A model generated the notes under the pieces. That model was not told where the DNA came from. It made no database searches and saw only the letters and a program-made list of their open reading frames with translations. The position numbers were made by a program, and so were the translations under genes. A stretch of 64,000 bases of DNA from Gammaproteobacteria bacterium (lineage in GTDB: Bacteria > Pseudomonadota > Gammaproteobacteria > UBA4575). Below, piece by piece: positions 1 through 64,000 of the stretch. Within the stretch, counting starts at the first letter, position 1. Each line of letters starts with the position of its first letter. The stretch is taken from the NCBI GenBank assembly GCA_026706595.1, contig JAPOYL010000021.1, forward strand, positions 1 through 64,000, read 5' to 3'.

Positions 1-439
1 GTTCCAGTTGCCCCGGACCCCATCCCGCATACCCCAGGGCGACAATCGCATTCCTGGGCCCGGTGCCCCGGCCGATATCCACAAGGATGTCTTCTGATGT
101 GGTCAGTTTCAGGTCGTCGTCAATCGTGTAGGTGGACGTCCACTTGCGGTCTGAATCGTGCAGCACGAATCCCCGGTTGGCGTGTACCGGGCCGCCCGCA
201 TACACCGGGTTGTGTACGGATGCCGTGTCCTGGTCATTCGCATCCACGTCATCGTCATCGGCATCCACGTCCAGGTAGCGGATCAGTTCATCGACACACA
301 GGGTGATCGGCTGGTTCACGACGATGCCCATGGCACCGTGCTCGTTGTGTTCACAAATCAGGGTTACCGTGCGTGAAAAATTCGGATCATGCAGGGCGGG
401 CATCGCCACGAGCAGTTGTTTGGTAAGGCTCTCTGACAT
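1..439 (-). CDS. algH: YqgE/AlgH family protein (UPF0301), 3' part cut by window edge
   Basis: Reverse complement from ATG at 439 reads MSESLTKQLLVAMPALHDPNFSRTVTLICEHNEHGAMGIVVNQPI...VYAGGPVHANRGFVLH, typical of YqgE/AlgH; upstream neighbour is gshB, a common arrangement. Confidence 0.9.
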   Translation of the reverse strand, partial: MSESLTKQLLVAMPALHDPNFSRTVTLICEHNEHGAMGIVVNQPITLCVDELIRYLDVDADDDDVDANDQDTASVHNPVYAGGPVHANRGFVLHDSDRKWTSTYTIDDDLKLTTSEDILVDIGRGTGPRNAIVALGYAGWGPGQLE

Positions 440-575
440 GTTTGACCGGGCATGCTACGGGATGTTTTCAAAACATCCAAACACGGATGCCTACCAATAT
501 ACCGCAGTTGCCACCCATTTTTCAGAAAATGATGGAGAATGGAAGACCCTCACATCATTTGATGACCCGTCCCGC

Positions 576-1541
576 TCAGTCGGTGCCTGGCGTCTGGTCG
601 AGCCTTTTCTCGATCGTGTCGAACAGGGTCGCGGCAATATTGAGGCCGCACATCTTGTCCAGTTCGCGGATGCCCGTCGGGCTGGTCACGTTGATTTCCG
701 TCAGGTAATCGCCGATCACGTCGATGCCGACAAAGTCAAGCTGCCTGGCCTGCAATTCCGGCTTGATCTGCTCGCAGATCCATCGATCCCGTTCGCTCAG
801 GGCAGCGGCTTTCGGAGTGCCGCCCTTGGCCAGGTTGGCGCGCAGTTCGCCTTCGGCGGGAATCCGGACCAAGGCATGCGGCACGGGTTCCCCGCCAATC
901 AGCAGAATCCGTTTGTCCCCCTCCCGGTACTCGGCGATCAGTTTCTGCGCCATCACCGTGCGTGTGCCGTGCTGGGTTGCGGTTTCCAGGATGACACCGC
1001 GGTTCGGGTCATCGTGTCGCATGCGAAAGACCAGGTCGCCTGCCATGCCATCCAGTGGTTTGACCACGGCTTCCTGGTGTGTATCGACGAACCGCTCGAG
1101 CGCCTGCCGGTTGCGGCTGACCACATAGGGCACGGTGCATTCGGCAAAGCAGGTGGCGAACAGTTTTTCATTGGTATTGCGCAAGCTTGCGGGATGATTG
1201 ATCACCCGCACCCCGCCTTGCTGTACCCATTCCAGCAAAAAGGTCGTGTAGATGTACTCCATGTCGAACGGCGGATCCTTGCGCATCAGGATCACGTCAA
1301 GTTCACACAGGTCCTGGACGGTGCTCGCCTCAAGCCGGGCCCAGTCGCCAGGATCGTCCTGCACCGTGATGCGTGCGGTGCGGCCCATCACCGCGCCATC
1401 CTGCAGGAAAATGTCAGACGGCTGCAGGTAGTGGGTGAGCCAGCCCCTGCGCTGTGCCTCGAGCAGCATGGCGAACGTGCTGTCCTTGCGAACGGCGATG
1501 TTCTCCACAGGGTCCATGACTACGGCTAGTTTTATGCTCAT
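576..1541 (-). CDS. gshB: Glutathione synthase
   Basis: MSIKLAVVMDPVENIAVRKDSTFAMLLEAQRRG...; GGEPVPHALVRIPAEGELRANLAKGG; DFVGIDVIGDYLTEINVTSPTG. Internal start at 1541 preferred over the ORF start at 1586. Confidence 0.95.
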   Translation of the reverse strand: MSIKLAVVMDPVENIAVRKDSTFAMLLEAQRRGWLTHYLQPSDIFLQDGAVMGRTARITVQDDPGDWARLEASTVQDLCELDVILMRKDPPFDMEYIYTTFLLEWVQQGGVRVINHPASLRNTNEKLFATCFAECTVPYVVSRNRQALERFVDTHQEAVVKPLDGMAGDLVFRMRHDDPNRGVILETATQHGTRTVMAQKLIAEYREGDKRILLIGGEPVPHALVRIPAEGELRANLAKGGTPKAAALSERDRWICEQIKPELQARQLDFVGIDVIGDYLTEINVTSPTGIRELDKMCGLNIAATLFDTIEKRLDQTPGTD

Positions 1542-1631
1542 CGAAAGGCGTTGCCCCGTTGGTACAGGCTGTCTACAGGATAGCATCCCGGATGCAGGTA
1601 CAGGCCCGATTGTGCAGGAGCACGGGCTCGG

Positions 1632-2381
1632 CTAGCCATTGTCATGTGCGGATAAATCTCCCCACAGCAACTGCGCGCTGACGAGTGCGGTCAATGCAGC
1701 CGTTTCGGTGCGCAATATCCGTGGACCGAGGCTCACCGCCTCGAACCCCTTGGCGATGACCTGCTCTTTCTCGGTGCCGGTGAGACCGCCTTCCGGCCCG
1801 ATCGCCAGCCAGACTTTTTCCACCGGGTTTCGGGCAAAGTTCGCCAGCCTGTCGCCTGCGCCCATGTCGAGAACGAATCCCCGCGCAGCTTTGCTGAGCG
1901 AGTGCAGGCTGCCCAGGTCCTCGGCTTCGTGCAGGACGGGAAGCACTGCACGTCCGCACTGCTCGCAGGCGCTGATGATGATGTTCTGCCAGTGTTGCCG
2001 CCGCTTAGCCCGGACCTGGTCCGAGAACCGGGTCACGGTCCGTTCGGTGATGACCGGATGGATTTCACTCACGCCGGCCTCGACCGTCTTCTGGATGGCA
2101 AAGTCCATGTGCGTGCCTTTCGATACCCCGAGCACCAGGTGGGTTTCCAGATTGGATTCTTCCCTGGCAGGGATCCGTTCGGTGATCCGCACGGTCATGG
2201 CTTTCTTGTGCAGGGTTACCGGCTGGCCGGGATAGTCGTAGCCGTCCCCGTTGAACAGTACCAGCGGGGAATGCTTGTGGATGCGAAGCACGTGGGTTGC
2301 ACGATGCCGGGTGCTGTCATCCAGGCGGACTTCGTCGCGTACCGTCAGCCTCTGGGGGGTGTACAGACGGATGGCCTGCAT
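1632..2381 (-). CDS. rsmE: 16S rRNA (uracil(1498)-N(3))-methyltransferase RsmE
   Basis: RIHKHSPLVLFNGDGYDYPG, WLAIGPEGGLTGTEKEQV, LGPRILRTETAALTALVSAQ: RsmE SPOUT motifs. Confidence 0.93.
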   Translation of the reverse strand: MQAIRLYTPQRLTVRDEVRLDDSTRHRATHVLRIHKHSPLVLFNGDGYDYPGQPVTLHKKAMTVRITERIPAREESNLETHLVLGVSKGTHMDFAIQKTVEAGVSEIHPVITERTVTRFSDQVRAKRRQHWQNIIISACEQCGRAVLPVLHEAEDLGSLHSLSKAARGFVLDMGAGDRLANFARNPVEKVWLAIGPEGGLTGTEKEQVIAKGFEAVSLGPRILRTETAALTALVSAQLLWGDLSAHDNG

Positions 2382-2408
2382 GGTGCCGAAGGCAGGTGAG
2401 TGCCGGGT

Positions 2409-3722
2409 TCAGTAGCGGTAGTAGTCAGGCTTGTAGGGCCCGTTCGGGTCTACCCCGATGTATCCCGCCTGCTCCGGGGTCAGCCGGGTCAATTTCGCAC
2501 CGATCTTGTCCAGGTGCAGCCGTGCGACTTCCTCGTCCAGCGTCTTCGGCAGCACGTACACCTTGTTTTCGTAGCGCTCCGGATACTTCCACAATTCAAG
2601 CTGTGCAAGTACCTGGTTGGTGAAGGAGTTCGACATCACGAAACTCGGATGGCCGGTGGCGCAGCCCAGGTTCACCAGGCGGCCTTCTGCCAGGAGGATG
2701 ATGCGCTTGCCATCCGGAAAGCGCACATGATCCACCTGCGGCTTGATGTTTTCCCACGGATACTGCTTGAGGCTTGCGACATCGATTTCATTGTCGAAGT
2801 GCCCGATGTTGCAAACAATGGCCTGGTCCTTCATGGCGCACATATGGTCGTGGCCGATGACATGGTAGTTGCCGGTCGCGGTGACAAAGATGTCCGTGCT
2901 CGAGACCACGTCCTCCAGGGTGACCACGCGAAACCCCGCCATGGCGGCCTGCAATGCGCAAATGGGATCGATTTCCGTAATCAGGACGTTCGCGCCGAGG
3001 CTGCGCAGGGACTGCGCACAGCCCTTGCCGACATCGCCGAAACCGAAGACGACCGCGGTTTTGGCCGCAATCATGACATCGGTTGCACGCTTGATTCCGT
3101 CGACCAGCGATTCGCGGCAGCCGTACAGGTTGTCGAACTTGGACTTGGTCACGGAATCGTTCACATTGAATGCCGGGACTTTCAGCTCACTCCTTTTTTC
3201 CATTTCCATCAGGCGGTGCACCCCGGTGGTGGTCTCTTCGGACAGCCCCTTTACGTGGTCCAGCAGCTCGGGGAAATTTTCATGCATGATCTTGGTCAGG
3301 TCGCCGCCGTCGTCGAGCAGCATGTTCGGATGCCAGCCGCCGGGCCCGTGGATGGTCTGTTCGATGCACCATGTGTAGTCCTCCTCCGTTTCACCCTTCC
3401 AGGCAAACACGGGGACCCCGCTGGCTGCCATGGCCGCAGCGGCATGATCCTGGGTGGAAAATATGTTGCAGGAGGACCAGCGTACCTGTGCGCCCAATGC
3501 CGTCAGGGTTTCAATCAGCACGGCGGTCTGCACCGTCATGTGCAGGCAGCCCGCGATGCGTGCACCCGCCAGCGGCTTCTCATTGCCGTACTTTTGACGC
3601 AGGGCCATCAGGCCGGGCATTTCGGTTTCGGCAATGGCGATCTCCTTGCGCCCCCAGTCGGCCAGGGCGAGGTCCGCCACCTTGAAATCCGCTACCTCTT
3701 TCTGCACAGATTGAATACTCAT
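2409..3722 (-). CDS. ahcY: Adenosylhomocysteinase
   Basis: [38 protein letters not shown]-like [37 protein letters not shown]-terminal PDYYRY. Confidence 0.97.
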
Positions 3723-3755
3723 AATCCTGTCGTGTGATTCAGCCAGTTCGTGGCA

Positions 3756-4928
3756 TTATACCACCGCACCCGATTCGGCCCGTTCCTTCAGCTCATCCAC
3801 CCGGTCCGTGCGTTCCCAGCGAAAACTGTCCTCGTTGCGGCCAAAATGTCCGTAGCTGGCCGTGGCCTGGTAGATCGGGTGAAGCAGGTCCAGCATGGAC
3901 AGGATCCCATAAGGAGACAGGTCAAACATGTCCCGCACGATCGCCTCGATCCTGTCGTCGGTCACGCTCCCCGTACCGAAGGTATCGATCGAGATGGAGG
4001 TCGGCTGTGCCAGGCCGATGGCGTACGAGATCTGGATTTCGCAGCGTTCCGCCAGCCCCGCGGCAACCACGTTCTTGGCGACATAACGCCCTGCGTATGC
4101 TGCCGAGCGATCGACCTTGGAGGGATCCTTGCCCGAGAAGGCGCCGCCGCCATGGCGCGCCATGCCCCCGTAGGTATCGACGATGATCTTGCGTCCGGTC
4201 AGCCCGCAGTCGCCGACCGGGCCTCCGGTCTCGAACCGGCCGGTGGGATTGATGTGGATCTTGGTGTCCGCCGTCAGCCACTTTTCCGGCAGGACCGGCC
4301 GTATGATCAGTTCACGGACCGCTTCGTGCAGGTCTTCCTGGCGGACTTCCGGGTCATGCTGGGTGGAAAGCACCACCGCATCGATGCGGCTCGGAGTGCC
4401 GTCCTCGTAGACGAAGGTGACCTGGCTTTTGGCATCCGGGCGCAACCAGGACAGCTTGCCTGCCCGCCGGATTGCGGACTGCTGCTGTACCAGGCGGTGT
4501 GCGTAGGTGATCGGTGCCGGCATGAGCACATCGGTTTCATTGCAGGCATAGCCGAACATCATGCCCTGATCGCCCGCGCCCTGGTCCTCCTTGCTTTCGC
4601 GGTCGACCCCGCGTGCAATGTCGGGCGACTGCTTGCCCAGCGCATTGATGACGGCACAGGTATGTCCGTCGAAACCGATCCGGGAGTGGTCATACCCGAT
4701 CCCGTTGACCGTGTGCCGGACCACGGACTCGAGGTCCGTGTGGGCCGTGGTCGTGACCTCTCCTGCGAGCACCACCATGCCGGTTTTGACAAGCGTCTCG
4801 CAGGCGACGCGTGCCCCGGGATCCTGTTCAAGCAAGGCATCGAGCACCGCATCGGAGATCTGGTCGGCCATCTTGTCCGGATGTCCCTCGGAAACGGACT
4901 CGGAGGTGAAAACGCGTGTTGCAGGCAT
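3756..4928 (-). CDS. metK: S-adenosylmethionine synthase
   Basis: [67 protein letters not shown]. Confidence 0.98.
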
Positions 4929-4950
4929 GAGCCTCTTTGGGTCTGGTATG

Positions 4951-4971
4951 GCCTGTCAACGGTTAACAGGC
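4951..4971. promoter_or_regulatory. Imperfect palindrome in the metK 5' leader (operator or leader hairpin candidate)
   Basis: GCCTGTcAACgGTTaACAGGC, ~25 bp upstream of the metK start codon. Confidence 0.35.
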
Positions 4972-5031
4972 GTCTTGAATCGCGCTATTCTACGCAATTC
5001 GAGCACAATTAAAAAATGCATTCCTGATTCA

Positions 5032-5589
5032 ATGGCACGCACACCTTCCAACATGATGCCGTTGGGCACCCCGGCGCCGGATTTTTGCCTGCCGGATACG
5101 GTTTCCGGAAAGGAAGTGCGCCTGTCGGACGTGCGCGGCGAGGTGGCGACCGTCGTCATGTTCATATGCAACCACTGCCCCTTCGTGAAGCATATCCAGG
5201 ACGAGCTGGCGCGCCTTGGCCAGGAGTACCCCGCCCAGGGCGTCTCCTTGGTGGCCATCAGTTCCAACGATGCCGACCAGTATCCCGAGGATTCACCGGA
5301 AAACATGAAGGCCCTGGCGGTGTCCCTCGGATACTCCTTTCCCTACCTGTACGACGAGAGCCAGCAGGTGGCCAAGTCGTACGATGCGGCCTGCACGCCC
5401 GATATCTTTGTTTTCGACGAGGCCCTGGAATGCGCATACCGGGGGCAACTGGACGGCTCGCGGCCCGGCAATGGCATCCCGGTGACCGGCGAGGACCTGC
5501 GATCTGCCCTCGACGCCCTGCTGGCCGGCCAGATTGTTGACCCCGTGCAGAAACCCAGTGTGGGGTGCAACATCAAGTGGAAGGCATGA
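5032..5589 (+). CDS. Thioredoxin-fold redoxin (AhpC/TSA-like) protein
   Basis: LGTPAPDFCLPDTVSGKEVRLSDVRGEVATVVMFICNHCPFVKHIQDELARLGQEY; CNHCPF replaces CxxC. In frame with the 4591 ORF. Confidence 0.85.
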   Translation: MARTPSNMMPLGTPAPDFCLPDTVSGKEVRLSDVRGEVATVVMFICNHCPFVKHIQDELARLGQEYPAQGVSLVAISSNDADQYPEDSPENMKALAVSLGYSFPYLYDESQQVAKSYDAACTPDIFVFDEALECAYRGQLDGSRPGNGIPVTGEDLRSALDALLAGQIVDPVQKPSVGCNIKWKA

Positions 5590-5697
5590 CGTCTTGCCGG
5601 GGATGAACCGAGAGGGAGCGTCCGCTGGCTGAAGCAGACCGGTTGACGTGGCCGGTCATGCGGATCAGGAATTTCTGCATCGCACCCGTGGTGCGAT

Positions 5698-7282
5698 ATG
5701 CTGCATGGTAATGGCAACTGTTTCAGAAAGACTGACAGCGCACCGGTGGCATTGTGCCCCAGGGGTGCTGTTTGTGGCCATCGCCGGATTTCTCATGGCC
5801 GCGTGTTCACAAAAATTGATGCCGCCGACCGAGGAGTCGGCGCAGCACTTGCCCGAAAAATTCACCGGCGAAGCCGCGGGTGAGGCCTACGCGCCACTGC
5901 AGTGGTGGAAAACATTCAACGACCCGGGGCTGGACCGGGTCGTCGAGGCCGTACTCACATCGAACCTCGACCTGGCAGAAGCCGTGGCGCGGGTTGAGCA
6001 GGCCCGGGCCCGGGCGGGCATTGCAAATGCCGCCAGGTACCCTGCGCTGCAGCCATCTGCGTCCGGCGAGGACACGGATACACCCACCAATGCGGGCGTG
6101 GGGGAGCAGATTGAAGAGATCGGGTTGAGCCCGGAACTCAAGCAGGAGTTCGGCATTTCCGTACCGGACCGCCTGGCGGTGACCACGTACTCCCTGAATG
6201 CAAACTTCTCCTACGAGGCCGACTTCTGGGGCCGCAACCGCAATGATGCACGGGCGGCGCGTGCCCAGCACCTGGCTTCGGAGTGGGATTACCGGGCCGC
6301 GCGGATCGGGGTGGTTGCAGAAACCGTGCGCACGTACATCGAGATCGCCTGGTTGCGCCGTCAACTTAAGCTGTCAGACGAGATCGTGGGGATCCTGCAG
6401 GAGCGCGAGAAGCTCACTACGGCCCGCTATCAGCGTGGCCTCAACACGGCGCGTGAACTCTATACCGCACGGCTGCAACTGTGGAACTCGCAAGCTGAAC
6501 TGCCAGCCGTCCGGGGGCGCCTGGCCGATGCAGAAGGGCGCCTGTGGACCTTGCTGGGCGGGTACCGGGCGGACCTGGCCGGCATGTTGCCTGATGCCCT
6601 GTCGCCCTCTGCAACATTCGATCGCATTCCAGTGGGCATCCCGGCCGACCTCCTCACTCAGCGTCCCGATGTGGGCGCGGCCCAGCAGCGAATGCAGGCG
6701 GCCCGCTATGCCGTCGGGGCCCGGCGCGCCGAGCTGCTGCCGTCGCTGTCCTTGTCCGGCACCATCGGGCTGCAGGGCTCGGACACCCGCGAGTGGCTGG
6801 ATGCGGCCCAGTGGTTCAAGAACCTGAGCCTGAATCTGGTCGGGCCGGTATTCCAGGGCAAGCGGCTGCGTCACAATGTGACCCTCGCGGAGACCCGCCT
6901 GAAAGAGGCGGTTTTTGCGTACAGGCACTCGGTGGTCACCGCGGTCAACGAGGTCGAGGCCGTGCTGACCCGGCTTGAGACCAGCCAGCAGCGCCATGCC
7001 CTGCTGAGCTCGTCCGTCGAGGAAGCCCGGGCGGAGGCGGCCTTTCAGGAACGCCGCTACGGGTCCGGAGTCGGCGACTACGATGCCTTTCTGGCAGCCT
7101 CGGAAACGCTCACCAGCATGAAATCCTCGCTGGCGGCAGCAGAACGCGATCTGGGGTACATGCGCCTCGCGCTGCATCGCGCGCTGGGAGGCGTGTGGAC
7201 GGCGGCCGATCCCGAAGCGGCACGAATCGACGATTCTCCACAGGTTGCGGACCTTCGGGCCGCATCCCCAGCCACGGAGTGA
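5698..7282 (+). CDS. Outer membrane efflux lipoprotein of RND system (NodT/OprM family); exact start uncertain
   Basis: ORF 5648..7282; MAACSQKLMPPTEES lipobox-like region, YEADFWGRNRNDARAARAQ, LTQRPDVGAAQQRMQAARYAVGARRAELLPSLSLSG. Start could be any of several in-frame Met codons. Confidence 0.9.
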
Positions 7283-7288
7283 ACCGGC

Positions 7289-8518
7289 ATGAATAGACTG
7301 AAGGACAGACTGAAAAGCTACCTGGTTGCCGCTGGGGTCCTGGCGGGTGCGGTAGTGCTGGCATCCATCCTGGTTTCACTGGCTCCAGAGCCGGAACGCG
7401 TTGAGCAACCGCCTCAAATTCCGTTCGTGCAGTCCGCCCAGGTGGTTACCGGGGTTGGAGCCATCCCCGTGTACGGTGCGGGAACCGTGCGGCCCAGCGC
7501 GGAAATTGACATCACCTCGCAAGTCAGTGGCCGGGTCGACTGGATGAATCCGAGTTTCCACAGCGGTGGGCGGATCAAGGCGGGCGATACGATCTTCCGC
7601 ATCGAACAGGAGGACTACCAGTATCGCCTGCGCGAGGCCATGGCCGATCTCGAGGACCGGAAAGTGGCCCTGCTCGAGGCCCGGGAGTTGGCGGCCGTCG
7701 CCCGTACCGAATTCGAGCAGTTCTCCGGGCGCCAACGGGAGTCCGGGTCCACGGTCACCCAGGCAAGTCCCCTGGTGTTGCGAGAACCCCAGCTGAAGGC
7801 CGCCCAGGCCGCGCTGAAACGCGAGGAGGCCAAGGTCGCCGAAGCCAAGCTTGCGTTGGCCCGAACCAGTGTGAAGGCACCCTTTGACGGCTATGTGCGC
7901 GAGGAATCCGTGGACATCGGCCAGTTTCTGACCGTGGGCCAGGTCGTCGGGCGGCTGTTCGCCGCCGATGCGGTCGAGGTGGTTCTGCCCCTGTCCGATG
8001 CCAACACCGCGCTGATCCCCGGACTGTGGGAGCTTCAGGCGGGGGATGCCAAGCAACGGGTGAATGCGCGCGTCATCGCGAGATATGCAGATGCCCACTA
8101 CGCCTGGGACGGCTATGTGGACCGCGCCGAGGCATCACTCGACAAGCAGACACGCACCATCGACGTGATTGTGCGTGTCCCCGAGCCCTTTTCTGCAGGC
8201 ACCCAGGTCGGCTCGCAAGACCACATCCGCCAGGCCCCGCCGCTTCTGGTGGGCAAGTTCGTGGAGGTCGAAATCGAGGGACTTACGCCGGAGAGCTATT
8301 TCCGCATCCCGCGTTCGGCCCTGCAGCCGGGGAACGAGGTCTGGGTCATCGGCGATGAGCAAAGGGTCGGTATTGTCCCGCTACAGGTCCTGCAGCGCGG
8401 CAATGACGAGATCTTCGTGACCGGCGCCCTTGAAAAGGGACAGGCCGTTGTCACGGGTGGCATTCAGTTTGCCACCGAAGGCATGAGGGTACGCAGTCTG
8501 GACACGGGACAACAATGA
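7289..8518 (+). CDS. RND efflux periplasmic adaptor (membrane fusion protein)
   Basis: GAGTVRPSAEIDITSQVSGRVDWMNPSFHSGGRIKAGDTIFRIEQEDY; TSVKAPFDGYVREESVDIGQFLTVGQ. Confidence 0.92.
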   Translation: MNRLKDRLKSYLVAAGVLAGAVVLASILVSLAPEPERVEQPPQIPFVQSAQVVTGVGAIPVYGAGTVRPSAEIDITSQVSGRVDWMNPSFHSGGRIKAGDTIFRIEQEDYQYRLREAMADLEDRKVALLEARELAAVARTEFEQFSGRQRESGSTVTQASPLVLREPQLKAAQAALKREEAKVAEAKLALARTSVKAPFDGYVREESVDIGQFLTVGQVVGRLFAADAVEVVLPLSDANTALIPGLWELQAGDAKQRVNARVIARYADAHYAWDGYVDRAEASLDKQTRTIDVIVRVPEPFSAGTQVGSQDHIRQAPPLLVGKFVEVEIEGLTPESYFRIPRSALQPGNEVWVIGDEQRVGIVPLQVLQRGNDEIFVTGALEKGQAVVTGGIQFATEGMRVRSLDTGQQ

Positions 8519-11500
8519 GCCGGAACGGAAGCCAACTGGGAGAGCCGGGCGGCCCGATCGCCTACATGGCGGGCAACAGCGTCGCGGCCAACCTGTTCAT
8601 GTTCGTCATACTGGCCGCAGGCCTGGTGGCACTGACCGGTCTGGAGCGGGAATCATGGTCCACGGTGGAATTCAATACCATCGAAGTCTCCGTGGCCTAT
8701 CCGGGCGCCACACCGGATGAGGTGGAAGAGTCGATCGTGGTCAAGATCGAGGAGCAGGTCAACTCACTGGGTGATGTCAAGCGGGTGAAGTCCGTGGCAG
8801 CTCCAGGGATGGCATCAGTGCGTGCTGAACTGAAGATGGGCGCGGACATAGGTCGTGCGCTGGATGAAATCAAAACTGTAGTGGGTCGTATCCAGTCTTT
8901 CCCCGCTGCAGCCGAGCGTCCGCAATTCAGGGAAATGACCAACCATCAGAGCGTGGTTCGTATCCTTGTCTATGGAGAAATCTCCGAGCGCTCCCTTAAA
9001 GAACTGGCATACCAGATCGAGGATGAGCTGACTTCGCTTCCGGCTGTGTCATCGGTCGAGACCAGCGCTGTACGGAATTATGAGATTTCCATCGAGGTCC
9101 CGCAGGCTCGCTTGCGTGCCTTGGGCATTACCCTGGCTGATATCGCAAATACGATTCGCCACGGATCCCTGGATCTGTCAGCAGGCAGGATCGAAACCCG
9201 GGAAGCCGAGGTGCGTGTCCGCACCCTGGGTCAGCGCTATGTCCAGCAGGATTTTGAGGAAATTGTCGTTCTCAGCAGAAATGACGGCACGGTCGTGCGA
9301 CTGGGAGACATCGCCAAGGTACGCGATGGCTTTCAGGACTCCGATCTGATCGTACATCATCAGAATCAGCGTGCTGCCTTTGTTGAAGTCTACCGGGCTG
9401 AAGGGGAGCGGGTGATGGATGTTACCACCACGGTGCGGGAACACGTTGTCAACGTGATCCGTCCGTCCCTTCCTGACGGTGTCGGAATCACGATCTGGAA
9501 CGATGATTCTCAGGACTACAAGGAACGCGTTAACCTTCTGCTCAAGAATGGAATTCTGGGTTTGATGCTTGTTCTGATCGCGTTGGCCCTGTTTCTTGAG
9601 ATTCGGCTTGCTGTGTGGGTTGCTGCAGGTTTGGCTATCTCGGGCATCGGCGCTCTGGCCGTGATGTTGGCGGCTGATATTTCGATCAACACGGTTTCCC
9701 TGTTCGCGTTTGTTTTGGCGATTGGCATTGTGGTCGACGATGCAATTGTGGTTGCCGAGCATATCCACCTTGAACGAAGCCGAGGTACGCCTGGCATTGT
9801 TGCAGCGATTCGCGGCACACGACGGATCAAAGTGCCTCTGGTTTTTGCCGTGCTGACTTCCGTCGCGGCTTTCACGCCGCTGTTCTTCATACCCGGGGGC
9901 ATCGGACAGGTATGGAAGGCCCTGCCGGTGATCATCATTGCGATGCTGCTGATTTCCCTGATGGAATCCCTGCTGATCCTGCCCAACCACCTGTCCAATC
10001 TGCATGGACCGGAATGGAAGCCTACCGGGCCAGTTAACCGGTTTTTTGCCCAGGTCCAGGGTACGGTTGACGAGTTGCTGGGCCGATTCGTGAAGGGTCC
10101 CCTGGATCGGGCACTGCACTTTGCCACCGCCCAGCCTGTTGTGACGCTGGCAGGCGCCATCGGCCTGCTGATTCTCAGTGTTTCATTTCTACCGGCAGGC
10201 ATTGTCGCCACATCCTTTGCAGATGTCGTGGAGGGTGATTTTGTGACCGCCACGCTTGAGATGCCGGATGGCACCACGGCGCAAAGGACGTACGAGGTTG
10301 CGCAGGAACTTGAAGCCGCCGGGCATCGGGTAATCGAACGAATCTCGGCCGAGCGGCCCGAAGGTGCCCCGCCGCTGCTTTCCGGGGTCACCGTGACCGT
10401 CGGCCAGGGGCCGCGGGTCGAGGGGGGCGGGTTGGCGCCGAAGCTTTCACTGAACCCGGAACCCAACATCGCCACGATCGAATTCAAGTTGCTGAGTGCA
10501 CAGCAGCGGGAGATTTCTACCGGGGCGATTGCCCAGGCATGGCGCGATGAGGTGGGTATCCTGCCATACGTTCGTGGTATCACTTTCAGTGGCAAGGTCT
10601 TTGACCTGGGCAATCCCATTGAAGTGGTACTGTCGCATCCGGAAGCGCAACATCTCAACCAGATCGCAGGTTCTGTGGTTCATGGCTTGCGCGAAGTGGA
10701 AGGTGTCTTTGATGTGCGGTCTGACCATACGCCGGGAGTCAGGGAAATCCAGCTGGAGTTGCGGCCCGAGGCCCGTACCCTTGGACTCACGCTTGAAGAA
10801 ATGGCACAGCAGGCCCGTGCTGCATTCTTTGGTGCAGAGGCCTTGCGGGTGCAGCGCGGTCGCGAAGAGGTACGGGTTTATGTGCGCTTGCCCAAAGACG
10901 AGCGCAATGCCATCACCGATGTCGAGGGGTACCTGATCCGCACTTCCACCGGGGCTGAGGTTCCGTTAAGTCAGGTTGCGACGTTCAAATCGGGCATTTC
11001 GCCACCCGCGATTCGCAGAAAGGACGGACAGCGCGTTGTTACCGTTACGGCAGATGTGGACCAGACCGTGATTACCGGCGGGGAAGCCAATGCTATTTTG
11101 GCGGATTCAATCCTTGCAGGACTCAAAGAGGCACATCCCGACCTGACCTATACGTTTGGAGGAGAACAACAGGAGCAAATTGAATCCCTGGGTGCACTGA
11201 AACGTGGCTTTGCGGTTGCAATGCTCATGATATTTGCGCTGCTGGCCATTCCCCTGCGTTCCTATGTCAAGCCATTTATCATCATGGCCATTATCCCGTT
11301 CGGGCTCATCGGTGCGATCTGGGGTCACCTGGCATTGGGAATCGCAATGAGTGCGGCATCCTTCATGGGTATATTCGGCCTGAGCGGTGTCGTCGTAAAC
11401 GATTCCTTGGTGATGATTGATTTCATCGACCAGAAACTCGACGAGGGGGTGCCGGCGAGAACTGCGATCATAGAGGGCGCAAAGGGACGCTTTCGTCCAA

Positions 11501-11739
11501 TCTTGCTTACTTCTGTGACTACTTTCCTCGGGTTCACGCCCCTTATCCTTGAGCGTGCAATCCAGGCACAGTTCCTGGTTCCATTTGCCGCATCACTCGG
11601 TTTCGGGATCATGATTACCACGGCCATATTGATGATGCTCATACCCGCACTGATGGCGATGCATCTTCACAGGAAAATCCGGCAAACGGAAGCAGGTGCG
11701 GACCTCGCCCCCGTGGCAACCGCCAGTCCTGCAGACTGA
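8515..11739 (+). CDS. RND efflux inner-membrane permease (AcrB/HAE1-like)
   Basis: 1074 aa; MAGNSVAANLFMFVILAAGLVALTGL, SVAYPGATPDEVEESIVVKIEE, VLAIGIVVDDAIVVAEHIHLE, SFMGIFGLSGVVVNDSLVMIDFID; 4-bp overlap with upstream MFP. Confidence 0.96.
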   Translation: MSRNGSQLGEPGGPIAYMAGNSVAANLFMFVILAAGLVALTGLERESWSTVEFNTIEVSVAYPGATPDEVEESIVVKIEEQVNSLGDVKRVKSVAAPGMASVRAELKMGADIGRALDEIKTVVGRIQSFPAAAERPQFREMTNHQSVVRILVYGEISERSLKELAYQIEDELTSLPAVSSVETSAVRNYEISIEVPQARLRALGITLADIANTIRHGSLDLSAGRIETREAEVRVRTLGQRYVQQDFEEIVVLSRNDGTVVRLGDIAKVRDGFQDSDLIVHHQNQRAAFVEVYRAEGERVMDVTTTVREHVVNVIRPSLPDGVGITIWNDDSQDYKERVNLLLKNGILGLMLVLIALALFLEIRLAVWVAAGLAISGIGALAVMLAADISINTVSLFAFVLAIGIVVDDAIVVAEHIHLERSRGTPGIVAAIRGTRRIKVPLVFAVLTSVAAFTPLFFIPGGIGQVWKALPVIIIAMLLISLMESLLILPNHLSNLHGPEWKPTGPVNRFFAQVQGTVDELLGRFVKGPLDRALHFATAQPVVTLAGAIGLLILSVSFLPAGIVATSFADVVEGDFVTATLEMPDGTTAQRTYEVAQELEAAGHRVIERISAERPEGAPPLLSGVTVTVGQGPRVEGGGLAPKLSLNPEPNIATIEFKLLSAQQREISTGAIAQAWRDEVGILPYVRGITFSGKVFDLGNPIEVVLSHPEAQHLNQIAGSVVHGLREVEGVFDVRSDHTPGVREIQLELRPEARTLGLTLEEMAQQARAAFFGAEALRVQRGREEVRVYVRLPKDERNAITDVEGYLIRTSTGAEVPLSQVATFKSGISPPAIRRKDGQRVVTVTADVDQTVITGGEANAILADSILAGLKEAHPDLTYTFGGEQQEQIESLGALKRGFAVAMLMIFALLAIPLRSYVKPFIIMAIIPFGLIGAIWGHLALGIAMSAASFMGIFGLSGVVVNDSLVMIDFIDQKLDEGVPARTAIIEGAKGRFRPILLTSVTTFLGFTPLILERAIQAQFLVPFAASLGFGIMITTAILMMLIPALMAMHLHRKIRQTEAGADLAPVATASPAD

Positions 11740-12025
11740 AGGCTGCACTCCCACCAATAGGCGGTGTACTGGTTGTTCTCCGGCACCGGCAAGCGCCTTG
11801 CAATTTCCGGTGTTTGAAGAGCCCCCGGCTGAAGCCAACGGCCGATCCTTCCCAGTCCATGCCAGATCCGGACTATTTTATTTTTAATATCAAATAGTTG
11901 TGCTGTACAGAATCACTCGGTGATTGACACTCTTGGCCTGCAAATCACGTGAGGGCGTGGTATTTTATACAGGTTCCCGGCCTATGCTGAGGACCGCACC
12001 GATCCACACAGAATTCGGGTGAACA

Positions 12026-13096
12026 ATGCAAGCCAGTCAAGCTGAAAGTGACCCCCCCTTGCTGCATCCCTTTCCCGAGGGCTGGTATTTCATCGCCAGC
12101 CGTCAGTCCATCCTCAAGGAGAAGCTGATTCAGAAAACCTGGATGGGAAAGGAGATCGTCGCCTGGAGCGACAGGGAAGGGAGCATCTGCGTGGCCGAAT
12201 CGGTGTGTCCGCACATGGGTTCTGCACTGGGGCCTGCAGCGGGCGGGCAGGTGCGCAACGGTTGCATCGTCTGCCCGTTTCACGGCTTCGAGTACGACGT
12301 TACCGGACAGTGTGTGGCCACCCCGTTCGCCCCGCCGCCCAAGTCCGCCAGGCTCAGGGTATTCGAGACACGGGAGCTTCTTGGCCTTGTGTTTGCCTGG
12401 TGGGGCAGCCACGGAAGGCCCTCCCAGTGGAGCCTTCCCGAAGATCCCCCGACCGGGGCTGACTGGGGGGAGCTGGAATTTCGAACCCTGCAGTTTCCCG
12501 GCCATCCCCAGGAGACCACCGAGAATTCCGTGGACATGGCCCACCTGCGATACGTGCACGGCTACAGCAATGTACTCCGGACGGCATCCGTGACCGTGCA
12601 GGGCGCGCACCTGGAAAGCTGCTTTGATTTCAGACGAACCCAGTCTATTGCAGGAATCTTTAAGTTTGACTTCGATGTTTCCGCCATCGCTCACGTCTTC
12701 GGGGTGGGGTATTCGTTCGTGGAGATCCGTGAGCATACCCTGGGCATGGACTCGAGGTTGTGGGTGCTTGCAACCCCGGTGGATGGCACGCTTATCGAGC
12801 TGGTCCTGGTAGGCCAGTTGCGCGAGCTTCGCAAGCCAAAACGGCCCATCATCGGCATGCGTTTCATGCCGGTGGGGCTGCGCAGCCGGCTCATGGCGAA
12901 AATACTTGCCTCGGTGCAGAAACGTGACGTCCTGCAGGATGTCACGGTCTGGAGCCGGAAACAGTATCGGCCCAATCCCCGATTGTGCCGCTCGGATGGC
13001 GAGGTCGCGGTGTATCGGCGCTACTGCGAGCAGTTCTATCCGGACCGCCGGGAAAGCGGTGAAGGCCTGTACGAACTGCAGTCTATCCAGTCATAG
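12026..13096 (+). CDS. Rieske [2Fe-2S] non-heme iron oxygenase, alpha subunit-like
   Basis: Rieske ligands CPHMG...CPFHGF; mononuclear iron site ENSVDMAHLRYVHGY (D-x2-H-x4-H). Confidence 0.92.
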   Translation: MQASQAESDPPLLHPFPEGWYFIASRQSILKEKLIQKTWMGKEIVAWSDREGSICVAESVCPHMGSALGPAAGGQVRNGCIVCPFHGFEYDVTGQCVATPFAPPPKSARLRVFETRELLGLVFAWWGSHGRPSQWSLPEDPPTGADWGELEFRTLQFPGHPQETTENSVDMAHLRYVHGYSNVLRTASVTVQGAHLESCFDFRRTQSIAGIFKFDFDVSAIAHVFGVGYSFVEIREHTLGMDSRLWVLATPVDGTLIELVLVGQLRELRKPKRPIIGMRFMPVGLRSRLMAKILASVQKRDVLQDVTVWSRKQYRPNPRLCRSDGEVAVYRRYCEQFYPDRRESGEGLYELQSIQS

Positions 13097-13137
13097 CGAT
13101 CTCAAAGAGACCACTCATATAAACGAATGGGCCTGTG

Positions 13138-13158
13138 GCGGCACGCGCCGCTGTTTTT
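13138..13158 (+). terminator. Rho-independent terminator candidate after the Rieske gene
   Basis: GCGGC-acgc-GCCGC followed by TGTTTTT between the two convergent genes. Confidence 0.55.
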
Positions 13159-15163
13159 AATGGAGGCTTATGGGATTCCTGGCTTCGGCAACGTGAAACT
13201 TCATTTTCTTGTTCGGTGCCGAGGTCGGAAAGGGGTTGATGCCCAGCTTGTAGTTGTCGGGCTTCAGTTCCAGCCTGAAGTGATGGGCGATGAGCAGGAG
13301 ATTGACCATCATCTGCAAATTGACCCAGCGATGTCCGAGGCAGGCATGCGTGCCGAGTCCGTAGGGCGCGTAGGCACACGGGATCAGGTGTTCCTGACGC
13401 TCTTTATTGTAGCGCTCGATGTCAAACTTCATCGGGTCCTTGAACACATCATCCATGTAGTGTGTGGCGGTCTGGCATACCAGCAAGCGGGTTCTGGAGG
13501 GCACCTCGTACTCATCGATGACGCAGTTATTCATCGCCGTTCGCAGCTGCCAGGGGATCACAGGAAACATGCGTTCGGTTTCAAGAAACACCCGGTGGGC
13601 GACATCGATATTTGACGGCTCAAAATCCTTCGCATCCGGTTCCCTTCCGTTGCCGAACAAGGCATCCGCTTCCTGGCACACCTGCTCATACAAATCGGGA
13701 TGACTCACCATGCAGTACAACGCGAAAGCCAGTCCGCTGCCAAGATAGATGCTGGCGACCATCGAGGCTACGAACGGAAATACGATATCTGTTTCGGGCA
13801 GGAACTGCGGGTCGCTTCTGTGAAGTTCGAGAACGGCATCGGCAAGGTCTGGATGCTGCCCCTCCCGCTGTGCCGGCGTGTGCGTGGCATGGATAGATTC
13901 GACAAGCTTTCGAACCGCCTTCTTGGCTCGATTCATGCGTGGTGTGTGCAGCAGGATTTTCGGTGTCATCCCGGACACGTGGGCGTTCAGCGCACGGTGC
14001 TCGTAGGCCAGAAGGTCATCAACATAGTCGGCACAGTCCACGCTGATCATGAGATGGGAAATCTGGCTGCTGACATGGTTCTGGCAGGCTTTGGCCGCGC
14101 TCAGCATGGCGCCCGGCTGCCATTGGCTGAGGGATTTCCGGCACAGCTCAATAAGCTGCGGGAGCTTTTGGGAAAGATTGGCCCTTGAATACACGTAGCG
14201 CAGTGATTTTCTCAATCGGTAGTGTTCCGCCCCGTCCATGCCCGGCAACGTGCGCGATGCACCAAATTCGCCTTCCAGATTCCTGATGTAGTCTTTCGAG
14301 CGAAGATAAAACCTTCCTTTTTTCTGAACCCACTGATTGGTATTCAGACCGATCAGCAGGAGCAATTTCTGCCCCTCTATCTTCATCGGTGCCTCAACGA
14401 CCGGTCCGTACTTGTCATGAATCTGGCAGAGGGCCCTGGATATGAAGCCCTTGCGGAAATTCGAGTTGCCCAGGATGTCGGATATCTTCATCTTGGGGAT
14501 GGGCTTGGTCCGGATGCTGTGTTTCGTCTTCGGCTGGATGGTGCTTAGCTTGACGGCCTTGGAGATCGACTGGCCGACCAGGTCCATCGAGGCCAGCATT
14601 TCGATGCGCTCGATTTTCTCCTGGTAGTCTTCCTCGCTGAGAATGAGCTTGAATCCCCCGCATGTATGCATGAGGCAGATGAGGATGACATCACGGGGAT
14701 CCGGGATGACGTCGTTCAGGATGACGTTCAGGATTCTTGACTTGGCCTCCTCCCGGGATGAGCCATCGACCTTGGGGTAGGTCTTGGTACGGGAAACGGA
14801 TCGTGACAATGTCCAGAACCCGCCTGATTCGTGTTCCAGGACCCCCTTTTCAACCAAGCGGTCCAGTGCAGTTTCGACGATATCTTCGGAAAGCGGGGTA
14901 TTTTTTTCTATCCAGTACTGGGTGTTATAGGTGTCCTGTGCTTCGCTGATCTTCTTCAGTGAGGGATCGAGCAAGGGGTCGCCGGTCGGGCTCTCATCGA
15001 TCAGATGCAAGGAGTCCAGATCGGTGTCAATCCGAAATTCCAGGGCAAGGTCGGCGATTACCGCACCCGCGATGACGCACGAGAAGTCCCAGCCCGGCAC
15101 CATCTCGAGGTAGCCGCTTTGCTCATCGAGCATCAAAAGGAGCAGTTCTTCAATCAGGCGCAC
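13157..15163 (-). CDS. GPP34/GOLPH3-like domain fused to cytochrome P450 (668 aa)
   Basis: N-term: MRLIEELLLLMLDEQSGYLEMVPGWDFSCVIAGAVIADLALEFRIDTDLDSLHLIDESPTGDPLLDPSLKKI...ALDRLVEKGVLEHE...DPRDVILICLMHTC (GPP34-like). C-term: ExxR (ETER), heme motif PYGLGTHACLGHRWVNLQ (P450). Confidence 0.9.
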   Translation of the reverse strand: MRLIEELLLLMLDEQSGYLEMVPGWDFSCVIAGAVIADLALEFRIDTDLDSLHLIDESPTGDPLLDPSLKKISEAQDTYNTQYWIEKNTPLSEDIVETALDRLVEKGVLEHESGGFWTLSRSVSRTKTYPKVDGSSREEAKSRILNVILNDVIPDPRDVILICLMHTCGGFKLILSEEDYQEKIERIEMLASMDLVGQSISKAVKLSTIQPKTKHSIRTKPIPKMKISDILGNSNFRKGFISRALCQIHDKYGPVVEAPMKIEGQKLLLLIGLNTNQWVQKKGRFYLRSKDYIRNLEGEFGASRTLPGMDGAEHYRLRKSLRYVYSRANLSQKLPQLIELCRKSLSQWQPGAMLSAAKACQNHVSSQISHLMISVDCADYVDDLLAYEHRALNAHVSGMTPKILLHTPRMNRAKKAVRKLVESIHATHTPAQREGQHPDLADAVLELHRSDPQFLPETDIVFPFVASMVASIYLGSGLAFALYCMVSHPDLYEQVCQEADALFGNGREPDAKDFEPSNIDVAHRVFLETERMFPVIPWQLRTAMNNCVIDEYEVPSRTRLLVCQTATHYMDDVFKDPMKFDIERYNKERQEHLIPCAYAPYGLGTHACLGHRWVNLQMMVNLLLIAHHFRLELKPDNYKLGINPFPTSAPNKKMKFHVAEARNPISLH

Positions 15164-15199
15164 GGTTTTTCTTTCTGGTAAAAGTGTCTAAATACGGTC

Positions 15200-15219
15200 A
15201 GCTATCGACCGACAGCTGT
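15200..15219. promoter_or_regulatory. Inverted repeat in the 5' leader of the GPP34-P450 gene
   Basis: CAGCTATCG-AC-CGACAGCTG; arms match at 8 of 9 positions. Confidence 0.45.
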
Positions 15220-15222
15220 CTA

Positions 15223-15255
15223 ACCCAGTGATTGTACTATATTTGCACTGGGTTG
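15223..15255. promoter_or_regulatory. 9-bp perfect inverted repeat flanking a -10-like element upstream of the GPP34-P450 gene
   Basis: AACCCAGTG-N15-CACTGGGTT; minus strand between the arms contains TATAGTACAAT. Confidence 0.5.
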
Positions 15256-15563
15256 CAGGTCATTTCGACGGGGATGCCCCCTGATGCACTGGGAGCACCT
15301 GCCGCGACCCGGTGCCGTGACGCGCGCATGGCAATGCGCTTGGATGGGATCAGCACACGAGCTGATGCCAGGGCAGCGCCAGTACCCTGGCAGAAATTTC
15401 CCTGTTCCCGATCCGCGTTTTCAACCCGTTGTCCTGTCTCGCGAACATCTTCATACGGGATATTTACTTTAAATCGGACATCTGGCTTTATGCCGCGTTG
15501 AGGGAAGTTTTGGCGCGATTGGATGATTCTGCAGACTGATTTCCTGCGGCGGGCCGCCCCGGC

Positions 15564-15650
15564 GGCTATTGCCCCGTCTGGGCAAGTATTTCACAATAGC
15601 GCCCCCGGAAGCGGGATGACAGGGTCCTGTGGCAAGCAGGACCTTTTCTA
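15564..15650 (+). promoter_or_regulatory. Structured leader with terminator-like hairpin upstream of tkt
   Basis: CTATTG..GCCCcgtctGGGC..CAATAG nested hairpin, then GGTCCTG-tggcaag-CAGGACC-TTTTCT (15623..15649), ~70 bp before the tkt start. Confidence 0.35.
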
Positions 15651-15721
15651 TTTGGGACATTGACGATCACAAGAACGGTTTTGATGGACACCTGGCTGCA
15701 CAGGCCGGCAGGAATCTTCTA

Positions 15722-17719
15722 ATGGAGAATCGACTGGAACTTGCCAATGCGATCCGTGCCCTCAGCATGGATGCCGTGCAGTGTGCAAACTCCGGGCATC
15801 CCGGCATGCCGATGGGCATGGCCGATATTGCCGAGGTGCTCTGGAATGACTACCTGAAGCACAATCCGAACGATCCCCAGTGGCCGGATCGTGACCGTTT
15901 CGTGCTGTCCAACGGCCACGGTTCCATGTTGCTGTATTCATTACTGCACCTGACCGGGTACGAGGTCTCCATGGAAGAGATCCGCAACTTCCGGCAACTG
16001 CATTCGAGGACTCCGGGTCACCCGGAGTACGGCGATACTCCAGGTGTGGAAACCACGACAGGCCCGCTGGGACAGGGGCTTGCGAATGCGGTCGGCATGG
16101 CGCTTGCGGAAAAGGTTCTGGCCGCGACCTTCAACCAGGACGACTTGGACATCGTCGACCACTACACCTACGTGTTTGCAGGCGATGGCTGCCTCATGGA
16201 GGGGATCTCGCATGAAGCGTGCTCCCTTGCTGGCACGCTCGGGCTCGGCAAGCTGATCGTGTTTTACGATGACAACGGCATTTCAATCGACGGCGAGGTT
16301 GCGGGCTGGTTCACCGACGACACGCCGAAGCGGTTCCAGTCCTATGGATGGCATGTCATTGCAGATGTCGATGGTCACGACAGCACCCAGATCACGAACG
16401 CCATCGAGAATGCCCGAGATGCGCTGACCCGTCCCACCCTGATCTGCTGCAAGACGGTGATCGGCTGGGGGGCACCGAACAAACAGGGTACGGCAGCCAC
16501 CCACGGTGCGCCGCTGGGCGAAGAGGAGATTGAACAGGCGCGCACCCGAATCGGCTGGTCGCACCCGCCTTTCCATATCCCCGAGTCCGTGTACGGCCAA
16601 TGGGATGCCACGGATAAGGGCCGGGCACGGCAGTCCCTGTGGGAAGAAAAATTTGCACAGTACCAGCAGCAGCACCCGCAGCTGGCCGCCCAATTCTCAA
16701 GAAGGATGCAGGGGGTCTTGCCGCCGGACTGGGATGCGGAATCGGAAAAGGTGGTCCAAAAGGCGGTTGCCGAAGGACAGACCGTGGCCACGCGCAAGGC
16801 CTCGGAACTTGCCCTGGAGGGCTACGCGAGCCTGCTCCCCGAGATCATCGGAGGCTCGGCGGACCTGACCGGCTCCAACAATACCTGGTGGTCCGGTTCG
16901 GTGGCCGTGAGCGCAGCGCATGCGCCGGGAAACTACATCTATTACGGGGTGCGGGAGTTTGGCATGTCGGCGCTCAACACAGGCATTGCCCTGCATGGGG
17001 GGTTCATCCCCTACAGCGCCACCTTTCTCGTATTTTCGGAGTATGCACGCAATGCTCTGCGCATGGCGGCCCTGATGGGGCAGAGAAACATTTTCGTATA
17101 CACCCACGATTCAATCGGGCTCGGGGAAGACGGCCCGACCCACCAGGCCGTCGAACAGCTTGCCACGCTTCGGTACATTCCGAACATGTCGGTATGGCGT
17201 ACCGCGGATACGGTAGAAACCGCTGTTGCATGGAAATATGCCATCGAACGCGACAGCGGGCCCACCAGCCTGGTCTTTTCACGCCAGAACCTGCCTTTCA
17301 TACAGCGAAGCCCGGAACAGGTCGATCGCATTGCCAGGGGCGGCTATGTGCTGCTCGACTGCGACGCAGTTCCGGAGATCATACTGATCGCGACCGGCTC
17401 CGAGCTTGGAATCGCGTTGCAGGCTGCAGAAACATTGAGCGCCCAGGGCCGGCAGGTGCGCCTGGTTTCCATGCCGAGTACGGATGTATTTGATGCGCAG
17501 GACGAGGCGTACAGGGAATCCGTGTTGCCTGCTGCCGTTCGGACCCGTCTGGCCATCGAGGCGGGCGTGCCGGACTACTGGCTGAAGTACGTGGGCCTCG
17601 AGGGAGATACCATCGGGATCTCCACTTTCGGGGCATCCGCGCCCGGTCAGACCGTAATGCAGCATTTTGGCTTTACCAGCGATCGCATCGTCGAGCACGC
17701 GGTGGCAATGCTCGACTGA
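15722..17719 (+). CDS. tkt: Transketolase
   Basis: [79 protein letters not shown]. Confidence 0.97.
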
Positions 17720-17756
17720 TAGATGATTTGTTTTCGAGATAAGTACGGAGAAAGTG

Positions 17757-18761
17757 ATGACTATAAGACTTGCAATTAATGGTTACGGGCGGATCGGCAG
17801 GAACATCCTGCGTGCACTGTACGAGTCGGGCCGCAACGCGGAAATCCAGGTGGTTGCAATCAACGACCTGGGCGATGCGAACACCAATGCACACCTGACC
17901 CGCTTTGACACCGCGCACGGAAGGTTCAACGGCACGGTCGATGTCGACGGCGAGTACATGGTCATCAATGGAGACCGCATCCGCGTGTATGCCGAACGGG
18001 ATCCGGGCAAACTCCCCTGGGGCGAGCTCGACATCGATGTCGTGCATGAGAGCACGGGCTTTTTTGCCAGCAAGGAGAAGGCCTCGGGACACCTCAAGGC
18101 AGGCGCCAAAAAGGTCATCATTTCTGCACCGGGCGGCAAGGATGTGGATGCCACGGTTGTGTACGGCGTCAATCACGACATTCTGAGCGCCGAGCACACG
18201 GTGATTTCCAACGCTTCGTGCACCACCAACTGCCTGGCACCGATGGTGAAGCCGCTGCATGAGAAAATCGGCGTCGAAAACGGCGTGATGACCACGGTGC
18301 ACGCCTACACCAATGATCAGGTGCTCACAGATCTCTACCATACCGATTTGCGCCGCGCACGTTCGGCCACCATGTCCATGATCCCGACCCAGACCGGGGC
18401 GGCTTCCGCGGTGGGCCTGGTGTTGCCCGAGCTGAACGGCAAGCTTGACGGCTTCGCGATCCGCGTTCCGACCATCAATGTTTCACTGGTGGACCTGACC
18501 TTCCTGGCGGCCCGTGACACCAGCGTTGATGAGGTCAATTCCGTCATGCGCGAAGCGGCGGACGGACAGGTGCTCGAGTATGTGGACGCGCCCCTGGTTT
18601 CGGTGGACTTCAACCATGACTCCCACTCCTCCAACTTTGATGCCTCCCTGACCAAGGTGATGGGCGGGCGCAATGTAAAAGTCTGTTCCTGGTATGACAA
18701 CGAGTGGGGATTTTCCAACCGCATGCTGGATACGACACTTGCACTGATGAATGCCAAGTGA
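17757..18761 (+). CDS. gap: Type I glyceraldehyde-3-phosphate dehydrogenase
   Basis: [55 protein letters not shown]. Confidence 0.97.
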
Positions 18762-18818
18762 CACATCGTCCGGTTCCCGCAACTCGACAGCGCACAGCTT
18801 GATCCCCGGACCCGGTCA

Positions 18819-19991
18819 GTGTTAAGCATGACGGACCTCGATCTCGCGGGTCGCCGTGTGCTGATCCGCGAGGATCTGAATGTGCCGGTGAAAAACGGGC
18901 GCGTGGCCAGTGCCAAGCGCATCGAAGCCGCCCTGCCGACGATTCGTCTGGCCATGGAGCAGGGTGCCAGCGTCATACTGCTTTCCCACAGGGGGCGTCC
19001 TGATGAAGGACGCTGGGATGAGGAGTTCTCCCTTTTGCCGGTAGCGCAATTTCTCGAAGAGCAGTGCGGCCTCGAGGTGCAGTTTGAGAAAAACTGGCTG
19101 GACGGCGTCGATGCCAAGGCCGGCCAACTCACCCTGTGTGAAAACGTGCGATTCCAGGTCGGCGAACTCGGTAACGATGAGCAGCTTGCACGAAAGATTG
19201 CGGGCCTGTGTGATGTCTACGTGATGGATGCATTCGGGACCGCCCACCGTGCACAGGCTTCAACCCACGGCGTGGCCAAGTATGCTCCTGTCGCATGTGC
19301 GGGCCCGCTGCTGGAGAAGGAGCTGCATGCGCTGGACAAGTCCCTGGCCATGCCGGACAGGCCGCTGGTCGGAATCGTGGGAGGCTCTAAAGTTTCAACC
19401 AAACTCAAAATTCTGAAATCACTGCTGGGCGAGGTGGATCAGCTGATTGTTGGCGGGGGCATCGCCAACACTTTTCTGGCGGCGGCGGGCAAGCCGGTCG
19501 GTAATTCCCTGTATGAGAAAGACCAACTGGGCATTGCGAGGGATCTGCTCGAGGAAGGCGCCCGCAGAAAGAAGGAGATTCCGCTGCCGGTCGACGTTGT
19601 TTGTGCCACCGAGGTTTCCGAAGTTGCCGCGGCCACCACGAAGCCGGTGGATGCGGTCGACCCGGATGACATGATCCTGGACTTTGGCCCCGACTCGTCG
19701 AAAAGACTGGCATCCTGCCTGTCCAATGCGGGTACAATCATATGGAACGGTCCGGTGGGAGTGTTTGAGCTTGAAGCCTTTTCAAAGGGCACGGAGATCG
19801 TGGCCAGGGCCGTTGCCGAGAGCCGGGCGTTCTCGATTGCCGGAGGCGGTGATACGCTGGCTGCAATCGAGATGTTTGATCTGGGAGACCGTATTTCGTA
19901 CATCTCCACCGGAGGCGGTGCGTTTCTTGAATATCTGGAAGGGAAGGTCCTGCCCGCCGTTGGCATTTTGGAGCAAAGAGCAAATCGCTAG
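18819..19991 (+). CDS. pgk: Phosphoglycerate kinase
   Basis: [59 protein letters not shown]. Confidence 0.97.
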
Positions 19992-20078
19992 TGCGTAAAA
20001 TTACCCGCAGCATACTTATCGACCGGAAAGGTCCATTCGCCGTGACCTGTACGGCACAACGCGGTGCCGGGAACTGAC

Positions 20079-21557
20079 ATGGAGTTGAATACGGAAGCCC
20101 GCGACAGGAAAACGATTTTCCGGCATACCAAAATCATTGCAACCCTAGGGCCTGCCACCGACAGCGAGCAGATCATGGCCGGCCTGATCGATGTCGGCAT
20201 CGATCTCGTGCGTCTTAATTTTTCACACAGCACCTACGAGGAGAATGCGTGGCGCATTGAAACCTTGCGCCGGCTGAGCAAGGAAAAACACCATGAGGTG
20301 GGCGTGCTCGGAGATCTGCAGGGTGCAAAGATCAGGATCGGTGCGTTCAGGGACAAACGGGTTCACCTGGATGCCGGCACGACATTCTGTATTGATACCA
20401 ACCTGCCGCTCGACCAGGGGGATGAAACGGCCGTTGGAACCACGTACAAGGGGCTTGCGAAGGATCTGGGTGCAGGTGACCACCTGTTGATTGATGACGG
20501 GCGGATCGTACTGAGGGTAACCGAGGTTGCCGAGGGCAAGATCCATAATGAAGTCGTCACAGGGGGAGAACTCCTCAGCAGCAAGGGAATCAACCGACAA
20601 GGGGGAGGGCTGGCTGTTGCGACGCTGACAGACAAGGACCGCCAGGACATTCTTGATGCTGTGAAGCTGGACATCGACTATCTGGCCGTTTCGTTTCCCC
20701 GCTCGGCCGAGGATGTCAGGCAGGCCAGGGAATTGTTCGTGAAAGCCGGTGGCCGCGGGGGAATCATTGCAAAGATCGAGCGCACGGAAGCCTTGGATAC
20801 GATCGATGAAATCCTCGACGAGTGCGACGCCATCATGATTGGCCGCGGAGACCTCGGCGTTGAAATCGGTGATGCGGAAGTCCCGGGTGTGCAGAAGTTG
20901 CTGATTGACCGGGCCCATGAGAAGAACCGCATTGCGATTACTGCAACGCAAATGATGGAGTCCATGACCTACAGCCCGATCCCGACCCGTGCGGAAGTAT
21001 CGGATGTGGCCAATGCCGTGCTGGATGGAACCGATGCGGTGATGCTTTCAGGCGAAACCGCCGTGGGGGAATATCCCGTTCAGTCCGTCAAGGCCATGCA
21101 CCGTACCTGCCTGGCCTCGGAACGGCGGATCTTGAAAACGGGATCGGATCACCGCATGTATTCGAGATTCGAAAGGGTCGACGAGGCCATCGCCATGGCG
21201 ACGATGTACACCGCAAACTATCTGAATGTGGCTGCGATTGCCGCATTGACAGAATCGGGTTCCACGGCGTTGTGGATGTCTCGGATCAGCTCCGAAATCC
21301 CCATCTATGCATTGACACAGCATGAGAAAACCCTGCGCAGGGTGACCCTGTACAAAGGGGTCTATCCGGCCCCCATGGAAATCCTCAGCCGCTCGCATGC
21401 GGAGGTCAACAAAAATGCAATCGACGTCCTGCTTCGCTGTGGCGTTGTACAAGAAAATGACCTGGTCATCATTACCAAAGGCGATTTGATCGGGGTAGAC
21501 GGGGGTACGAATGCGCTGAAAATCGTTCGTGTCGGGCATTTGATAGAACCGGAATGA
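20079..21557 (+). CDS. pyk: Pyruvate kinase
   Basis: TKIIATLGPATDSEQIMAGLIDVGIDLVRLNFSHS; IMIGRGDLGVEIG; ITATQMMESM. Confidence 0.95.
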   Translation: MELNTEARDRKTIFRHTKIIATLGPATDSEQIMAGLIDVGIDLVRLNFSHSTYEENAWRIETLRRLSKEKHHEVGVLGDLQGAKIRIGAFRDKRVHLDAGTTFCIDTNLPLDQGDETAVGTTYKGLAKDLGAGDHLLIDDGRIVLRVTEVAEGKIHNEVVTGGELLSSKGINRQGGGLAVATLTDKDRQDILDAVKLDIDYLAVSFPRSAEDVRQARELFVKAGGRGGIIAKIERTEALDTIDEILDECDAIMIGRGDLGVEIGDAEVPGVQKLLIDRAHEKNRIAITATQMMESMTYSPIPTRAEVSDVANAVLDGTDAVMLSGETAVGEYPVQSVKAMHRTCLASERRILKTGSDHRMYSRFERVDEAIAMATMYTANYLNVAAIAALTESGSTALWMSRISSEIPIYALTQHEKTLRRVTLYKGVYPAPMEILSRSHAEVNKNAIDVLLRCGVVQENDLVIITKGDLIGVDGGTNALKIVRVGHLIEPE

Positions 21558-21630
21558 GTGTGGGCATTGGAGGGCATGCAAAGCTGCCTTGCCGGTTGCA
21601 AAATCTGTTACGCGTATTAGGAGAAACCGA

Positions 21631-22656
21631 ATGAATATTGAGGAATTGAACAAGATCGCACATGCCATGGTAGCGCCGGGGCGCGGGATTCTCGCCATGG
21701 ATGAAAGCCATCCAACCTGCAACAAGCGCTTCGAGAAGCTTGGCATTCCCACCACCGAACCCATGCGCCAGGCCTACCGGGACATGCTGGTCACCGCACC
21801 CGGGCTGTCCGACTACGTCAGTGGCGCGATTCTGTTTGACGAGACCATCCGGCAGAACACCCTGGCGGGGACACCGTTCGCAAAACACCTATCGGACAAG
21901 GGCATTATCCCGGGAATCAAGGTGGATGCAGGTGCAAAACCCCTGGCGGGGTGCGAGAACGAGTTAGTGACTCATGGGCTGGACGGGCTGCGCGAGCGCT
22001 GTGCCGAGTATTATGAACTGGGTGCACGATTTTCCAAATGGCGCGCGGTCATCACCATCGGACAGGGGATGCCCGGCTGGGCCTGCATCGAGGCGAACGC
22101 CCATGCCTTGGCCCGCTATGCGTGCATCAGCCAGGAGGCAGGGCTCGTTCCCATCGTGGAGCCGGAAGTGCTCATGGATGGGGACCATTCCATTGAACGC
22201 TGCTATGAAGTGACGGAGCTCACCCAGCGGGTCGTCTTCTACCAGCTCAAAAACCAGGGAGTTGCGCTGGAAGGGATAGTGCTCAAGCCCAGCATGGTGA
22301 TCTCGGGTGCCTCGAACAGTGCCCGTGCAGATGTGAATACCGTTGCAGACCAGACGGTGCGCTGCCTGCAGAACACGGTGCCTGCGGCTGTGCCCGGTAT
22401 CGCTTTTCTGTCAGGCGGGCAAACCGACCAGGAAGCAAGCCAGCATCTCAACGCCATAAATCTGTCGGAACGCACCAAGCCCTGGGCGCTGACGTTTTCC
22501 TACGGGCGCGCCTTGCAGCAGACGGCGATGCAAGTCTGGAACGGCGACAGCGCCAACGTGGAGAAGGCCCAGCAGGCCTTGCTCTGGCGTGCACGCTGCA
22601 ACGGCTCGGCGGCCCTTGGAATGTACACGGATGCCGTGGAACGCCAGGCGGCCTAG
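21631..22656 (+). CDS. fba: Class I fructose-bisphosphate aldolase
   Basis: AHAMVAPGRGILAMDESHPTCNKRFEKLGI; IVEPEVLMDGDHSIERCYEVTE; VLKPSMVISG; class I aldolase C-terminal features. Confidence 0.95.
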   Translation: MNIEELNKIAHAMVAPGRGILAMDESHPTCNKRFEKLGIPTTEPMRQAYRDMLVTAPGLSDYVSGAILFDETIRQNTLAGTPFAKHLSDKGIIPGIKVDAGAKPLAGCENELVTHGLDGLRERCAEYYELGARFSKWRAVITIGQGMPGWACIEANAHALARYACISQEAGLVPIVEPEVLMDGDHSIERCYEVTELTQRVVFYQLKNQGVALEGIVLKPSMVISGASNSARADVNTVADQTVRCLQNTVPAAVPGIAFLSGGQTDQEASQHLNAINLSERTKPWALTFSYGRALQQTAMQVWNGDSANVEKAQQALLWRARCNGSAALGMYTDAVERQAA

Positions 22657-22831
22657 AGGGGGGAATGGATGCACGGCCTGCAATGACAAATTCATGCCAT
22701 GCCGGGAAAGTGCGCCGCGGGCCCGTGTATAATCTTCCTATAATTTCCGGTGGTCAAAAGCGTTCGCCGGTTCAGCCACACACCGAATGCCGCAACGATT
22801 TATACGTGTATTGCAGAAGTCACATACGTGA

Positions 22832-23182
<351 letters not shown>

Positions 23183-23200
23183 GAGCTACGGGGACAACCA

Positions 23201-24499
23201 ATGAGAACACTACATAAGAGCCTATGTCTTTTTGCCGTTTTGGCCTGTGCACTTCCATCTGCCGTGCTGGCCGAGTCCGCCCTCGATACCGGGGATACGG
23301 CCTGGATACTGACTTCCACCGCACTAGTGCTGTTTATGACCATTCCCGGATTGTCGCTGTTTTATGCAGGCCTGGTGCGCAGCAAGAATGTGTTGTCGGT
23401 GTTGATGCAATGCTTTTCGATTACCTGCCTGGTCTCCATTTTATGGCTGGTGTTCGGGTACAGCCTGGCCTTCAGTGACGGCGGCGCTCTGAACAACTGG
23501 CTGGGAGGACTGTCCAACGCATTTTTGTCCGAGGTCACCCGGGACTCGATGAGTGGCACGATCCCGGAAACCGTGTTCGTCATGTTCCAGTTGACCTTTG
23601 CCATCATCACCCCTGCTCTTGTCGTCGGTGGTTTTGCAGAGCGCATGAAGTTTTCTGCCATGCTGTGGTTCACGGTGCTGTGGCTGCTGGCGGTCTATCT
23701 GCCGGTCTGTCACTGGGTATGGGGAGGCGGCTGGCTCGGTGAGAAAGGCATACTGGACTTTGCCGGCGGTCTGGTCGTCCATCTGACGGCTGGAACAGGC
23801 GCGATCGTTGCCGCCATGGTGCTCGGCAAGCGCAAGGGATTTCCGAGAACGGCCATGCCGCCACATAATCTGACGATGTCCGTGACCGGGGCCGGGATGC
23901 TTTGGGTAGGATGGTTTGGTTTCAACGCCGGAAGTGCAGTTGCTGCCAACCAGGATGCGGGAATGGCCATGCTGGTCACGCATCTCAGCGCTGCAACGGC
24001 ATCACTGGTCTGGATGTTTGCGGAATGGGTCCGCTACGGCAAGCCCAGTGTGCTTGGAATCGTAACGGGTATGGTGGCCGGTCTCGGCAGCATCACGCCG
24101 GCCTCCGGTTTTGTCGGGCCACTGGGGGCACTTATCATTGGTGCAGTCGCCGGTCTCGTCTGCTTTACTGCAACCAACTACCTCAAACGGGTCCTGCAGA
24201 TCGACGACTCGCTGGATGTGTTCCCGGTGCATGGAATCGGCGGGATACTGGGCACGTTTCTCTGTGGCATCCTGGTGGCCGAGCAGTTCGGTGGAGCCGG
24301 GCTGGCCGAAGGCGTGACCATGGGTCAGCAGCTGTGGGTTCAGTCCCAGGGCATTCTTGCCGTGCTGGTATGGACCATCATTGCTACCTTTGTGATCCTG
24401 CAGATCATCAGGGTCGTTGTCGGGCTGCGTGTGGATGACCAGCAGGAAACCGAGGGCCTGGACATCACACAGCACGAGGAAGCCGGCTACAACATGTAG
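23201..24499 (+). CDS. amtB: Ammonium transporter
   Basis: DTAWILTSTALVLFMTIPGLSLFYAGLVRSKNVLSVLMQ; VVHLTAGTGAIVAAMVLGKR; VHGIGGILGTFLCGI. Confidence 0.97.
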   Translation: MRTLHKSLCLFAVLACALPSAVLAESALDTGDTAWILTSTALVLFMTIPGLSLFYAGLVRSKNVLSVLMQCFSITCLVSILWLVFGYSLAFSDGGALNNWLGGLSNAFLSEVTRDSMSGTIPETVFVMFQLTFAIITPALVVGGFAERMKFSAMLWFTVLWLLAVYLPVCHWVWGGGWLGEKGILDFAGGLVVHLTAGTGAIVAAMVLGKRKGFPRTAMPPHNLTMSVTGAGMLWVGWFGFNAGSAVAANQDAGMAMLVTHLSAATASLVWMFAEWVRYGKPSVLGIVTGMVAGLGSITPASGFVGPLGALIIGAVAGLVCFTATNYLKRVLQIDDSLDVFPVHGIGGILGTFLCGILVAEQFGGAGLAEGVTMGQQLWVQSQGILAVLVWTIIATFVILQIIRVVVGLRVDDQQETEGLDITQHEEAGYNM

Positions 24500-24531
24500 C
24501 CTTGCAGCAGGGCTGCACCAAGAACAAGAGG

Positions 24532-24562
24532 GGGTCACGGGCAAGGGTCCGTGACCCTTTTT
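24532..24562 (+). terminator. Rho-independent terminator after amtB
   Basis: GGGTCACGG-gcaagggt-CCGTGACCC-TTTTT. Confidence 0.85.
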
Positions 24563-25248
24563 CAATGGCGCCTGATTGCCTGCAGGATCTGGGCGGCCTT
24601 GTGGGTCGCTTCCTGCAGCACTTCCTGGTGGGAAACCGTGAAAACCGGTATCTCGAGCAGCCCGCCCAGATCTTCGAAGTTGTTCATTACGGGAGTGTCA
24701 CCCGCGCTCGTTTGGCTCAGGATCACCGCACACACCGACAGCCCGTGGGAATGAATCGCCTCGACGGTCAGCAGGACGTGGTTGATGCAGCCAAGCTTGT
24801 CGTTCGCAACCAGCAGGACGGGCAGGCCGAGTCTTTTCGCCAGGCTTGAGTTCATGCCGTCTTCGCAAAGCGGTGAATAAAACCCTCCCGCGCCCTCGAC
24901 GACCAGGAAATCGTCGCTGCCTGTGCCCTGGATGCACTTGGCATACGCTTCTTCTGTGTAAACAGGCTGGTGGGCCAGGCGCGCAGCGCGTTGTGGCGAG
25001 ATCGCAGGCTCGAAACGAAAAGGACAGATCTCCGAGAGCGCGAATTTCCGTTTGGCCGCCTCGTAGTACTGAACCGCATCCTGCGGTACCAGCTCATCGC
25101 GTACCTGCGTGCATCCGGATTCGACGGGTTTGCGGGGCACGGCATTGATCTTGTCCCGGTGCAGCAAGGCCACGATCTGTGTGCCGACATAGGTCTTGCC
25201 GGCGTCAGTGTCTGTGCCCGTGATGAATATTCCTTTGCGCGGGGTCAT
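24562..25248 (-). CDS. bioD: Dethiobiotin synthase
   Basis: GIFITGTDTDAGKTYVGTQIVALL; KPVESGC; VEGAGGFYSPL. Confidence 0.95.
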   Translation of the reverse strand: MTPRKGIFITGTDTDAGKTYVGTQIVALLHRDKINAVPRKPVESGCTQVRDELVPQDAVQYYEAAKRKFALSEICPFRFEPAISPQRAARLAHQPVYTEEAYAKCIQGTGSDDFLVVEGAGGFYSPLCEDGMNSSLAKRLGLPVLLVANDKLGCINHVLLTVEAIHSHGLSVCAVILSQTSAGDTPVMNNFEDLGGLLEIPVFTVSHQEVLQEATHKAAQILQAIRRH

Positions 25249-25261
25249 GATGATGCAATGA

Positions 25262-26146
25262 TCAGAGCCTGACCCCGGTCAACTGCTCGCAGGCTTCCCG
25301 GTATTTCTTGCTGGTGTTCTCGATCACTTCCCTGGGCAATCGGGGCCCCGGTTTCTGCTTGTTCCAGTCCAGCGTTTCGAGATAGTCACGCACATACTGC
25401 TTGTCGAGGCTTTCCGGATTTTTGCCCGGAACATAGGAATCCCTTGGCCAGAACCGTGACGAGTCCGAAGTCAGCAACTCGTCCATCAAGACGATGTTCT
25501 CCTGAGCGTCCAGGCCGAATTCAAATTTCGTGTCCGCAACGATGATACCGCGCTGCCTGGCATATTCGGCCGCGCGCTCGTAAATCTGTATGCTGATATC
25601 GCGCACGCGCTCGGCAGTGTCATTGCCGACCAGATTGACGACCTCCTCGAAGCGCACGTTGATGTCGTGCTCCCCGACCCTGGCCTTGGTTGACGGTGTG
25701 AAGACAGGTTCTTCGAGCCCCTGCGCCAGTTTCAGATTTTCGGGCAAGGGCACTCCGCAGATCATGCCGGTCTGCTGGTATTCCTTCCAGCCTGAGCCGA
25801 TGACGTAGCCCCGTACGATGGCCTCGAATGGCAGTGCCTTGAGCTTTTGCACGACAACGCTTCGCCCTGCAAGAGATCTTAGTTCCCGCTCGTCTTTGAT
25901 GACGGTTTCAAGAGGGATATCGCTGAGGTGGTTGTCCACCAGGTTTTCAAACCGCTGAAACCAGAAATTGGACATCGTGGTAAGCACAATGCCTTTTCCG
26001 GGAATCGGGTCGGGCAAAATCACATCGAAGGCGGAGATACGATCGCTGGCCACGATCAGCCAGTGCCTGTCATCGACCTCGTAAATGTCTCGAACCTTGC
26101 CCTGGTAGATCTTTTTCAGGGATTTCAACCCGGGTTCTAGCAGCAT
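25262..26146 (-). CDS. purC: Phosphoribosylaminoimidazolesuccinocarboxamide synthase
   Basis: [71 protein letters not shown]. Confidence 0.96.
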
Positions 26147-26250
26147 TTCGGGGTTTCGGCAGCCAATTGTCCAGCGCACACTGGTTTTATTTACCTGTCT
26201 CAGCCAAAATGCGCGTTTGTTTCCAAAATCCGTACGGGGGAACAGACGTA

Positions 26251-26739
26251 ATGGCCAATCCAACAGTAAGCCTGATCATGGGGAGCAGTAGCGACTGGTC
26301 GGTCATGCACGCAGCCGCAGCCATTCTGGACCAGTTTGGCATATTGTACGAGAAGCGCGTGATTTCTGCACACCGAACCCCGGATTTGATGGCGGAGTTC
26401 TCGAAATCTGCATCCTCGCGCGGTATCCGGTGCATCATTGCCGGTGCAGGCGGTGCCGCCCACTTGCCCGGGATGGTGGCTGCAATGACTCCCGTCCCGG
26501 TTCTCGGAGTCCCGGTTCCAGGCAAGCACCTCTCCGGGCAGGACTCGTTGTACTCAATCGTACAGATGCCCAAGGGCGTACCCGTTGCAACATTTGCCAT
26601 CGGCGAGGCAGGTGCGGCAAATGCCGGGCTCTTTGCGGTTTCCATTTTGGCCGGTAACGACACGGATCTGAAAGCAAGGCTTGATGAGTTTCGCAAAGAG
26701 CAGACCTCCAAGGTGCTAGCGGCCCGTTTGCTGGACTGA
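26251..26739 (+). CDS. purE: 5-(carboxyamino)imidazole ribonucleotide mutase
   Basis: [65 protein letters not shown]. Confidence 0.97.
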
Positions 26740-26740
26740 A

Positions 26741-27862
26741 ATGGTTTTGCCAGGTGCCACACTTGGTATGCTGGGGGGCGGCCAGCTTGGGCGCATGTTT
26801 GTCCACGCCGCAACGGCCATGGGCTACCGCGTGATCGTGCTGGACCCCAGCCCTGCCAGCCCGGCCGGGGAAATTGCCCAGGTGCATTTACAGGCGGACT
26901 ATGACGATGAGCGGGCCCTGGACGAACTGGCGCGGGAATGCTCCGTGGTCACCACGGAATTCGAAAATGTGCCGGCACAGGCGCTGCAGTACCTGCAGGG
27001 CGAGTGCCGCGTTTATCCGAGCCCGGATGCAGTAGGCATCGCGCAAAGCCGGATCCGGGAGAAACAGTATGTCCGGTCACTGGGCATTCCCTGTACTGCG
27101 TTTCAGCTGGTGTGCAGCGATCAGGACATCCGGCAGGCCTTTGAAAAAATCGGTTCTGACCTGATTCTCAAGACCGCCCGTTTCGGCTACGACGGCAAGG
27201 GCCAGGCCAACGTGGGCAGTATCGATCAGGCCATCGAAGCGTGGGAGGGCCTGAACAAGGCCGAGTGCATCCTGGAGAAACGGATCGATCTGCAGACAGA
27301 AATATCCAGCGTGCTGGCGCGCTCTTCTGCGGGCGAGACAAGTTTTTTCGGGATTGCTGAGAACGTCCACCGAAACGGCATACTGTTCACCAGCACGTCC
27401 CCGGCAAGCGTGGACGAAGAGATTCAGGATCTGGCCAGGTCACATGCAAGAAAGATCGCAGAGAATCTGGATTACTGCGGTGTGCTGGCTATCGAATACT
27501 TTGTCGACAAAAGCAACAACCTCTATTTCAACGAGATGGCACCGCGCACGCACAACAGCGGGCATTACACGATCGATGCCTGTTATACGTCGCAGTTCGA
27601 GCAGCAGGTACGCGCGGTCTGCGGCTTGCCCCTGGGCAGCACCGTCGCGCACAGTGCCGTGACCATGGTGAACCTGCTGGGAGACCTTTGGCAGCAGGGC
27701 GAGCCGCGCTGGAATGACCTCATCGAGGACACCCGGGTCAAGCTGCACCTGTATGGCAAAACGCAGGCGCGCCCGGGCCGCAAAATGGGGCACTTTTGCG
27801 TGCTCGCACCAGCCGGTGAGGACACCCGGGACCGGGCCGAGCAACTGTTTTCAAGACTGTAG
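26741..27862 (+). CDS. purK: 5-(carboxyamino)imidazole ribonucleotide synthase
   Basis: GATLGMLGGGQLGRMFVHAATAMGYRVIVLDPSPASPAGEIA; EMAPRTHNSGHYTIDACYTSQFEQQVRAV. Confidence 0.97.
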   Translation: MVLPGATLGMLGGGQLGRMFVHAATAMGYRVIVLDPSPASPAGEIAQVHLQADYDDERALDELARECSVVTTEFENVPAQALQYLQGECRVYPSPDAVGIAQSRIREKQYVRSLGIPCTAFQLVCSDQDIRQAFEKIGSDLILKTARFGYDGKGQANVGSIDQAIEAWEGLNKAECILEKRIDLQTEISSVLARSSAGETSFFGIAENVHRNGILFTSTSPASVDEEIQDLARSHARKIAENLDYCGVLAIEYFVDKSNNLYFNEMAPRTHNSGHYTIDACYTSQFEQQVRAVCGLPLGSTVAHSAVTMVNLLGDLWQQGEPRWNDLIEDTRVKLHLYGKTQARPGRKMGHFCVLAPAGEDTRDRAEQLFSRL

Positions 27863-27886
27863 CCTGCATTGGGCCAGCCGCATTCC

Positions 27887-28882
27887 ATGGAAAAGTTCTC
27901 TGCATTCCGTATTCACGCAGACGAAAGCGGAACGCATGCGGGAACAGAGTCGCTGGCGCTGGAGCAGCTGTCCGCAGGCGATGTCGTGATCCGCGTGCAT
28001 TACTCCAGCGTGAATTACAAGGATGCGCTGGCGGCGACCGGCAAATCAAAAATTCTCAGGAAATCACCGCTGGTGGGTGGCATCGACCTGGCCGGCGAGG
28101 TGATGCAATCGTCCAGCCCCCTGTTTTCGCAAGGCGACCCGGTCATTGCGAACGGCAGCGGTCTGAGCGAAGTCCACGACGGCGGCTATGCAGAATATGC
28201 GCGAATTCCTGCAGGCTGGGTCGTGCCGCTGCCTGCCCGGTTGCGCCTGGACCAGGCCATGGTGATTGGAACGGCAGGCTTTACAGCCGCATTGTGCATC
28301 CATCTGATGCAGCAAAATCACCAGCAGGCGGTCGATGGGCCCGTGGTCGTGACAGGCGCCAGCGGGGGAGTCGGGAGTTTTGCGATCGATCTCTTGCACA
28401 AGCTCGGTCACGAAGTCACCGCGGTCACGGGATCCCCGCAAGCACGCGACTACCTGCATGAACTTGGCGCAGACAAGGTCGTGGGCCGCGACTGGGTGGA
28501 GCCTGGCGGGGGTATGCTGGAGAAGGCCCGCTGGGCCGGTGCCATCGACAATGTCGGCGGCGAGACACTGAGCAGCCTGGTGCGTGCGACCAAGCCCTGG
28601 GGCAACGTGGTGAGCGTGGGCATTGCCGGAGGCACCGGGTTTCAACTGTCGACGATGCCGTTCATCATCCGCGGGGTAAACCTGCTGGGCGTGAGTTCTT
28701 CCAATTGCCCGCAGGATTTGCGAAAACAGATCTGGCAGCGCCTCGGCACCGATCTTTACCCTGAGCATATCTCCAGGATCCATGCGCAAACCGCAGGCCT
28801 TGAGGATTTGCCGGAGGTGTTCGAAAAGCTTTTGAAGAACGAAATCCAGGGCCGGGTCCTGGTGCGGTTACTGCAGGACTAG
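27887..28882 (+). CDS. YhdH/AcuI-type NADPH-dependent acrylyl-CoA reductase-like MDR oxidoreductase
   Basis: VHYSSVNYKDALAATGKSKILRKSPLVGGIDLAGEV; VVVTGASGGVGSFAIDLLHKLGHEVTAVTG. Confidence 0.9.
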   Translation: MEKFSAFRIHADESGTHAGTESLALEQLSAGDVVIRVHYSSVNYKDALAATGKSKILRKSPLVGGIDLAGEVMQSSSPLFSQGDPVIANGSGLSEVHDGGYAEYARIPAGWVVPLPARLRLDQAMVIGTAGFTAALCIHLMQQNHQQAVDGPVVVTGASGGVGSFAIDLLHKLGHEVTAVTGSPQARDYLHELGADKVVGRDWVEPGGGMLEKARWAGAIDNVGGETLSSLVRATKPWGNVVSVGIAGGTGFQLSTMPFIIRGVNLLGVSSSNCPQDLRKQIWQRLGTDLYPEHISRIHAQTAGLEDLPEVFEKLLKNEIQGRVLVRLLQD

Positions 28883-28906
28883 CAGGCCCGGTCCTTGGGC
28901 CATGCA

Positions 28907-30136
28907 TCAGGCAAAGAACCAGTACCCGACGGCAATTGCGGCCGTGACGCCTGCCAGATCCGCAAACAGGCCACAGCCGATGGCGTGTCGCACACGTTGT
29001 ATGCCAACGCTGCCAAAGTAGACAGCCAGTACATAAAATGTCGTTTCCGTGCTGCCCTGGATGGTGGCGGCGAGATTGGCAGCGAATGAATCGACCCCGT
29101 AGGTATTCATGGTTTCCAGCATCATGGCACGGGCTCCACTGCCCGAGAAAGGCCGCATCAGGGCCGTGGGCAGGGCCGCGACAAAGTCCGTGTTCAGTCC
29201 GAAAACGCCCAGCACCTGCGCAATGATTGCCAGTACATGATCCAGGACCTGGCTGGCACGCAACACCCCGATGGCCACAAGCATCGCAACCAGGTAGGGA
29301 ATTATTTTCACGGCAACATCAAAGCCCTGTTTGGCCCCGTCGACAAAGGCGTCGTACACGTTGACCTTGCGTGCATAGCCCAGCACCAGGAAGGAAATGA
29401 TGACCAGCAGCAGCAGAAGGTTGCCGAGCTGACTCGAACGGGCAGTCAGCTCGCCGGGAGGACCATTGAGCAGGAAACCAAGCAGCAACAGGATCAGAAA
29501 CCCCAGTCCTGCCAGGTACGCCAGCACGGTCTTGTTGAGCAAGTTCAGGCCCTGGATATAGGCAACCAGCAGCAGGCCGGCCAGAGTCGATGCGGATGTT
29601 GCCAGCAGGATCGGAATAAAAACGGCCGCCGGATCCTCGGATCCCTGCTGTGCACGAAACAGGAAGATTGTCACTGGCAGCAGGGTCACGGACGAGGTGT
29701 TCAGCACAAGAAAAAGAATCTGTGCATTGCTTGCAATGGTTTTGCTCGGATTGAGCTGCTGCAAATCCTGCATGGCTTTCAGCCCCAGCGGGGTAGCCGC
29801 ATTGTCGAGGCCCAGCATGTTCGCCGCCATGTTCATGGTGATGGAGCCGATGGCGGGGTGGTTGCTTGGCACTTCTGGCATGAGATGCCTGAACAGGGGG
29901 CGAAACAGCTTGGCCAGGAGGTCCACGAAACCGGCACGTTCCGCGATGGTGAAAAATCCCAGCCACAGGCAGAGGACCCCGATGAGCCCCAGCGCAATCT
30001 CAACGCTCAGTGCAGCCATGTCAAAGGTGGCCTGGATGACTTGCGCAAATATCGCGCCGTTGTCCAGTACGAGGGCCTGGTAGAGGCAGCTGAGGAAGCC
30101 GGCGATAAAAAAGCTGAGCCAGATCAGGTTAAGCAC
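28907..30136 (-). CDS. Nucleoside-recognition (Gate) domain membrane protein, SpmA-SpmB-like fusion
   Basis: [58 protein letters not shown]; second half [35 protein letters not shown]. Confidence 0.85.
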
Positions 30137-30359
30137 GGTAAGAGCCCGGGCTTGGTCCTGCTTCGCTAGCCATGCGGCAGGCTGGGTAGGGGGCAGCAGG
30201 TCGGTAGTATGCCGGCAAATCCATTTTTGCGTTCTCTTTGCTGTGGCTTACCCGTGCGGGAAGCGACAGACGACGAACAGGCAGAGTTTACTGGAACCGG
30301 GCTGCAAATTACATGGTTATAGGCTAAAGTGCTGTTCCCTGAAACGAGCGTTTGGAACC

Positions 30360-31031
30360 ATGCAGACTGACTGGATTGCACCCTCGATACTATCGGCGGA
30401 CCTCGCACGTCTCGGTGAGGATGTTGCGACCGTGCTGGATGCCGGGGCGGACATCATACATCTTGACGTGATGGACAATCACTACGTGCCAAACCTGACG
30501 TTTGGCCCGGTGGTGTGCGAGGCGCTGCGCAGCTATGGCATCGAGGCGCCGATCGACGTGCACCTGATGGTCAAGCCGGTGGACCCGATCATCACCAGCT
30601 TTGCGGCCGCCGGAGCAAGCTACATCACGTTTCATCCCGAGGCATCCGAGCATATCGACCGGAGCCTGCAATTGGTCCGGGACCTGGGGTGCAAGTCGGG
30701 CCTGGTATTCAATCCTGCCACGCCTCTGGATGTGCTGGACTATGTGCTGGAGAAAATTGACATGGTCCTGCTGATGTCGGTCAACCCGGGATTCGGGGGC
30801 CAGAAGTTCATCCCGTCAGTCCTGGACAAGATCAGGGCGGCCAGGGAGCTGCTTGATCGTTCGGGTCTTTCGATTCGCCTGGAAGTGGATGGGGGCGTGA
30901 AAGTGGACAACATCGCAGATATCAAGTCAGCGGGCGCCGATACCTTTGTGGCGGGCTCTGCCATTTTCGGCGCATCCGATTATGCACAAACCATCTCGGA
31001 AATGCGCCAGCAACTGGCGGCTGCGGCATAG
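30360..31031 (+). CDS. rpe: Ribulose-phosphate 3-epimerase
   Basis: [64 protein letters not shown]. Confidence 0.97.
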
Positions 31032-31077
31032 GCTTGCCCTCCTTTCAAACACCCTCAACTGACACCCTGGAGATGAC

Positions 31078-32544
31078 GTGCAACTCACCGAGTTTGAGGC
31101 GCTGAAAAAGCAGGGATATACCCACATCCCGCTGTTGAGGGAAGTCCTAGCAGATCTCTATACCCCGTTACGCGCATACCTGAAGCTGGCCAACCGGCCA
31201 TACACCTACCTGTTTGAATCCGTTCAGGGCGGAGAAAATTGGGGGCGGTACTCTGTCATTGGCCTGTCGTGTGAAGAGCGAATCAAAATCCTCGGCGAGG
31301 AGATTCTGCACGAGCAGGGCACCGGCACGAAAAAATCAGTACGGAGCAAGGATCCGCTTGCCTGGATCCGCGAGTTCAAGCGCCAGTTTCACGTGCCTGA
31401 CATTCCCGAGTTGCCCCGTTTTACGGGTGGCCTGGTAGGGTACTTCGGCTACGACACGGTAAAGTATATCGAGCCAAGGTTGGCGGGCATCACCAAGACG
31501 GACACCCTGGGAACACCGGATATTTTCCTGATGGTGTCAAGGGAGGTGGTTGTCTTTGACAATTTGAGTGGCAAGGTGTTCTTGATCGTGCATGCGGACC
31601 CGGGAGATGAGCAGGCTTTTCAAAAGGGCCAGAAGCGCCTGGACGATCTGATGCAGACCCTGCGAGAGCCTGCGCCCGTCCCGGCGGGCACCTGCACCCA
31701 AGGGCAGCCGATCAACTTTACTCCCGAATTTTCCGAGAGTGCCTTCAAGCAGGCGGTGGAACGTACACGCGAGTACATCCGCGCGGGAGACGTCATGCAG
31801 GTCGTGCTATCGCAACGGCAAAGTGCCGTGTTTGAAGACCCGCCGATCAATCTGTACCGGGGATTGCGCAGCCTCAACCCCTCTCCCTACATGTACTACC
31901 TGGACATGGGCGATTTCCAGATAGTGGGTTCCTCCCCTGAGGTCCTGGTGCGCCTTGAGGATGGCGAGATCACGGTACGCCCGATTGCCGGAACCAGGCC
32001 AAGAGGGAAAGACCACGATCATGACAGGAAGATCGAACAGGAATTACTGCAAGACCCCAAGGAACTGGCCGAGCATCTGATGCTGATTGACCTCGGGCGC
32101 AATGATGTTGGCAAGGTAGCGGAGACCGGGTCGGTCACCCTGACGGACAAGATGATCATTGAACGCTATTCGCATGTCATGCACATCGTCTCGAATGTTA
32201 CCGGGAAACTCAAAGAGCCGTTCGATGCCATCGATGTCATCCGGGCGGTGTTCCCTGCAGGCACGGTGAGCGGTGCACCCAAAATCCGTGCCATGGAAAT
32301 CGTCAACGAGTTTGAGCCCGTGAAAAGAGGCGTCTACTCGGGGGCGGTCGGGTACATTTCCTGGGACGGGAACATGGATACTGCGATTGCGATCCGCACC
32401 GCAGTCATCAAGGACCAGAAACTTTACATTCAGGCAGGGGCGGGAATCGTGCATGATTCGTTGCCTGACAATGAGTGGGATGAAACCAACAACAAGGCAG
32501 GCGCCCTGATGAGGGCTGCCCAGATTGCGAAATCGATCGTTTAA
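31078..32544 (+). CDS. trpE: Anthranilate synthase component I (GTG start)
   Basis: LLREVLADLYTPLRAYLKLANRPYTYLFESVQGGENWGRYSVIG; RPIAGTRPRGKDHDHDRKIEQELLQDPKELAEHLMLIDLGRND. Confidence 0.96.
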   Translation: MQLTEFEALKKQGYTHIPLLREVLADLYTPLRAYLKLANRPYTYLFESVQGGENWGRYSVIGLSCEERIKILGEEILHEQGTGTKKSVRSKDPLAWIREFKRQFHVPDIPELPRFTGGLVGYFGYDTVKYIEPRLAGITKTDTLGTPDIFLMVSREVVVFDNLSGKVFLIVHADPGDEQAFQKGQKRLDDLMQTLREPAPVPAGTCTQGQPINFTPEFSESAFKQAVERTREYIRAGDVMQVVLSQRQSAVFEDPPINLYRGLRSLNPSPYMYYLDMGDFQIVGSSPEVLVRLEDGEITVRPIAGTRPRGKDHDHDRKIEQELLQDPKELAEHLMLIDLGRNDVGKVAETGSVTLTDKMIIERYSHVMHIVSNVTGKLKEPFDAIDVIRAVFPAGTVSGAPKIRAMEIVNEFEPVKRGVYSGAVGYISWDGNMDTAIAIRTAVIKDQKLYIQAGAGIVHDSLPDNEWDETNNKAGALMRAAQIAKSIV

Positions 32545-32575
32545 GCCCTGTCATTGATTATAATCCGGAACTGCC

Positions 32576-33124
32576 ATGATACTGATGATCGACAACTATG
32601 ATTCTTTCACCTACAACCTGGTGCAGTACCTGGGGGAGATTGATATCGAGGGCATCAAGGCGATGTGCCCAGACCACATTGTTATTTCCCCGGGACCGTG
32701 CACGCCAAATGAAGCGGGGATTTCCATGGATGTCATTTCTGCATTGGGTGAAACGGTCCCGATCCTTGGCGTCTGTCTCGGGCACCAGAGCATTGGCCAG
32801 GTCTATGGAGGGAAAGTAGTCCGGGCGCACGATGTGATGCACGGCAAGACCTCCGAGATTTTCCACGACAATACGCACGTTTTTGAAAAGTGCGACAACC
32901 CCTTTACCGCGACACGCTATCATTCCCTGGTGATTGAAAAAGCGAGTGTACCTGAATGCCTGGAAGTCACCGCCTGGACGCAGACCGATTCCGGTGATGT
33001 GGATGAGATCATGGGGGTCCGTCACAAAAGGCATGCCGTGGAAGGGGTGCAGTTTCATCCGGAATCGATCCTGACGGACTTCGGACATCACTTGTTGACG
33101 AATTTCATTCAACAGAACAAATGA
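32576..33124 (+). CDS. trpG: Anthranilate synthase component II (glutamine amidotransferase)
   Basis: [51 protein letters not shown]. Confidence 0.96.
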
Positions 33125-33125
33125 C

Positions 33126-34157
33126 ATGGGCAAACAAGACTTGAACATTCAGCACATCCTGCAAACCGTTATCGAAGGGCAGGATCTCAGCGAAGAGCAG
33201 ATGACGGCGACCATGCGTGAGGTCATGTCCGGCAACACAACTCCTGCACAGATTGCCGCACTTCTGGCAGCGTTGCGCATGAAAGGCGAAACGGTGACAG
33301 AGCTCGCAGCCGCGGCCTCTGTGATGCGCGAGCTGTCTACGAAGGTGAAGGCATCCGCAGATTTCCTGGTGGATACCTGTGGCACCGGGGGTGATACCAA
33401 GGGAACTTTCAACATATCCACTGCAGCGGCATTCGTGGTGGCTGCAGGAGGAGGCTCGGTGGCTAAGCATGGCAACCGCTCGGTATCGAGCAAAAGCGGC
33501 AGTGCAGACGTACTGGAGACTGCCGGAGCCAACTTGATGCTGGCACCCGAACAGGTAGCACAGTGCATCGAGGAACTCGGCATCGGATTCCTGTTCGCAC
33601 CTGCACATCACAGTGCCATGAAGCATGCAGCGGGTGTGCGCAAGGAACTGGGCGTGCGGACGATGTTCAACCTGCTGGGCCCCTTGACGAATCCTGCGGG
33701 AGCACCCAATCAAGTATTGGGGGTCTTCGACAGCCACTGGGTCGAGCCGCTTGCGCAGGTGCTGCAACGGCTCGGAAGCAGGCATGTGCTGGTCGTACAC
33801 GCTGAAGACGGCCTGGATGAAATAAGCATTGGCGCCAGCACGCAAGTTGCCGAATTGAAAGAGGGAAAAATCACCTGCTACACAATTTCTCCCCGGCAAT
33901 TCGGTATTCAGCAGTACGGCCTGGACGATCTTGCGGTCCAGGATCCGCAGCAAAGCCTGTCGATGGTACAGGCAGCTCTCAGCGGCGAGACGAATGCTGC
34001 GGCTGAAATCGTCCGGTTCAATGCCGGAGCGGCCCTGTATGCCTGCGACAAGGCTTCAACCTTGACAGAAGGCGTGGAGCTGGCCACCTCGGTTTTGTCC
34101 AGTGGAGCGGCCAGGGATAAATTTCAGCAGTACGTGGAATATACAAACGATATCTGA
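33126..34157 (+). CDS. trpD: Anthranilate phosphoribosyltransferase
   Basis: [49 protein letters not shown]. Confidence 0.97.
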
Positions 34158-34159
34158 GC

Positions 34160-34957
34160 ATGTCCGAGCAGCCTGAAATTCTTGCAAGAATCATCGAGCA
34201 CAAAAAAGACGAGCTGACAGAACGCAAACGGCACATGCCCGAGGAAAAGATGCGGGAGTGGGCCAGGGAAGCTCCGGCATCAAGAGGGTTTGAGTCTGCA
34301 CTGCGAAATGCTGAATTGGCGAAGCGCCCGGGTGTCATTGCGGAGATCAAACGAGCTTCGCCAAGCCGTGGCATCCTGAGAGAGGATTTCGACCCGATGC
34401 AGATTGCCGCCAGCTACCAGATGAACGGTGCCACTTGCATCTCCGTGCTGACGGACGGCCATTTCTTCAAAGGCTCCTGTGCAATACTGGAACTGGCCCG
34501 CAAGGCCTGTTTCTTGCCCATCCTGCGCAAGGATTTCATTATTGACGACTACCAGGTGCATGAGACCCGTGCTGTTGGTGCGGATTGTCTGCTGTTGATT
34601 GTTGCAGCATTGGAAGATGGAAAAATGGCAGAACTGTATGCCCTGGCCAAAGAACTGGGACTGGATGTGTTAATCGAGGTGCACAACCGGGAAGAACTTG
34701 AGCGCGCACTTGCACTGGAACCAAGCCTGCTGGGAATCAACAACCGGAACCTGCACAATTTCGAGACTGCCCTGGGTACTACCCTGGAGCTGCTGCCTGA
34801 AATCCCGGATTCCTGCCATGTGGTGACTGAAAGCGGTATTCATACCAAAGAAGACATTGCCATTATGACAGGAAAGGGCGTCAACTCTTTTCTTGTGGGT
34901 GAAGCCCTGATGGTGGCCGAGGCGCCGGGTGCGAAACTGAGGGAGCTGTTTTTCTAG
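34160..34957 (+). CDS. trpC: Indole-3-glycerol phosphate synthase
   Basis: VIAEIKRASPSRGILREDFDP; FLPILRKDFIIDDYQVHETRAVGADCLLLI; LGINNRNLHNFE. Confidence 0.97.
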   Translation: MSEQPEILARIIEHKKDELTERKRHMPEEKMREWAREAPASRGFESALRNAELAKRPGVIAEIKRASPSRGILREDFDPMQIAASYQMNGATCISVLTDGHFFKGSCAILELARKACFLPILRKDFIIDDYQVHETRAVGADCLLLIVAALEDGKMAELYALAKELGLDVLIEVHNREELERALALEPSLLGINNRNLHNFETALGTTLELLPEIPDSCHVVTESGIHTKEDIAIMTGKGVNSFLVGEALMVAEAPGAKLRELFF

Positions 34958-35056
34958 AAATGCGGCATCTTGAGGGGAAGAATCGCTTACAAATAATTTA
35001 AGCCTGCTCCAAGTTGGTAAAATGATGCCCAGGGTCATATCGGATACAGGGCGCAT

Positions 35057-36067
35057 ATGCGGGCTATGGTGCTGAATGCCGTCGGGCAGCCTCTTGAGCA
35101 GGTTGAATTGCCGACACCTCAACCCAAGGCAAAAGAGGTGCTGGTCAAGGTTTTGGCATGCGGTGTGTGCAGAACAGATTTGCACCTGGTGGATGGCGAG
35201 TTGCCGGATGTACCCACGCCCATCATTCCCGGGCACGAAATTGTCGGAGAAGTCGTCGGTGCCGGGACTGGCGTGCCGTCGGAACTGGTCGGCAGCCTGG
35301 TCGGTATTCCGTGGCTTGGATGGACATGCGGGAATTGCAGGTTTTGTCAAATTGACAGGGAAAATCTGTGCGATCAGGCGCAATTTACCGGCTACCAGCT
35401 GGATGGCGGCTATTGCGACTACACGCTTGCAGATCACCGGTATTGTATTCCCATCGCCCGCGAAAGCAGCGCTGTTGAGACGGCGCCGTTATTGTGTGCA
35501 GGCCTGATTGGCTACCGATGTCTGAAAACTGCGGATGCATTATGCCGGCAAAACCAGAAGATCGGCATATTCGGTTTCGGTGCAGCCGCACATATTCTTG
35601 CCCAGGTCATCGTTAACCGCGGCAGCAAGTTTTATGCATTCACACGACCGGGCGATCTGGATGCACAGCAGTTTGCGGGTCAGCTGGGTGCGGCCTGGGC
35701 AGGAGATTCGAACCAGACCCTGCCGGATGAGCTGGACAGCGCGATCATTTTTGCGCCCGTGGGAAATCTGGTCCCGCAAGCCCTGCAAAGTCTGCGCAAG
35801 GGCGGTGCCGTGGTGTGCGGCGGGATCCATATGAGTCATATCCCGTCCTTTCCATATGCAGCGCTTTGGGGCGAGCGACAAATCAGCTCGGTTGCAAATC
35901 TGACGAGACGGGATGGAATAGAGTTTTTCGAGTCTGTCGGACAAATGCCAGTGCGCACGCATGTCCATCCGTATCCCCTGACCGAAGCCAATCAGGCGCT
36001 GGAGGATTTGCGTTGTGGAAAACTGAACGGTGCCGCCGTATTACGTGTTCAGGACAACGGTGCATAG
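35057..36067 (+). CDS. Zinc-dependent alcohol dehydrogenase family protein
   Basis: GVCRTDLHLVDGELPDVPTPIIPGHEIVGEV; structural zinc CGNCRFCQIDRENLC. Confidence 0.9.
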   Translation: MRAMVLNAVGQPLEQVELPTPQPKAKEVLVKVLACGVCRTDLHLVDGELPDVPTPIIPGHEIVGEVVGAGTGVPSELVGSLVGIPWLGWTCGNCRFCQIDRENLCDQAQFTGYQLDGGYCDYTLADHRYCIPIARESSAVETAPLLCAGLIGYRCLKTADALCRQNQKIGIFGFGAAAHILAQVIVNRGSKFYAFTRPGDLDAQQFAGQLGAAWAGDSNQTLPDELDSAIIFAPVGNLVPQALQSLRKGGAVVCGGIHMSHIPSFPYAALWGERQISSVANLTRRDGIEFFESVGQMPVRTHVHPYPLTEANQALEDLRCGKLNGAAVLRVQDNGA

Positions 36068-36269
36068 CCTTGCAGGTCATCCCCAGGGCATTGCCAGAGT
36101 CGGGCGCGGCACCGGGACGTGCTGTCTTGGCAATACCCGGGAAAGGTTCGATATGTTTATGGCCAGAAGCACAATCGGGGCACAAATGGGATCGGCTTGC
36201 TTTTTTTGCACAGTGTCCCGGGTTAAGCTCATGAAACGATCACTTTCGAGATGACGGCGCATACCTGCC

Positions 36270-36812
36270 ATGCAAGCGATACTTGAAAAGCTGCATAACG
36301 ATCATATCAATTTCGACAAGCTTCTAGGCATTCTGGAAGGCCAGCTGCGTTTGCTGGAAGACTGTGAGGTGTCCGATCTCGATACAGCTTTGGATGCAGT
36401 CAGGTATATGAAGGAATATCCTGATTATGTTCATCACCCGATCGAGAACACCATTTTCAACCATTTTCTGACACATTACGGGCAGGCGCACGAGCACATA
36501 CATGACCTGCTTCTTGAGCATGATGACATGCCCCAGCTTACGGACAGGCTTTTTGAAGCTTTACAGAATGCCTTGGCTGGGTTCCCCCAGGAAAGGGAAG
36601 AGCTTTGTGCAATTTTGGGAGAATACATCTCCATACAGAGAAAGCATATTGACCGCGAAGAGGCCTACGTATATCCCATGATTAATGCCAAGTTCAACGA
36701 AAAGGATTGGCAGCAAGTTGACAGGGTTATCGATAGGGTCGAAGACCCGCTGTTCGGGAAGGACGTCCACGAATCTTATCAAAGGTTATTTGCACAGATC
36801 ATGAACCAATAG
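36270..36812 (+). CDS. Hemerythrin-like domain protein
   Basis: MQAILEKLHNDHINFDKLLGILEGQ; VHHPIENTIFNHFL; RKHIDREEAYVYPMI: His/Glu spacing typical of hemerythrin-like proteins. Confidence 0.8.
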   Translation: MQAILEKLHNDHINFDKLLGILEGQLRLLEDCEVSDLDTALDAVRYMKEYPDYVHHPIENTIFNHFLTHYGQAHEHIHDLLLEHDDMPQLTDRLFEALQNALAGFPQEREELCAILGEYISIQRKHIDREEAYVYPMINAKFNEKDWQQVDRVIDRVEDPLFGKDVHESYQRLFAQIMNQ

Positions 36813-36917
36813 AGCGTCGCTGGTTGCACGGCGTCGGTCTCTTTGTGGCAAGATCGGCCATGCTCAGCCAGGGCAGGTGCAAGCAGACAATTTTCATGTT
36901 TTTGGGAGGCAGGAAAA

Positions 36918-37346
36918 GTGAAGGTGCGAGTCAGATGGACTGATCACATGAGATTCGAGGCCGAAACAGGCAGTGGACATTCGGTGGTCATGGACGGTCC
37001 TCCTGATCATGGTGGTCAAAATCTGGCCGCGCGCCCCATGGAAATGATCCTCGTGGGCATGGGCGGATGCAGCGCATTTGACGTGGTGCACATGCTCAAG
37101 AAAGCAAGACAGCCCGTAGAGAACTGTGAAGTCGAGTTACATGCAGAGCGCGCGGATGCGGTGCCTGCAGTCTTTACCAAGATACACTTGCACTTTATTG
37201 TCGCGGGACCAGACCTTGATCAGCGGCGTGTCGAGCGTGCCATAGCACTATCCGTTGAGAAGTACTGCTCGGTGATCGTGATGTTACGCGACAGCGTCGA
37301 TATCACCTACGACTATGAAATCCTTGCGCAAGATGCTGGTGCCTAG
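36918..37346 (+). CDS. OsmC family protein (GTG start)
   Basis: DGPPDHGGQNLAARPMEMILVGMGGCSAFDVVHMLKKARQPVENCEVELHAERA; SVEKYCSVIVML. Confidence 0.88.
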   Translation: MKVRVRWTDHMRFEAETGSGHSVVMDGPPDHGGQNLAARPMEMILVGMGGCSAFDVVHMLKKARQPVENCEVELHAERADAVPAVFTKIHLHFIVAGPDLDQRRVERAIALSVEKYCSVIVMLRDSVDITYDYEILAQDAGA

Positions 37347-37384
37347 GGAACCAGCTTCTTGCCCACTGTGTTAGAGCGCCGTAC

Positions 37385-38215
37385 ATGAACACTGATCATA
37401 CAAAAATCAAACTTCATGGTTTTAACAATCTCACTAAAACCCTGAGCGTCAACTTTTACAATATCTGTTATGTGCACACCCCGGCAGACCAGCAAGACTA
37501 TCTGTGCCACATCGATGAGGCTTACAGCACGAAGCGTCTGCAGCAAGTACTTTGTGAGGTCGTGGACATTATCGGTGCCGATATTTTGAACATGTCGGCG
37601 TACGACTATGAGCCTCGTGGCTCCAGTGTTGCCTGCCTGATCGCCGAAGAACCCGTGTTGCCTGCCGCAGTCACGGCCGGTTTGCATGTGGGCAAGCAGG
37701 GCAAAGCTGTACAGCAGTCCACGGTCGCACATCTGGATAAGAGCCACGTGACGGCACACACGTATCCCGAAAGTCATCCGGATGACGGCATCAGCACAAT
37801 TCGTGTAGACATGGATATATCCACTTGCGGCGAAGTGTCACCACTGGACGCACTGGATTACCTCATCGAGTCATTCAACGAAGACGTCGTAATCTTGGAT
37901 TACCGGATTCGGGGCTTTACTCGGGATACCCTGGGGCAAAAGCACTACACCGACCATGGAATTGCATCTATACAGGATTTCCTGTCCGAGGAAACAAAGC
38001 ACCAGTACCGGATGGCGGATATGAATGTGTTGCAGACCAATACATTCCACACCCGAATGAAGCGGCTTGATTTCAGGCTAGGCGATCATTGGTTCGGGGG
38101 CTGTGCACACAAGTTCCAAAAGGATGAGTTAGCTGCCCTGGAGCGGCGATTGAAAAAAGAGATGGATGAAATTTACTTGGGGACGGGAGCCCCCTCGAGG
38201 AATCAGGCCCAGTAG
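37385..38215 (+). CDS. speD: S-adenosylmethionine decarboxylase proenzyme (E. coli-type)
   Basis: KIKLHGFNNLTKTLSVNFYNICYV; LDKSHVTAHTYPESHPDDGISTIRVDMDISTCGEVSPLDALDYL. Confidence 0.93.
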   Translation: MNTDHTKIKLHGFNNLTKTLSVNFYNICYVHTPADQQDYLCHIDEAYSTKRLQQVLCEVVDIIGADILNMSAYDYEPRGSSVACLIAEEPVLPAAVTAGLHVGKQGKAVQQSTVAHLDKSHVTAHTYPESHPDDGISTIRVDMDISTCGEVSPLDALDYLIESFNEDVVILDYRIRGFTRDTLGQKHYTDHGIASIQDFLSEETKHQYRMADMNVLQTNTFHTRMKRLDFRLGDHWFGGCAHKFQKDELAALERRLKKEMDEIYLGTGAPSRNQAQ

Positions 38216-38844
38216 GCTGTTTTGGTCATGACCTTGGAGGCAGCCTGCATCAAGTGGCGGGCAAATTTGGGTATCTCGTGCACCCCGGCATCCTGTGCAT
38301 TTGCATCATGCCTTGCCTCATCATCGCGTATTCTCTGCAAAATTTCCTGACTCTTCTTGTCATTTTCAGGCAGGCGGGAAAGGTGTTTGTCAAGATGCCG
38401 CACAACCTGTTTTTCCGTTTCTGAAACAAAGCCCAGGCTCCATTGATCGCCAAGCAATCCGACAGTAGCGCCGATGGCATACGAGCCAAGGTACCATGCC
38501 GGTGCCAGGGCGCTTGGGCGGTCGTTGAGTTCGGTTAGTCTTTTCTTGCACCAATCAAGATGGGCCTGCTCTTCTCGTGCGCAGTCTTGCATGTGCTGTT
38601 TGACTTTTTTGTCTCGCGCAGTGTATGCCTGTCCGTGATAGAGACCTTGGGCGGCGACTTCTCCGGCATGGTTCACACGCATAAGGCGGGCAGACACTTT
38701 TTTGTCACGTGCCTGCAAGCCGTCTTCCATGAGTACATGATCTTCAGAACTGGTGTCGGGACCCATTCCAAGCATGCTGAACATGGCTCGGATACCGCTT
38801 TCAGTATGAGACAAGAAGTGGTCAAGTGTGCTGTGCTCACGCAT
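38203..38844 (-). CDS. coq7: 2-polyprenyl-3-methyl-6-methoxy-1,4-benzoquinone monooxygenase (COQ7)
   Basis: LMRVNHAGEVAAQGLYHGQAYTARD; EEQAHLDWCKKRLTELNDRPSALAPAWYLGSYAIGA. Confidence 0.93.
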   Translation of the reverse strand: MREHSTLDHFLSHTESGIRAMFSMLGMGPDTSSEDHVLMEDGLQARDKKVSARLMRVNHAGEVAAQGLYHGQAYTARDKKVKQHMQDCAREEQAHLDWCKKRLTELNDRPSALAPAWYLGSYAIGATVGLLGDQWSLGFVSETEKQVVRHLDKHLSRLPENDKKSQEILQRIRDDEARHDANAQDAGVHEIPKFARHLMQAASKVMTKTAYWA

Positions 38845-40096
38845 GCTCTGAGTATATCAATTGCTCGGCAAGAAGTTGTATTGGATGACAAACTACAACG
38901 GCAGCATTCATTCTTGAGAGTTGTGCCCTGAAATGCAAAGCACAACCGATATTGGGTGTTACCAAATAGGCAGCATCGCTATGCACGACTTCTGTGATGA
39001 TGTTCTGGCCCAGGCGGTCTGCATGTTCGGTCTGAAAAAGCACATTCAGGCCTCCTGCTCCGCAACATGCCGAATTATCCTGAAGCTTTTCAAGCCGGAT
39101 TTCAGGTATCGCATGGAGCAGCTTTTCCACTACCTGGGTATCACTGCCGATCTGTCTTTGTGTGCACGGGGTGTGGACAAACACTTTTTTCGGCAGTGGT
39201 CGGAAATCCAGGGCCTGCCGTTCGAGGTGTTCAACGGTAAACGAACAGATGTCCTTATGACAGCCTGCCAGTTCGGCGGAAAGTGGGCTATTTAGCAGTT
39301 CCGGGTATCGATCTATTTGTGAAGCACAGCCTGTAGCCAAGGAGACCAAGGCATCAACATCTTGGTCCTTGAACGTGTCACAGAATTTCTGGATGAGTTT
39401 TCTTGCGGTGCGTGGATCCCCGTTGTGTTGGTGCAAGGCTCCGCAACAATGAGTCTGCGGGAAACGCACTGTTTCAAACTGCAGGGCCCGTAAAACTGTT
39501 TCAGCAGCTGGAAGTGCAGCGTCGGAAAAAATGTCACCGGCGCATGACTCTATCAGTGCAACCCTTTCTTTTGGCACACGAGCAGTCGCGGACGGGACGG
39601 TGAAACGGGTCTTGTGTGGTCGGGGGATCAAGGTTGCCACACGCAGCAGGTGCGGGAAGCGCACCGCTGCCTTTTTCACTAGTCGGTTTATTTCCAGAGC
39701 ATGGTAGATACATAACATGCTCTTCATGAATTTTCGGATTCCGGTTTTACCTAATGTGACCAGCAGCAGTGACCGTGCGGCCCGATAACGCAATGTATGC
39801 TGTTGGCCTGTGATGTCACGGCCAGCATCCAGAATTTTTGCGTAGTCCACTTTCGCGGGGCAAACGGACATGCAGTTCATGCACGCCAGGCATTGATCGA
39901 GGTGGTCTACCAAGGCGGGGCTGGGCGACAATTTTTCTTCATGCAAGGCCCGCACCAGGGCAATACGGCCACGCGGGGATTCCGCCTCATTTCTTGTAAC
40001 AGAGTAAGTTGGGCAGTGGGGCAAGCACAGCCCACACATCACGCATTTGTCTGTTGCGGCAATGATGTCTTTGTTTTCAAACCTGGTTGCTAGCAT
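38837..40096 (-). CDS. Glycolate oxidase iron-sulfur subunit-like (Fe-S)-binding protein
   Basis: CVMCGLCLPHCPTY and CLACMNCMSVCP ferredoxin motifs; two CCG motifs CCGALHQHNGDP and CCGAGGLNVLF. Confidence 0.88.
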   Translation of the reverse strand: MLATRFENKDIIAATDKCVMCGLCLPHCPTYSVTRNEAESPRGRIALVRALHEEKLSPSPALVDHLDQCLACMNCMSVCPAKVDYAKILDAGRDITGQQHTLRYRAARSLLLVTLGKTGIRKFMKSMLCIYHALEINRLVKKAAVRFPHLLRVATLIPRPHKTRFTVPSATARVPKERVALIESCAGDIFSDAALPAAETVLRALQFETVRFPQTHCCGALHQHNGDPRTARKLIQKFCDTFKDQDVDALVSLATGCASQIDRYPELLNSPLSAELAGCHKDICSFTVEHLERQALDFRPLPKKVFVHTPCTQRQIGSDTQVVEKLLHAIPEIRLEKLQDNSACCGAGGLNVLFQTEHADRLGQNIITEVVHSDAAYLVTPNIGCALHFRAQLSRMNAAVVVCHPIQLLAEQLIYSEHA

Positions 40097-40324
40097 GGTG
40101 CTATTGCGGAAACTTGAAGGTCTCAGGGGAGTAAGGCTTGGCTCATGTATGAATTGCCGACAGCTGATTTATGCATGCAGCCGTGAGGTGCTTCGAAAAT
40201 ACATGCGCACTCGCTGTTTTAGGTCATAGTGCTGTACCTGAACAAGAAACAGGATGGCAGTTTAGTATTGGTACCAGTGTATAATTAAAACGTGGTTATG
40301 GATAATCCGTGACAGAGGTCAGTC

Positions 40325-40630
40325 ATGTCTTTTTATAAACGTCATCTCTTTATGTGCGTGAATCATCGGGAGGACAAACCCTGCTGCCAGGACCATGGGG
40401 CTGCAGAGTTACGCACGTATGCCAAAAACAGGACAAAAGAGCTGGGCATCGCAAAACAGGGCGGGGTGCGTGTGAATCGGGCAGGTTGTCTGGACCGCTG
40501 TGATGAAGGCCCCATTGCCGTGGTTTATCCCGACGCCGTTTGGTACACCTACCGGGATGAAAGTGATCTCGATGAAATCATTACCAAGCACCTTATTGAC
40601 GGCGATATCGTTGACCGTCTGAGAATCTGA
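40325..40630 (+). CDS. (2Fe-2S) thioredoxin-like ferredoxin
   Basis: HLFMCVNHREDKPCCQDHG...GVRVNRAGCLDRCDEGPIAVVYPDAVWY. Confidence 0.85.
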   Translation: MSFYKRHLFMCVNHREDKPCCQDHGAAELRTYAKNRTKELGIAKQGGVRVNRAGCLDRCDEGPIAVVYPDAVWYTYRDESDLDEIITKHLIDGDIVDRLRI

Positions 40631-40718
40631 CCCCCTTCCATATACCCATATAGGGGTGTAAGGCAAAATTCCTCAAAAATTAGTTGACTGTAATATAAAA
40701 ATATTAGAAAATGCGCAT

Positions 40719-40811
40719 ATTCTGATAGTTTGAATGCAAACTTAAGAGCTCCTCCATCTACCTCTCTGGTAGTTAGCTAAGCGTAGGCCGCAAAAGCCTA
40801 CGCTTTTTTTT
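40719..40811 (+). ncRNA. Candidate small RNA, or processed 3' UTR, ending in an intrinsic terminator
   Basis: Non-coding AT-rich region; weak promoter TTGACT-17-GAAAAT (40684..40712); hairpin CTACC-TCTCT-GGTAG (40758..40772) preceded by CUCCUCC; terminator follows. Confidence 0.3.
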
Positions 40812-40812
40812 T
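40781..40812 (+). terminator. Strong Rho-independent terminator upstream of rplM
   Basis: GCGTAGGC-CGCAAAA-GCCTACGC-TTTTTTTTT. Confidence 0.9.
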
Positions 40813-40831
40813 GCCCCAAAGCAGGGAGCGC

Positions 40832-40861
40832 TTGTCAGCATACTATGATGTCCGTTAATAT
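40832..40861 (+). promoter_or_regulatory. sigma70-type promoter candidate for rplM-rpsI
   Basis: TTGTCA-18 nt-TAATAT just downstream of the terminator and upstream of rplM. Confidence 0.5.
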
Positions 40862-40898
40862 CTCCCGCTTTGCGGAACAAGAATCCTAGGTGAGTTTG

Positions 40899-41327
40899 AT
40901 GACCACAGTCAGCGCTAAACCTGCACAAGTCCAGCGCAGTTGGTATCTGGTGGATGCTACCGATAAAACTTTGGGGCGCATGGCAAGTGAGATCGCGACA
41001 CGGTTGAAAGGTAAACACAAACCGATCTATACGCCGCATGTGGACACCGGTGACTTTATTGTTGTCATCAACGCCGAGAAGGTACGCGTCACAGGCAACA
41101 AAATGGAAGACAAGACGTATCATCGCTACACTGGCTACGTCGGTGGTCTGAAGTCCACCAAACTCAAAGAAATGCATGCAAAACACCCTGAGCGTGTTAT
41201 TGAGAATGCAGTAAGAGGGATGTTGCCAAAGAATCCACTGGGCCGGGCAATGTTTCGAAAACTGAAAGTCTATGCAGGTTCAGAGCACAAGCATTCTGCA
41301 CAGCAACCCCAACCATTAGAGTTTTAA
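40899..41327 (+). CDS. rplM: 50S ribosomal protein L13
   Basis: [56 protein letters not shown]. Confidence 0.98.
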
Positions 41328-41333
41328 TTACCC

Positions 41334-41726
41334 ATGCCACTAGAACAGTTTTACGGAACCGGGCGAAGAAAAAGTTCGACTGCACGCGTCTATCTGCGTC
41401 CTGGCTCAGGCCAGATCACGGTCAATATGCGTGCCTTCGATCAATATTTTGGCAGGGAGACATCATGCATGATAATTCGCCAGCCACTCGAACTTACTGA
41501 GCTGACAGACAAATTTGATATTGATGTCAAGGTCAAGGGTGGGGGTTCGAACGGCCAGGCTGGCGCGGTCCAGTTGGGAATAGCCCGGGCACTGCTGGAA
41601 TATGACCAGAATCTTCGAGCGCCGTTGCGACAGAACGGATTTCTCACCCGTGATGCGCGTGAAGTGGAACGCAAAAAAGTTGGCCTGCGCAAGGCACGCA
41701 AGAAAGAACAATATTCCAAGCGCTAA
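41334..41726 (+). CDS. rpsI: 30S ribosomal protein S9
   Basis: [27 protein letters not shown]...[14 protein letters not shown]. Confidence 0.98.
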
Positions 41727-41915
41727 TCTGCGTCTCCTTGAGTGGAGTTTCTTGGGCGCTGAACAATTTGACGATACCTATAGCCCCCTGTTATTCACAG
41801 GTGTGTTGGGGCTCGTAAATCATTTGTAGATTTAGAATTCTTTCAGGGCAAGCCGCCTGAATTTCTCCTGTGTACTCCGAGGAGCCCATGCCGGGTTCGT
41901 TGTCAGTTGGTCCTG

Positions 41916-42569
41916 TCAGATAGTTTGAAGGCCTGATTCCATACCCAAGATCAGCATATCGGCGGGCCTTAATGCAAAAATGCCGACAGTGACAACACCT
42001 GCGATATTGTTCAGTTCGCGTTCCTTGTCTACGGGATTCAGGATTTCCAAATTGTGCACATCGAGAATAAAATTGCCGTTATCGGTTTTATATCCTTCTC
42101 TCAACTCGGGGATGCCGCCGTGCTTGACAAGCTGTCTTGCTACGTGACTTCTTGCCATAGGGATTACTTCAACGGGCAAGGGGAAAGCCCCCAGTGTGTC
42201 CACTAGCTTGGTATCGTCAGCAATGCAGACGAATTTCTCACTAACTCCTGCAACAATTTTTTCACGCGTTAACGCGCCACCACCCCCTTTGATCAAATGC
42301 TTGTGGCGTGTCGCCTCATCGGCACCATCAACATATACCGGCAGGCTGGGTACGGAATTCAGGTCCAGCACCTGTATGCCGTGCTCCTTCAGTCGCCTTG
42401 CCGTGGCTTCTGAGCTTGCCACGGTTCCATCGATTTTTCCCTTTATGCCCGCAAGTGCATCAATAAAATAATTTGCGGTAGATCCTGTGCCAACGCCGAT
42501 TACATCGCCAGCTTGTATATAATCCAGAGCACCCTCGGCAGCAGCTAGTTTCTTTTTCTCAAGTGACAT
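41916..42569 (-). CDS. rpiA: Ribose-5-phosphate isomerase A
   Basis: [46 protein letters not shown]. Confidence 0.97.
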
Positions 42570-42646
42570 TGCATGAAAACAGTTTGAGTTTTATAAATGA
42601 TACCGGTACCAGGTACGGAAAGCATGATCTATTGTGATTTTATGAT

Positions 42647-44164
42647 ATGGCAAACAAAGAACTTGTAAACAAGATAGAAAATGCCAAGGTGTATGACGTT
42701 GCGGTCAAGTCTGCACTTGATTTTGCGTATACCCTGTCTGAACGGTTCTCCAATCAGATTTACCTGAAGAGAGAGGATCAACAAAGCGTTTTTTCTTTCA
42801 AACTCAGGGGCGCCTACAACAAAATTGCGCGCTTGCCGGAATCTGAAAGGAAGCGAGGGGTAATCGCCGCATCGGCAGGAAATCATGCCCAAGGTGTAGC
42901 CCTTGCTGCAAAAAAACTAGCCATCCACGCCACTATCGTGATGCCATGTACCACCCCATCCATCAAGGTGCAATCGGTCACCAGCATGGGAGCAACTGCC
43001 ATTTTGCATGGTGATACCTATGACGAAGCCTTTTTACATTCCTATGAACTTGCAGAAAGTCAGGGGCTGGCTTACGTGCATCCCTATGATGACGATGATG
43101 TTATCGCGGGACAGGGGACTGTCGCACAGGAGATACTGCAGCAAATTCCATCTGGCATAGACGCAATATTTGTTCCGATTGGAGGCGGCGGACTTATTGC
43201 TGGCATGGCAGCTTATATCAAGCACTATCGGCCTGACATCAAGGTGATCGGGGTTGAGCCTCAGGATGCACCGACCATGCATGCCGCGTTACTGGCAAAA
43301 AAGAGAGTGCAACTGGACACCGTCGGGATTTTTGCGGATGGGGTTGCCGTTCGATGTGTTGGTGAAAAGACTTTCGAAATAGCAAAACGACTTGTCGATG
43401 AGGTGTTGTTGGTAAGTACAGATGAGATCTGTGCTGCTATCAAGGACCTTTTTGATGAAACCCGCACGCTGTTCGAACCTGCAGGAGCTTTGGCTTTGGC
43501 GGGGATCAAACAATATGTTGACCGGGAAAAAGTCACAGACAAATTGCTGGTCGCAGTAAATACCGGCGCAAATATGAATTTTGATCGTTTACGCCATGTA
43601 GCAGAGCGTGCAGAGCTTGGCGAACGAAGAGAGTGCTTGTTTGCAGTAACGATTCCCGAGAAGCGAGGCAGTTTTTTGGCGTTCTGCCGGCTACTCGGAT
43701 CTCGAGGAGTTACGGAGTTTAACTATCGATATGCAGATACCGAGGAAGCCCAAATATTTTTGGGTGTGAATGTAGAGGATGCTGAAACTGAAAAAAATCA
43801 GCTGCTACAAACATTGGAAGCATCCGGGTACCCTGCACTTGATATTTCGGATAATGAAGTCGCAATTCTTCATTTGCGGCACATGGTGGGTGGTCGAAGT
43901 CCGGCATTGGAGAATGAAATCTTGTTTCGTTTTGAATTTCCGGAGCGGCCTGGCGCATTGCTCGATTTCCTGGAAATGATTGGGCAGGAATGGAACATCA
44001 GTCTGTTTCACTACCGTAACCACGGTGCAGCATATGGGCGTGTGTTGGCTGGGATTCAGGTGTCTGTAGAACACCGAAAGCGCTTTGACCAGTTCTTGGC
44101 TAAACTGGGGTACAGGTGCTGGGAGGAAACCAGCAACCCGGTATATAAATTGTTCTTAGGCTGA
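42647..44164 (+). CDS. ilvA: Threonine ammonia-lyase, biosynthetic (with C-terminal regulatory ACT-like domains)
   Basis: LSERFSNQIYLKREDQQSVFSFKLRGAYNKI; ASAGNHAQGVALAAKKL; VPIGGGGLIAGMAAYIK; ~505 aa with tandem C-terminal domains. Confidence 0.96.
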   Translation: MANKELVNKIENAKVYDVAVKSALDFAYTLSERFSNQIYLKREDQQSVFSFKLRGAYNKIARLPESERKRGVIAASAGNHAQGVALAAKKLAIHATIVMPCTTPSIKVQSVTSMGATAILHGDTYDEAFLHSYELAESQGLAYVHPYDDDDVIAGQGTVAQEILQQIPSGIDAIFVPIGGGGLIAGMAAYIKHYRPDIKVIGVEPQDAPTMHAALLAKKRVQLDTVGIFADGVAVRCVGEKTFEIAKRLVDEVLLVSTDEICAAIKDLFDETRTLFEPAGALALAGIKQYVDREKVTDKLLVAVNTGANMNFDRLRHVAERAELGERRECLFAVTIPEKRGSFLAFCRLLGSRGVTEFNYRYADTEEAQIFLGVNVEDAETEKNQLLQTLEASGYPALDISDNEVAILHLRHMVGGRSPALENEILFRFEFPERPGALLDFLEMIGQEWNISLFHYRNHGAAYGRVLAGIQVSVEHRKRFDQFLAKLGYRCWEETSNPVYKLFLG

Positions 44165-44242
44165 AATTTAAGATTGTTTCGGAGCATACGGCTCTAGTAT
44201 TTAAAGCTAGCAACGCAACGAATCCTGAAGAGGGGTTTGTCA

Positions 44243-44275
44243 CAAAAAAAGGCTCTAAAAAGAGCCTTTTTTTGT
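44243..44275. terminator. Bidirectional intrinsic terminator between ilvA and the H1-like gene
   Basis: AAAAAAAGGCTC-TAAAAA-GAGCCTTTTTTT: A-tract and T-tract on both sides of the stem. Confidence 0.85.
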
Positions 44276-44293
44276 GGTACAGACGACTTTGCG

Positions 44294-44737
44294 TTAGCGG
44301 GATTTGCGCCGAACAGCCTTTTTGGCAGTTTTACGTTTAGCAGTCTTACGCTTGACGGCTTTTTTAGCGGTCTTGCGTTTGGCGGTTTTACGCTTAACGG
44401 CTTTTTTAGCGGTCTTACGTTTAGCGGTTTTACGCTTGACGGCTTTTTTAGCGGTCTTGCGTTTGGCGGTTTTACGCTTGACAGCCTTTTTGGCAGTTTT
44501 ACGTTTAGCAGTCTTACGCTTGACGGCTTTTTTAGCGGTCTTGCGTTTGGCGGTTTTACGCTTAACGGCTTTTTTAGCGGTCTTGCGTTTAGCAGTAGTC
44601 TTACGCTTGGTGGTCTTGCGCTTGACAGCCTTTTTAGCAGTCTTACGCTTGGCAGTTGCAGCAGTCTTGCGCTTGACGACTTTTTTGGCAGTCCTGCGTT
44701 TGGCAGTTGCAGCGGTCTTACGTTTCTTGATGGCCAT
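44294..44737 (-). CDS. Histone H1-like lysine/arginine-rich repetitive DNA-binding protein (AlgP/H1-like)
   Basis: MAIKKRKTAATAKRRTAKKVVKRKTAATAKRKTAKKAVKRKT... repeated KRKTAKKAVKRKTA units; mirror ORFs on the + strand are repeat artefacts. Confidence 0.85.
   Translation of the reverse strand: MAIKKRKTAATAKRRTAKKVVKRKTAATAKRKTAKKAVKRKTTKRKTTAKRKTAKKAVKRKTAKRKTAKKAVKRKTAKRKTAKKAVKRKTAKRKTAKKAVKRKTAKRKTAKKAVKRKTAKRKTAKKAVKRKTAKRKTAKKAVRRKSR
44312..44600. repeat. Coding tandem repeat, 42-bp (14-codon) period with internal variants
   Basis: ACGGCTTTTTTAGCGGTCTTGCGTTTGGCGGTTTTACGCTTA recurs; copies at 44355 and 44397 are 42 bp apart. Confidence 0.85.
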
Positions 44738-44873
44738 CAATACTCCCCTCCAAACAATAAACGTTGAGTTGTAGTCGCGCTAAAGTATATACGTTTGATA
44801 TATAAATACTAGTTTTTTTGCGATGTTTTTAATTTAAGGTTATGTGCAAAAACTAAAGTCACTACGCATCAAT

Positions 44874-45326
44874 TCATTCCAATGACAAAATATATTCCCA
44901 GTGTTTTTTGCTTACTGGCATAACTGAAAGTCGGTTGCCGCGTTTCAAGAGTTGCAAACCATCTAGTTTTTTTTGTTGCTTGAGTTCTGACAGCGTAATC
45001 GTGCGTTTCAGCTTTCGTTTATAACGCACATCTACCATGAACCAGCGTGGATTCTCAGGATCACTTTTGGGGTCGTAATGCTTGTCTTCCCGGTCGAAGG
45101 CGGTGTGATCCGGATAAGATTCGCGAGCAATTGTCATGATGCCCACGATTCCAATTTCATCGCAATTCGAGTGATACATAAAGGCTAAATCGCCTTTTTT
45201 CATATCGTCGCGCATCATGTTTCGTGCCTGGTAGTTGCGTACGCCGTCCCAAGGCTCCACTTTGTCTCGTTTCAGATCATCGATACTGTATTCACCTGGT
45301 TCGCTTTTCATTAACCAATACTGCAT
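44874..45326 (-). CDS. EVE domain-containing protein
   Basis: MQYWLMKSEPGEYSIDDLKRDKVEPWDGVRNYQARNMMRDDMKKGDLAFMYHSNC; typical EVE/thymocyte nuclear protein 1-like start. Confidence 0.93.
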   Translation of the reverse strand: MQYWLMKSEPGEYSIDDLKRDKVEPWDGVRNYQARNMMRDDMKKGDLAFMYHSNCDEIGIVGIMTIARESYPDHTAFDREDKHYDPKSDPENPRWFMVDVRYKRKLKRTITLSELKQQKKLDGLQLLKRGNRLSVMPVSKKHWEYILSLE

Positions 45327-45388
45327 GGCAGGCCACCCTACGATTTATTTGTATACAGATTTTAGTGAAGAACCGGAAGCGTAGTACG

Positions 45389-45579
45389 CGGATACACTCC
45401 ACGAATACTGTGGTTGCTATTGCCCTTGAACCAGAGGTTCAAGTGGGAGAACTGAAAAATGCATCAGGCTTCCCATTTTCTGGGGCTGCACAACAACATT
45501 TTTTACAGCGTTGTCCCTGAGTAAAAAAATAGGCTCAAGGTATGTATCTAGCAACTCACCGGTACCGCAGAGGTATCCG
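45389..45579 (-). ncRNA. ssrS: 6S RNA
   Basis: Directly downstream of zapA on the same strand. Minus strand has CACTTGAACC-TCT-GGTTCAAGGG (cf. E. coli 6S CACCUUGAACCAAGGGUUCAAGGG), CCTTGAGCC near the 5' side and GAAGCCT; ends pair as CGGATAC...GTATCCG. Confidence 0.82.
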
Positions 45580-45604
45580 GTTTCAATGTGAGTTTAGCAG
45601 ATTC

Positions 45605-45919
45605 TTAAAGCTCAAGCTGTCGGGTATTTTCTAAGACAGTGTCAATCTGATCCTGAAGATCACGAATTCGGGTGTAGAAACTTTTGCTTGCTTGATTCTG
45701 CTCGTCGGTTTGCGAAAGCAGGGTATGGGCCAGGTTCAATGCTGCCATCACTGTTATGCGATCTGCACCTATGACCTTGCCTCCACTGCGCACTTCCTCT
45801 ATGTGCGCATTCAGTAGTTCTGCGGATGTTTGCAGCGACTCTTCTTCACCTTCCCCGCAAACAACACGATATTCCTTGTCCAGGATACTGAGTACTATAG
45901 GAGAATCTTGGTTGCTCAT
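45605..45919 (-). CDS. zapA: Cell division protein ZapA
   Basis: VVCGEGEEESLQTSAELLNAHIEEVRSGGKVIGADRITVMAALNLAHTLL. Confidence 0.92.
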   Translation of the reverse strand: MSNQDSPIVLSILDKEYRVVCGEGEEESLQTSAELLNAHIEEVRSGGKVIGADRITVMAALNLAHTLLSQTDEQNQASKSFYTRIRDLQDQIDTVLENTRQLEL

Positions 45920-46149
45920 ATGCTGACTTCCATTGACTTGAGTCGTGTGATCATGGCCTCGACTCGTTTGCGCGCCTGCTCGTTTTTATCGATCAGGCTG
46001 GCCCTTTCAGCGGTGTACGAATCCTGCTGCGCCTTCAGAAGGCTGTTCTCTTTCTGGAGGTCTTCGTATGCTCGGATAAGGCTATTTACACGACTCTCAA
46101 GTCGCTTTAGTTCCTGTTCATTGAGCAGGCCTGAGTCTGTCTTCCCCAT
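45916..46149 (-). CDS. Short coiled-coil protein (TIGR02449/ZapB-like)
   Basis: LESRVNSLIRAYEDLQKENSLLKAQQDSYTAERASLIDKNEQARKRVEAMITRLKSME; overlaps zapA start. Confidence 0.8.
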   Translation of the reverse strand: MGKTDSGLLNEQELKRLESRVNSLIRAYEDLQKENSLLKAQQDSYTAERASLIDKNEQARKRVEAMITRLKSMEVSI

Positions 46150-46384
46150 TGCAAAATGGTAGGATGATGTATCTTTATCGTCAACTCAAATTTAAGAAAT
46201 ATGCCTTGATATGCTGAAAAATCTAAAGATATTTCATCGTGAGGCGCGTCTTGGGAGGGGTCTGCCGCGATGGGTCCCGGCGGCGGGCACACCGAGCAAA
46301 TTTTGAGAGACTTATTTGGCAACCGCTGTATATACTGAATTACTTAACTTGCAGATAATCAAGGCATTCTGACCTGAGCATGAC

Positions 46385-47695
46385 ATGAACACGAAAGAGT
46401 TGACCAAGCGACGCAAAACGCTGATGCGCATGGTGGGCCACAAGGGGATCGCCATTGTGCCCTCTGCGAATCCGGTCCCGAGGAATCGGGATGTGGACCA
46501 TGTGTTTCGCCAGGACAGTGACTTTTTGTACCTGACAGGTTTTGAGGAGCCCAACGCCCTAGCATTGCTGATACCGGACAAGGAGGGGGATCGATACATA
46601 TTGTTTTGTCGAGAGCGCAATGCTGACCAGGAAATATGGAACGGGTGCAGGGCCGGGCTGGAAGGCGCAGAGAAGAACTATCTTGCAGACAAGGCCTATG
46701 CAATCAACCAGCTTGATGAAATATTGCCACGGCTCCTTTCAGACCGTGAAAGGATTTTTTATCCGATGGGCCGTGATGCAAGTTTTGACCACAAGGTCAT
46801 CAGTTGGGTGAACCAGTCCCGAGGTTCTTATCGGGATGCAAAACACATTCTCCATGAACTGCTCTCGCTGGACTACCTTTTGCACGACATGCGTTTGTAC
46901 AAGTCACGCAGTGAGGTCAGTCTGATGAGAAAGGCAGCAAAAGTTTCCATTGCAGCCCATGTGCGTGCCATGCAGGCGTGTGAACCGGGAAAGCATGAGT
47001 ATGAGATCGAAGCCGAGTTGCTCTATGAATTCAAGAAAGCAGGCTGCGTCCCGGCCTATCCCTCTATTGTTGGCGGTGGGGGCAACACTTGTATTCTGCA
47101 TTACACCGAAAATAGCCAAGTACTCAACGATGGCGATTTGTTGCTTATCGACGCAGGTGCTGAGTGCCAGGGCTATGCCAGTGACATCACCCGCACCTTC
47201 CCTGTAAACGGGACTTTTTCAAATATCCAGCGAGAAGTGTATGAGTTGGTGCTGGAGGCCCAAACTGCTGCAATCCGGAAGGTAAAGCCCGGTAACCACT
47301 GGAATGACCCGCATCATGAAGCCGTAAAAGTGCTTACCAAAGGTTTGGTGGGGCTGGGTTTGTTGAAAGGTAAGCCTGCCAAACTGATCAAAGACGAGAA
47401 ATACCGGCAGTTCTATATGCACCGAACCGGCCATTGGCTGGGTTTAGATGTGCATGATGTAGGCGACTACCGTTTTGATGAAGAATGGAGACTGCTTGAG
47501 CCGGGCATGACATTGACTGTAGAACCAGGTTTGTACATTACCCGGACAAAAGGCGTGCCAAAATATTTCTGGAATATTGGCATCCGCATTGAGGACGATG
47601 TGCTGGTCACCAAAGATGGCAATCAAGTGCTCACTGAAAAACTCACCCGTGACCCGGATGAAATTGAAGCCCTGATGGCAGGGTCTGTACATTGA
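46385..47695 (+). CDS. pepP: Xaa-Pro aminopeptidase
   Basis: RRKTLMRMVGHKGIAIVPSANPVPRNRDVDHVFRQDSDFLYLTGFEEPNALALLIP; HRTGHWLGLDVHDVGDY; DAGAECQGYASDITRTFPVNG. Confidence 0.96.
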   Translation: MNTKELTKRRKTLMRMVGHKGIAIVPSANPVPRNRDVDHVFRQDSDFLYLTGFEEPNALALLIPDKEGDRYILFCRERNADQEIWNGCRAGLEGAEKNYLADKAYAINQLDEILPRLLSDRERIFYPMGRDASFDHKVISWVNQSRGSYRDAKHILHELLSLDYLLHDMRLYKSRSEVSLMRKAAKVSIAAHVRAMQACEPGKHEYEIEAELLYEFKKAGCVPAYPSIVGGGGNTCILHYTENSQVLNDGDLLLIDAGAECQGYASDITRTFPVNGTFSNIQREVYELVLEAQTAAIRKVKPGNHWNDPHHEAVKVLTKGLVGLGLLKGKPAKLIKDEKYRQFYMHRTGHWLGLDVHDVGDYRFDEEWRLLEPGMTLTVEPGLYITRTKGVPKYFWNIGIRIEDDVLVTKDGNQVLTEKLTRDPDEIEALMAGSVH

Positions 47696-47710
47696 GTTTT
47701 CCTGTACATC

Positions 47711-48928
47711 ATGTCGCGTCATTATGATATTGCGATCGTAGGCGGGGGTTTCGTTGGTGGCACCTTGGCTTGCGCTTTGGCTGCTACATCTCGCCGTATT
47801 GCCCTGATAGAAAGTAAACCCGTTTCTTCAGTGAACGGCACAGGTCGCAACAGGGATGAGCGCAGTATTGCATTGGCCCTGGCTTCCAAAAAAATGTTTG
47901 ATGCCCTGGGGGTCTGGGAGCAGATTGGCTTGCATTCCATCGCGATCAGGAAAATTCATATTTCAGATCGGGGGCGGTTTGGGGCTATGCGCATGGACTG
48001 CCGAAACCATGAATCAGAGGGTTTTGGCTATATGGTCCCTGCCGAAAAGCTTGTCTTGTCTTTGCAAGAACATCTTCGGCACTATGAAAATATCCACTGC
48101 ATCCGGCCCTACAAGGTGTCTGATATTGAAAGTCATGCGGATCGGGTCATTTTGCATGGTGAAGGTGAACCCATACAGACTGATTTGTTAATTGCAGCTG
48201 ATGGTACGAATTCTTTCATTCGCAACAAGCTGGGCATACCCACCAACGAGAAGAAATATCATCAAACGGCAATTGTCGGCAATGTGAGCGTGGATGATGA
48301 TCATCAGTTTACGGCATATGAGCGATTCACCCGGGAGGGCCCGCTAACACTACTGCCGCATGCCGGTAATAATTGCGGGTTTGTATGGGTGCTTCCGGAC
48401 AATACTGCGCGAGAACTCATGGCTCGATCCGATGAGGACTTCCTGCTTCAGCTACAGCAAGCCTTTGGCTACCGCCTGGGCTATTTTTCCGGAATTGGTA
48501 AGCGTTTTGCCTATCCCTTGTCATTATTAGTGAGTCACCGACGTACACAGGGACGTGTGGTGTTGATAGGTAATGCAGCTCAAACATTGCATCCTATAGG
48601 TGCACAAAGCTTGAATCTTGCCCTGCGTGATGTTGCAGAACTTAGTGAGATGCTTCATGCGAGCCAAGACGGACTTGATGGAATTGACGAGAAGCTTACT
48701 GCGTACGCGTCAGGACGCCAATCCGATATCAAGCGCACCATACGCCTTACAGATATCTTCAATTTTTTGTTCACGACGAATGATCTCGTGCTGTCTCGTA
48801 CACGAGGGATTGGTCTTGCACTTCTGGGGGCCATCCCCGTGTTGGAAAATATTATTCTGCGCCAAAGCTCAGGAGTTCCCAGTTCCGTGGCAAACCTCCT
48901 CCAAGGCAAACCCCTGCAGTCTACATGA
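47711..48928 (+). CDS. ubiH: 2-octaprenyl-6-methoxyphenyl hydroxylase (UbiH-type FAD monooxygenase)
   Basis: YDIAIVGGGFVGGTLACALA; RSIALALASKKMFDALGVWEQI; VVLIGNAAQTLHPIGAQSLNLALRDVAEL. Confidence 0.92.
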   Translation: MSRHYDIAIVGGGFVGGTLACALAATSRRIALIESKPVSSVNGTGRNRDERSIALALASKKMFDALGVWEQIGLHSIAIRKIHISDRGRFGAMRMDCRNHESEGFGYMVPAEKLVLSLQEHLRHYENIHCIRPYKVSDIESHADRVILHGEGEPIQTDLLIAADGTNSFIRNKLGIPTNEKKYHQTAIVGNVSVDDDHQFTAYERFTREGPLTLLPHAGNNCGFVWVLPDNTARELMARSDEDFLLQLQQAFGYRLGYFSGIGKRFAYPLSLLVSHRRTQGRVVLIGNAAQTLHPIGAQSLNLALRDVAELSEMLHASQDGLDGIDEKLTAYASGRQSDIKRTIRLTDIFNFLFTTNDLVLSRTRGIGLALLGAIPVLENIILRQSSGVPSSVANLLQGKPLQST

Positions 48929-50142
48929 CTGCAAAAGCAACACAGGTTGATGTCATTATTGTCGGGGCTGGCCTGGCTGGCCTCACATTGGCCAGCCTGT
49001 TGGCAAAACAAGGCAAGTCATTGGCCATCATTGACCGTGTACTTCCATCGGAATTCGACCGTGAAACCCCCTACGATATTCGGGTAACCGCCGTTAGCCC
49101 AGGCTCTAGGGCAATATTTGAGCACATTGGGGTCTGGCCCGACGTGCAGGCGAAACGAGTAAGTGAATTTGATGCAATGGTCGTTTGGGACGAGGCCAGC
49201 AGCGCAAAAATTCGCTTCGTTGCCAGGGAGGTTCGCCAACCTGTCCTAGGGTACATTGTGGAAAACAGGGTAATTCAGTCAAGCCTGCATGAATCTCTCC
49301 TCGGTGTTTCCGATATTCACTGGTGTGTACCAGAAAGCGTGACCGACATTGTCCATTGTGACGATGTGGTCGAGGTAATTTTAGAAAACAAGCAAGTACT
49401 CAGAGCAAAACTGCTTGTGGGAGCAGATGGGAGTCGATCGGGCATACGGGGCCTTGCAGAGATTTCACATGCTGAAAAGCTGTATCTGCAGCAGGGTATC
49501 GTGGCAAATGTACAGACAGAATTTTCCCATCAACGTACGGCATGGCAGCGCTTCCTCAAGACAGGTCCGTTGGCCCTGTTACCCATCGGAGCAGACAAGG
49601 AAAATCGCGAATGCTCGATCGTGTGGTCAGCTGACCACGGGTATGCGAAGCAACTGATGCAAATGGGTGAGGAAGAGTTTTCCCAAGAAATTACCAAGGC
49701 CAGCGACTCACGGCTTGGCAATATCAGATTGATATCGGAACGCGTCTGTTTCCCTTTGGTTTCAGGTCAGGCCAAGGATCTGGTCAAGCCTCGAATTGCA
49801 TTGGTCGGTGACGCCGCCCACACACTGCATCCATTAGCGGGTCAGGGAGCCAATCTGGGACTGACGGATGTAGCCGTGTTAGCCGATGTCTTGGAAAACA
49901 CAGAGCGGGACATGGGCAGTCTTCGGGTATTGCGGAAATACGAACGGGCCAGGGCAGGGGAGATCCAGGTCATGCAGTTTGCGATGGATGCATTTGTAGC
50001 TGTATTTGGCTCTTCTTCAAAGCCTGTTGTCACAGCACGCAGTATTGCACTGGACATGGCAGCACAAACACCTTCGATGAAAAGGTTTTTCATGGAACAT
50101 GCAATGGGGTTAAGCAGGGATCGGCCGGTCTTTGCCAGATAA
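48925..50142 (+). CDS. UbiH/UbiF/VisC (UbiI-like) FAD-dependent hydroxylase
   Basis: VDVIIVGAGLAGLTLASLLAKQGKSLAIID; IALVGDAAHTLHPLAGQGANLGLTDVAVLADVLE. Confidence 0.92.
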   Translation: MTAKATQVDVIIVGAGLAGLTLASLLAKQGKSLAIIDRVLPSEFDRETPYDIRVTAVSPGSRAIFEHIGVWPDVQAKRVSEFDAMVVWDEASSAKIRFVAREVRQPVLGYIVENRVIQSSLHESLLGVSDIHWCVPESVTDIVHCDDVVEVILENKQVLRAKLLVGADGSRSGIRGLAEISHAEKLYLQQGIVANVQTEFSHQRTAWQRFLKTGPLALLPIGADKENRECSIVWSADHGYAKQLMQMGEEEFSQEITKASDSRLGNIRLISERVCFPLVSGQAKDLVKPRIALVGDAAHTLHPLAGQGANLGLTDVAVLADVLENTERDMGSLRVLRKYERARAGEIQVMQFAMDAFVAVFGSSSKPVVTARSIALDMAAQTPSMKRFFMEHAMGLSRDRPVFAR

Positions 50143-50191
50143 CAGGACCTTGTGCCAGCTGCACAGATTCAAAATTGCTGCAAAGCCGGGG

Positions 50192-51019
50192 TTACTGCGG
50201 TAGCGCGTTAGGGAAAAACAGTTGCTGGCCGTCTAACGTAAAGCTGGCGATCATCTGCTGGCCTTCACTGGAAGCCAGCCAGTTTGTGAACAGCTCGGCT
50301 TCCTTGAATTTTGTATGTGGATGACGCTCGGGATTAATCTCAATTATGCTGTACTGATTATGTAGAAGAGGGTCATTCTCAAAAAGTAAAGCCAGCCCGT
50401 TGCGATTCTTAAACGAGAGCCAAGTCCCCCTGTCTGCGAGCACATACGCGCCCATTCCATTTGCAATGTTCAGTGTAGTGCCCATGCCTGCACCGGTTTC
50501 ATGGTACCAGCTGCCGCTGTACTGCTGAACATCAACACCGGCCAAGCCCCATAACTCCATTTCCTTTTTGTGCGTGCCACTTTCGTCGCCGCGCGAAACA
50601 AAGGGCATTCGATTCTTGTAGATAAGAGTGAGCACACGCTCTACACTGTCTGCTTCTCCTATATCCAGGGGATCTTCGGGTGGCCCGGCGATGATAAAGT
50701 CGTTGTACATGACTTCCCGACGTTTGACCCCGAAGCCTTTGGACACAAATTCTTCCTCCGATGGCCTGTGGTGTACGAGTATCAGGTCGGTGTCGCCCGT
50801 CTCACCGAGTTTCAACGCCCGTCCGGTACCCACCGATACCACCCGCACGTCAATGCCGGTACGGTCTTTGAATCTCGGGATCAGGTAGTCCAGCAAACCG
50901 GAATTTTCTATCGATGTGGTTGAGGACAAGGTGATAAAAGGCGATTTTTCCGCCAGCCCAGAGGTCAGTGCCATGCCAAGTGCCATTAATGCGATGGCTT
51001 TGGCCAGAAAATATCTCAT
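50192..51019 (-). CDS. tupA: Tungstate-type (TupA-like) ABC transporter substrate-binding protein
   Basis: SSTTSIENSGLLDYLIPRFKDRTGIDVRVVSVGTGRALKLGETGDTDLILVHHRPSEEEFVSKGFGVKRREVMYNDFIIAGPPEDP. Confidence 0.85.
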   Translation of the reverse strand: MRYFLAKAIALMALGMALTSGLAEKSPFITLSSTTSIENSGLLDYLIPRFKDRTGIDVRVVSVGTGRALKLGETGDTDLILVHHRPSEEEFVSKGFGVKRREVMYNDFIIAGPPEDPLDIGEADSVERVLTLIYKNRMPFVSRGDESGTHKKEMELWGLAGVDVQQYSGSWYHETGAGMGTTLNIANGMGAYVLADRGTWLSFKNRNGLALLFENDPLLHNQYSIIEINPERHPHTKFKEAELFTNWLASSEGQQMIASFTLDGQQLFFPNALPQ

Positions 51020-51029
51020 GATTTTTCTT

Positions 51030-51758
51030 TCAGTGCGTGTCGAGTAACTTGCCAGCAAGGAAATCTGCAGCGAGGCTGGTTTTGGGTTGAGAAAAATACA
51101 CTTTTGCCGGAGTGTGTTCAATCAATTTGCCCCGGTGCAAGAACAAAATGTCGTGCGCCAATCTTCTTGCTTGATCGAGACTGTGGGTGGTCATAATTAT
51201 TTTGGTGTTCTGTTGCGCAATTTTTCTGATCAGCATTTCTATAGTTGCAACACCTGAAGGGTCCAGTTCCGCGGTAGGCTCGTCCAGCAGCATCACTTTC
51301 GGTTCAAGTACCCAGGCCCGAGCAACATTTAAGCGTTGTTGCTCACCACCGGACAAGGTGCGTGCGCTTTGTCCAGAAAGTTGCATAAGCCCTGTATGTT
51401 GCAAGGCCTGCTGGATGAGCAGGCTTTGCCTGGTCTTGGGTACCTTGTGCAGGGAGAGCACATATTCAAGATTTGACTGCACGCTACGCTGTAAAAAAAC
51501 CGGTTTCTGGAATACAAACGCGCGCCAGGGCTCCTGGGGCTTCGGGGTGTGCTGATTCCACAGTAATGAGCCACGATCTGGCTCTTCCAGGCCATGTGCA
51601 ATGTGGAGCAGTAAACTTTTCCCCGCCCCGTTTGGACCAAGGATGATGGTGATCCCCGCTGAATCGATCGTGGCATTCACATTGTCCAGCAACTGCTTGC
51701 CCTGTCTGGAAACGCTCAGCTGTTGAATTTTCAGTGGCAAGGGTGATGCAGACAACAT
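51030..51758 (-). CDS. tupC: ABC transporter ATP-binding protein (TupC-like); start uncertain
   Basis: ITIILGPNGAGKSLLLHIAHGLE; ARTLSGGEQQRLNVARAWVLEPKVMLLDEPTAELD. Confidence 0.9.
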   Translation of the reverse strand: MLSASPLPLKIQQLSVSRQGKQLLDNVNATIDSAGITIILGPNGAGKSLLLHIAHGLEEPDRGSLLWNQHTPKPQEPWRAFVFQKPVFLQRSVQSNLEYVLSLHKVPKTRQSLLIQQALQHTGLMQLSGQSARTLSGGEQQRLNVARAWVLEPKVMLLDEPTAELDPSGVATIEMLIRKIAQQNTKIIMTTHSLDQARRLAHDILFLHRGKLIEHTPAKVYFSQPKTSLAADFLAGKLLDTH

Positions 51759-51762
51759 GGGG

Positions 51763-52467
51763 CTAGGTATACATCTTGTGGGCAGCATGCCGTGCACTCA
51801 TGACAGCCGAAGTGACAATCAAAGAAAGCGTGATCAGTATTACACCTAGTGCCAGCGCCAGTTCGATGTTCCCCTTGCTGGTCTCAAGCGCTATGGAGGT
51901 GGTCATCACACGGGTGTTGTGATTGATATTGCCACCAACAATCAACACCGCACCCACTTCGGCAATTGCCCGGCCGAATCCTGCAAACACGTTGGTCACC
52001 AAACTATATCGAGTTTCCCATAAAAGGGTGTTCATCATGTTTGGGGACTTGGCACCAAGTGCACGCAGTTGTGCATGGAATTCATCATTGGCATCCATGA
52101 CGGTTTGGCGTGTCAGTGCAGCGATAATTGGCGTGACCAGAAACACCTGCGCGATGACCATGGCCGTCGGCGTGAACAGCAAGCCCAGTGCTCCTAGCGG
52201 GCCTGAGCGAGAGAGAATCAGGTAAACCACCAAGCCCACAACGACAGGCGGCAGACCCATGAATGTATTCAGCAAGGCGACAAGCAGGCCACGTCCAAAA
52301 AACCTGTACAAGGCAAGAGCTGCGCCCAGTGGCAAGCCGATCAGTCCGGCAATAAATACTGCTGTCAGGCTAACCTGTAAAGATAGCCCAACGATCTCTA
52401 TCAGGTCCGGGTCGAGTTGTATGATCAGCTGGATGGCTTTTAGAAAAGCTTGTGAGAAATCGTTCAA
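51763..52467 (-). CDS. tupB: ABC transporter permease (TupB-like)
   Basis: GLPLGAALALYRFFGRGLLVALLNTFMGLPPVVVGLVVYLILSRSGPLG; GRAIAEVGAVLIVGGNINHNTRVMTTSIALETSKGNIELALALG. Confidence 0.9.
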   Translation of the reverse strand: MNDFSQAFLKAIQLIIQLDPDLIEIVGLSLQVSLTAVFIAGLIGLPLGAALALYRFFGRGLLVALLNTFMGLPPVVVGLVVYLILSRSGPLGALGLLFTPTAMVIAQVFLVTPIIAALTRQTVMDANDEFHAQLRALGAKSPNMMNTLLWETRYSLVTNVFAGFGRAIAEVGAVLIVGGNINHNTRVMTTSIALETSKGNIELALALGVILITLSLIVTSAVMSARHAAHKMYT

Positions 52468-52902
52468 AATGAGTGCTGTATTGCCGTACTGGTTACAGAG
52501 TGATTCCGGCTGATCTGTTCAGGGTCCCTGGTGTCGCCACTGCAAATGTCGGTCTGTACCTGCTGTGCAGGGAATGATCATGATCCCTTAACAATTGTGG
52601 TGTAACCTGTCTTGCACAGGAAAGCGCATGTTCCTCTTGCGTGTTGTTGTAAAGCTTCCGGTGCCCGGCCATGGCATACACATACGGCGGAGCCTCGCGA
52701 ATTCAGGTGTCCCGTATTGTGGTTGGCTCCCGCTGCTCCTGTGTACAGGAATTGACCGGCAAAAAAGCCAGAATGGCCGCAAATCTGTACATGAGTGTGA
52801 TTGCTTTGTGGGCAGTTGTACGAAGTGTACAATACCCGGTTCTAAAACCATGTCAAACGATAATTCAGCAACAAAAAAAGCCTCTGGTCTGGGAGGTCAC
52901 TG

Positions 52903-53289
52903 ATGGATGGTGTGCCCGATGACCGTGTCTATTCGTCTCAGCATGTGTGGTTGAAGATGCAGGATGCCGGCACAGCAATGATGGGCATCACAGAATTTGC
53001 CCAGTCAGAACTGGGAGACATCGTCTTTGTTGAACCTCCTGATCTAAATCATGAATATCGAGCGGACGAGGCCTGTGCGGTAGTGGAATCGGTTAAAACT
53101 GCCAGCGAGGTGTACATGCCTGTGGATGGGAAAGTAATTGAAATCAATGAAGATTTGCTGGATTCTCCGGAAATGATGAATGAATTACCCTACGAGAAGG
53201 GATGGCTTTGCAAGATAGAGTTGCTGGGCGACACATCGATTGACAGCCTGCTTGATGCAAGCCAATATGAAGATCACATATCTTTATAG
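52903..53289 (+). CDS. gcvH: Glycine cleavage system H protein (lipoyl carrier)
   Basis: VPDDRVYSSQHVWLKMQDAGTAMMGITEFAQSELGDIVFVEPPDLN; lipoylation site VVESVKTASEVYMPVDG. Confidence 0.92.
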   Translation: MDGVPDDRVYSSQHVWLKMQDAGTAMMGITEFAQSELGDIVFVEPPDLNHEYRADEACAVVESVKTASEVYMPVDGKVIEINEDLLDSPEMMNELPYEKGWLCKIELLGDTSIDSLLDASQYEDHISL

Positions 53290-53410
53290 CCGGAGCACAA
53301 AACTTATTCTAAAGAGCGAGGTCACATTTTGTGAACCTGATAGAAGCTGACAACCTCACTCAGAATGTTGCCAAGCCAATACGAATGCGCCTGTTACAGG
53401 AGAGATAAAA

Positions 53411-53920
53411 ATGGCAAAGATCACCCTTCAAGGAAATGAGATGCGCACCAATGGAAGCCTGCCGAACGTTGGCTCAAGTGCGCCGGACTTTGCGCTGGTG
53501 AACAAGGATCTGGAAAATGTGTCTCTTTCTGCGTTCCCGGGCAAAAGGAAAATACTGAGCATTGTTCCCAGCCTTGATACGCCGGTTTGTGCCATATCAA
53601 CAAAGAAATTCGATGATTTTGCAAAAGAGCATGATGACACAGCGATCCTGATTATTTCTGCAGACCTGCCATTTGCAATGTCCCGGTTTTGTGTTTCCGA
53701 GAATCTGGAGCACGTGACCTCACTTTCTATCATGCGCTCCCAGGAGTTCTCCAGGGATTACGGCGTACTTATAGAAGATGGGCCGCTCGCGGGAATTACA
53801 GCGCGTGCAATCGTGGTACTAGACCAGAAAAATCAGGTTGTCCACACAGAGCTTGTTGGTGAGATTGCGCACGAACCGGATTATAAAGCTGCCATACAGG
53901 CACTCGGCAGCGTATCTTAA
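53411..53920 (+). CDS. tpx: Thiol peroxidase (Tpx)
   Basis: MAKITLQGNEMRTNGSLPNVGSSAPDFALVNKDLENVSLSAFPGKRKILSIVPSLDTPVCAISTKKF. Confidence 0.96.
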   Translation: MAKITLQGNEMRTNGSLPNVGSSAPDFALVNKDLENVSLSAFPGKRKILSIVPSLDTPVCAISTKKFDDFAKEHDDTAILIISADLPFAMSRFCVSENLEHVTSLSIMRSQEFSRDYGVLIEDGPLAGITARAIVVLDQKNQVVHTELVGEIAHEPDYKAAIQALGSVS

Positions 53921-54663
53921 CTCGAGTTTTCAAACACATCAGCAACCGAATTTCTTGCTAGTTGAGCAAGCTGTTTTCTCGGCTGGCCTTCACTCGATAT
54001 GGGCTCACACAGAGTCAGTTCAACTGCTGTGCGCTTGGCAGACATGATCCGGAAAGCGTGTCTCACCAGATTACGGTTGTCAACGAACGGTACAACTGGG
54101 TTGACGCCACTGGCATGCGGGTAGCGAATTGCCACTGGTTGAATCGTAGACTTCGTTTCAATGGCAGCAGCGAATAGGCGGGGATGAAACGCATGCACAC
54201 GAGTCCCGTCAGTAGTCTTGGCTTCGGGGAAGGAAGCAACACTATGCCCTGCGCGGAGTCTTTCCTGCATCAGGTGTATCGCTTCCAGTGCGCCGGTTTT
54301 GGATCCTCGGTGGATGAAAAGGGTGCCGGATTTGGCGGCAAGGGTCCCTACCACAGGCCACTTGCGAACCTCCACCTTGGACAAAAACGAAACTGGCAAT
54401 ACGGAAGCAACGATCACGATGTCTAGCCAGGACACGTGATTTGCCACCACAAATGCCGGTGATTTTTGTGGTGTGCCATGCACGGTAAGATCAAGGCCAA
54501 TGATTTTTGCCACCTTGGACAGCCAGTCCTGGATGATCCTGTGCTGTTTTTCAGTCAGGTCAAATCTCTCTACATCACCCAGTGCGGTGTAGCATATGTG
54601 AATGCCTTTGAGGAGATGGATAAGCAGGCGGAGTAACCGAAATGTCCCTCTGAATATATTCAT
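53917..54663 (-). CDS. 1-acyl-sn-glycerol-3-phosphate acyltransferase (PlsC family)
   Basis: FVVANHVSWLDIVIVASVLPVSFLSKVEVRKWPVVGTLAAKSGTLFIHRGSK; SFPEAKTTDG. Confidence 0.9.
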   Translation of the reverse strand: MNIFRGTFRLLRLLIHLLKGIHICYTALGDVERFDLTEKQHRIIQDWLSKVAKIIGLDLTVHGTPQKSPAFVVANHVSWLDIVIVASVLPVSFLSKVEVRKWPVVGTLAAKSGTLFIHRGSKTGALEAIHLMQERLRAGHSVASFPEAKTTDGTRVHAFHPRLFAAAIETKSTIQPVAIRYPHASGVNPVVPFVDNRNLVRHAFRIMSAKRTAVELTLCEPISSEGQPRKQLAQLARNSVADVFENSS

Positions 54664-54692
54664 CGAATCAAACGCGATGACGTCCTGCGGTT

Positions 54693-56771
54693 TTATTGCG
54701 GAGTTCCGGTATCCGGTATGGCGCTTTGCAATTCAGCCAGGCTCGTAACCGGAGATTTGCACTGCATGCCTTCACAAATGTATGCAACGACACCTTCCGG
54801 GGCCGGCTTGAGGAATTTCTTTTCTTCCAGTGCAGCCGGCAAATCTTTTTCGTCTGCATCAATGGCAAATACCAGCCGCCGGGGCTGATAACCCAGCGAG
54901 CACTGCTGTTGCCATTTTTCGAGGTGGCTCTTTTCCCCACGTAAAATAATGATTTGCAGAGGATGGCATTGCTCTTCGTAAGCAGTGATCAGGCTGGCAT
55001 GTCCCATAGGTGCATGTGTGACAGCCTGACCTGCAAACTGCAACACACGTTCTGTCGCATCCAGGTACTCTGTTTTCCCCAACAAGTACCCTAGGCGGGC
55101 CAAGGCTGTAGCGGCAATTCCGTTGCCAGAAGGCATGGCCTCGTCGCTCAGTGTTTTGGACCGCTGTATGAGCCGTTCATGATCTATGGAAGTGAAGTAG
55201 AAGCCACCAACGGCATTGTCTTCAAATTTGTCCAGTAGAACATTGGCAATATCACAGGCCCAGTTCAAGTCACGGGTACACCAGCGCACCTGCAGGATTT
55301 CCAAAATGGCGTCCAGCAGGAACGAGTAGTCATCCAGGTACGCATCGAGGTGGGCCGTACCGTCTTTATACGTTGCTGCCAAGTGTTGGCTGGTCCACAT
55401 TGTGTTTCGTAAACAATCCAAAGCACGCTGTGCCGATTGTATATATTCGGATTTTCCCAGTACCCGACCGGCAATGACCATGCCGCGTATCATCAGGGCA
55501 TTCCAGCTGCTCAGGATCTTTTCATCACGGCCGGGGCGTACGCGCTGCTCGCGCTGGGATAAAAGTTTCTGCTTGGCCTGGCTGATCAGGGCATCGAACT
55601 TCTCTTCACTGACGGAAGTGCGTTGGCATACCTCATCCTTGTTTACGAAGGTATGCAGATGATATCTGCCTTCAAAATTGGTATCCCGGTCCAAACCATA
55701 GTGCGGTGCAAATACAGCGTACTCTTCACGGCTGAGCAACTGCTCAACCTGTTCACGGTCCCAGACATAGTACTTGCCTTCGCTGCCCTCAGAATCTGCG
55801 TCTAGGGAGGAATAGTATCCTCCCTCGGGTGATTGCATCTCGCGCATTACCCATTGTGCAGTAGCCTCGCACACGTTCTTGAACTGTTCTGTGCCGGTCA
55901 AGGCAAATCCCTGAGCGTATAAAGCCAGCAAAGGACCATTGTCGTACAGCATTTTTTCAAAGTGGGGAATCATCCAGTGGGAATCCACCGAGTACCGGCA
56001 AAAGCCGCCCCCAACCTGGTCAAAAAGACCGCCTGCTGCCATTTTCTCCAAGGTGTAGAGTGCCGCGTGCAATGAGCGGGGGCTGTCCTGTCCTGATTGT
56101 GAGTAGTAGCGCAACAGCCGGTCGATATGAGTAGGGTGAGGAAACTTGGGCGCATCCCCAAAGCCGCCATCCCTCGCATCAAAGGCCTGTTCTATCTGTT
56201 GGTTGCACGTCTTGAAGAGGTCAGGAGAGAGATCCGTCTTCGTATAGCTTGGCTCATGAATTTGTTGAAGTACATTTTGTATGGATTGGTTTTGCGCCTT
56301 GATTTCTTCAAGTCGCTGTTGATAAACACCTGAGATATGCTGCAATAGGTCCCTGAATGCCGGCAGCCCATGGCGTGCCTCGTTGGGGAAGTATGTGCCT
56401 CCGAAAAAGGGTACCTGGTCATCTGGGGTCAGGAACATGGTGAGTGGCCAGCCCCCCGTACGCTGTGTAAGTACATACTGGGCAGTCTGGTAAATTTTAT
56501 CGATGTCCGGGCGTTCTTCGCGATCGATTTTGATGTTAATGAATAATTCATTCATTATTTTTGCCGTGGCCTCATCCTCAAAAGATTCGTGTGCCATGAC
56601 GTGGCACCAGTGGCAGGCGGAATACCCGATCGACAATAGAATCGGCTTGTTTTCCTGCCTGGCCCGCTCAAGGGCTTCATTACCCCACGGGTACCACTCC
56701 ACGGGGTTGTCGGCATGCTGAAGCAAGTAGGGACTGGTTTGCCCAGCCAGATGGTTTTTGGCTTGAATCAT
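54693..56771 (-). CDS. Thioredoxin domain-containing protein, YyaL/DUF255 (spermatogenesis-associated protein 20-like)
   Basis: [61 protein letters not shown]. Confidence 0.95.
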
Positions 56772-56866
56772 GTTTATGATGCGCTCACTGTTTTAGCATG
56801 TCCCGTACGCGGATTTTGCAGCATGCCGGGCATGAGTCCGGAAACTTAAGTGTATATTGATGTGAC

Positions 56867-57667
56867 ATGTTGAATTTCCCGGATATCGACCCCGTCATCT
56901 TTTCCCTTGGTCCGCTGAAGCTTCACTGGTATGGCCTGATGTATGCCATCGGGTTTCTGGCATTCTGGGGCTTGGCCCATACTCTTGCAAAAAAAGAGCA
57001 TACAGTAGTACAGCCTGATGATGTTGGCGATCTTTTTTTTTACGGCATGCTGGGTGTTGTAATCGGCGGCCGTCTGGGCTCGGTACTGTTCTACAATTTT
57101 TCCTATTTTCTTGGAGACCCGCTTTACCTGTTCAGGATCTGGGAAGGGGGGATGAGCTTTCATGGGGGGTTGCTGGGTGTCATCGTCGTGCTATGGGTTT
57201 TTCACCGGAAAAAAGGATGCAGTTTTCTGCATTTATGTGATTTCGTAGCGCCCGCCGTCCCTGTAGGCCTGGGGGCAGGCCGGATCGGAAATTTCATCAA
57301 TGGAGAGCTATGGGGGCGTGCCACCGATGTGCCCTGGGGAATGGTATTCCCGGGTGCGGACGCACTGGCCAGACATCCCTCGCAGCTTTATCAGGCTTTT
57401 CTGGAGGGTCTTGTACTGTTCGTGGTGCTTTGGCTCTTTGCGCAAAAACCCCGTCCGGTTGGTTCTGTAGCCGGTTTGTTCCTGCTGCTGTACGGGGTGT
57501 TTAGATTTTTAGTGGAGTTCGTACGGGAGCCGGACATAAACCTGGGGTTTATCGCCTTTGACTGGCTGACGATGGGACAGCTTTTAACGCTGCCCATGAT
57601 CTTGGTAGGCTTGGCACTGATGTATCAGGCATACAGAAAATCTGGAGCGCCGCACCGGGCACACTGA
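56867..57667 (+). CDS. lgt: Prolipoprotein diacylglyceryl transferase
   Basis: [74 protein letters not shown]. Confidence 0.97.
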
Positions 57668-57670
57668 GCC

Positions 57671-58465
57671 ATGCAGCAATACCTCGAATTATTGAAACAT
57701 GTCATGGAGCAAGGCGTGGAAAAAGGGGATCGCACCGGTACCGGTACGGTTTCTGTATTTGGCTACCAGATGAGGTTCGATTTAGCCGATGGCTTTCCTC
57801 TTTTGACAACCAAAAAGCTTCACCTGAAGTCAATCATCCATGAATTGCTATGGTTTTTGAGGGGCGAGACCAATATTGCCTACCTGCAAAGAAATGGCGT
57901 TTCAATCTGGGACCAGTGGGCTGATGAAAATGGAGATTTGGGGCCGGTTTATGGTGCGCAGTGGCGCAGCTGGTCCTGTGCAGACGGCAGCACGGTTGAT
58001 CAGATCAGTACCCTGATCGAGAACCTGAGGGAAAACCCGTTATCAAGGAGACATATCGTCAGTGCCTGGAATGTCGGTGCACTGGATGCCATGGCGCTAC
58101 CGCCCTGCCATGCTTTTTTTCAATTCTATGTCGCTCAGAACCGGCTTTCGTGTCAGCTCTACCAACGCAGCGCAGATGTTTTTCTGGGTGTGCCGTTCAA
58201 TATTGCTTCCTATGCACTGCTGTTGCTGATGGTTGCCCAGGTGACGGGCTATCGGGCCGGTGAATTCGTACACACCTTTGGTGACGTGCACCTCTACAAC
58301 AACCATTTTGAACAGGCACGTGAACAACTAAAACGAACTCCCTACGATTTGCCCAAGATGCACATAAATCCGGAAGTAAGTTCAATTTTTGATTATGTGT
58401 ATGAAGATTTTGAGCTCCAGAATTACCAGTGTCATGACCATATATCAGCCCCGGTGGCAGTCTAG
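57671..58465 (+). CDS. thyA: Thymidylate synthase
   Basis: [80 protein letters not shown]. Confidence 0.98.
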
Positions 58466-58980
58466 TGCCGGATGCGGAGATTATTGTAATTGCCGCCATG
58501 ACTCATCAGGGTGTCATAGGGAAAAACAATGCGATGCCCTGGCATTTGCCTGCAGACCTGCAGCGCTTCAAAAAGATCACCATGGGCTACCCCATGGTAA
58601 TGGGGCGAAAAACCTTTGAATCCCTGCCTGGTGTATTGCCGGGTCGACGGCATGTGGTGCTTACCCGAAACCGGGATTACCTTGCAAAGGGCTGTGATGT
58701 TGTGACCTGCTGGGAAGAGGCGGAGGCCCTGCTGGCGGGGTCGGGAAAAATATTCGTGATCGGCGGGGCCGAAGTTCATGCGCTCGTGCTGCCCTTCGCG
58801 CAGCAACTGTACCTTACGTTCGTCCACGCAGATCTGGAAGGGGATACCTATTTCCCGCAATGGGAGGATGAAGGTCACTGGCAGGAGGTTCACCGTGAAT
58901 TTCGCCCCAAGGACGAGAAGAACCGCTATGACCTGGAATATGTCGAGTACCTGCGAACCAGTGACAGCATAAGGAACTGA
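58465..58980 (+). CDS. folA: Dihydrofolate reductase (GTG start, overlaps thyA stop)
   Basis: IIVIAAMTHQGVIGKNNAMPWHLPADLQRFKKITMGYPMVMGRKTFESLPGVLPGR. Confidence 0.95.
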   Translation: MPDAEIIVIAAMTHQGVIGKNNAMPWHLPADLQRFKKITMGYPMVMGRKTFESLPGVLPGRRHVVLTRNRDYLAKGCDVVTCWEEAEALLAGSGKIFVIGGAEVHALVLPFAQQLYLTFVHADLEGDTYFPQWEDEGHWQEVHREFRPKDEKNRYDLEYVEYLRTSDSIRN

Positions 58981-59014
58981 GCGACATTGGCAGGCTCATT
59001 GGCCAAAGCCCAGG

Positions 59015-59887
59015 TCAGCCTAGGGTTGTTGAAGAGCCGGGGTGCAAGGATGGCATGGCCGGAATGGCCCGCTTGGCCTCACACGTAATCTGGTATTTCC
59101 TGTATTCGGTCCCACTGATATTTACAGCCGTCAGGGCCCCGCCCCAAAGGCATCCTGTGTCGGTGGCAATGACGTTATTTTTATCCTGATAACCGAGTGT
59201 AGACCAGTGTCCAAACACAATGGTGGTATCTTTGCTTTTTCGTGAATTCACCTCGTACCAAGGCTGTACTCCCGGCCCTTGTGTGCCCGGCGGCCCTTTT
59301 TCTGCCAGGCGCATTACACCCTGGGGATCACAGTAGCGCAGCCGTGTGAACGAGTTGGTGATCACGCGCAATCGTTCCCATCCGCTGAGAGTTTCGTCCC
59401 ATTGCTTGGGCCGGTCTCCATACATGTTATTTAAAAAGTCCATGTAATTTTCGGAACGGAGAACTCTTTCTACTTCGTGCGCATGCGCGATCGCATTCTC
59501 AATGCTCCACTGAGGAATAACTCCTGCATGCACCATGGCGATATTGAGCTTGCTGTCAAAATGTATCAGGGGGCGGTGTCTCAGCCAGTCAACAAGTTCG
59601 TCTGCATCGCTGGCATCGAGGATTGCATTGAGGCTGCTGGCTTCCGTAGTTGGCTTTATCTTTGCGTGGGCCGCCAGCAGGTGAAGATCGTGGTTGCCCA
59701 GCACGGTGGTGGCCAACCCGCCTAACGACTGGACCCAGCGGAGTGTTTCAAGTGATTTAGGGCCCCGATTTACCAGGTCACCGACAAACCACAGCTCATC
59801 AGACTTCGGATCAAATCCAATTTTCTCGACAAGTGCAGTCAGTTCATCAAAGCAGCCCTGCACATCCCCTATAGCGTAGATCGCCAT
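59015..59887 (-). CDS. apaH: Bis(5'-nucleosyl)-tetraphosphatase (symmetrical)
   Basis: MAIYAIGDVQGCFDELTALVEKIGFDPKSDELWFVGDLVNRGPKSLETLRWV; VLGNHDLHLLA. Confidence 0.97.
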   Translation of the reverse strand: MAIYAIGDVQGCFDELTALVEKIGFDPKSDELWFVGDLVNRGPKSLETLRWVQSLGGLATTVLGNHDLHLLAAHAKIKPTTEASSLNAILDASDADELVDWLRHRPLIHFDSKLNIAMVHAGVIPQWSIENAIAHAHEVERVLRSENYMDFLNNMYGDRPKQWDETLSGWERLRVITNSFTRLRYCDPQGVMRLAEKGPPGTQGPGVQPWYEVNSRKSKDTTIVFGHWSTLGYQDKNNVIATDTGCLWGGALTAVNISGTEYRKYQITCEAKRAIPAMPSLHPGSSTTLG

Positions 59888-60038
59888 GACTGAACCTCAG
59901 CTTTCAGTATTGAAAAACCGTGAAGTTTGCAATTTGGGTCAAGGCAGCCCGAAGGCGATGCACTCCACCAGCAGATCACAACACAGAGTTTAGATGTGTT
60001 TCCCGAGTGTCGGGAGTCAGAAGGCAAGGGGCAATGCG

Positions 60039-60434
60039 CTAGTGCAAAACACGGGGTGCGGCCAGGGTGAACGGATTGATTTCTGCATCGAATTCTGTGC
60101 CGTCGTCAGTCACCATCTGGTAGCTCCCTTGCATGGTGCCCACAGGTGTCTCAAGCATCGTTCCGCTGGTGTATTGAAAGGCCTCGCCAGGACGCAAATA
60201 GGGCTGTTCTCCAACCACCCCTTCACCTTTTACTTCTTGGGTCTTGCCATTGGAATCTGTGATGATCCAATGGCGTGTCATGAGCCTGGCCGGTACAAGT
60301 CCTGTGTTATGTATGGTTACTGTGTAGGCAAAAACGAACCTGTTTTGCTTTTCGTCAGCCTCAATAAATGCACTGTCCACACTTACATCAATATTATGAA
60401 TTTCTGATTTTTCCACAGTGTTTTTTTTATGCAT
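60039..60434 (-). CDS. apaG: Co2+/Mg2+ efflux protein ApaG
   Basis: FVFAYTVTIHNTGLVPARLMTRHWIITDSNGKTQEVKGEGVVGEQPYLRPGEAFQYTSG. Confidence 0.96.
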   Translation of the reverse strand: MHKKNTVEKSEIHNIDVSVDSAFIEADEKQNRFVFAYTVTIHNTGLVPARLMTRHWIITDSNGKTQEVKGEGVVGEQPYLRPGEAFQYTSGTMLETPVGTMQGSYQMVTDDGTEFDAEINPFTLAAPRVLH

Positions 60435-60463
60435 TTACACTTAGTGTGCTTCAAAAAAACATA

Positions 60464-61243
60464 TCACCCCAAGAGCAGGTTGGCAAGATTTATGTACTGT
60501 TGCACGGATATTTCCTGCGGACGATTGCGGGGATCAATGCCTGCCCGTTGCAGCTCTTTTTCCGTAACATCTTTTGCCAGGCTGTTTTTGATTGTTTTCC
60601 TTCTTTGCTGGAAAGCGGTCTTCACCAGTTGATCGAACAGCGTCCGGCTACGGATCTTTCCCAAAGTGACCGGGTCCGGCCGCATGCGTATGAAGCATGA
60701 GGTTACTTTGGGCGGCGGTGAGAACATATGAGATGCTATATCGAACAGGTTTTCCACTTTATGGTGGCTCTGCATGATCACACTAAGCCGACTGTACTCT
60801 GAGGTTTTTGGTGTTGCCGTGATTCTTTCGGCAACTTCTTTCTGAAGCATGAAATGCATGTCGGAAATCACCTCGGAAAATTGCAACAGGTGAAACAACA
60901 GGGGGGTAGAAATATTGTAAGGCAAATTGCCAATCAGACGGATCGCCTGGTCTGCCTTGGCCAGGCGATGAAAGTCGAACTTCAAAACATCACCCTGATG
61001 CAAGGTTAATGTCCCGACCCCCTGACATTGCTTGAGCAGTTCTTCAGACAGGACTTGATCAATTTCGACAGCATGCATGGCACCTGCTGCTTTCAGTACA
61101 GGCAGGGTGATGGCACCGAGTCCAGGGCCAATTTCACAAATGTTCTGTTTTGGGGCAGGCGCTATAGCCTGTGTTATCGCTGAGATCGTGGTTTTGTCTG
61201 TGAGCAGATGTTGTCCCAGACGTTTGTTGAGTTTCATGGCCAC
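60464..61243 (-). CDS. rsmA: 16S rRNA (adenine1518/1519-N6)-dimethyltransferase
   Basis: LNKRLGQHLLTDKTTISAI; ICEIGPGLGAITLPVLK; LIGNLPYNISTPLLFHLL. Confidence 0.97.
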   Translation of the reverse strand: MAMKLNKRLGQHLLTDKTTISAITQAIAPAPKQNICEIGPGLGAITLPVLKAAGAMHAVEIDQVLSEELLKQCQGVGTLTLHQGDVLKFDFHRLAKADQAIRLIGNLPYNISTPLLFHLLQFSEVISDMHFMLQKEVAERITATPKTSEYSRLSVIMQSHHKVENLFDIASHMFSPPPKVTSCFIRMRPDPVTLGKIRSRTLFDQLVKTAFQQRRKTIKNSLAKDVTEKELQRAGIDPRNRPQEISVQQYINLANLLLG

Positions 61244-61366
61244 TGTTGGTTCCTTGGCAACTTACCCAAGGCTCTGTCTTACCTTGCCCGGCTCAAAAGC
61301 ATTCATGATGGCCGCCTGCGGGAAAGGCTGTAGCCTACTGGGCACGGTATACCCTGGAGCGGCAAG

Positions 61367-61945
61367 TCAATTCTGACGCGTTGGTTTTTCAGCAGGTACT
61401 GCGGGAGGGGCAGGTTCTGTGCTTGCTGCTGCTTGTACAGGCTGCGTGTCCCCGATGAGGTCGGGGGTCCGGGTTTTCGTTTCTCGGACAGCATATGTAC
61501 AGACAATTTCATAGTGTTCCTGCTCGACCGGTTTTACCAGGGTGAGGGTAATGGTGATATCCGGATGGTAAAGCAGGAGCTGCTTGCTCTCCTTCAAGAC
61601 ATCCGATGTTGTTGAATCCGTGATTACACCAAACCGCAACCCCAGACTTTTCCCGATCTGGTTCGCAATACTGCGCAAGGCTGCCAGTGCAGTAGAGTTT
61701 TCCCTGAGCAGAAGCTGGCCCAGATGGATAACGCCCAGGGCCGAGGCATCTTTTGTGATTTCCAGTGCTTGCGCTTTGCCAGAAAGGGGTTTGAACTTGA
61801 ATGCAACCTCGCCACCATGAAGCAACTCAAATTCTTCAGTGCTGGAAATTGTAATGAAGCGGCCCAGGTCCACGGGATACGCAGCGGGGATGCAGCAACA
61901 GACCAGCAGCACTGCAAGCAGTGTGGATTTTCTTGAGTGGCTCAT
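61367..61945 (-). CDS. Hypothetical secreted protein with Pro/Ala-rich C-terminus
   Basis: Signal-peptide-like MSHSRKSTLLAVLLVCCCIPAAYPVDL; no family recognised; sits between pdxA and rsmA on the same strand. Confidence 0.6.
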   Translation of the reverse strand: MSHSRKSTLLAVLLVCCCIPAAYPVDLGRFITISSTEEFELLHGGEVAFKFKPLSGKAQALEITKDASALGVIHLGQLLLRENSTALAALRSIANQIGKSLGLRFGVITDSTTSDVLKESKQLLLYHPDITITLTLVKPVEQEHYEIVCTYAVRETKTRTPDLIGDTQPVQAAASTEPAPPAVPAEKPTRQN

Positions 61946-61982
61946 CTGCCCTTGCTGGGATGAAAGTGGTTGATCTGCATTT

Positions 61983-63005
61983 TTATGTTGATTTGCCTGG
62001 GGCAGTGTCCGCCAGTTTAGCGGCCATCTCTGCTGCTACGCGGATGCTACCAGCATCTGCAATCCCTTGTCCTGCAATATCCAGTGCAGTGCCATGATCC
62101 ACAGAAGTGCGAATCAGGGGCAGGCCCAGTGTTACGTTAACGATGTTTCCAAAGTCGCCGTACTTTATCACGGGTAAACCTTGGTCATGGTACATTACGA
62201 CGATCACGTCTCTCATGCAGTGTTTCCTCCGGGCAAAGGCTGTGTCGGCAGGTATTGGCCCCTCTAGCTGCATGTCTTGTTTGCGAAGCCTGTCAAGCGC
62301 CGGGCCAATGATTTCCTTTTCCTCGGATCCCAGATGCCCATCCTCGCCTGCATGAGGGTTCAATCCGCATACGCTGATGTGCGGGTTTTCGATGCCGAAC
62401 CGGTTAATCAAATCGTGATGCAAGACCCCCAGCACCTCTTCAATGCGCTGCGCCGTGATCCGGGCAGGCACATCAGCAACCGCCAGATGAGTGGTCATGA
62501 GTGCCACACGGAGAACTTGTGCTGTTCCTGTGCTGCCCATCTCATTGCTGAGCAGCATGACCGGACAGCCTCCTGTTCTCTCAGCAAAAAATTCTGTATG
62601 CCCTGAAAAAAAAATGCCCGCTTCGTTGATGATGCTTTTTTGTACAGGGCCTGTTGCCACTGCCTGGCAGACATCCGCCCGGGCAAGACCAATCGCAGTA
62701 TTCAGGGTCTCGATGACGTAATTCGAATTTTCGACATCCAGCTCTCCTGGAATAACCTGATTCGGGACCGGGATGTCGACAACCTTGAGCCGTCCGGGAT
62801 TATGGGGTGTTGGTATATCCTCCGGGTTGAAGATGCTTACAGACACGTCGATACGCAGTTGCCTGGCAAGACTTTCCAACAGCACTTTGCTGGCAACAGC
62901 TACGATCTCGAATGCAAGTGTCTGCTGGGCGAGCTTGAGCACGATTTCCGGCCCGATGCCGGCAGGCTCACCAGGCGTTACAGCAATGCGGGGGACGGGT
63001 TGCAT
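61983..63005 (-). CDS. pdxA: 4-hydroxythreonine-4-phosphate dehydrogenase
   Basis: RIAVTPGEPAGIGPEIVLKLAQ; SGHTEFFAERTGG; MYHDQGLPVIKYGDFGNIVNVTLGLPLIRTSVDHGTALDIAG. Confidence 0.97.
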   Translation of the reverse strand: MQPVPRIAVTPGEPAGIGPEIVLKLAQQTLAFEIVAVASKVLLESLARQLRIDVSVSIFNPEDIPTPHNPGRLKVVDIPVPNQVIPGELDVENSNYVIETLNTAIGLARADVCQAVATGPVQKSIINEAGIFFSGHTEFFAERTGGCPVMLLSNEMGSTGTAQVLRVALMTTHLAVADVPARITAQRIEEVLGVLHHDLINRFGIENPHISVCGLNPHAGEDGHLGSEEKEIIGPALDRLRKQDMQLEGPIPADTAFARRKHCMRDVIVVMYHDQGLPVIKYGDFGNIVNVTLGLPLIRTSVDHGTALDIAGQGIADAGSIRVAAEMAAKLADTAPGKST

Positions 63006-63043
63006 GGTGCAGTCGACAGATGCAGGTGGCTAGAAAGCCGGGG

Positions 63044-64000
63044 TCAGTTAGAGGAGCGCAACCGATTCTCTATATAACTCTCATCGCGAAGCCGTCTTAG
63101 CCACAATTCGGTTTCTTCCTCGATTTTTCTTTGCCTGATTTGTGCCAGGGCTTTGGCACGGATTGCTTCCTGGGTATTGTCATGTTTGCGCACGTCCAGT
63201 AATTGCACGATGTGCCAGCCAAACTGGGTGCGAAACGGCTCACTGATCTGCTTGGGTTCCAGATTGTCAACAACTCCCTTGAACTCAGGTACAAAAGTGC
63301 CTGAAACGGTCCATCCCAATTGTCCACCGTTGAAAGCGCTGCCCAGGTCCTCGGAGTATTCTTTGGCGAGCTCACCAAAATCCTCGCCCGCCTCTACCCT
63401 GGACTTGATACCTTCCAGTTTTGTCTCGGCAGCTTCCTCGGACAACAAGGCATTGGTGCGGATCAGGATATGGCGTGCCAGAACCTGGTCAACCATGGTT
63501 TCCTTTTGTATTTCTCGCAGGTCTAAAAGCTTGAAAATATGGAAACCTGAAGGGCTCTGGATGATTTTGCTTATTTCACCCGGGCTCATCTGGTTAATCT
63601 GCTGCAAGAAAATCTGCGGCAGTTGAGCCCTGTCACGCCAACCCAGATCACCACCCTGGAGTGCATCCTGGGCATCGGAAGCAGCAATGGCGAGTTGGGT
63701 GAAATTGCTTCCGGATACGGCACGCTCGTACACTGAAGTAGCACGGCTTGCGGCATTTTCGATTTGATCCGGTTTTGGGCCCTCCGGGACTGCAATCAGT
63801 ATGTGTGCAACATGATATTCATGCTCTTTTTGCAACAACTCGCCTTCTGACCGATTGAGCAACTCTTCGATTTCGGTTTCTGATACCTGGATATTTTGAT
63901 CAATGATGCGTTTGCGCAACTGCTCTATGATCATCTCATCCCTGATCTGATTCCTGAACACCGCATAATCCAATCCCTGCTGCAGCAGCGTATCGCGAAA
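63044..64000 (-). CDS. surA: Periplasmic chaperone / PpiC-type peptidyl-prolyl isomerase SurA, N-terminus beyond window
   Basis: Two parvulin domains: YHVAHILIAVPEGPKPDQIENA...GGDLGWRDRAQLPQIF and ARHILIRTNALLSEEAAETKLEGI...NGGQLGWTVSGTFVPEF; upstream of pdxA-rsmA-apaGH. Confidence 0.94.
   Translation of the reverse strand, partial: FRDTLLQQGLDYAVFRNQIRDEMIIEQLRKRIIDQNIQVSETEIEELLNRSEGELLQKEHEYHVAHILIAVPEGPKPDQIENAASRATSVYERAVSGSNFTQLAIAASDAQDALQGGDLGWRDRAQLPQIFLQQINQMSPGEISKIIQSPSGFHIFKLLDLREIQKETMVDQVLARHILIRTNALLSEEAAETKLEGIKSRVEAGEDFGELAKEYSEDLGSAFNGGQLGWTVSGTFVPEFKGVVDNLEPKQISEPFRTQFGWHIVQLLDVRKHDNTQEAIRAKALAQIRQRKIEEETELWLRRLRDESYIENRLRSSN

Follow-up and report, generated by a model that had tools for sequence, protein, structure and literature searches.

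The window, a 64,000-nucleotide stretch of contig JAPOYL010000021.1 from a gammaproteobacterial assembly (GCA_026706595.1; genome G000 below), carries on its reverse strand a gene in which a GPP34 (GOLPH3-like) domain is joined through a basic linker to a cytochrome P450, and on its forward strand the genes of an RND efflux pump and a KshA-like Rieske oxygenase. The features are listed in Table 1, together with related loci elsewhere.

Table 1. Features of the window and related loci. Positions are those of the window unless a locus is named.
Feature	Location	Strand	Basis or content
Outer membrane efflux protein of the pump	5648..7282	+	Pfam OEP; synteny; start codon uncertain
HlyD-type membrane fusion protein of the pump	7289..8518	+	Domain match; phylogenetic profile
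RND efflux pump (AcrB family), 1074 aa	8515..11739	+	Pfam ACR_tran, 505 bits
KshA-like Rieske oxygenase, 356 aa	12026..13096	+	Pfam Rieske and KshA_C; KshA chains are the best match
GPP34–P450 fusion gene, 668 aa	13157..15163	-	GTG start, no internal stop
Cytochrome P450 part, residues 236–668	13160..14458	-	Pfam match 405–645; full-length alignment to solved P450s
Haem-binding loop PYGLGTHACLG, residues 600–610, ligand C608	13334..13366	-	C608 invariant in five relatives
ExxR motif ETER, residues 528–531	13571..13582	-	E and R invariant in five relatives
Altered I-helix ASIYLGS, residues 470–476	13736..13756	-	Alignments; related P450s read AGxDT there
Basic linker, residues 206–235	14459..14548	-	Net charge +7 over residues 200–232
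GPP34 (GOLPH3-like) domain, residues 3–205	14549..15157	-	Pfam PF05719, 120.9 bits; GOLPH3 and Vps74 chains matched by phmmer
Squalene epoxidase and oxidosqualene cyclase in one ORF, about 1147 residues	G000:C32, L058 6066-9506	+	
Apparent sterol cluster	G000:C32, L058 1175-10583		SdmB-like, SdmA-like, CYP51-like P450, epoxidase-cyclase, sterol methyltransferase
Second GPP34 protein	G000:C18, L060 7510-8715	-	Hydrophobic cytochrome-b-like part; multihaem cytochrome c gene 6012-7496 adjacent
GPP34–MFS transporter fusion, G035	L007 1465-3354	+	GPP34 N-terminal to MFS
GPP34–MFS transporter fusion, G330	L043 193-2097	-	GPP34 N-terminal to MFS
P450 fused to two cyclic-nucleotide-binding domains, G378	L162 664-3189	-	
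Plasmid cluster, Planktothrix agardhii plasmid p2	NZ_LR882940.1 (L168)		Oxidosqualene cyclase, squalene synthase family gene, several P450s

An earlier note on this DNA had described the fusion as a single open reading frame that encodes both a GPP34 and a P450 domain, and both statements were borne out. The Pfam GPP34 profile matched with an E value of 9.9e-35 (cut-off 29.1 bits) over profile positions 1–199 of 201, and the p450 profile (PF00067) matched with an E value of 4.7e-34 and 118.4 bits (cut-off 22.8). By phmmer, a comparison of sequences only, the N-terminal 214 residues matched the solved structures of GOLPH3 (3kn1, E 1.3e-7) and Vps74 (2zii, E 5.1e-6). The note had assigned about 215 N-terminal residues to GPP34; the domain is confirmed, but its match ends before that point, at the start of the linker. 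The two P450 motifs that it had read, ETER and PYGLGTHACLGH, are both present, and the residues that characterize the P450 family (E528, R531 and C608) are conserved. An ATG stands at the position of the window's GTG start codon in the relatives of L033 (record WTFY01000008.1) and L034 (record VXPJ01000072.1), which were assigned to genomes G004 and G001, respectively, by matching coordinates and identities. A structure model of the whole protein, built from three sequences, had a mean pLDDT of 33 and was unusable for fold comparison.

Conservation and genomic setting of the fusion

A survey of other genomes for the same architecture found four further intact fusions, in G001, G002, G004 and G197, so that the five known copies belong to two gammaproteobacterial families. 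Identity to the window protein was 79% for G004, 74% for G001, 44% for G002 and 45% for G197, the last of these being from another family. Synonymous changes outnumbered amino-acid changes in both domains (dN/dS of about 0.04–0.11 for GPP34 and 0.10–0.20 for the P450), and purifying selection was evident across both domains plus the linker. All of the genomes seen are draft assemblies, a point in favour of two genes having been joined by misassembly or a frameshift; however, the same single frame crosses the junction in all five assemblies. With an unbroken reading frame and purifying selection in five genomes from two families, the gene is real and selected, and an artefactual origin is contradicted to the point of being negligible. 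The architecture is also rare. The full fusion was present in 2 of 369 sampled genomes of the class (only G000 and G197), a sample of 399 genomes of the phylum yielded no further full fusion, and within the order of the window genome GPP34 proteins were detected only in the window's genus. Among the titles listed by literature searches, there was no relevant report of a GPP34–P450 fusion, nor of a squalene-epoxidase/cyclase fusion.

Each of the five genomes has an OEP–HlyD–RND pump next to the fusion gene, in arrangements that differ. In the orientation of the window, the order is pump, Rieske gene and P450 (reverse) in G000; pump, P450 (reverse) and Rieske gene in G004; pump and P450 (reverse) in G001; and pump, Rieske gene and P450, all forward, in G002. 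In G197, the P450 gene is divergent from the outer-membrane gene. When 26 genomes were tested, HlyD copies 70–91% identical were obtained from exactly the five fusion genomes and from none of the 21 others, in which the best match was 33%. Close copies of the KshA-like Rieske protein were confined to G000, G002 and G004, where they adjoin the fusion gene in three arrangements; the gene is missing from G001 and G197. The window Rieske protein was also considered as a possible SdmA, and this identity was rejected, its match to the NCBIfam SdmA profile being 31.5 bits, below the cut-off of 600; an SdmA-like gene sits in the sterol cluster instead.

A protein combining squalene epoxidase and oxidosqualene cyclase, 69–91% identical, was found in all five fusion genomes, and in the window genome it lies in an apparent sterol cluster. 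The presence of an oxidosqualene cyclase sterol cluster in every fusion genome, with the fusion gene always beside the same pump, is new here. In addition to the copies in G001, G002, G004 and G197, an open frame of similar make-up was seen in G046 (L131). Across the 369 class genomes, a cyclase match greater than 400 bits was obtained in only six, both fusion genomes of the sample included. The other four lack the fusion, and the DCTAE motif was read in the cyclases of three of them; the three weaker matches that were examined carry the hopene-cyclase DxDD motif. If genomes were placed at random, the probability of both fusion genomes falling among the six with a cyclase would be 15/67896 (about 2e-4), a value that is weakened by shared descent and gene transfer. 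Genome G003, of the window's genus, has a partial cyclase but lacks both the fusion gene and the pump.

A relative of the fused P450 is found on a cyanobacterial plasmid. The Planktothrix P450, the closest plasmid relative, is two genes apart from a cyclase that is 56% identical to that of the window genome and is itself adjoined by a squalene synthase family gene. The plasmid search returned no record covering 80% of the query.

The P450 and GPP34 modules

In the tree, the five fused P450s form one clade with full support. Nearest to it are stand-alone P450s of G490, G260 and G356, and next out are the Planktothrix plasmid P450 and the G378 P450 that is joined to two cyclic-nucleotide-binding domains; several of these branches are long. 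Since the G378 protein carries such domains, a regulatory domain was gained at least once within this P450 clade. The fused P450 of G002 (L037) groups with that of G197 (L051), from another family, and not with those of its own genus, which is a hint of gene transfer or of old paralogues. The stand-alone P450 of G490 (G490:C21, L148) is located among CoA-transferase, thiolase, SDR, enoyl-CoA hydratase and TonB-receptor-like genes, surroundings that, with gene content read by eye, look like a catabolic cluster.

A profile search of solved P450s ranked bacterial CYP51 structures first for the P450 part, with Methylococcus-type CYP51 at the top. The possibility that the fused P450 is itself a CYP51 was ruled out by the tree, in which the CYP51-like P450s of the fusion genomes fall in a different clade, and by the absence of the HTS motif. 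The I-helix of the fused proteins reads ASI-YLGS (YPGS in G001) or AGH-YLGS, with a one-residue gap, at the position where stand-alone relatives read AGLDT. The canonical acid-alcohol pair of (A/G)Gx(D/E)T is therefore missing from all five fused proteins in the alignment, as it is from the G378 P450. To judge from P450s in general, the loss of this proton-delivery pair may point to the use of peroxide, to catalysis assisted by the substrate or to a rearrangement.

We take the PI4P pocket of GOLPH3 to consist of W81, R90, R171 and R174, the three arginines being the lipid contacts. Upon alignment to human GOLPH3, these residues face V22, A32, E93 and V96 of the window protein. The earlier note had stated that the PI4P-contact arginines are not all present, which was correct, none of the three being kept; its tentative view that the conserved tryptophan is kept did not hold, because W81 faces V22 and not W25. 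Arginine never occupies the R90 position in the 19 bacterial GPP34 domains that were aligned; at the R174 position it occurs in several but not in the P450-fused ones, and W25 is found only in the P450-fused domains. A GGFW motif in the hairpin region is conserved. Across the five fused proteins, the GPP34 domain has a net charge of -18 to -20 (about -20 in the window protein), and the linker one of +3 to +9.

GPP34 domains are also joined to other partners. In G000, G001, G004 and G197, a second GPP34 protein has a hydrophobic part that we read as cytochrome-b-like, Pfam naming only GPP34 there, and in G000, G001 and G004 its gene has a multihaem cytochrome c gene as its neighbour. Only one GPP34 protein was detected in G002. 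In G035 and G330, GPP34 is fused to an MFS transporter; several GPP34 genes were seen in G035. Since the MFS and cytochrome-b-like partners are membrane proteins in their own right, GPP34 probably does more than simple anchoring.

Interpretation and comparison with known systems

The reading that we prefer, which on the sequence evidence could as well be wrong as right, is that the fusion protein may be a sterol- or triterpenoid-tailoring haem enzyme that works together with an export pump, with GPP34 either positioning it near the membrane, a partner or the pump or regulating it. We infer its substrate, reaction, export step and GPP34 ligand as follows. The P450 part would come from a small bacterial P450 clade with members in isoprenoid-lipid gene contexts and would act on a compound that the cell itself makes through its oxidosqualene cyclase; the KshA-like Rieske oxygenase would probably work alongside it in three of the genomes. 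The adjacent pump would export the product or a related lipid, and GPP34 would hold the P450 at the membrane or the pump by way of a lipid or protein partner other than PI4P.

The evidence for sterol tailoring is genomic association: the epoxidase-cyclase accompanies the fusion in five of five genomes, with the sterol genes of the window genome in one region; the pump is equally constant, its close HlyD copies being restricted to these genomes; and the Planktothrix relative near a cyclase and the ranking of CYP51 structures point the same way. Shared descent and symbiont gene transfer could, however, carry unrelated genes together, and there are cyclase genomes with no fusion (G003, whose cyclase is partial, and four others of the class), fusion genomes with no Rieske gene (G001 and G197), and many compounds that RND pumps export. 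The P450 might instead act on a non-sterol lipid, such as a polyketide or fatty acid, the co-presence of the sterol cluster being a lineage effect. In keeping with this, the association is confined to two families and the tree shows signs of gene transfer, and a polyketide synthase-like gene lies on the contig of the sterol cluster, but the cyanobacterial plasmid provides an independent link between a related P450 and an oxidosqualene cyclase cluster, and we consider a non-sterol substrate rather doubtful.

With respect to GPP34, the earlier note had proposed a module that docks on a membrane or lipid and delivers the P450 to a hydrophobic substrate; this was considered here as a GOLPH3-style dock on a phosphoinositide or other anionic lipid, with the substrate dissolved in the membrane. 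The hydrophobic substrate has gained support, in that gene co-occurrence and the context of related P450s argue for a sterol or triterpenoid, and a likely lipid substrate, the clear GPP34 homology, the conserved GGFW and the basic linker would all suit such a dock. The phosphoinositide part is unsupported, since the PI4P arginines are absent, W81 aligns with Val, the domain carries a strong negative charge, and other GPP34 domains are attached to integral membrane proteins, which need no dock. We therefore regard such a dock as unlikely; GPP34 may still dock on a different lipid or on a protein. It is plausible, though we lean slightly against it, that GPP34 serves chiefly for protein-protein contacts or ligand sensing, and thereby couples or regulates partners (the pump, the Rieske protein or the GPP34–cytochrome-b-like protein of the same cell), and is not a membrane anchor. 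Its position N-terminal to unrelated partners, integral membrane proteins included, and the cyclic-nucleotide-binding domains of the G378 P450 are in keeping with such a role, but the single GPP34 protein detected in G002 speaks against it.

A broader and speculative extension of the sterol-tailoring reading, to which we give little credence, is a bacterial unit for processing and exporting sterols. In it, GPP34 modules would serve as address tags and bring unrelated proteins together at a single place in the membrane, beside the RND pump; here these would be the P450, with its altered I-helix chemistry, and the cytochrome-b-like membrane protein. Bacterial GPP34 proteins have hardly been studied, and a conserved GPP34–enzyme fusion, together with GPP34 on transporters and on a cytochrome-b-like protein, offers a way to probe the role of GPP34 outside the Golgi. 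For bacteria that bear sterol genes, the fusion is also a candidate through which sterol tailoring and export can be tested.

To judge by the MAG names, the present genomes may be of sponge origin. Steroid gene clusters have been described in sponge-symbiont bacteria and resemble the cluster of the window genome in their CYP51, cyclase, sterol methyltransferase and SdmA/SdmB genes (PMC9531527, PMC10070321); PMC10070321 makes no mention of P450, and GPP34 is unmentioned in the available passages of PMC9531527. Bacterial CYP51 enzymes are, by profile search, the closest solved relatives of the P450 part and share with it a His at haem-loop position C-2, whereas the fused P450 lies in a separate clade, has YLGS in place of HTS in the I-helix, and is encoded in a genome that has its own CYP51-like P450. 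P450-reductase fusions such as CYP102, and the P450–cyclic-nucleotide-binding protein of G378, likewise join a P450 to a second domain in one chain, but unlike the reductase, GPP34 is not a redox partner. GOLPH3-like proteins were previously undescribed in prokaryotes according to a 2025 paper, in which SCO4440 of Streptomyces, a GOLPH3-domain protein, was linked to wall-deficient cell formation (PMC12402492); stand-alone bacterial proteins of the SCO4440 type belong to the same Pfam family as the window domain, and SCO4440 is described without a P450. Relative to GOLPH3 and Vps74 themselves, the window domain is homologous over residues 3–205 but is bacterial, strongly acidic, devoid of the PI4P arginines and fused to an enzyme.
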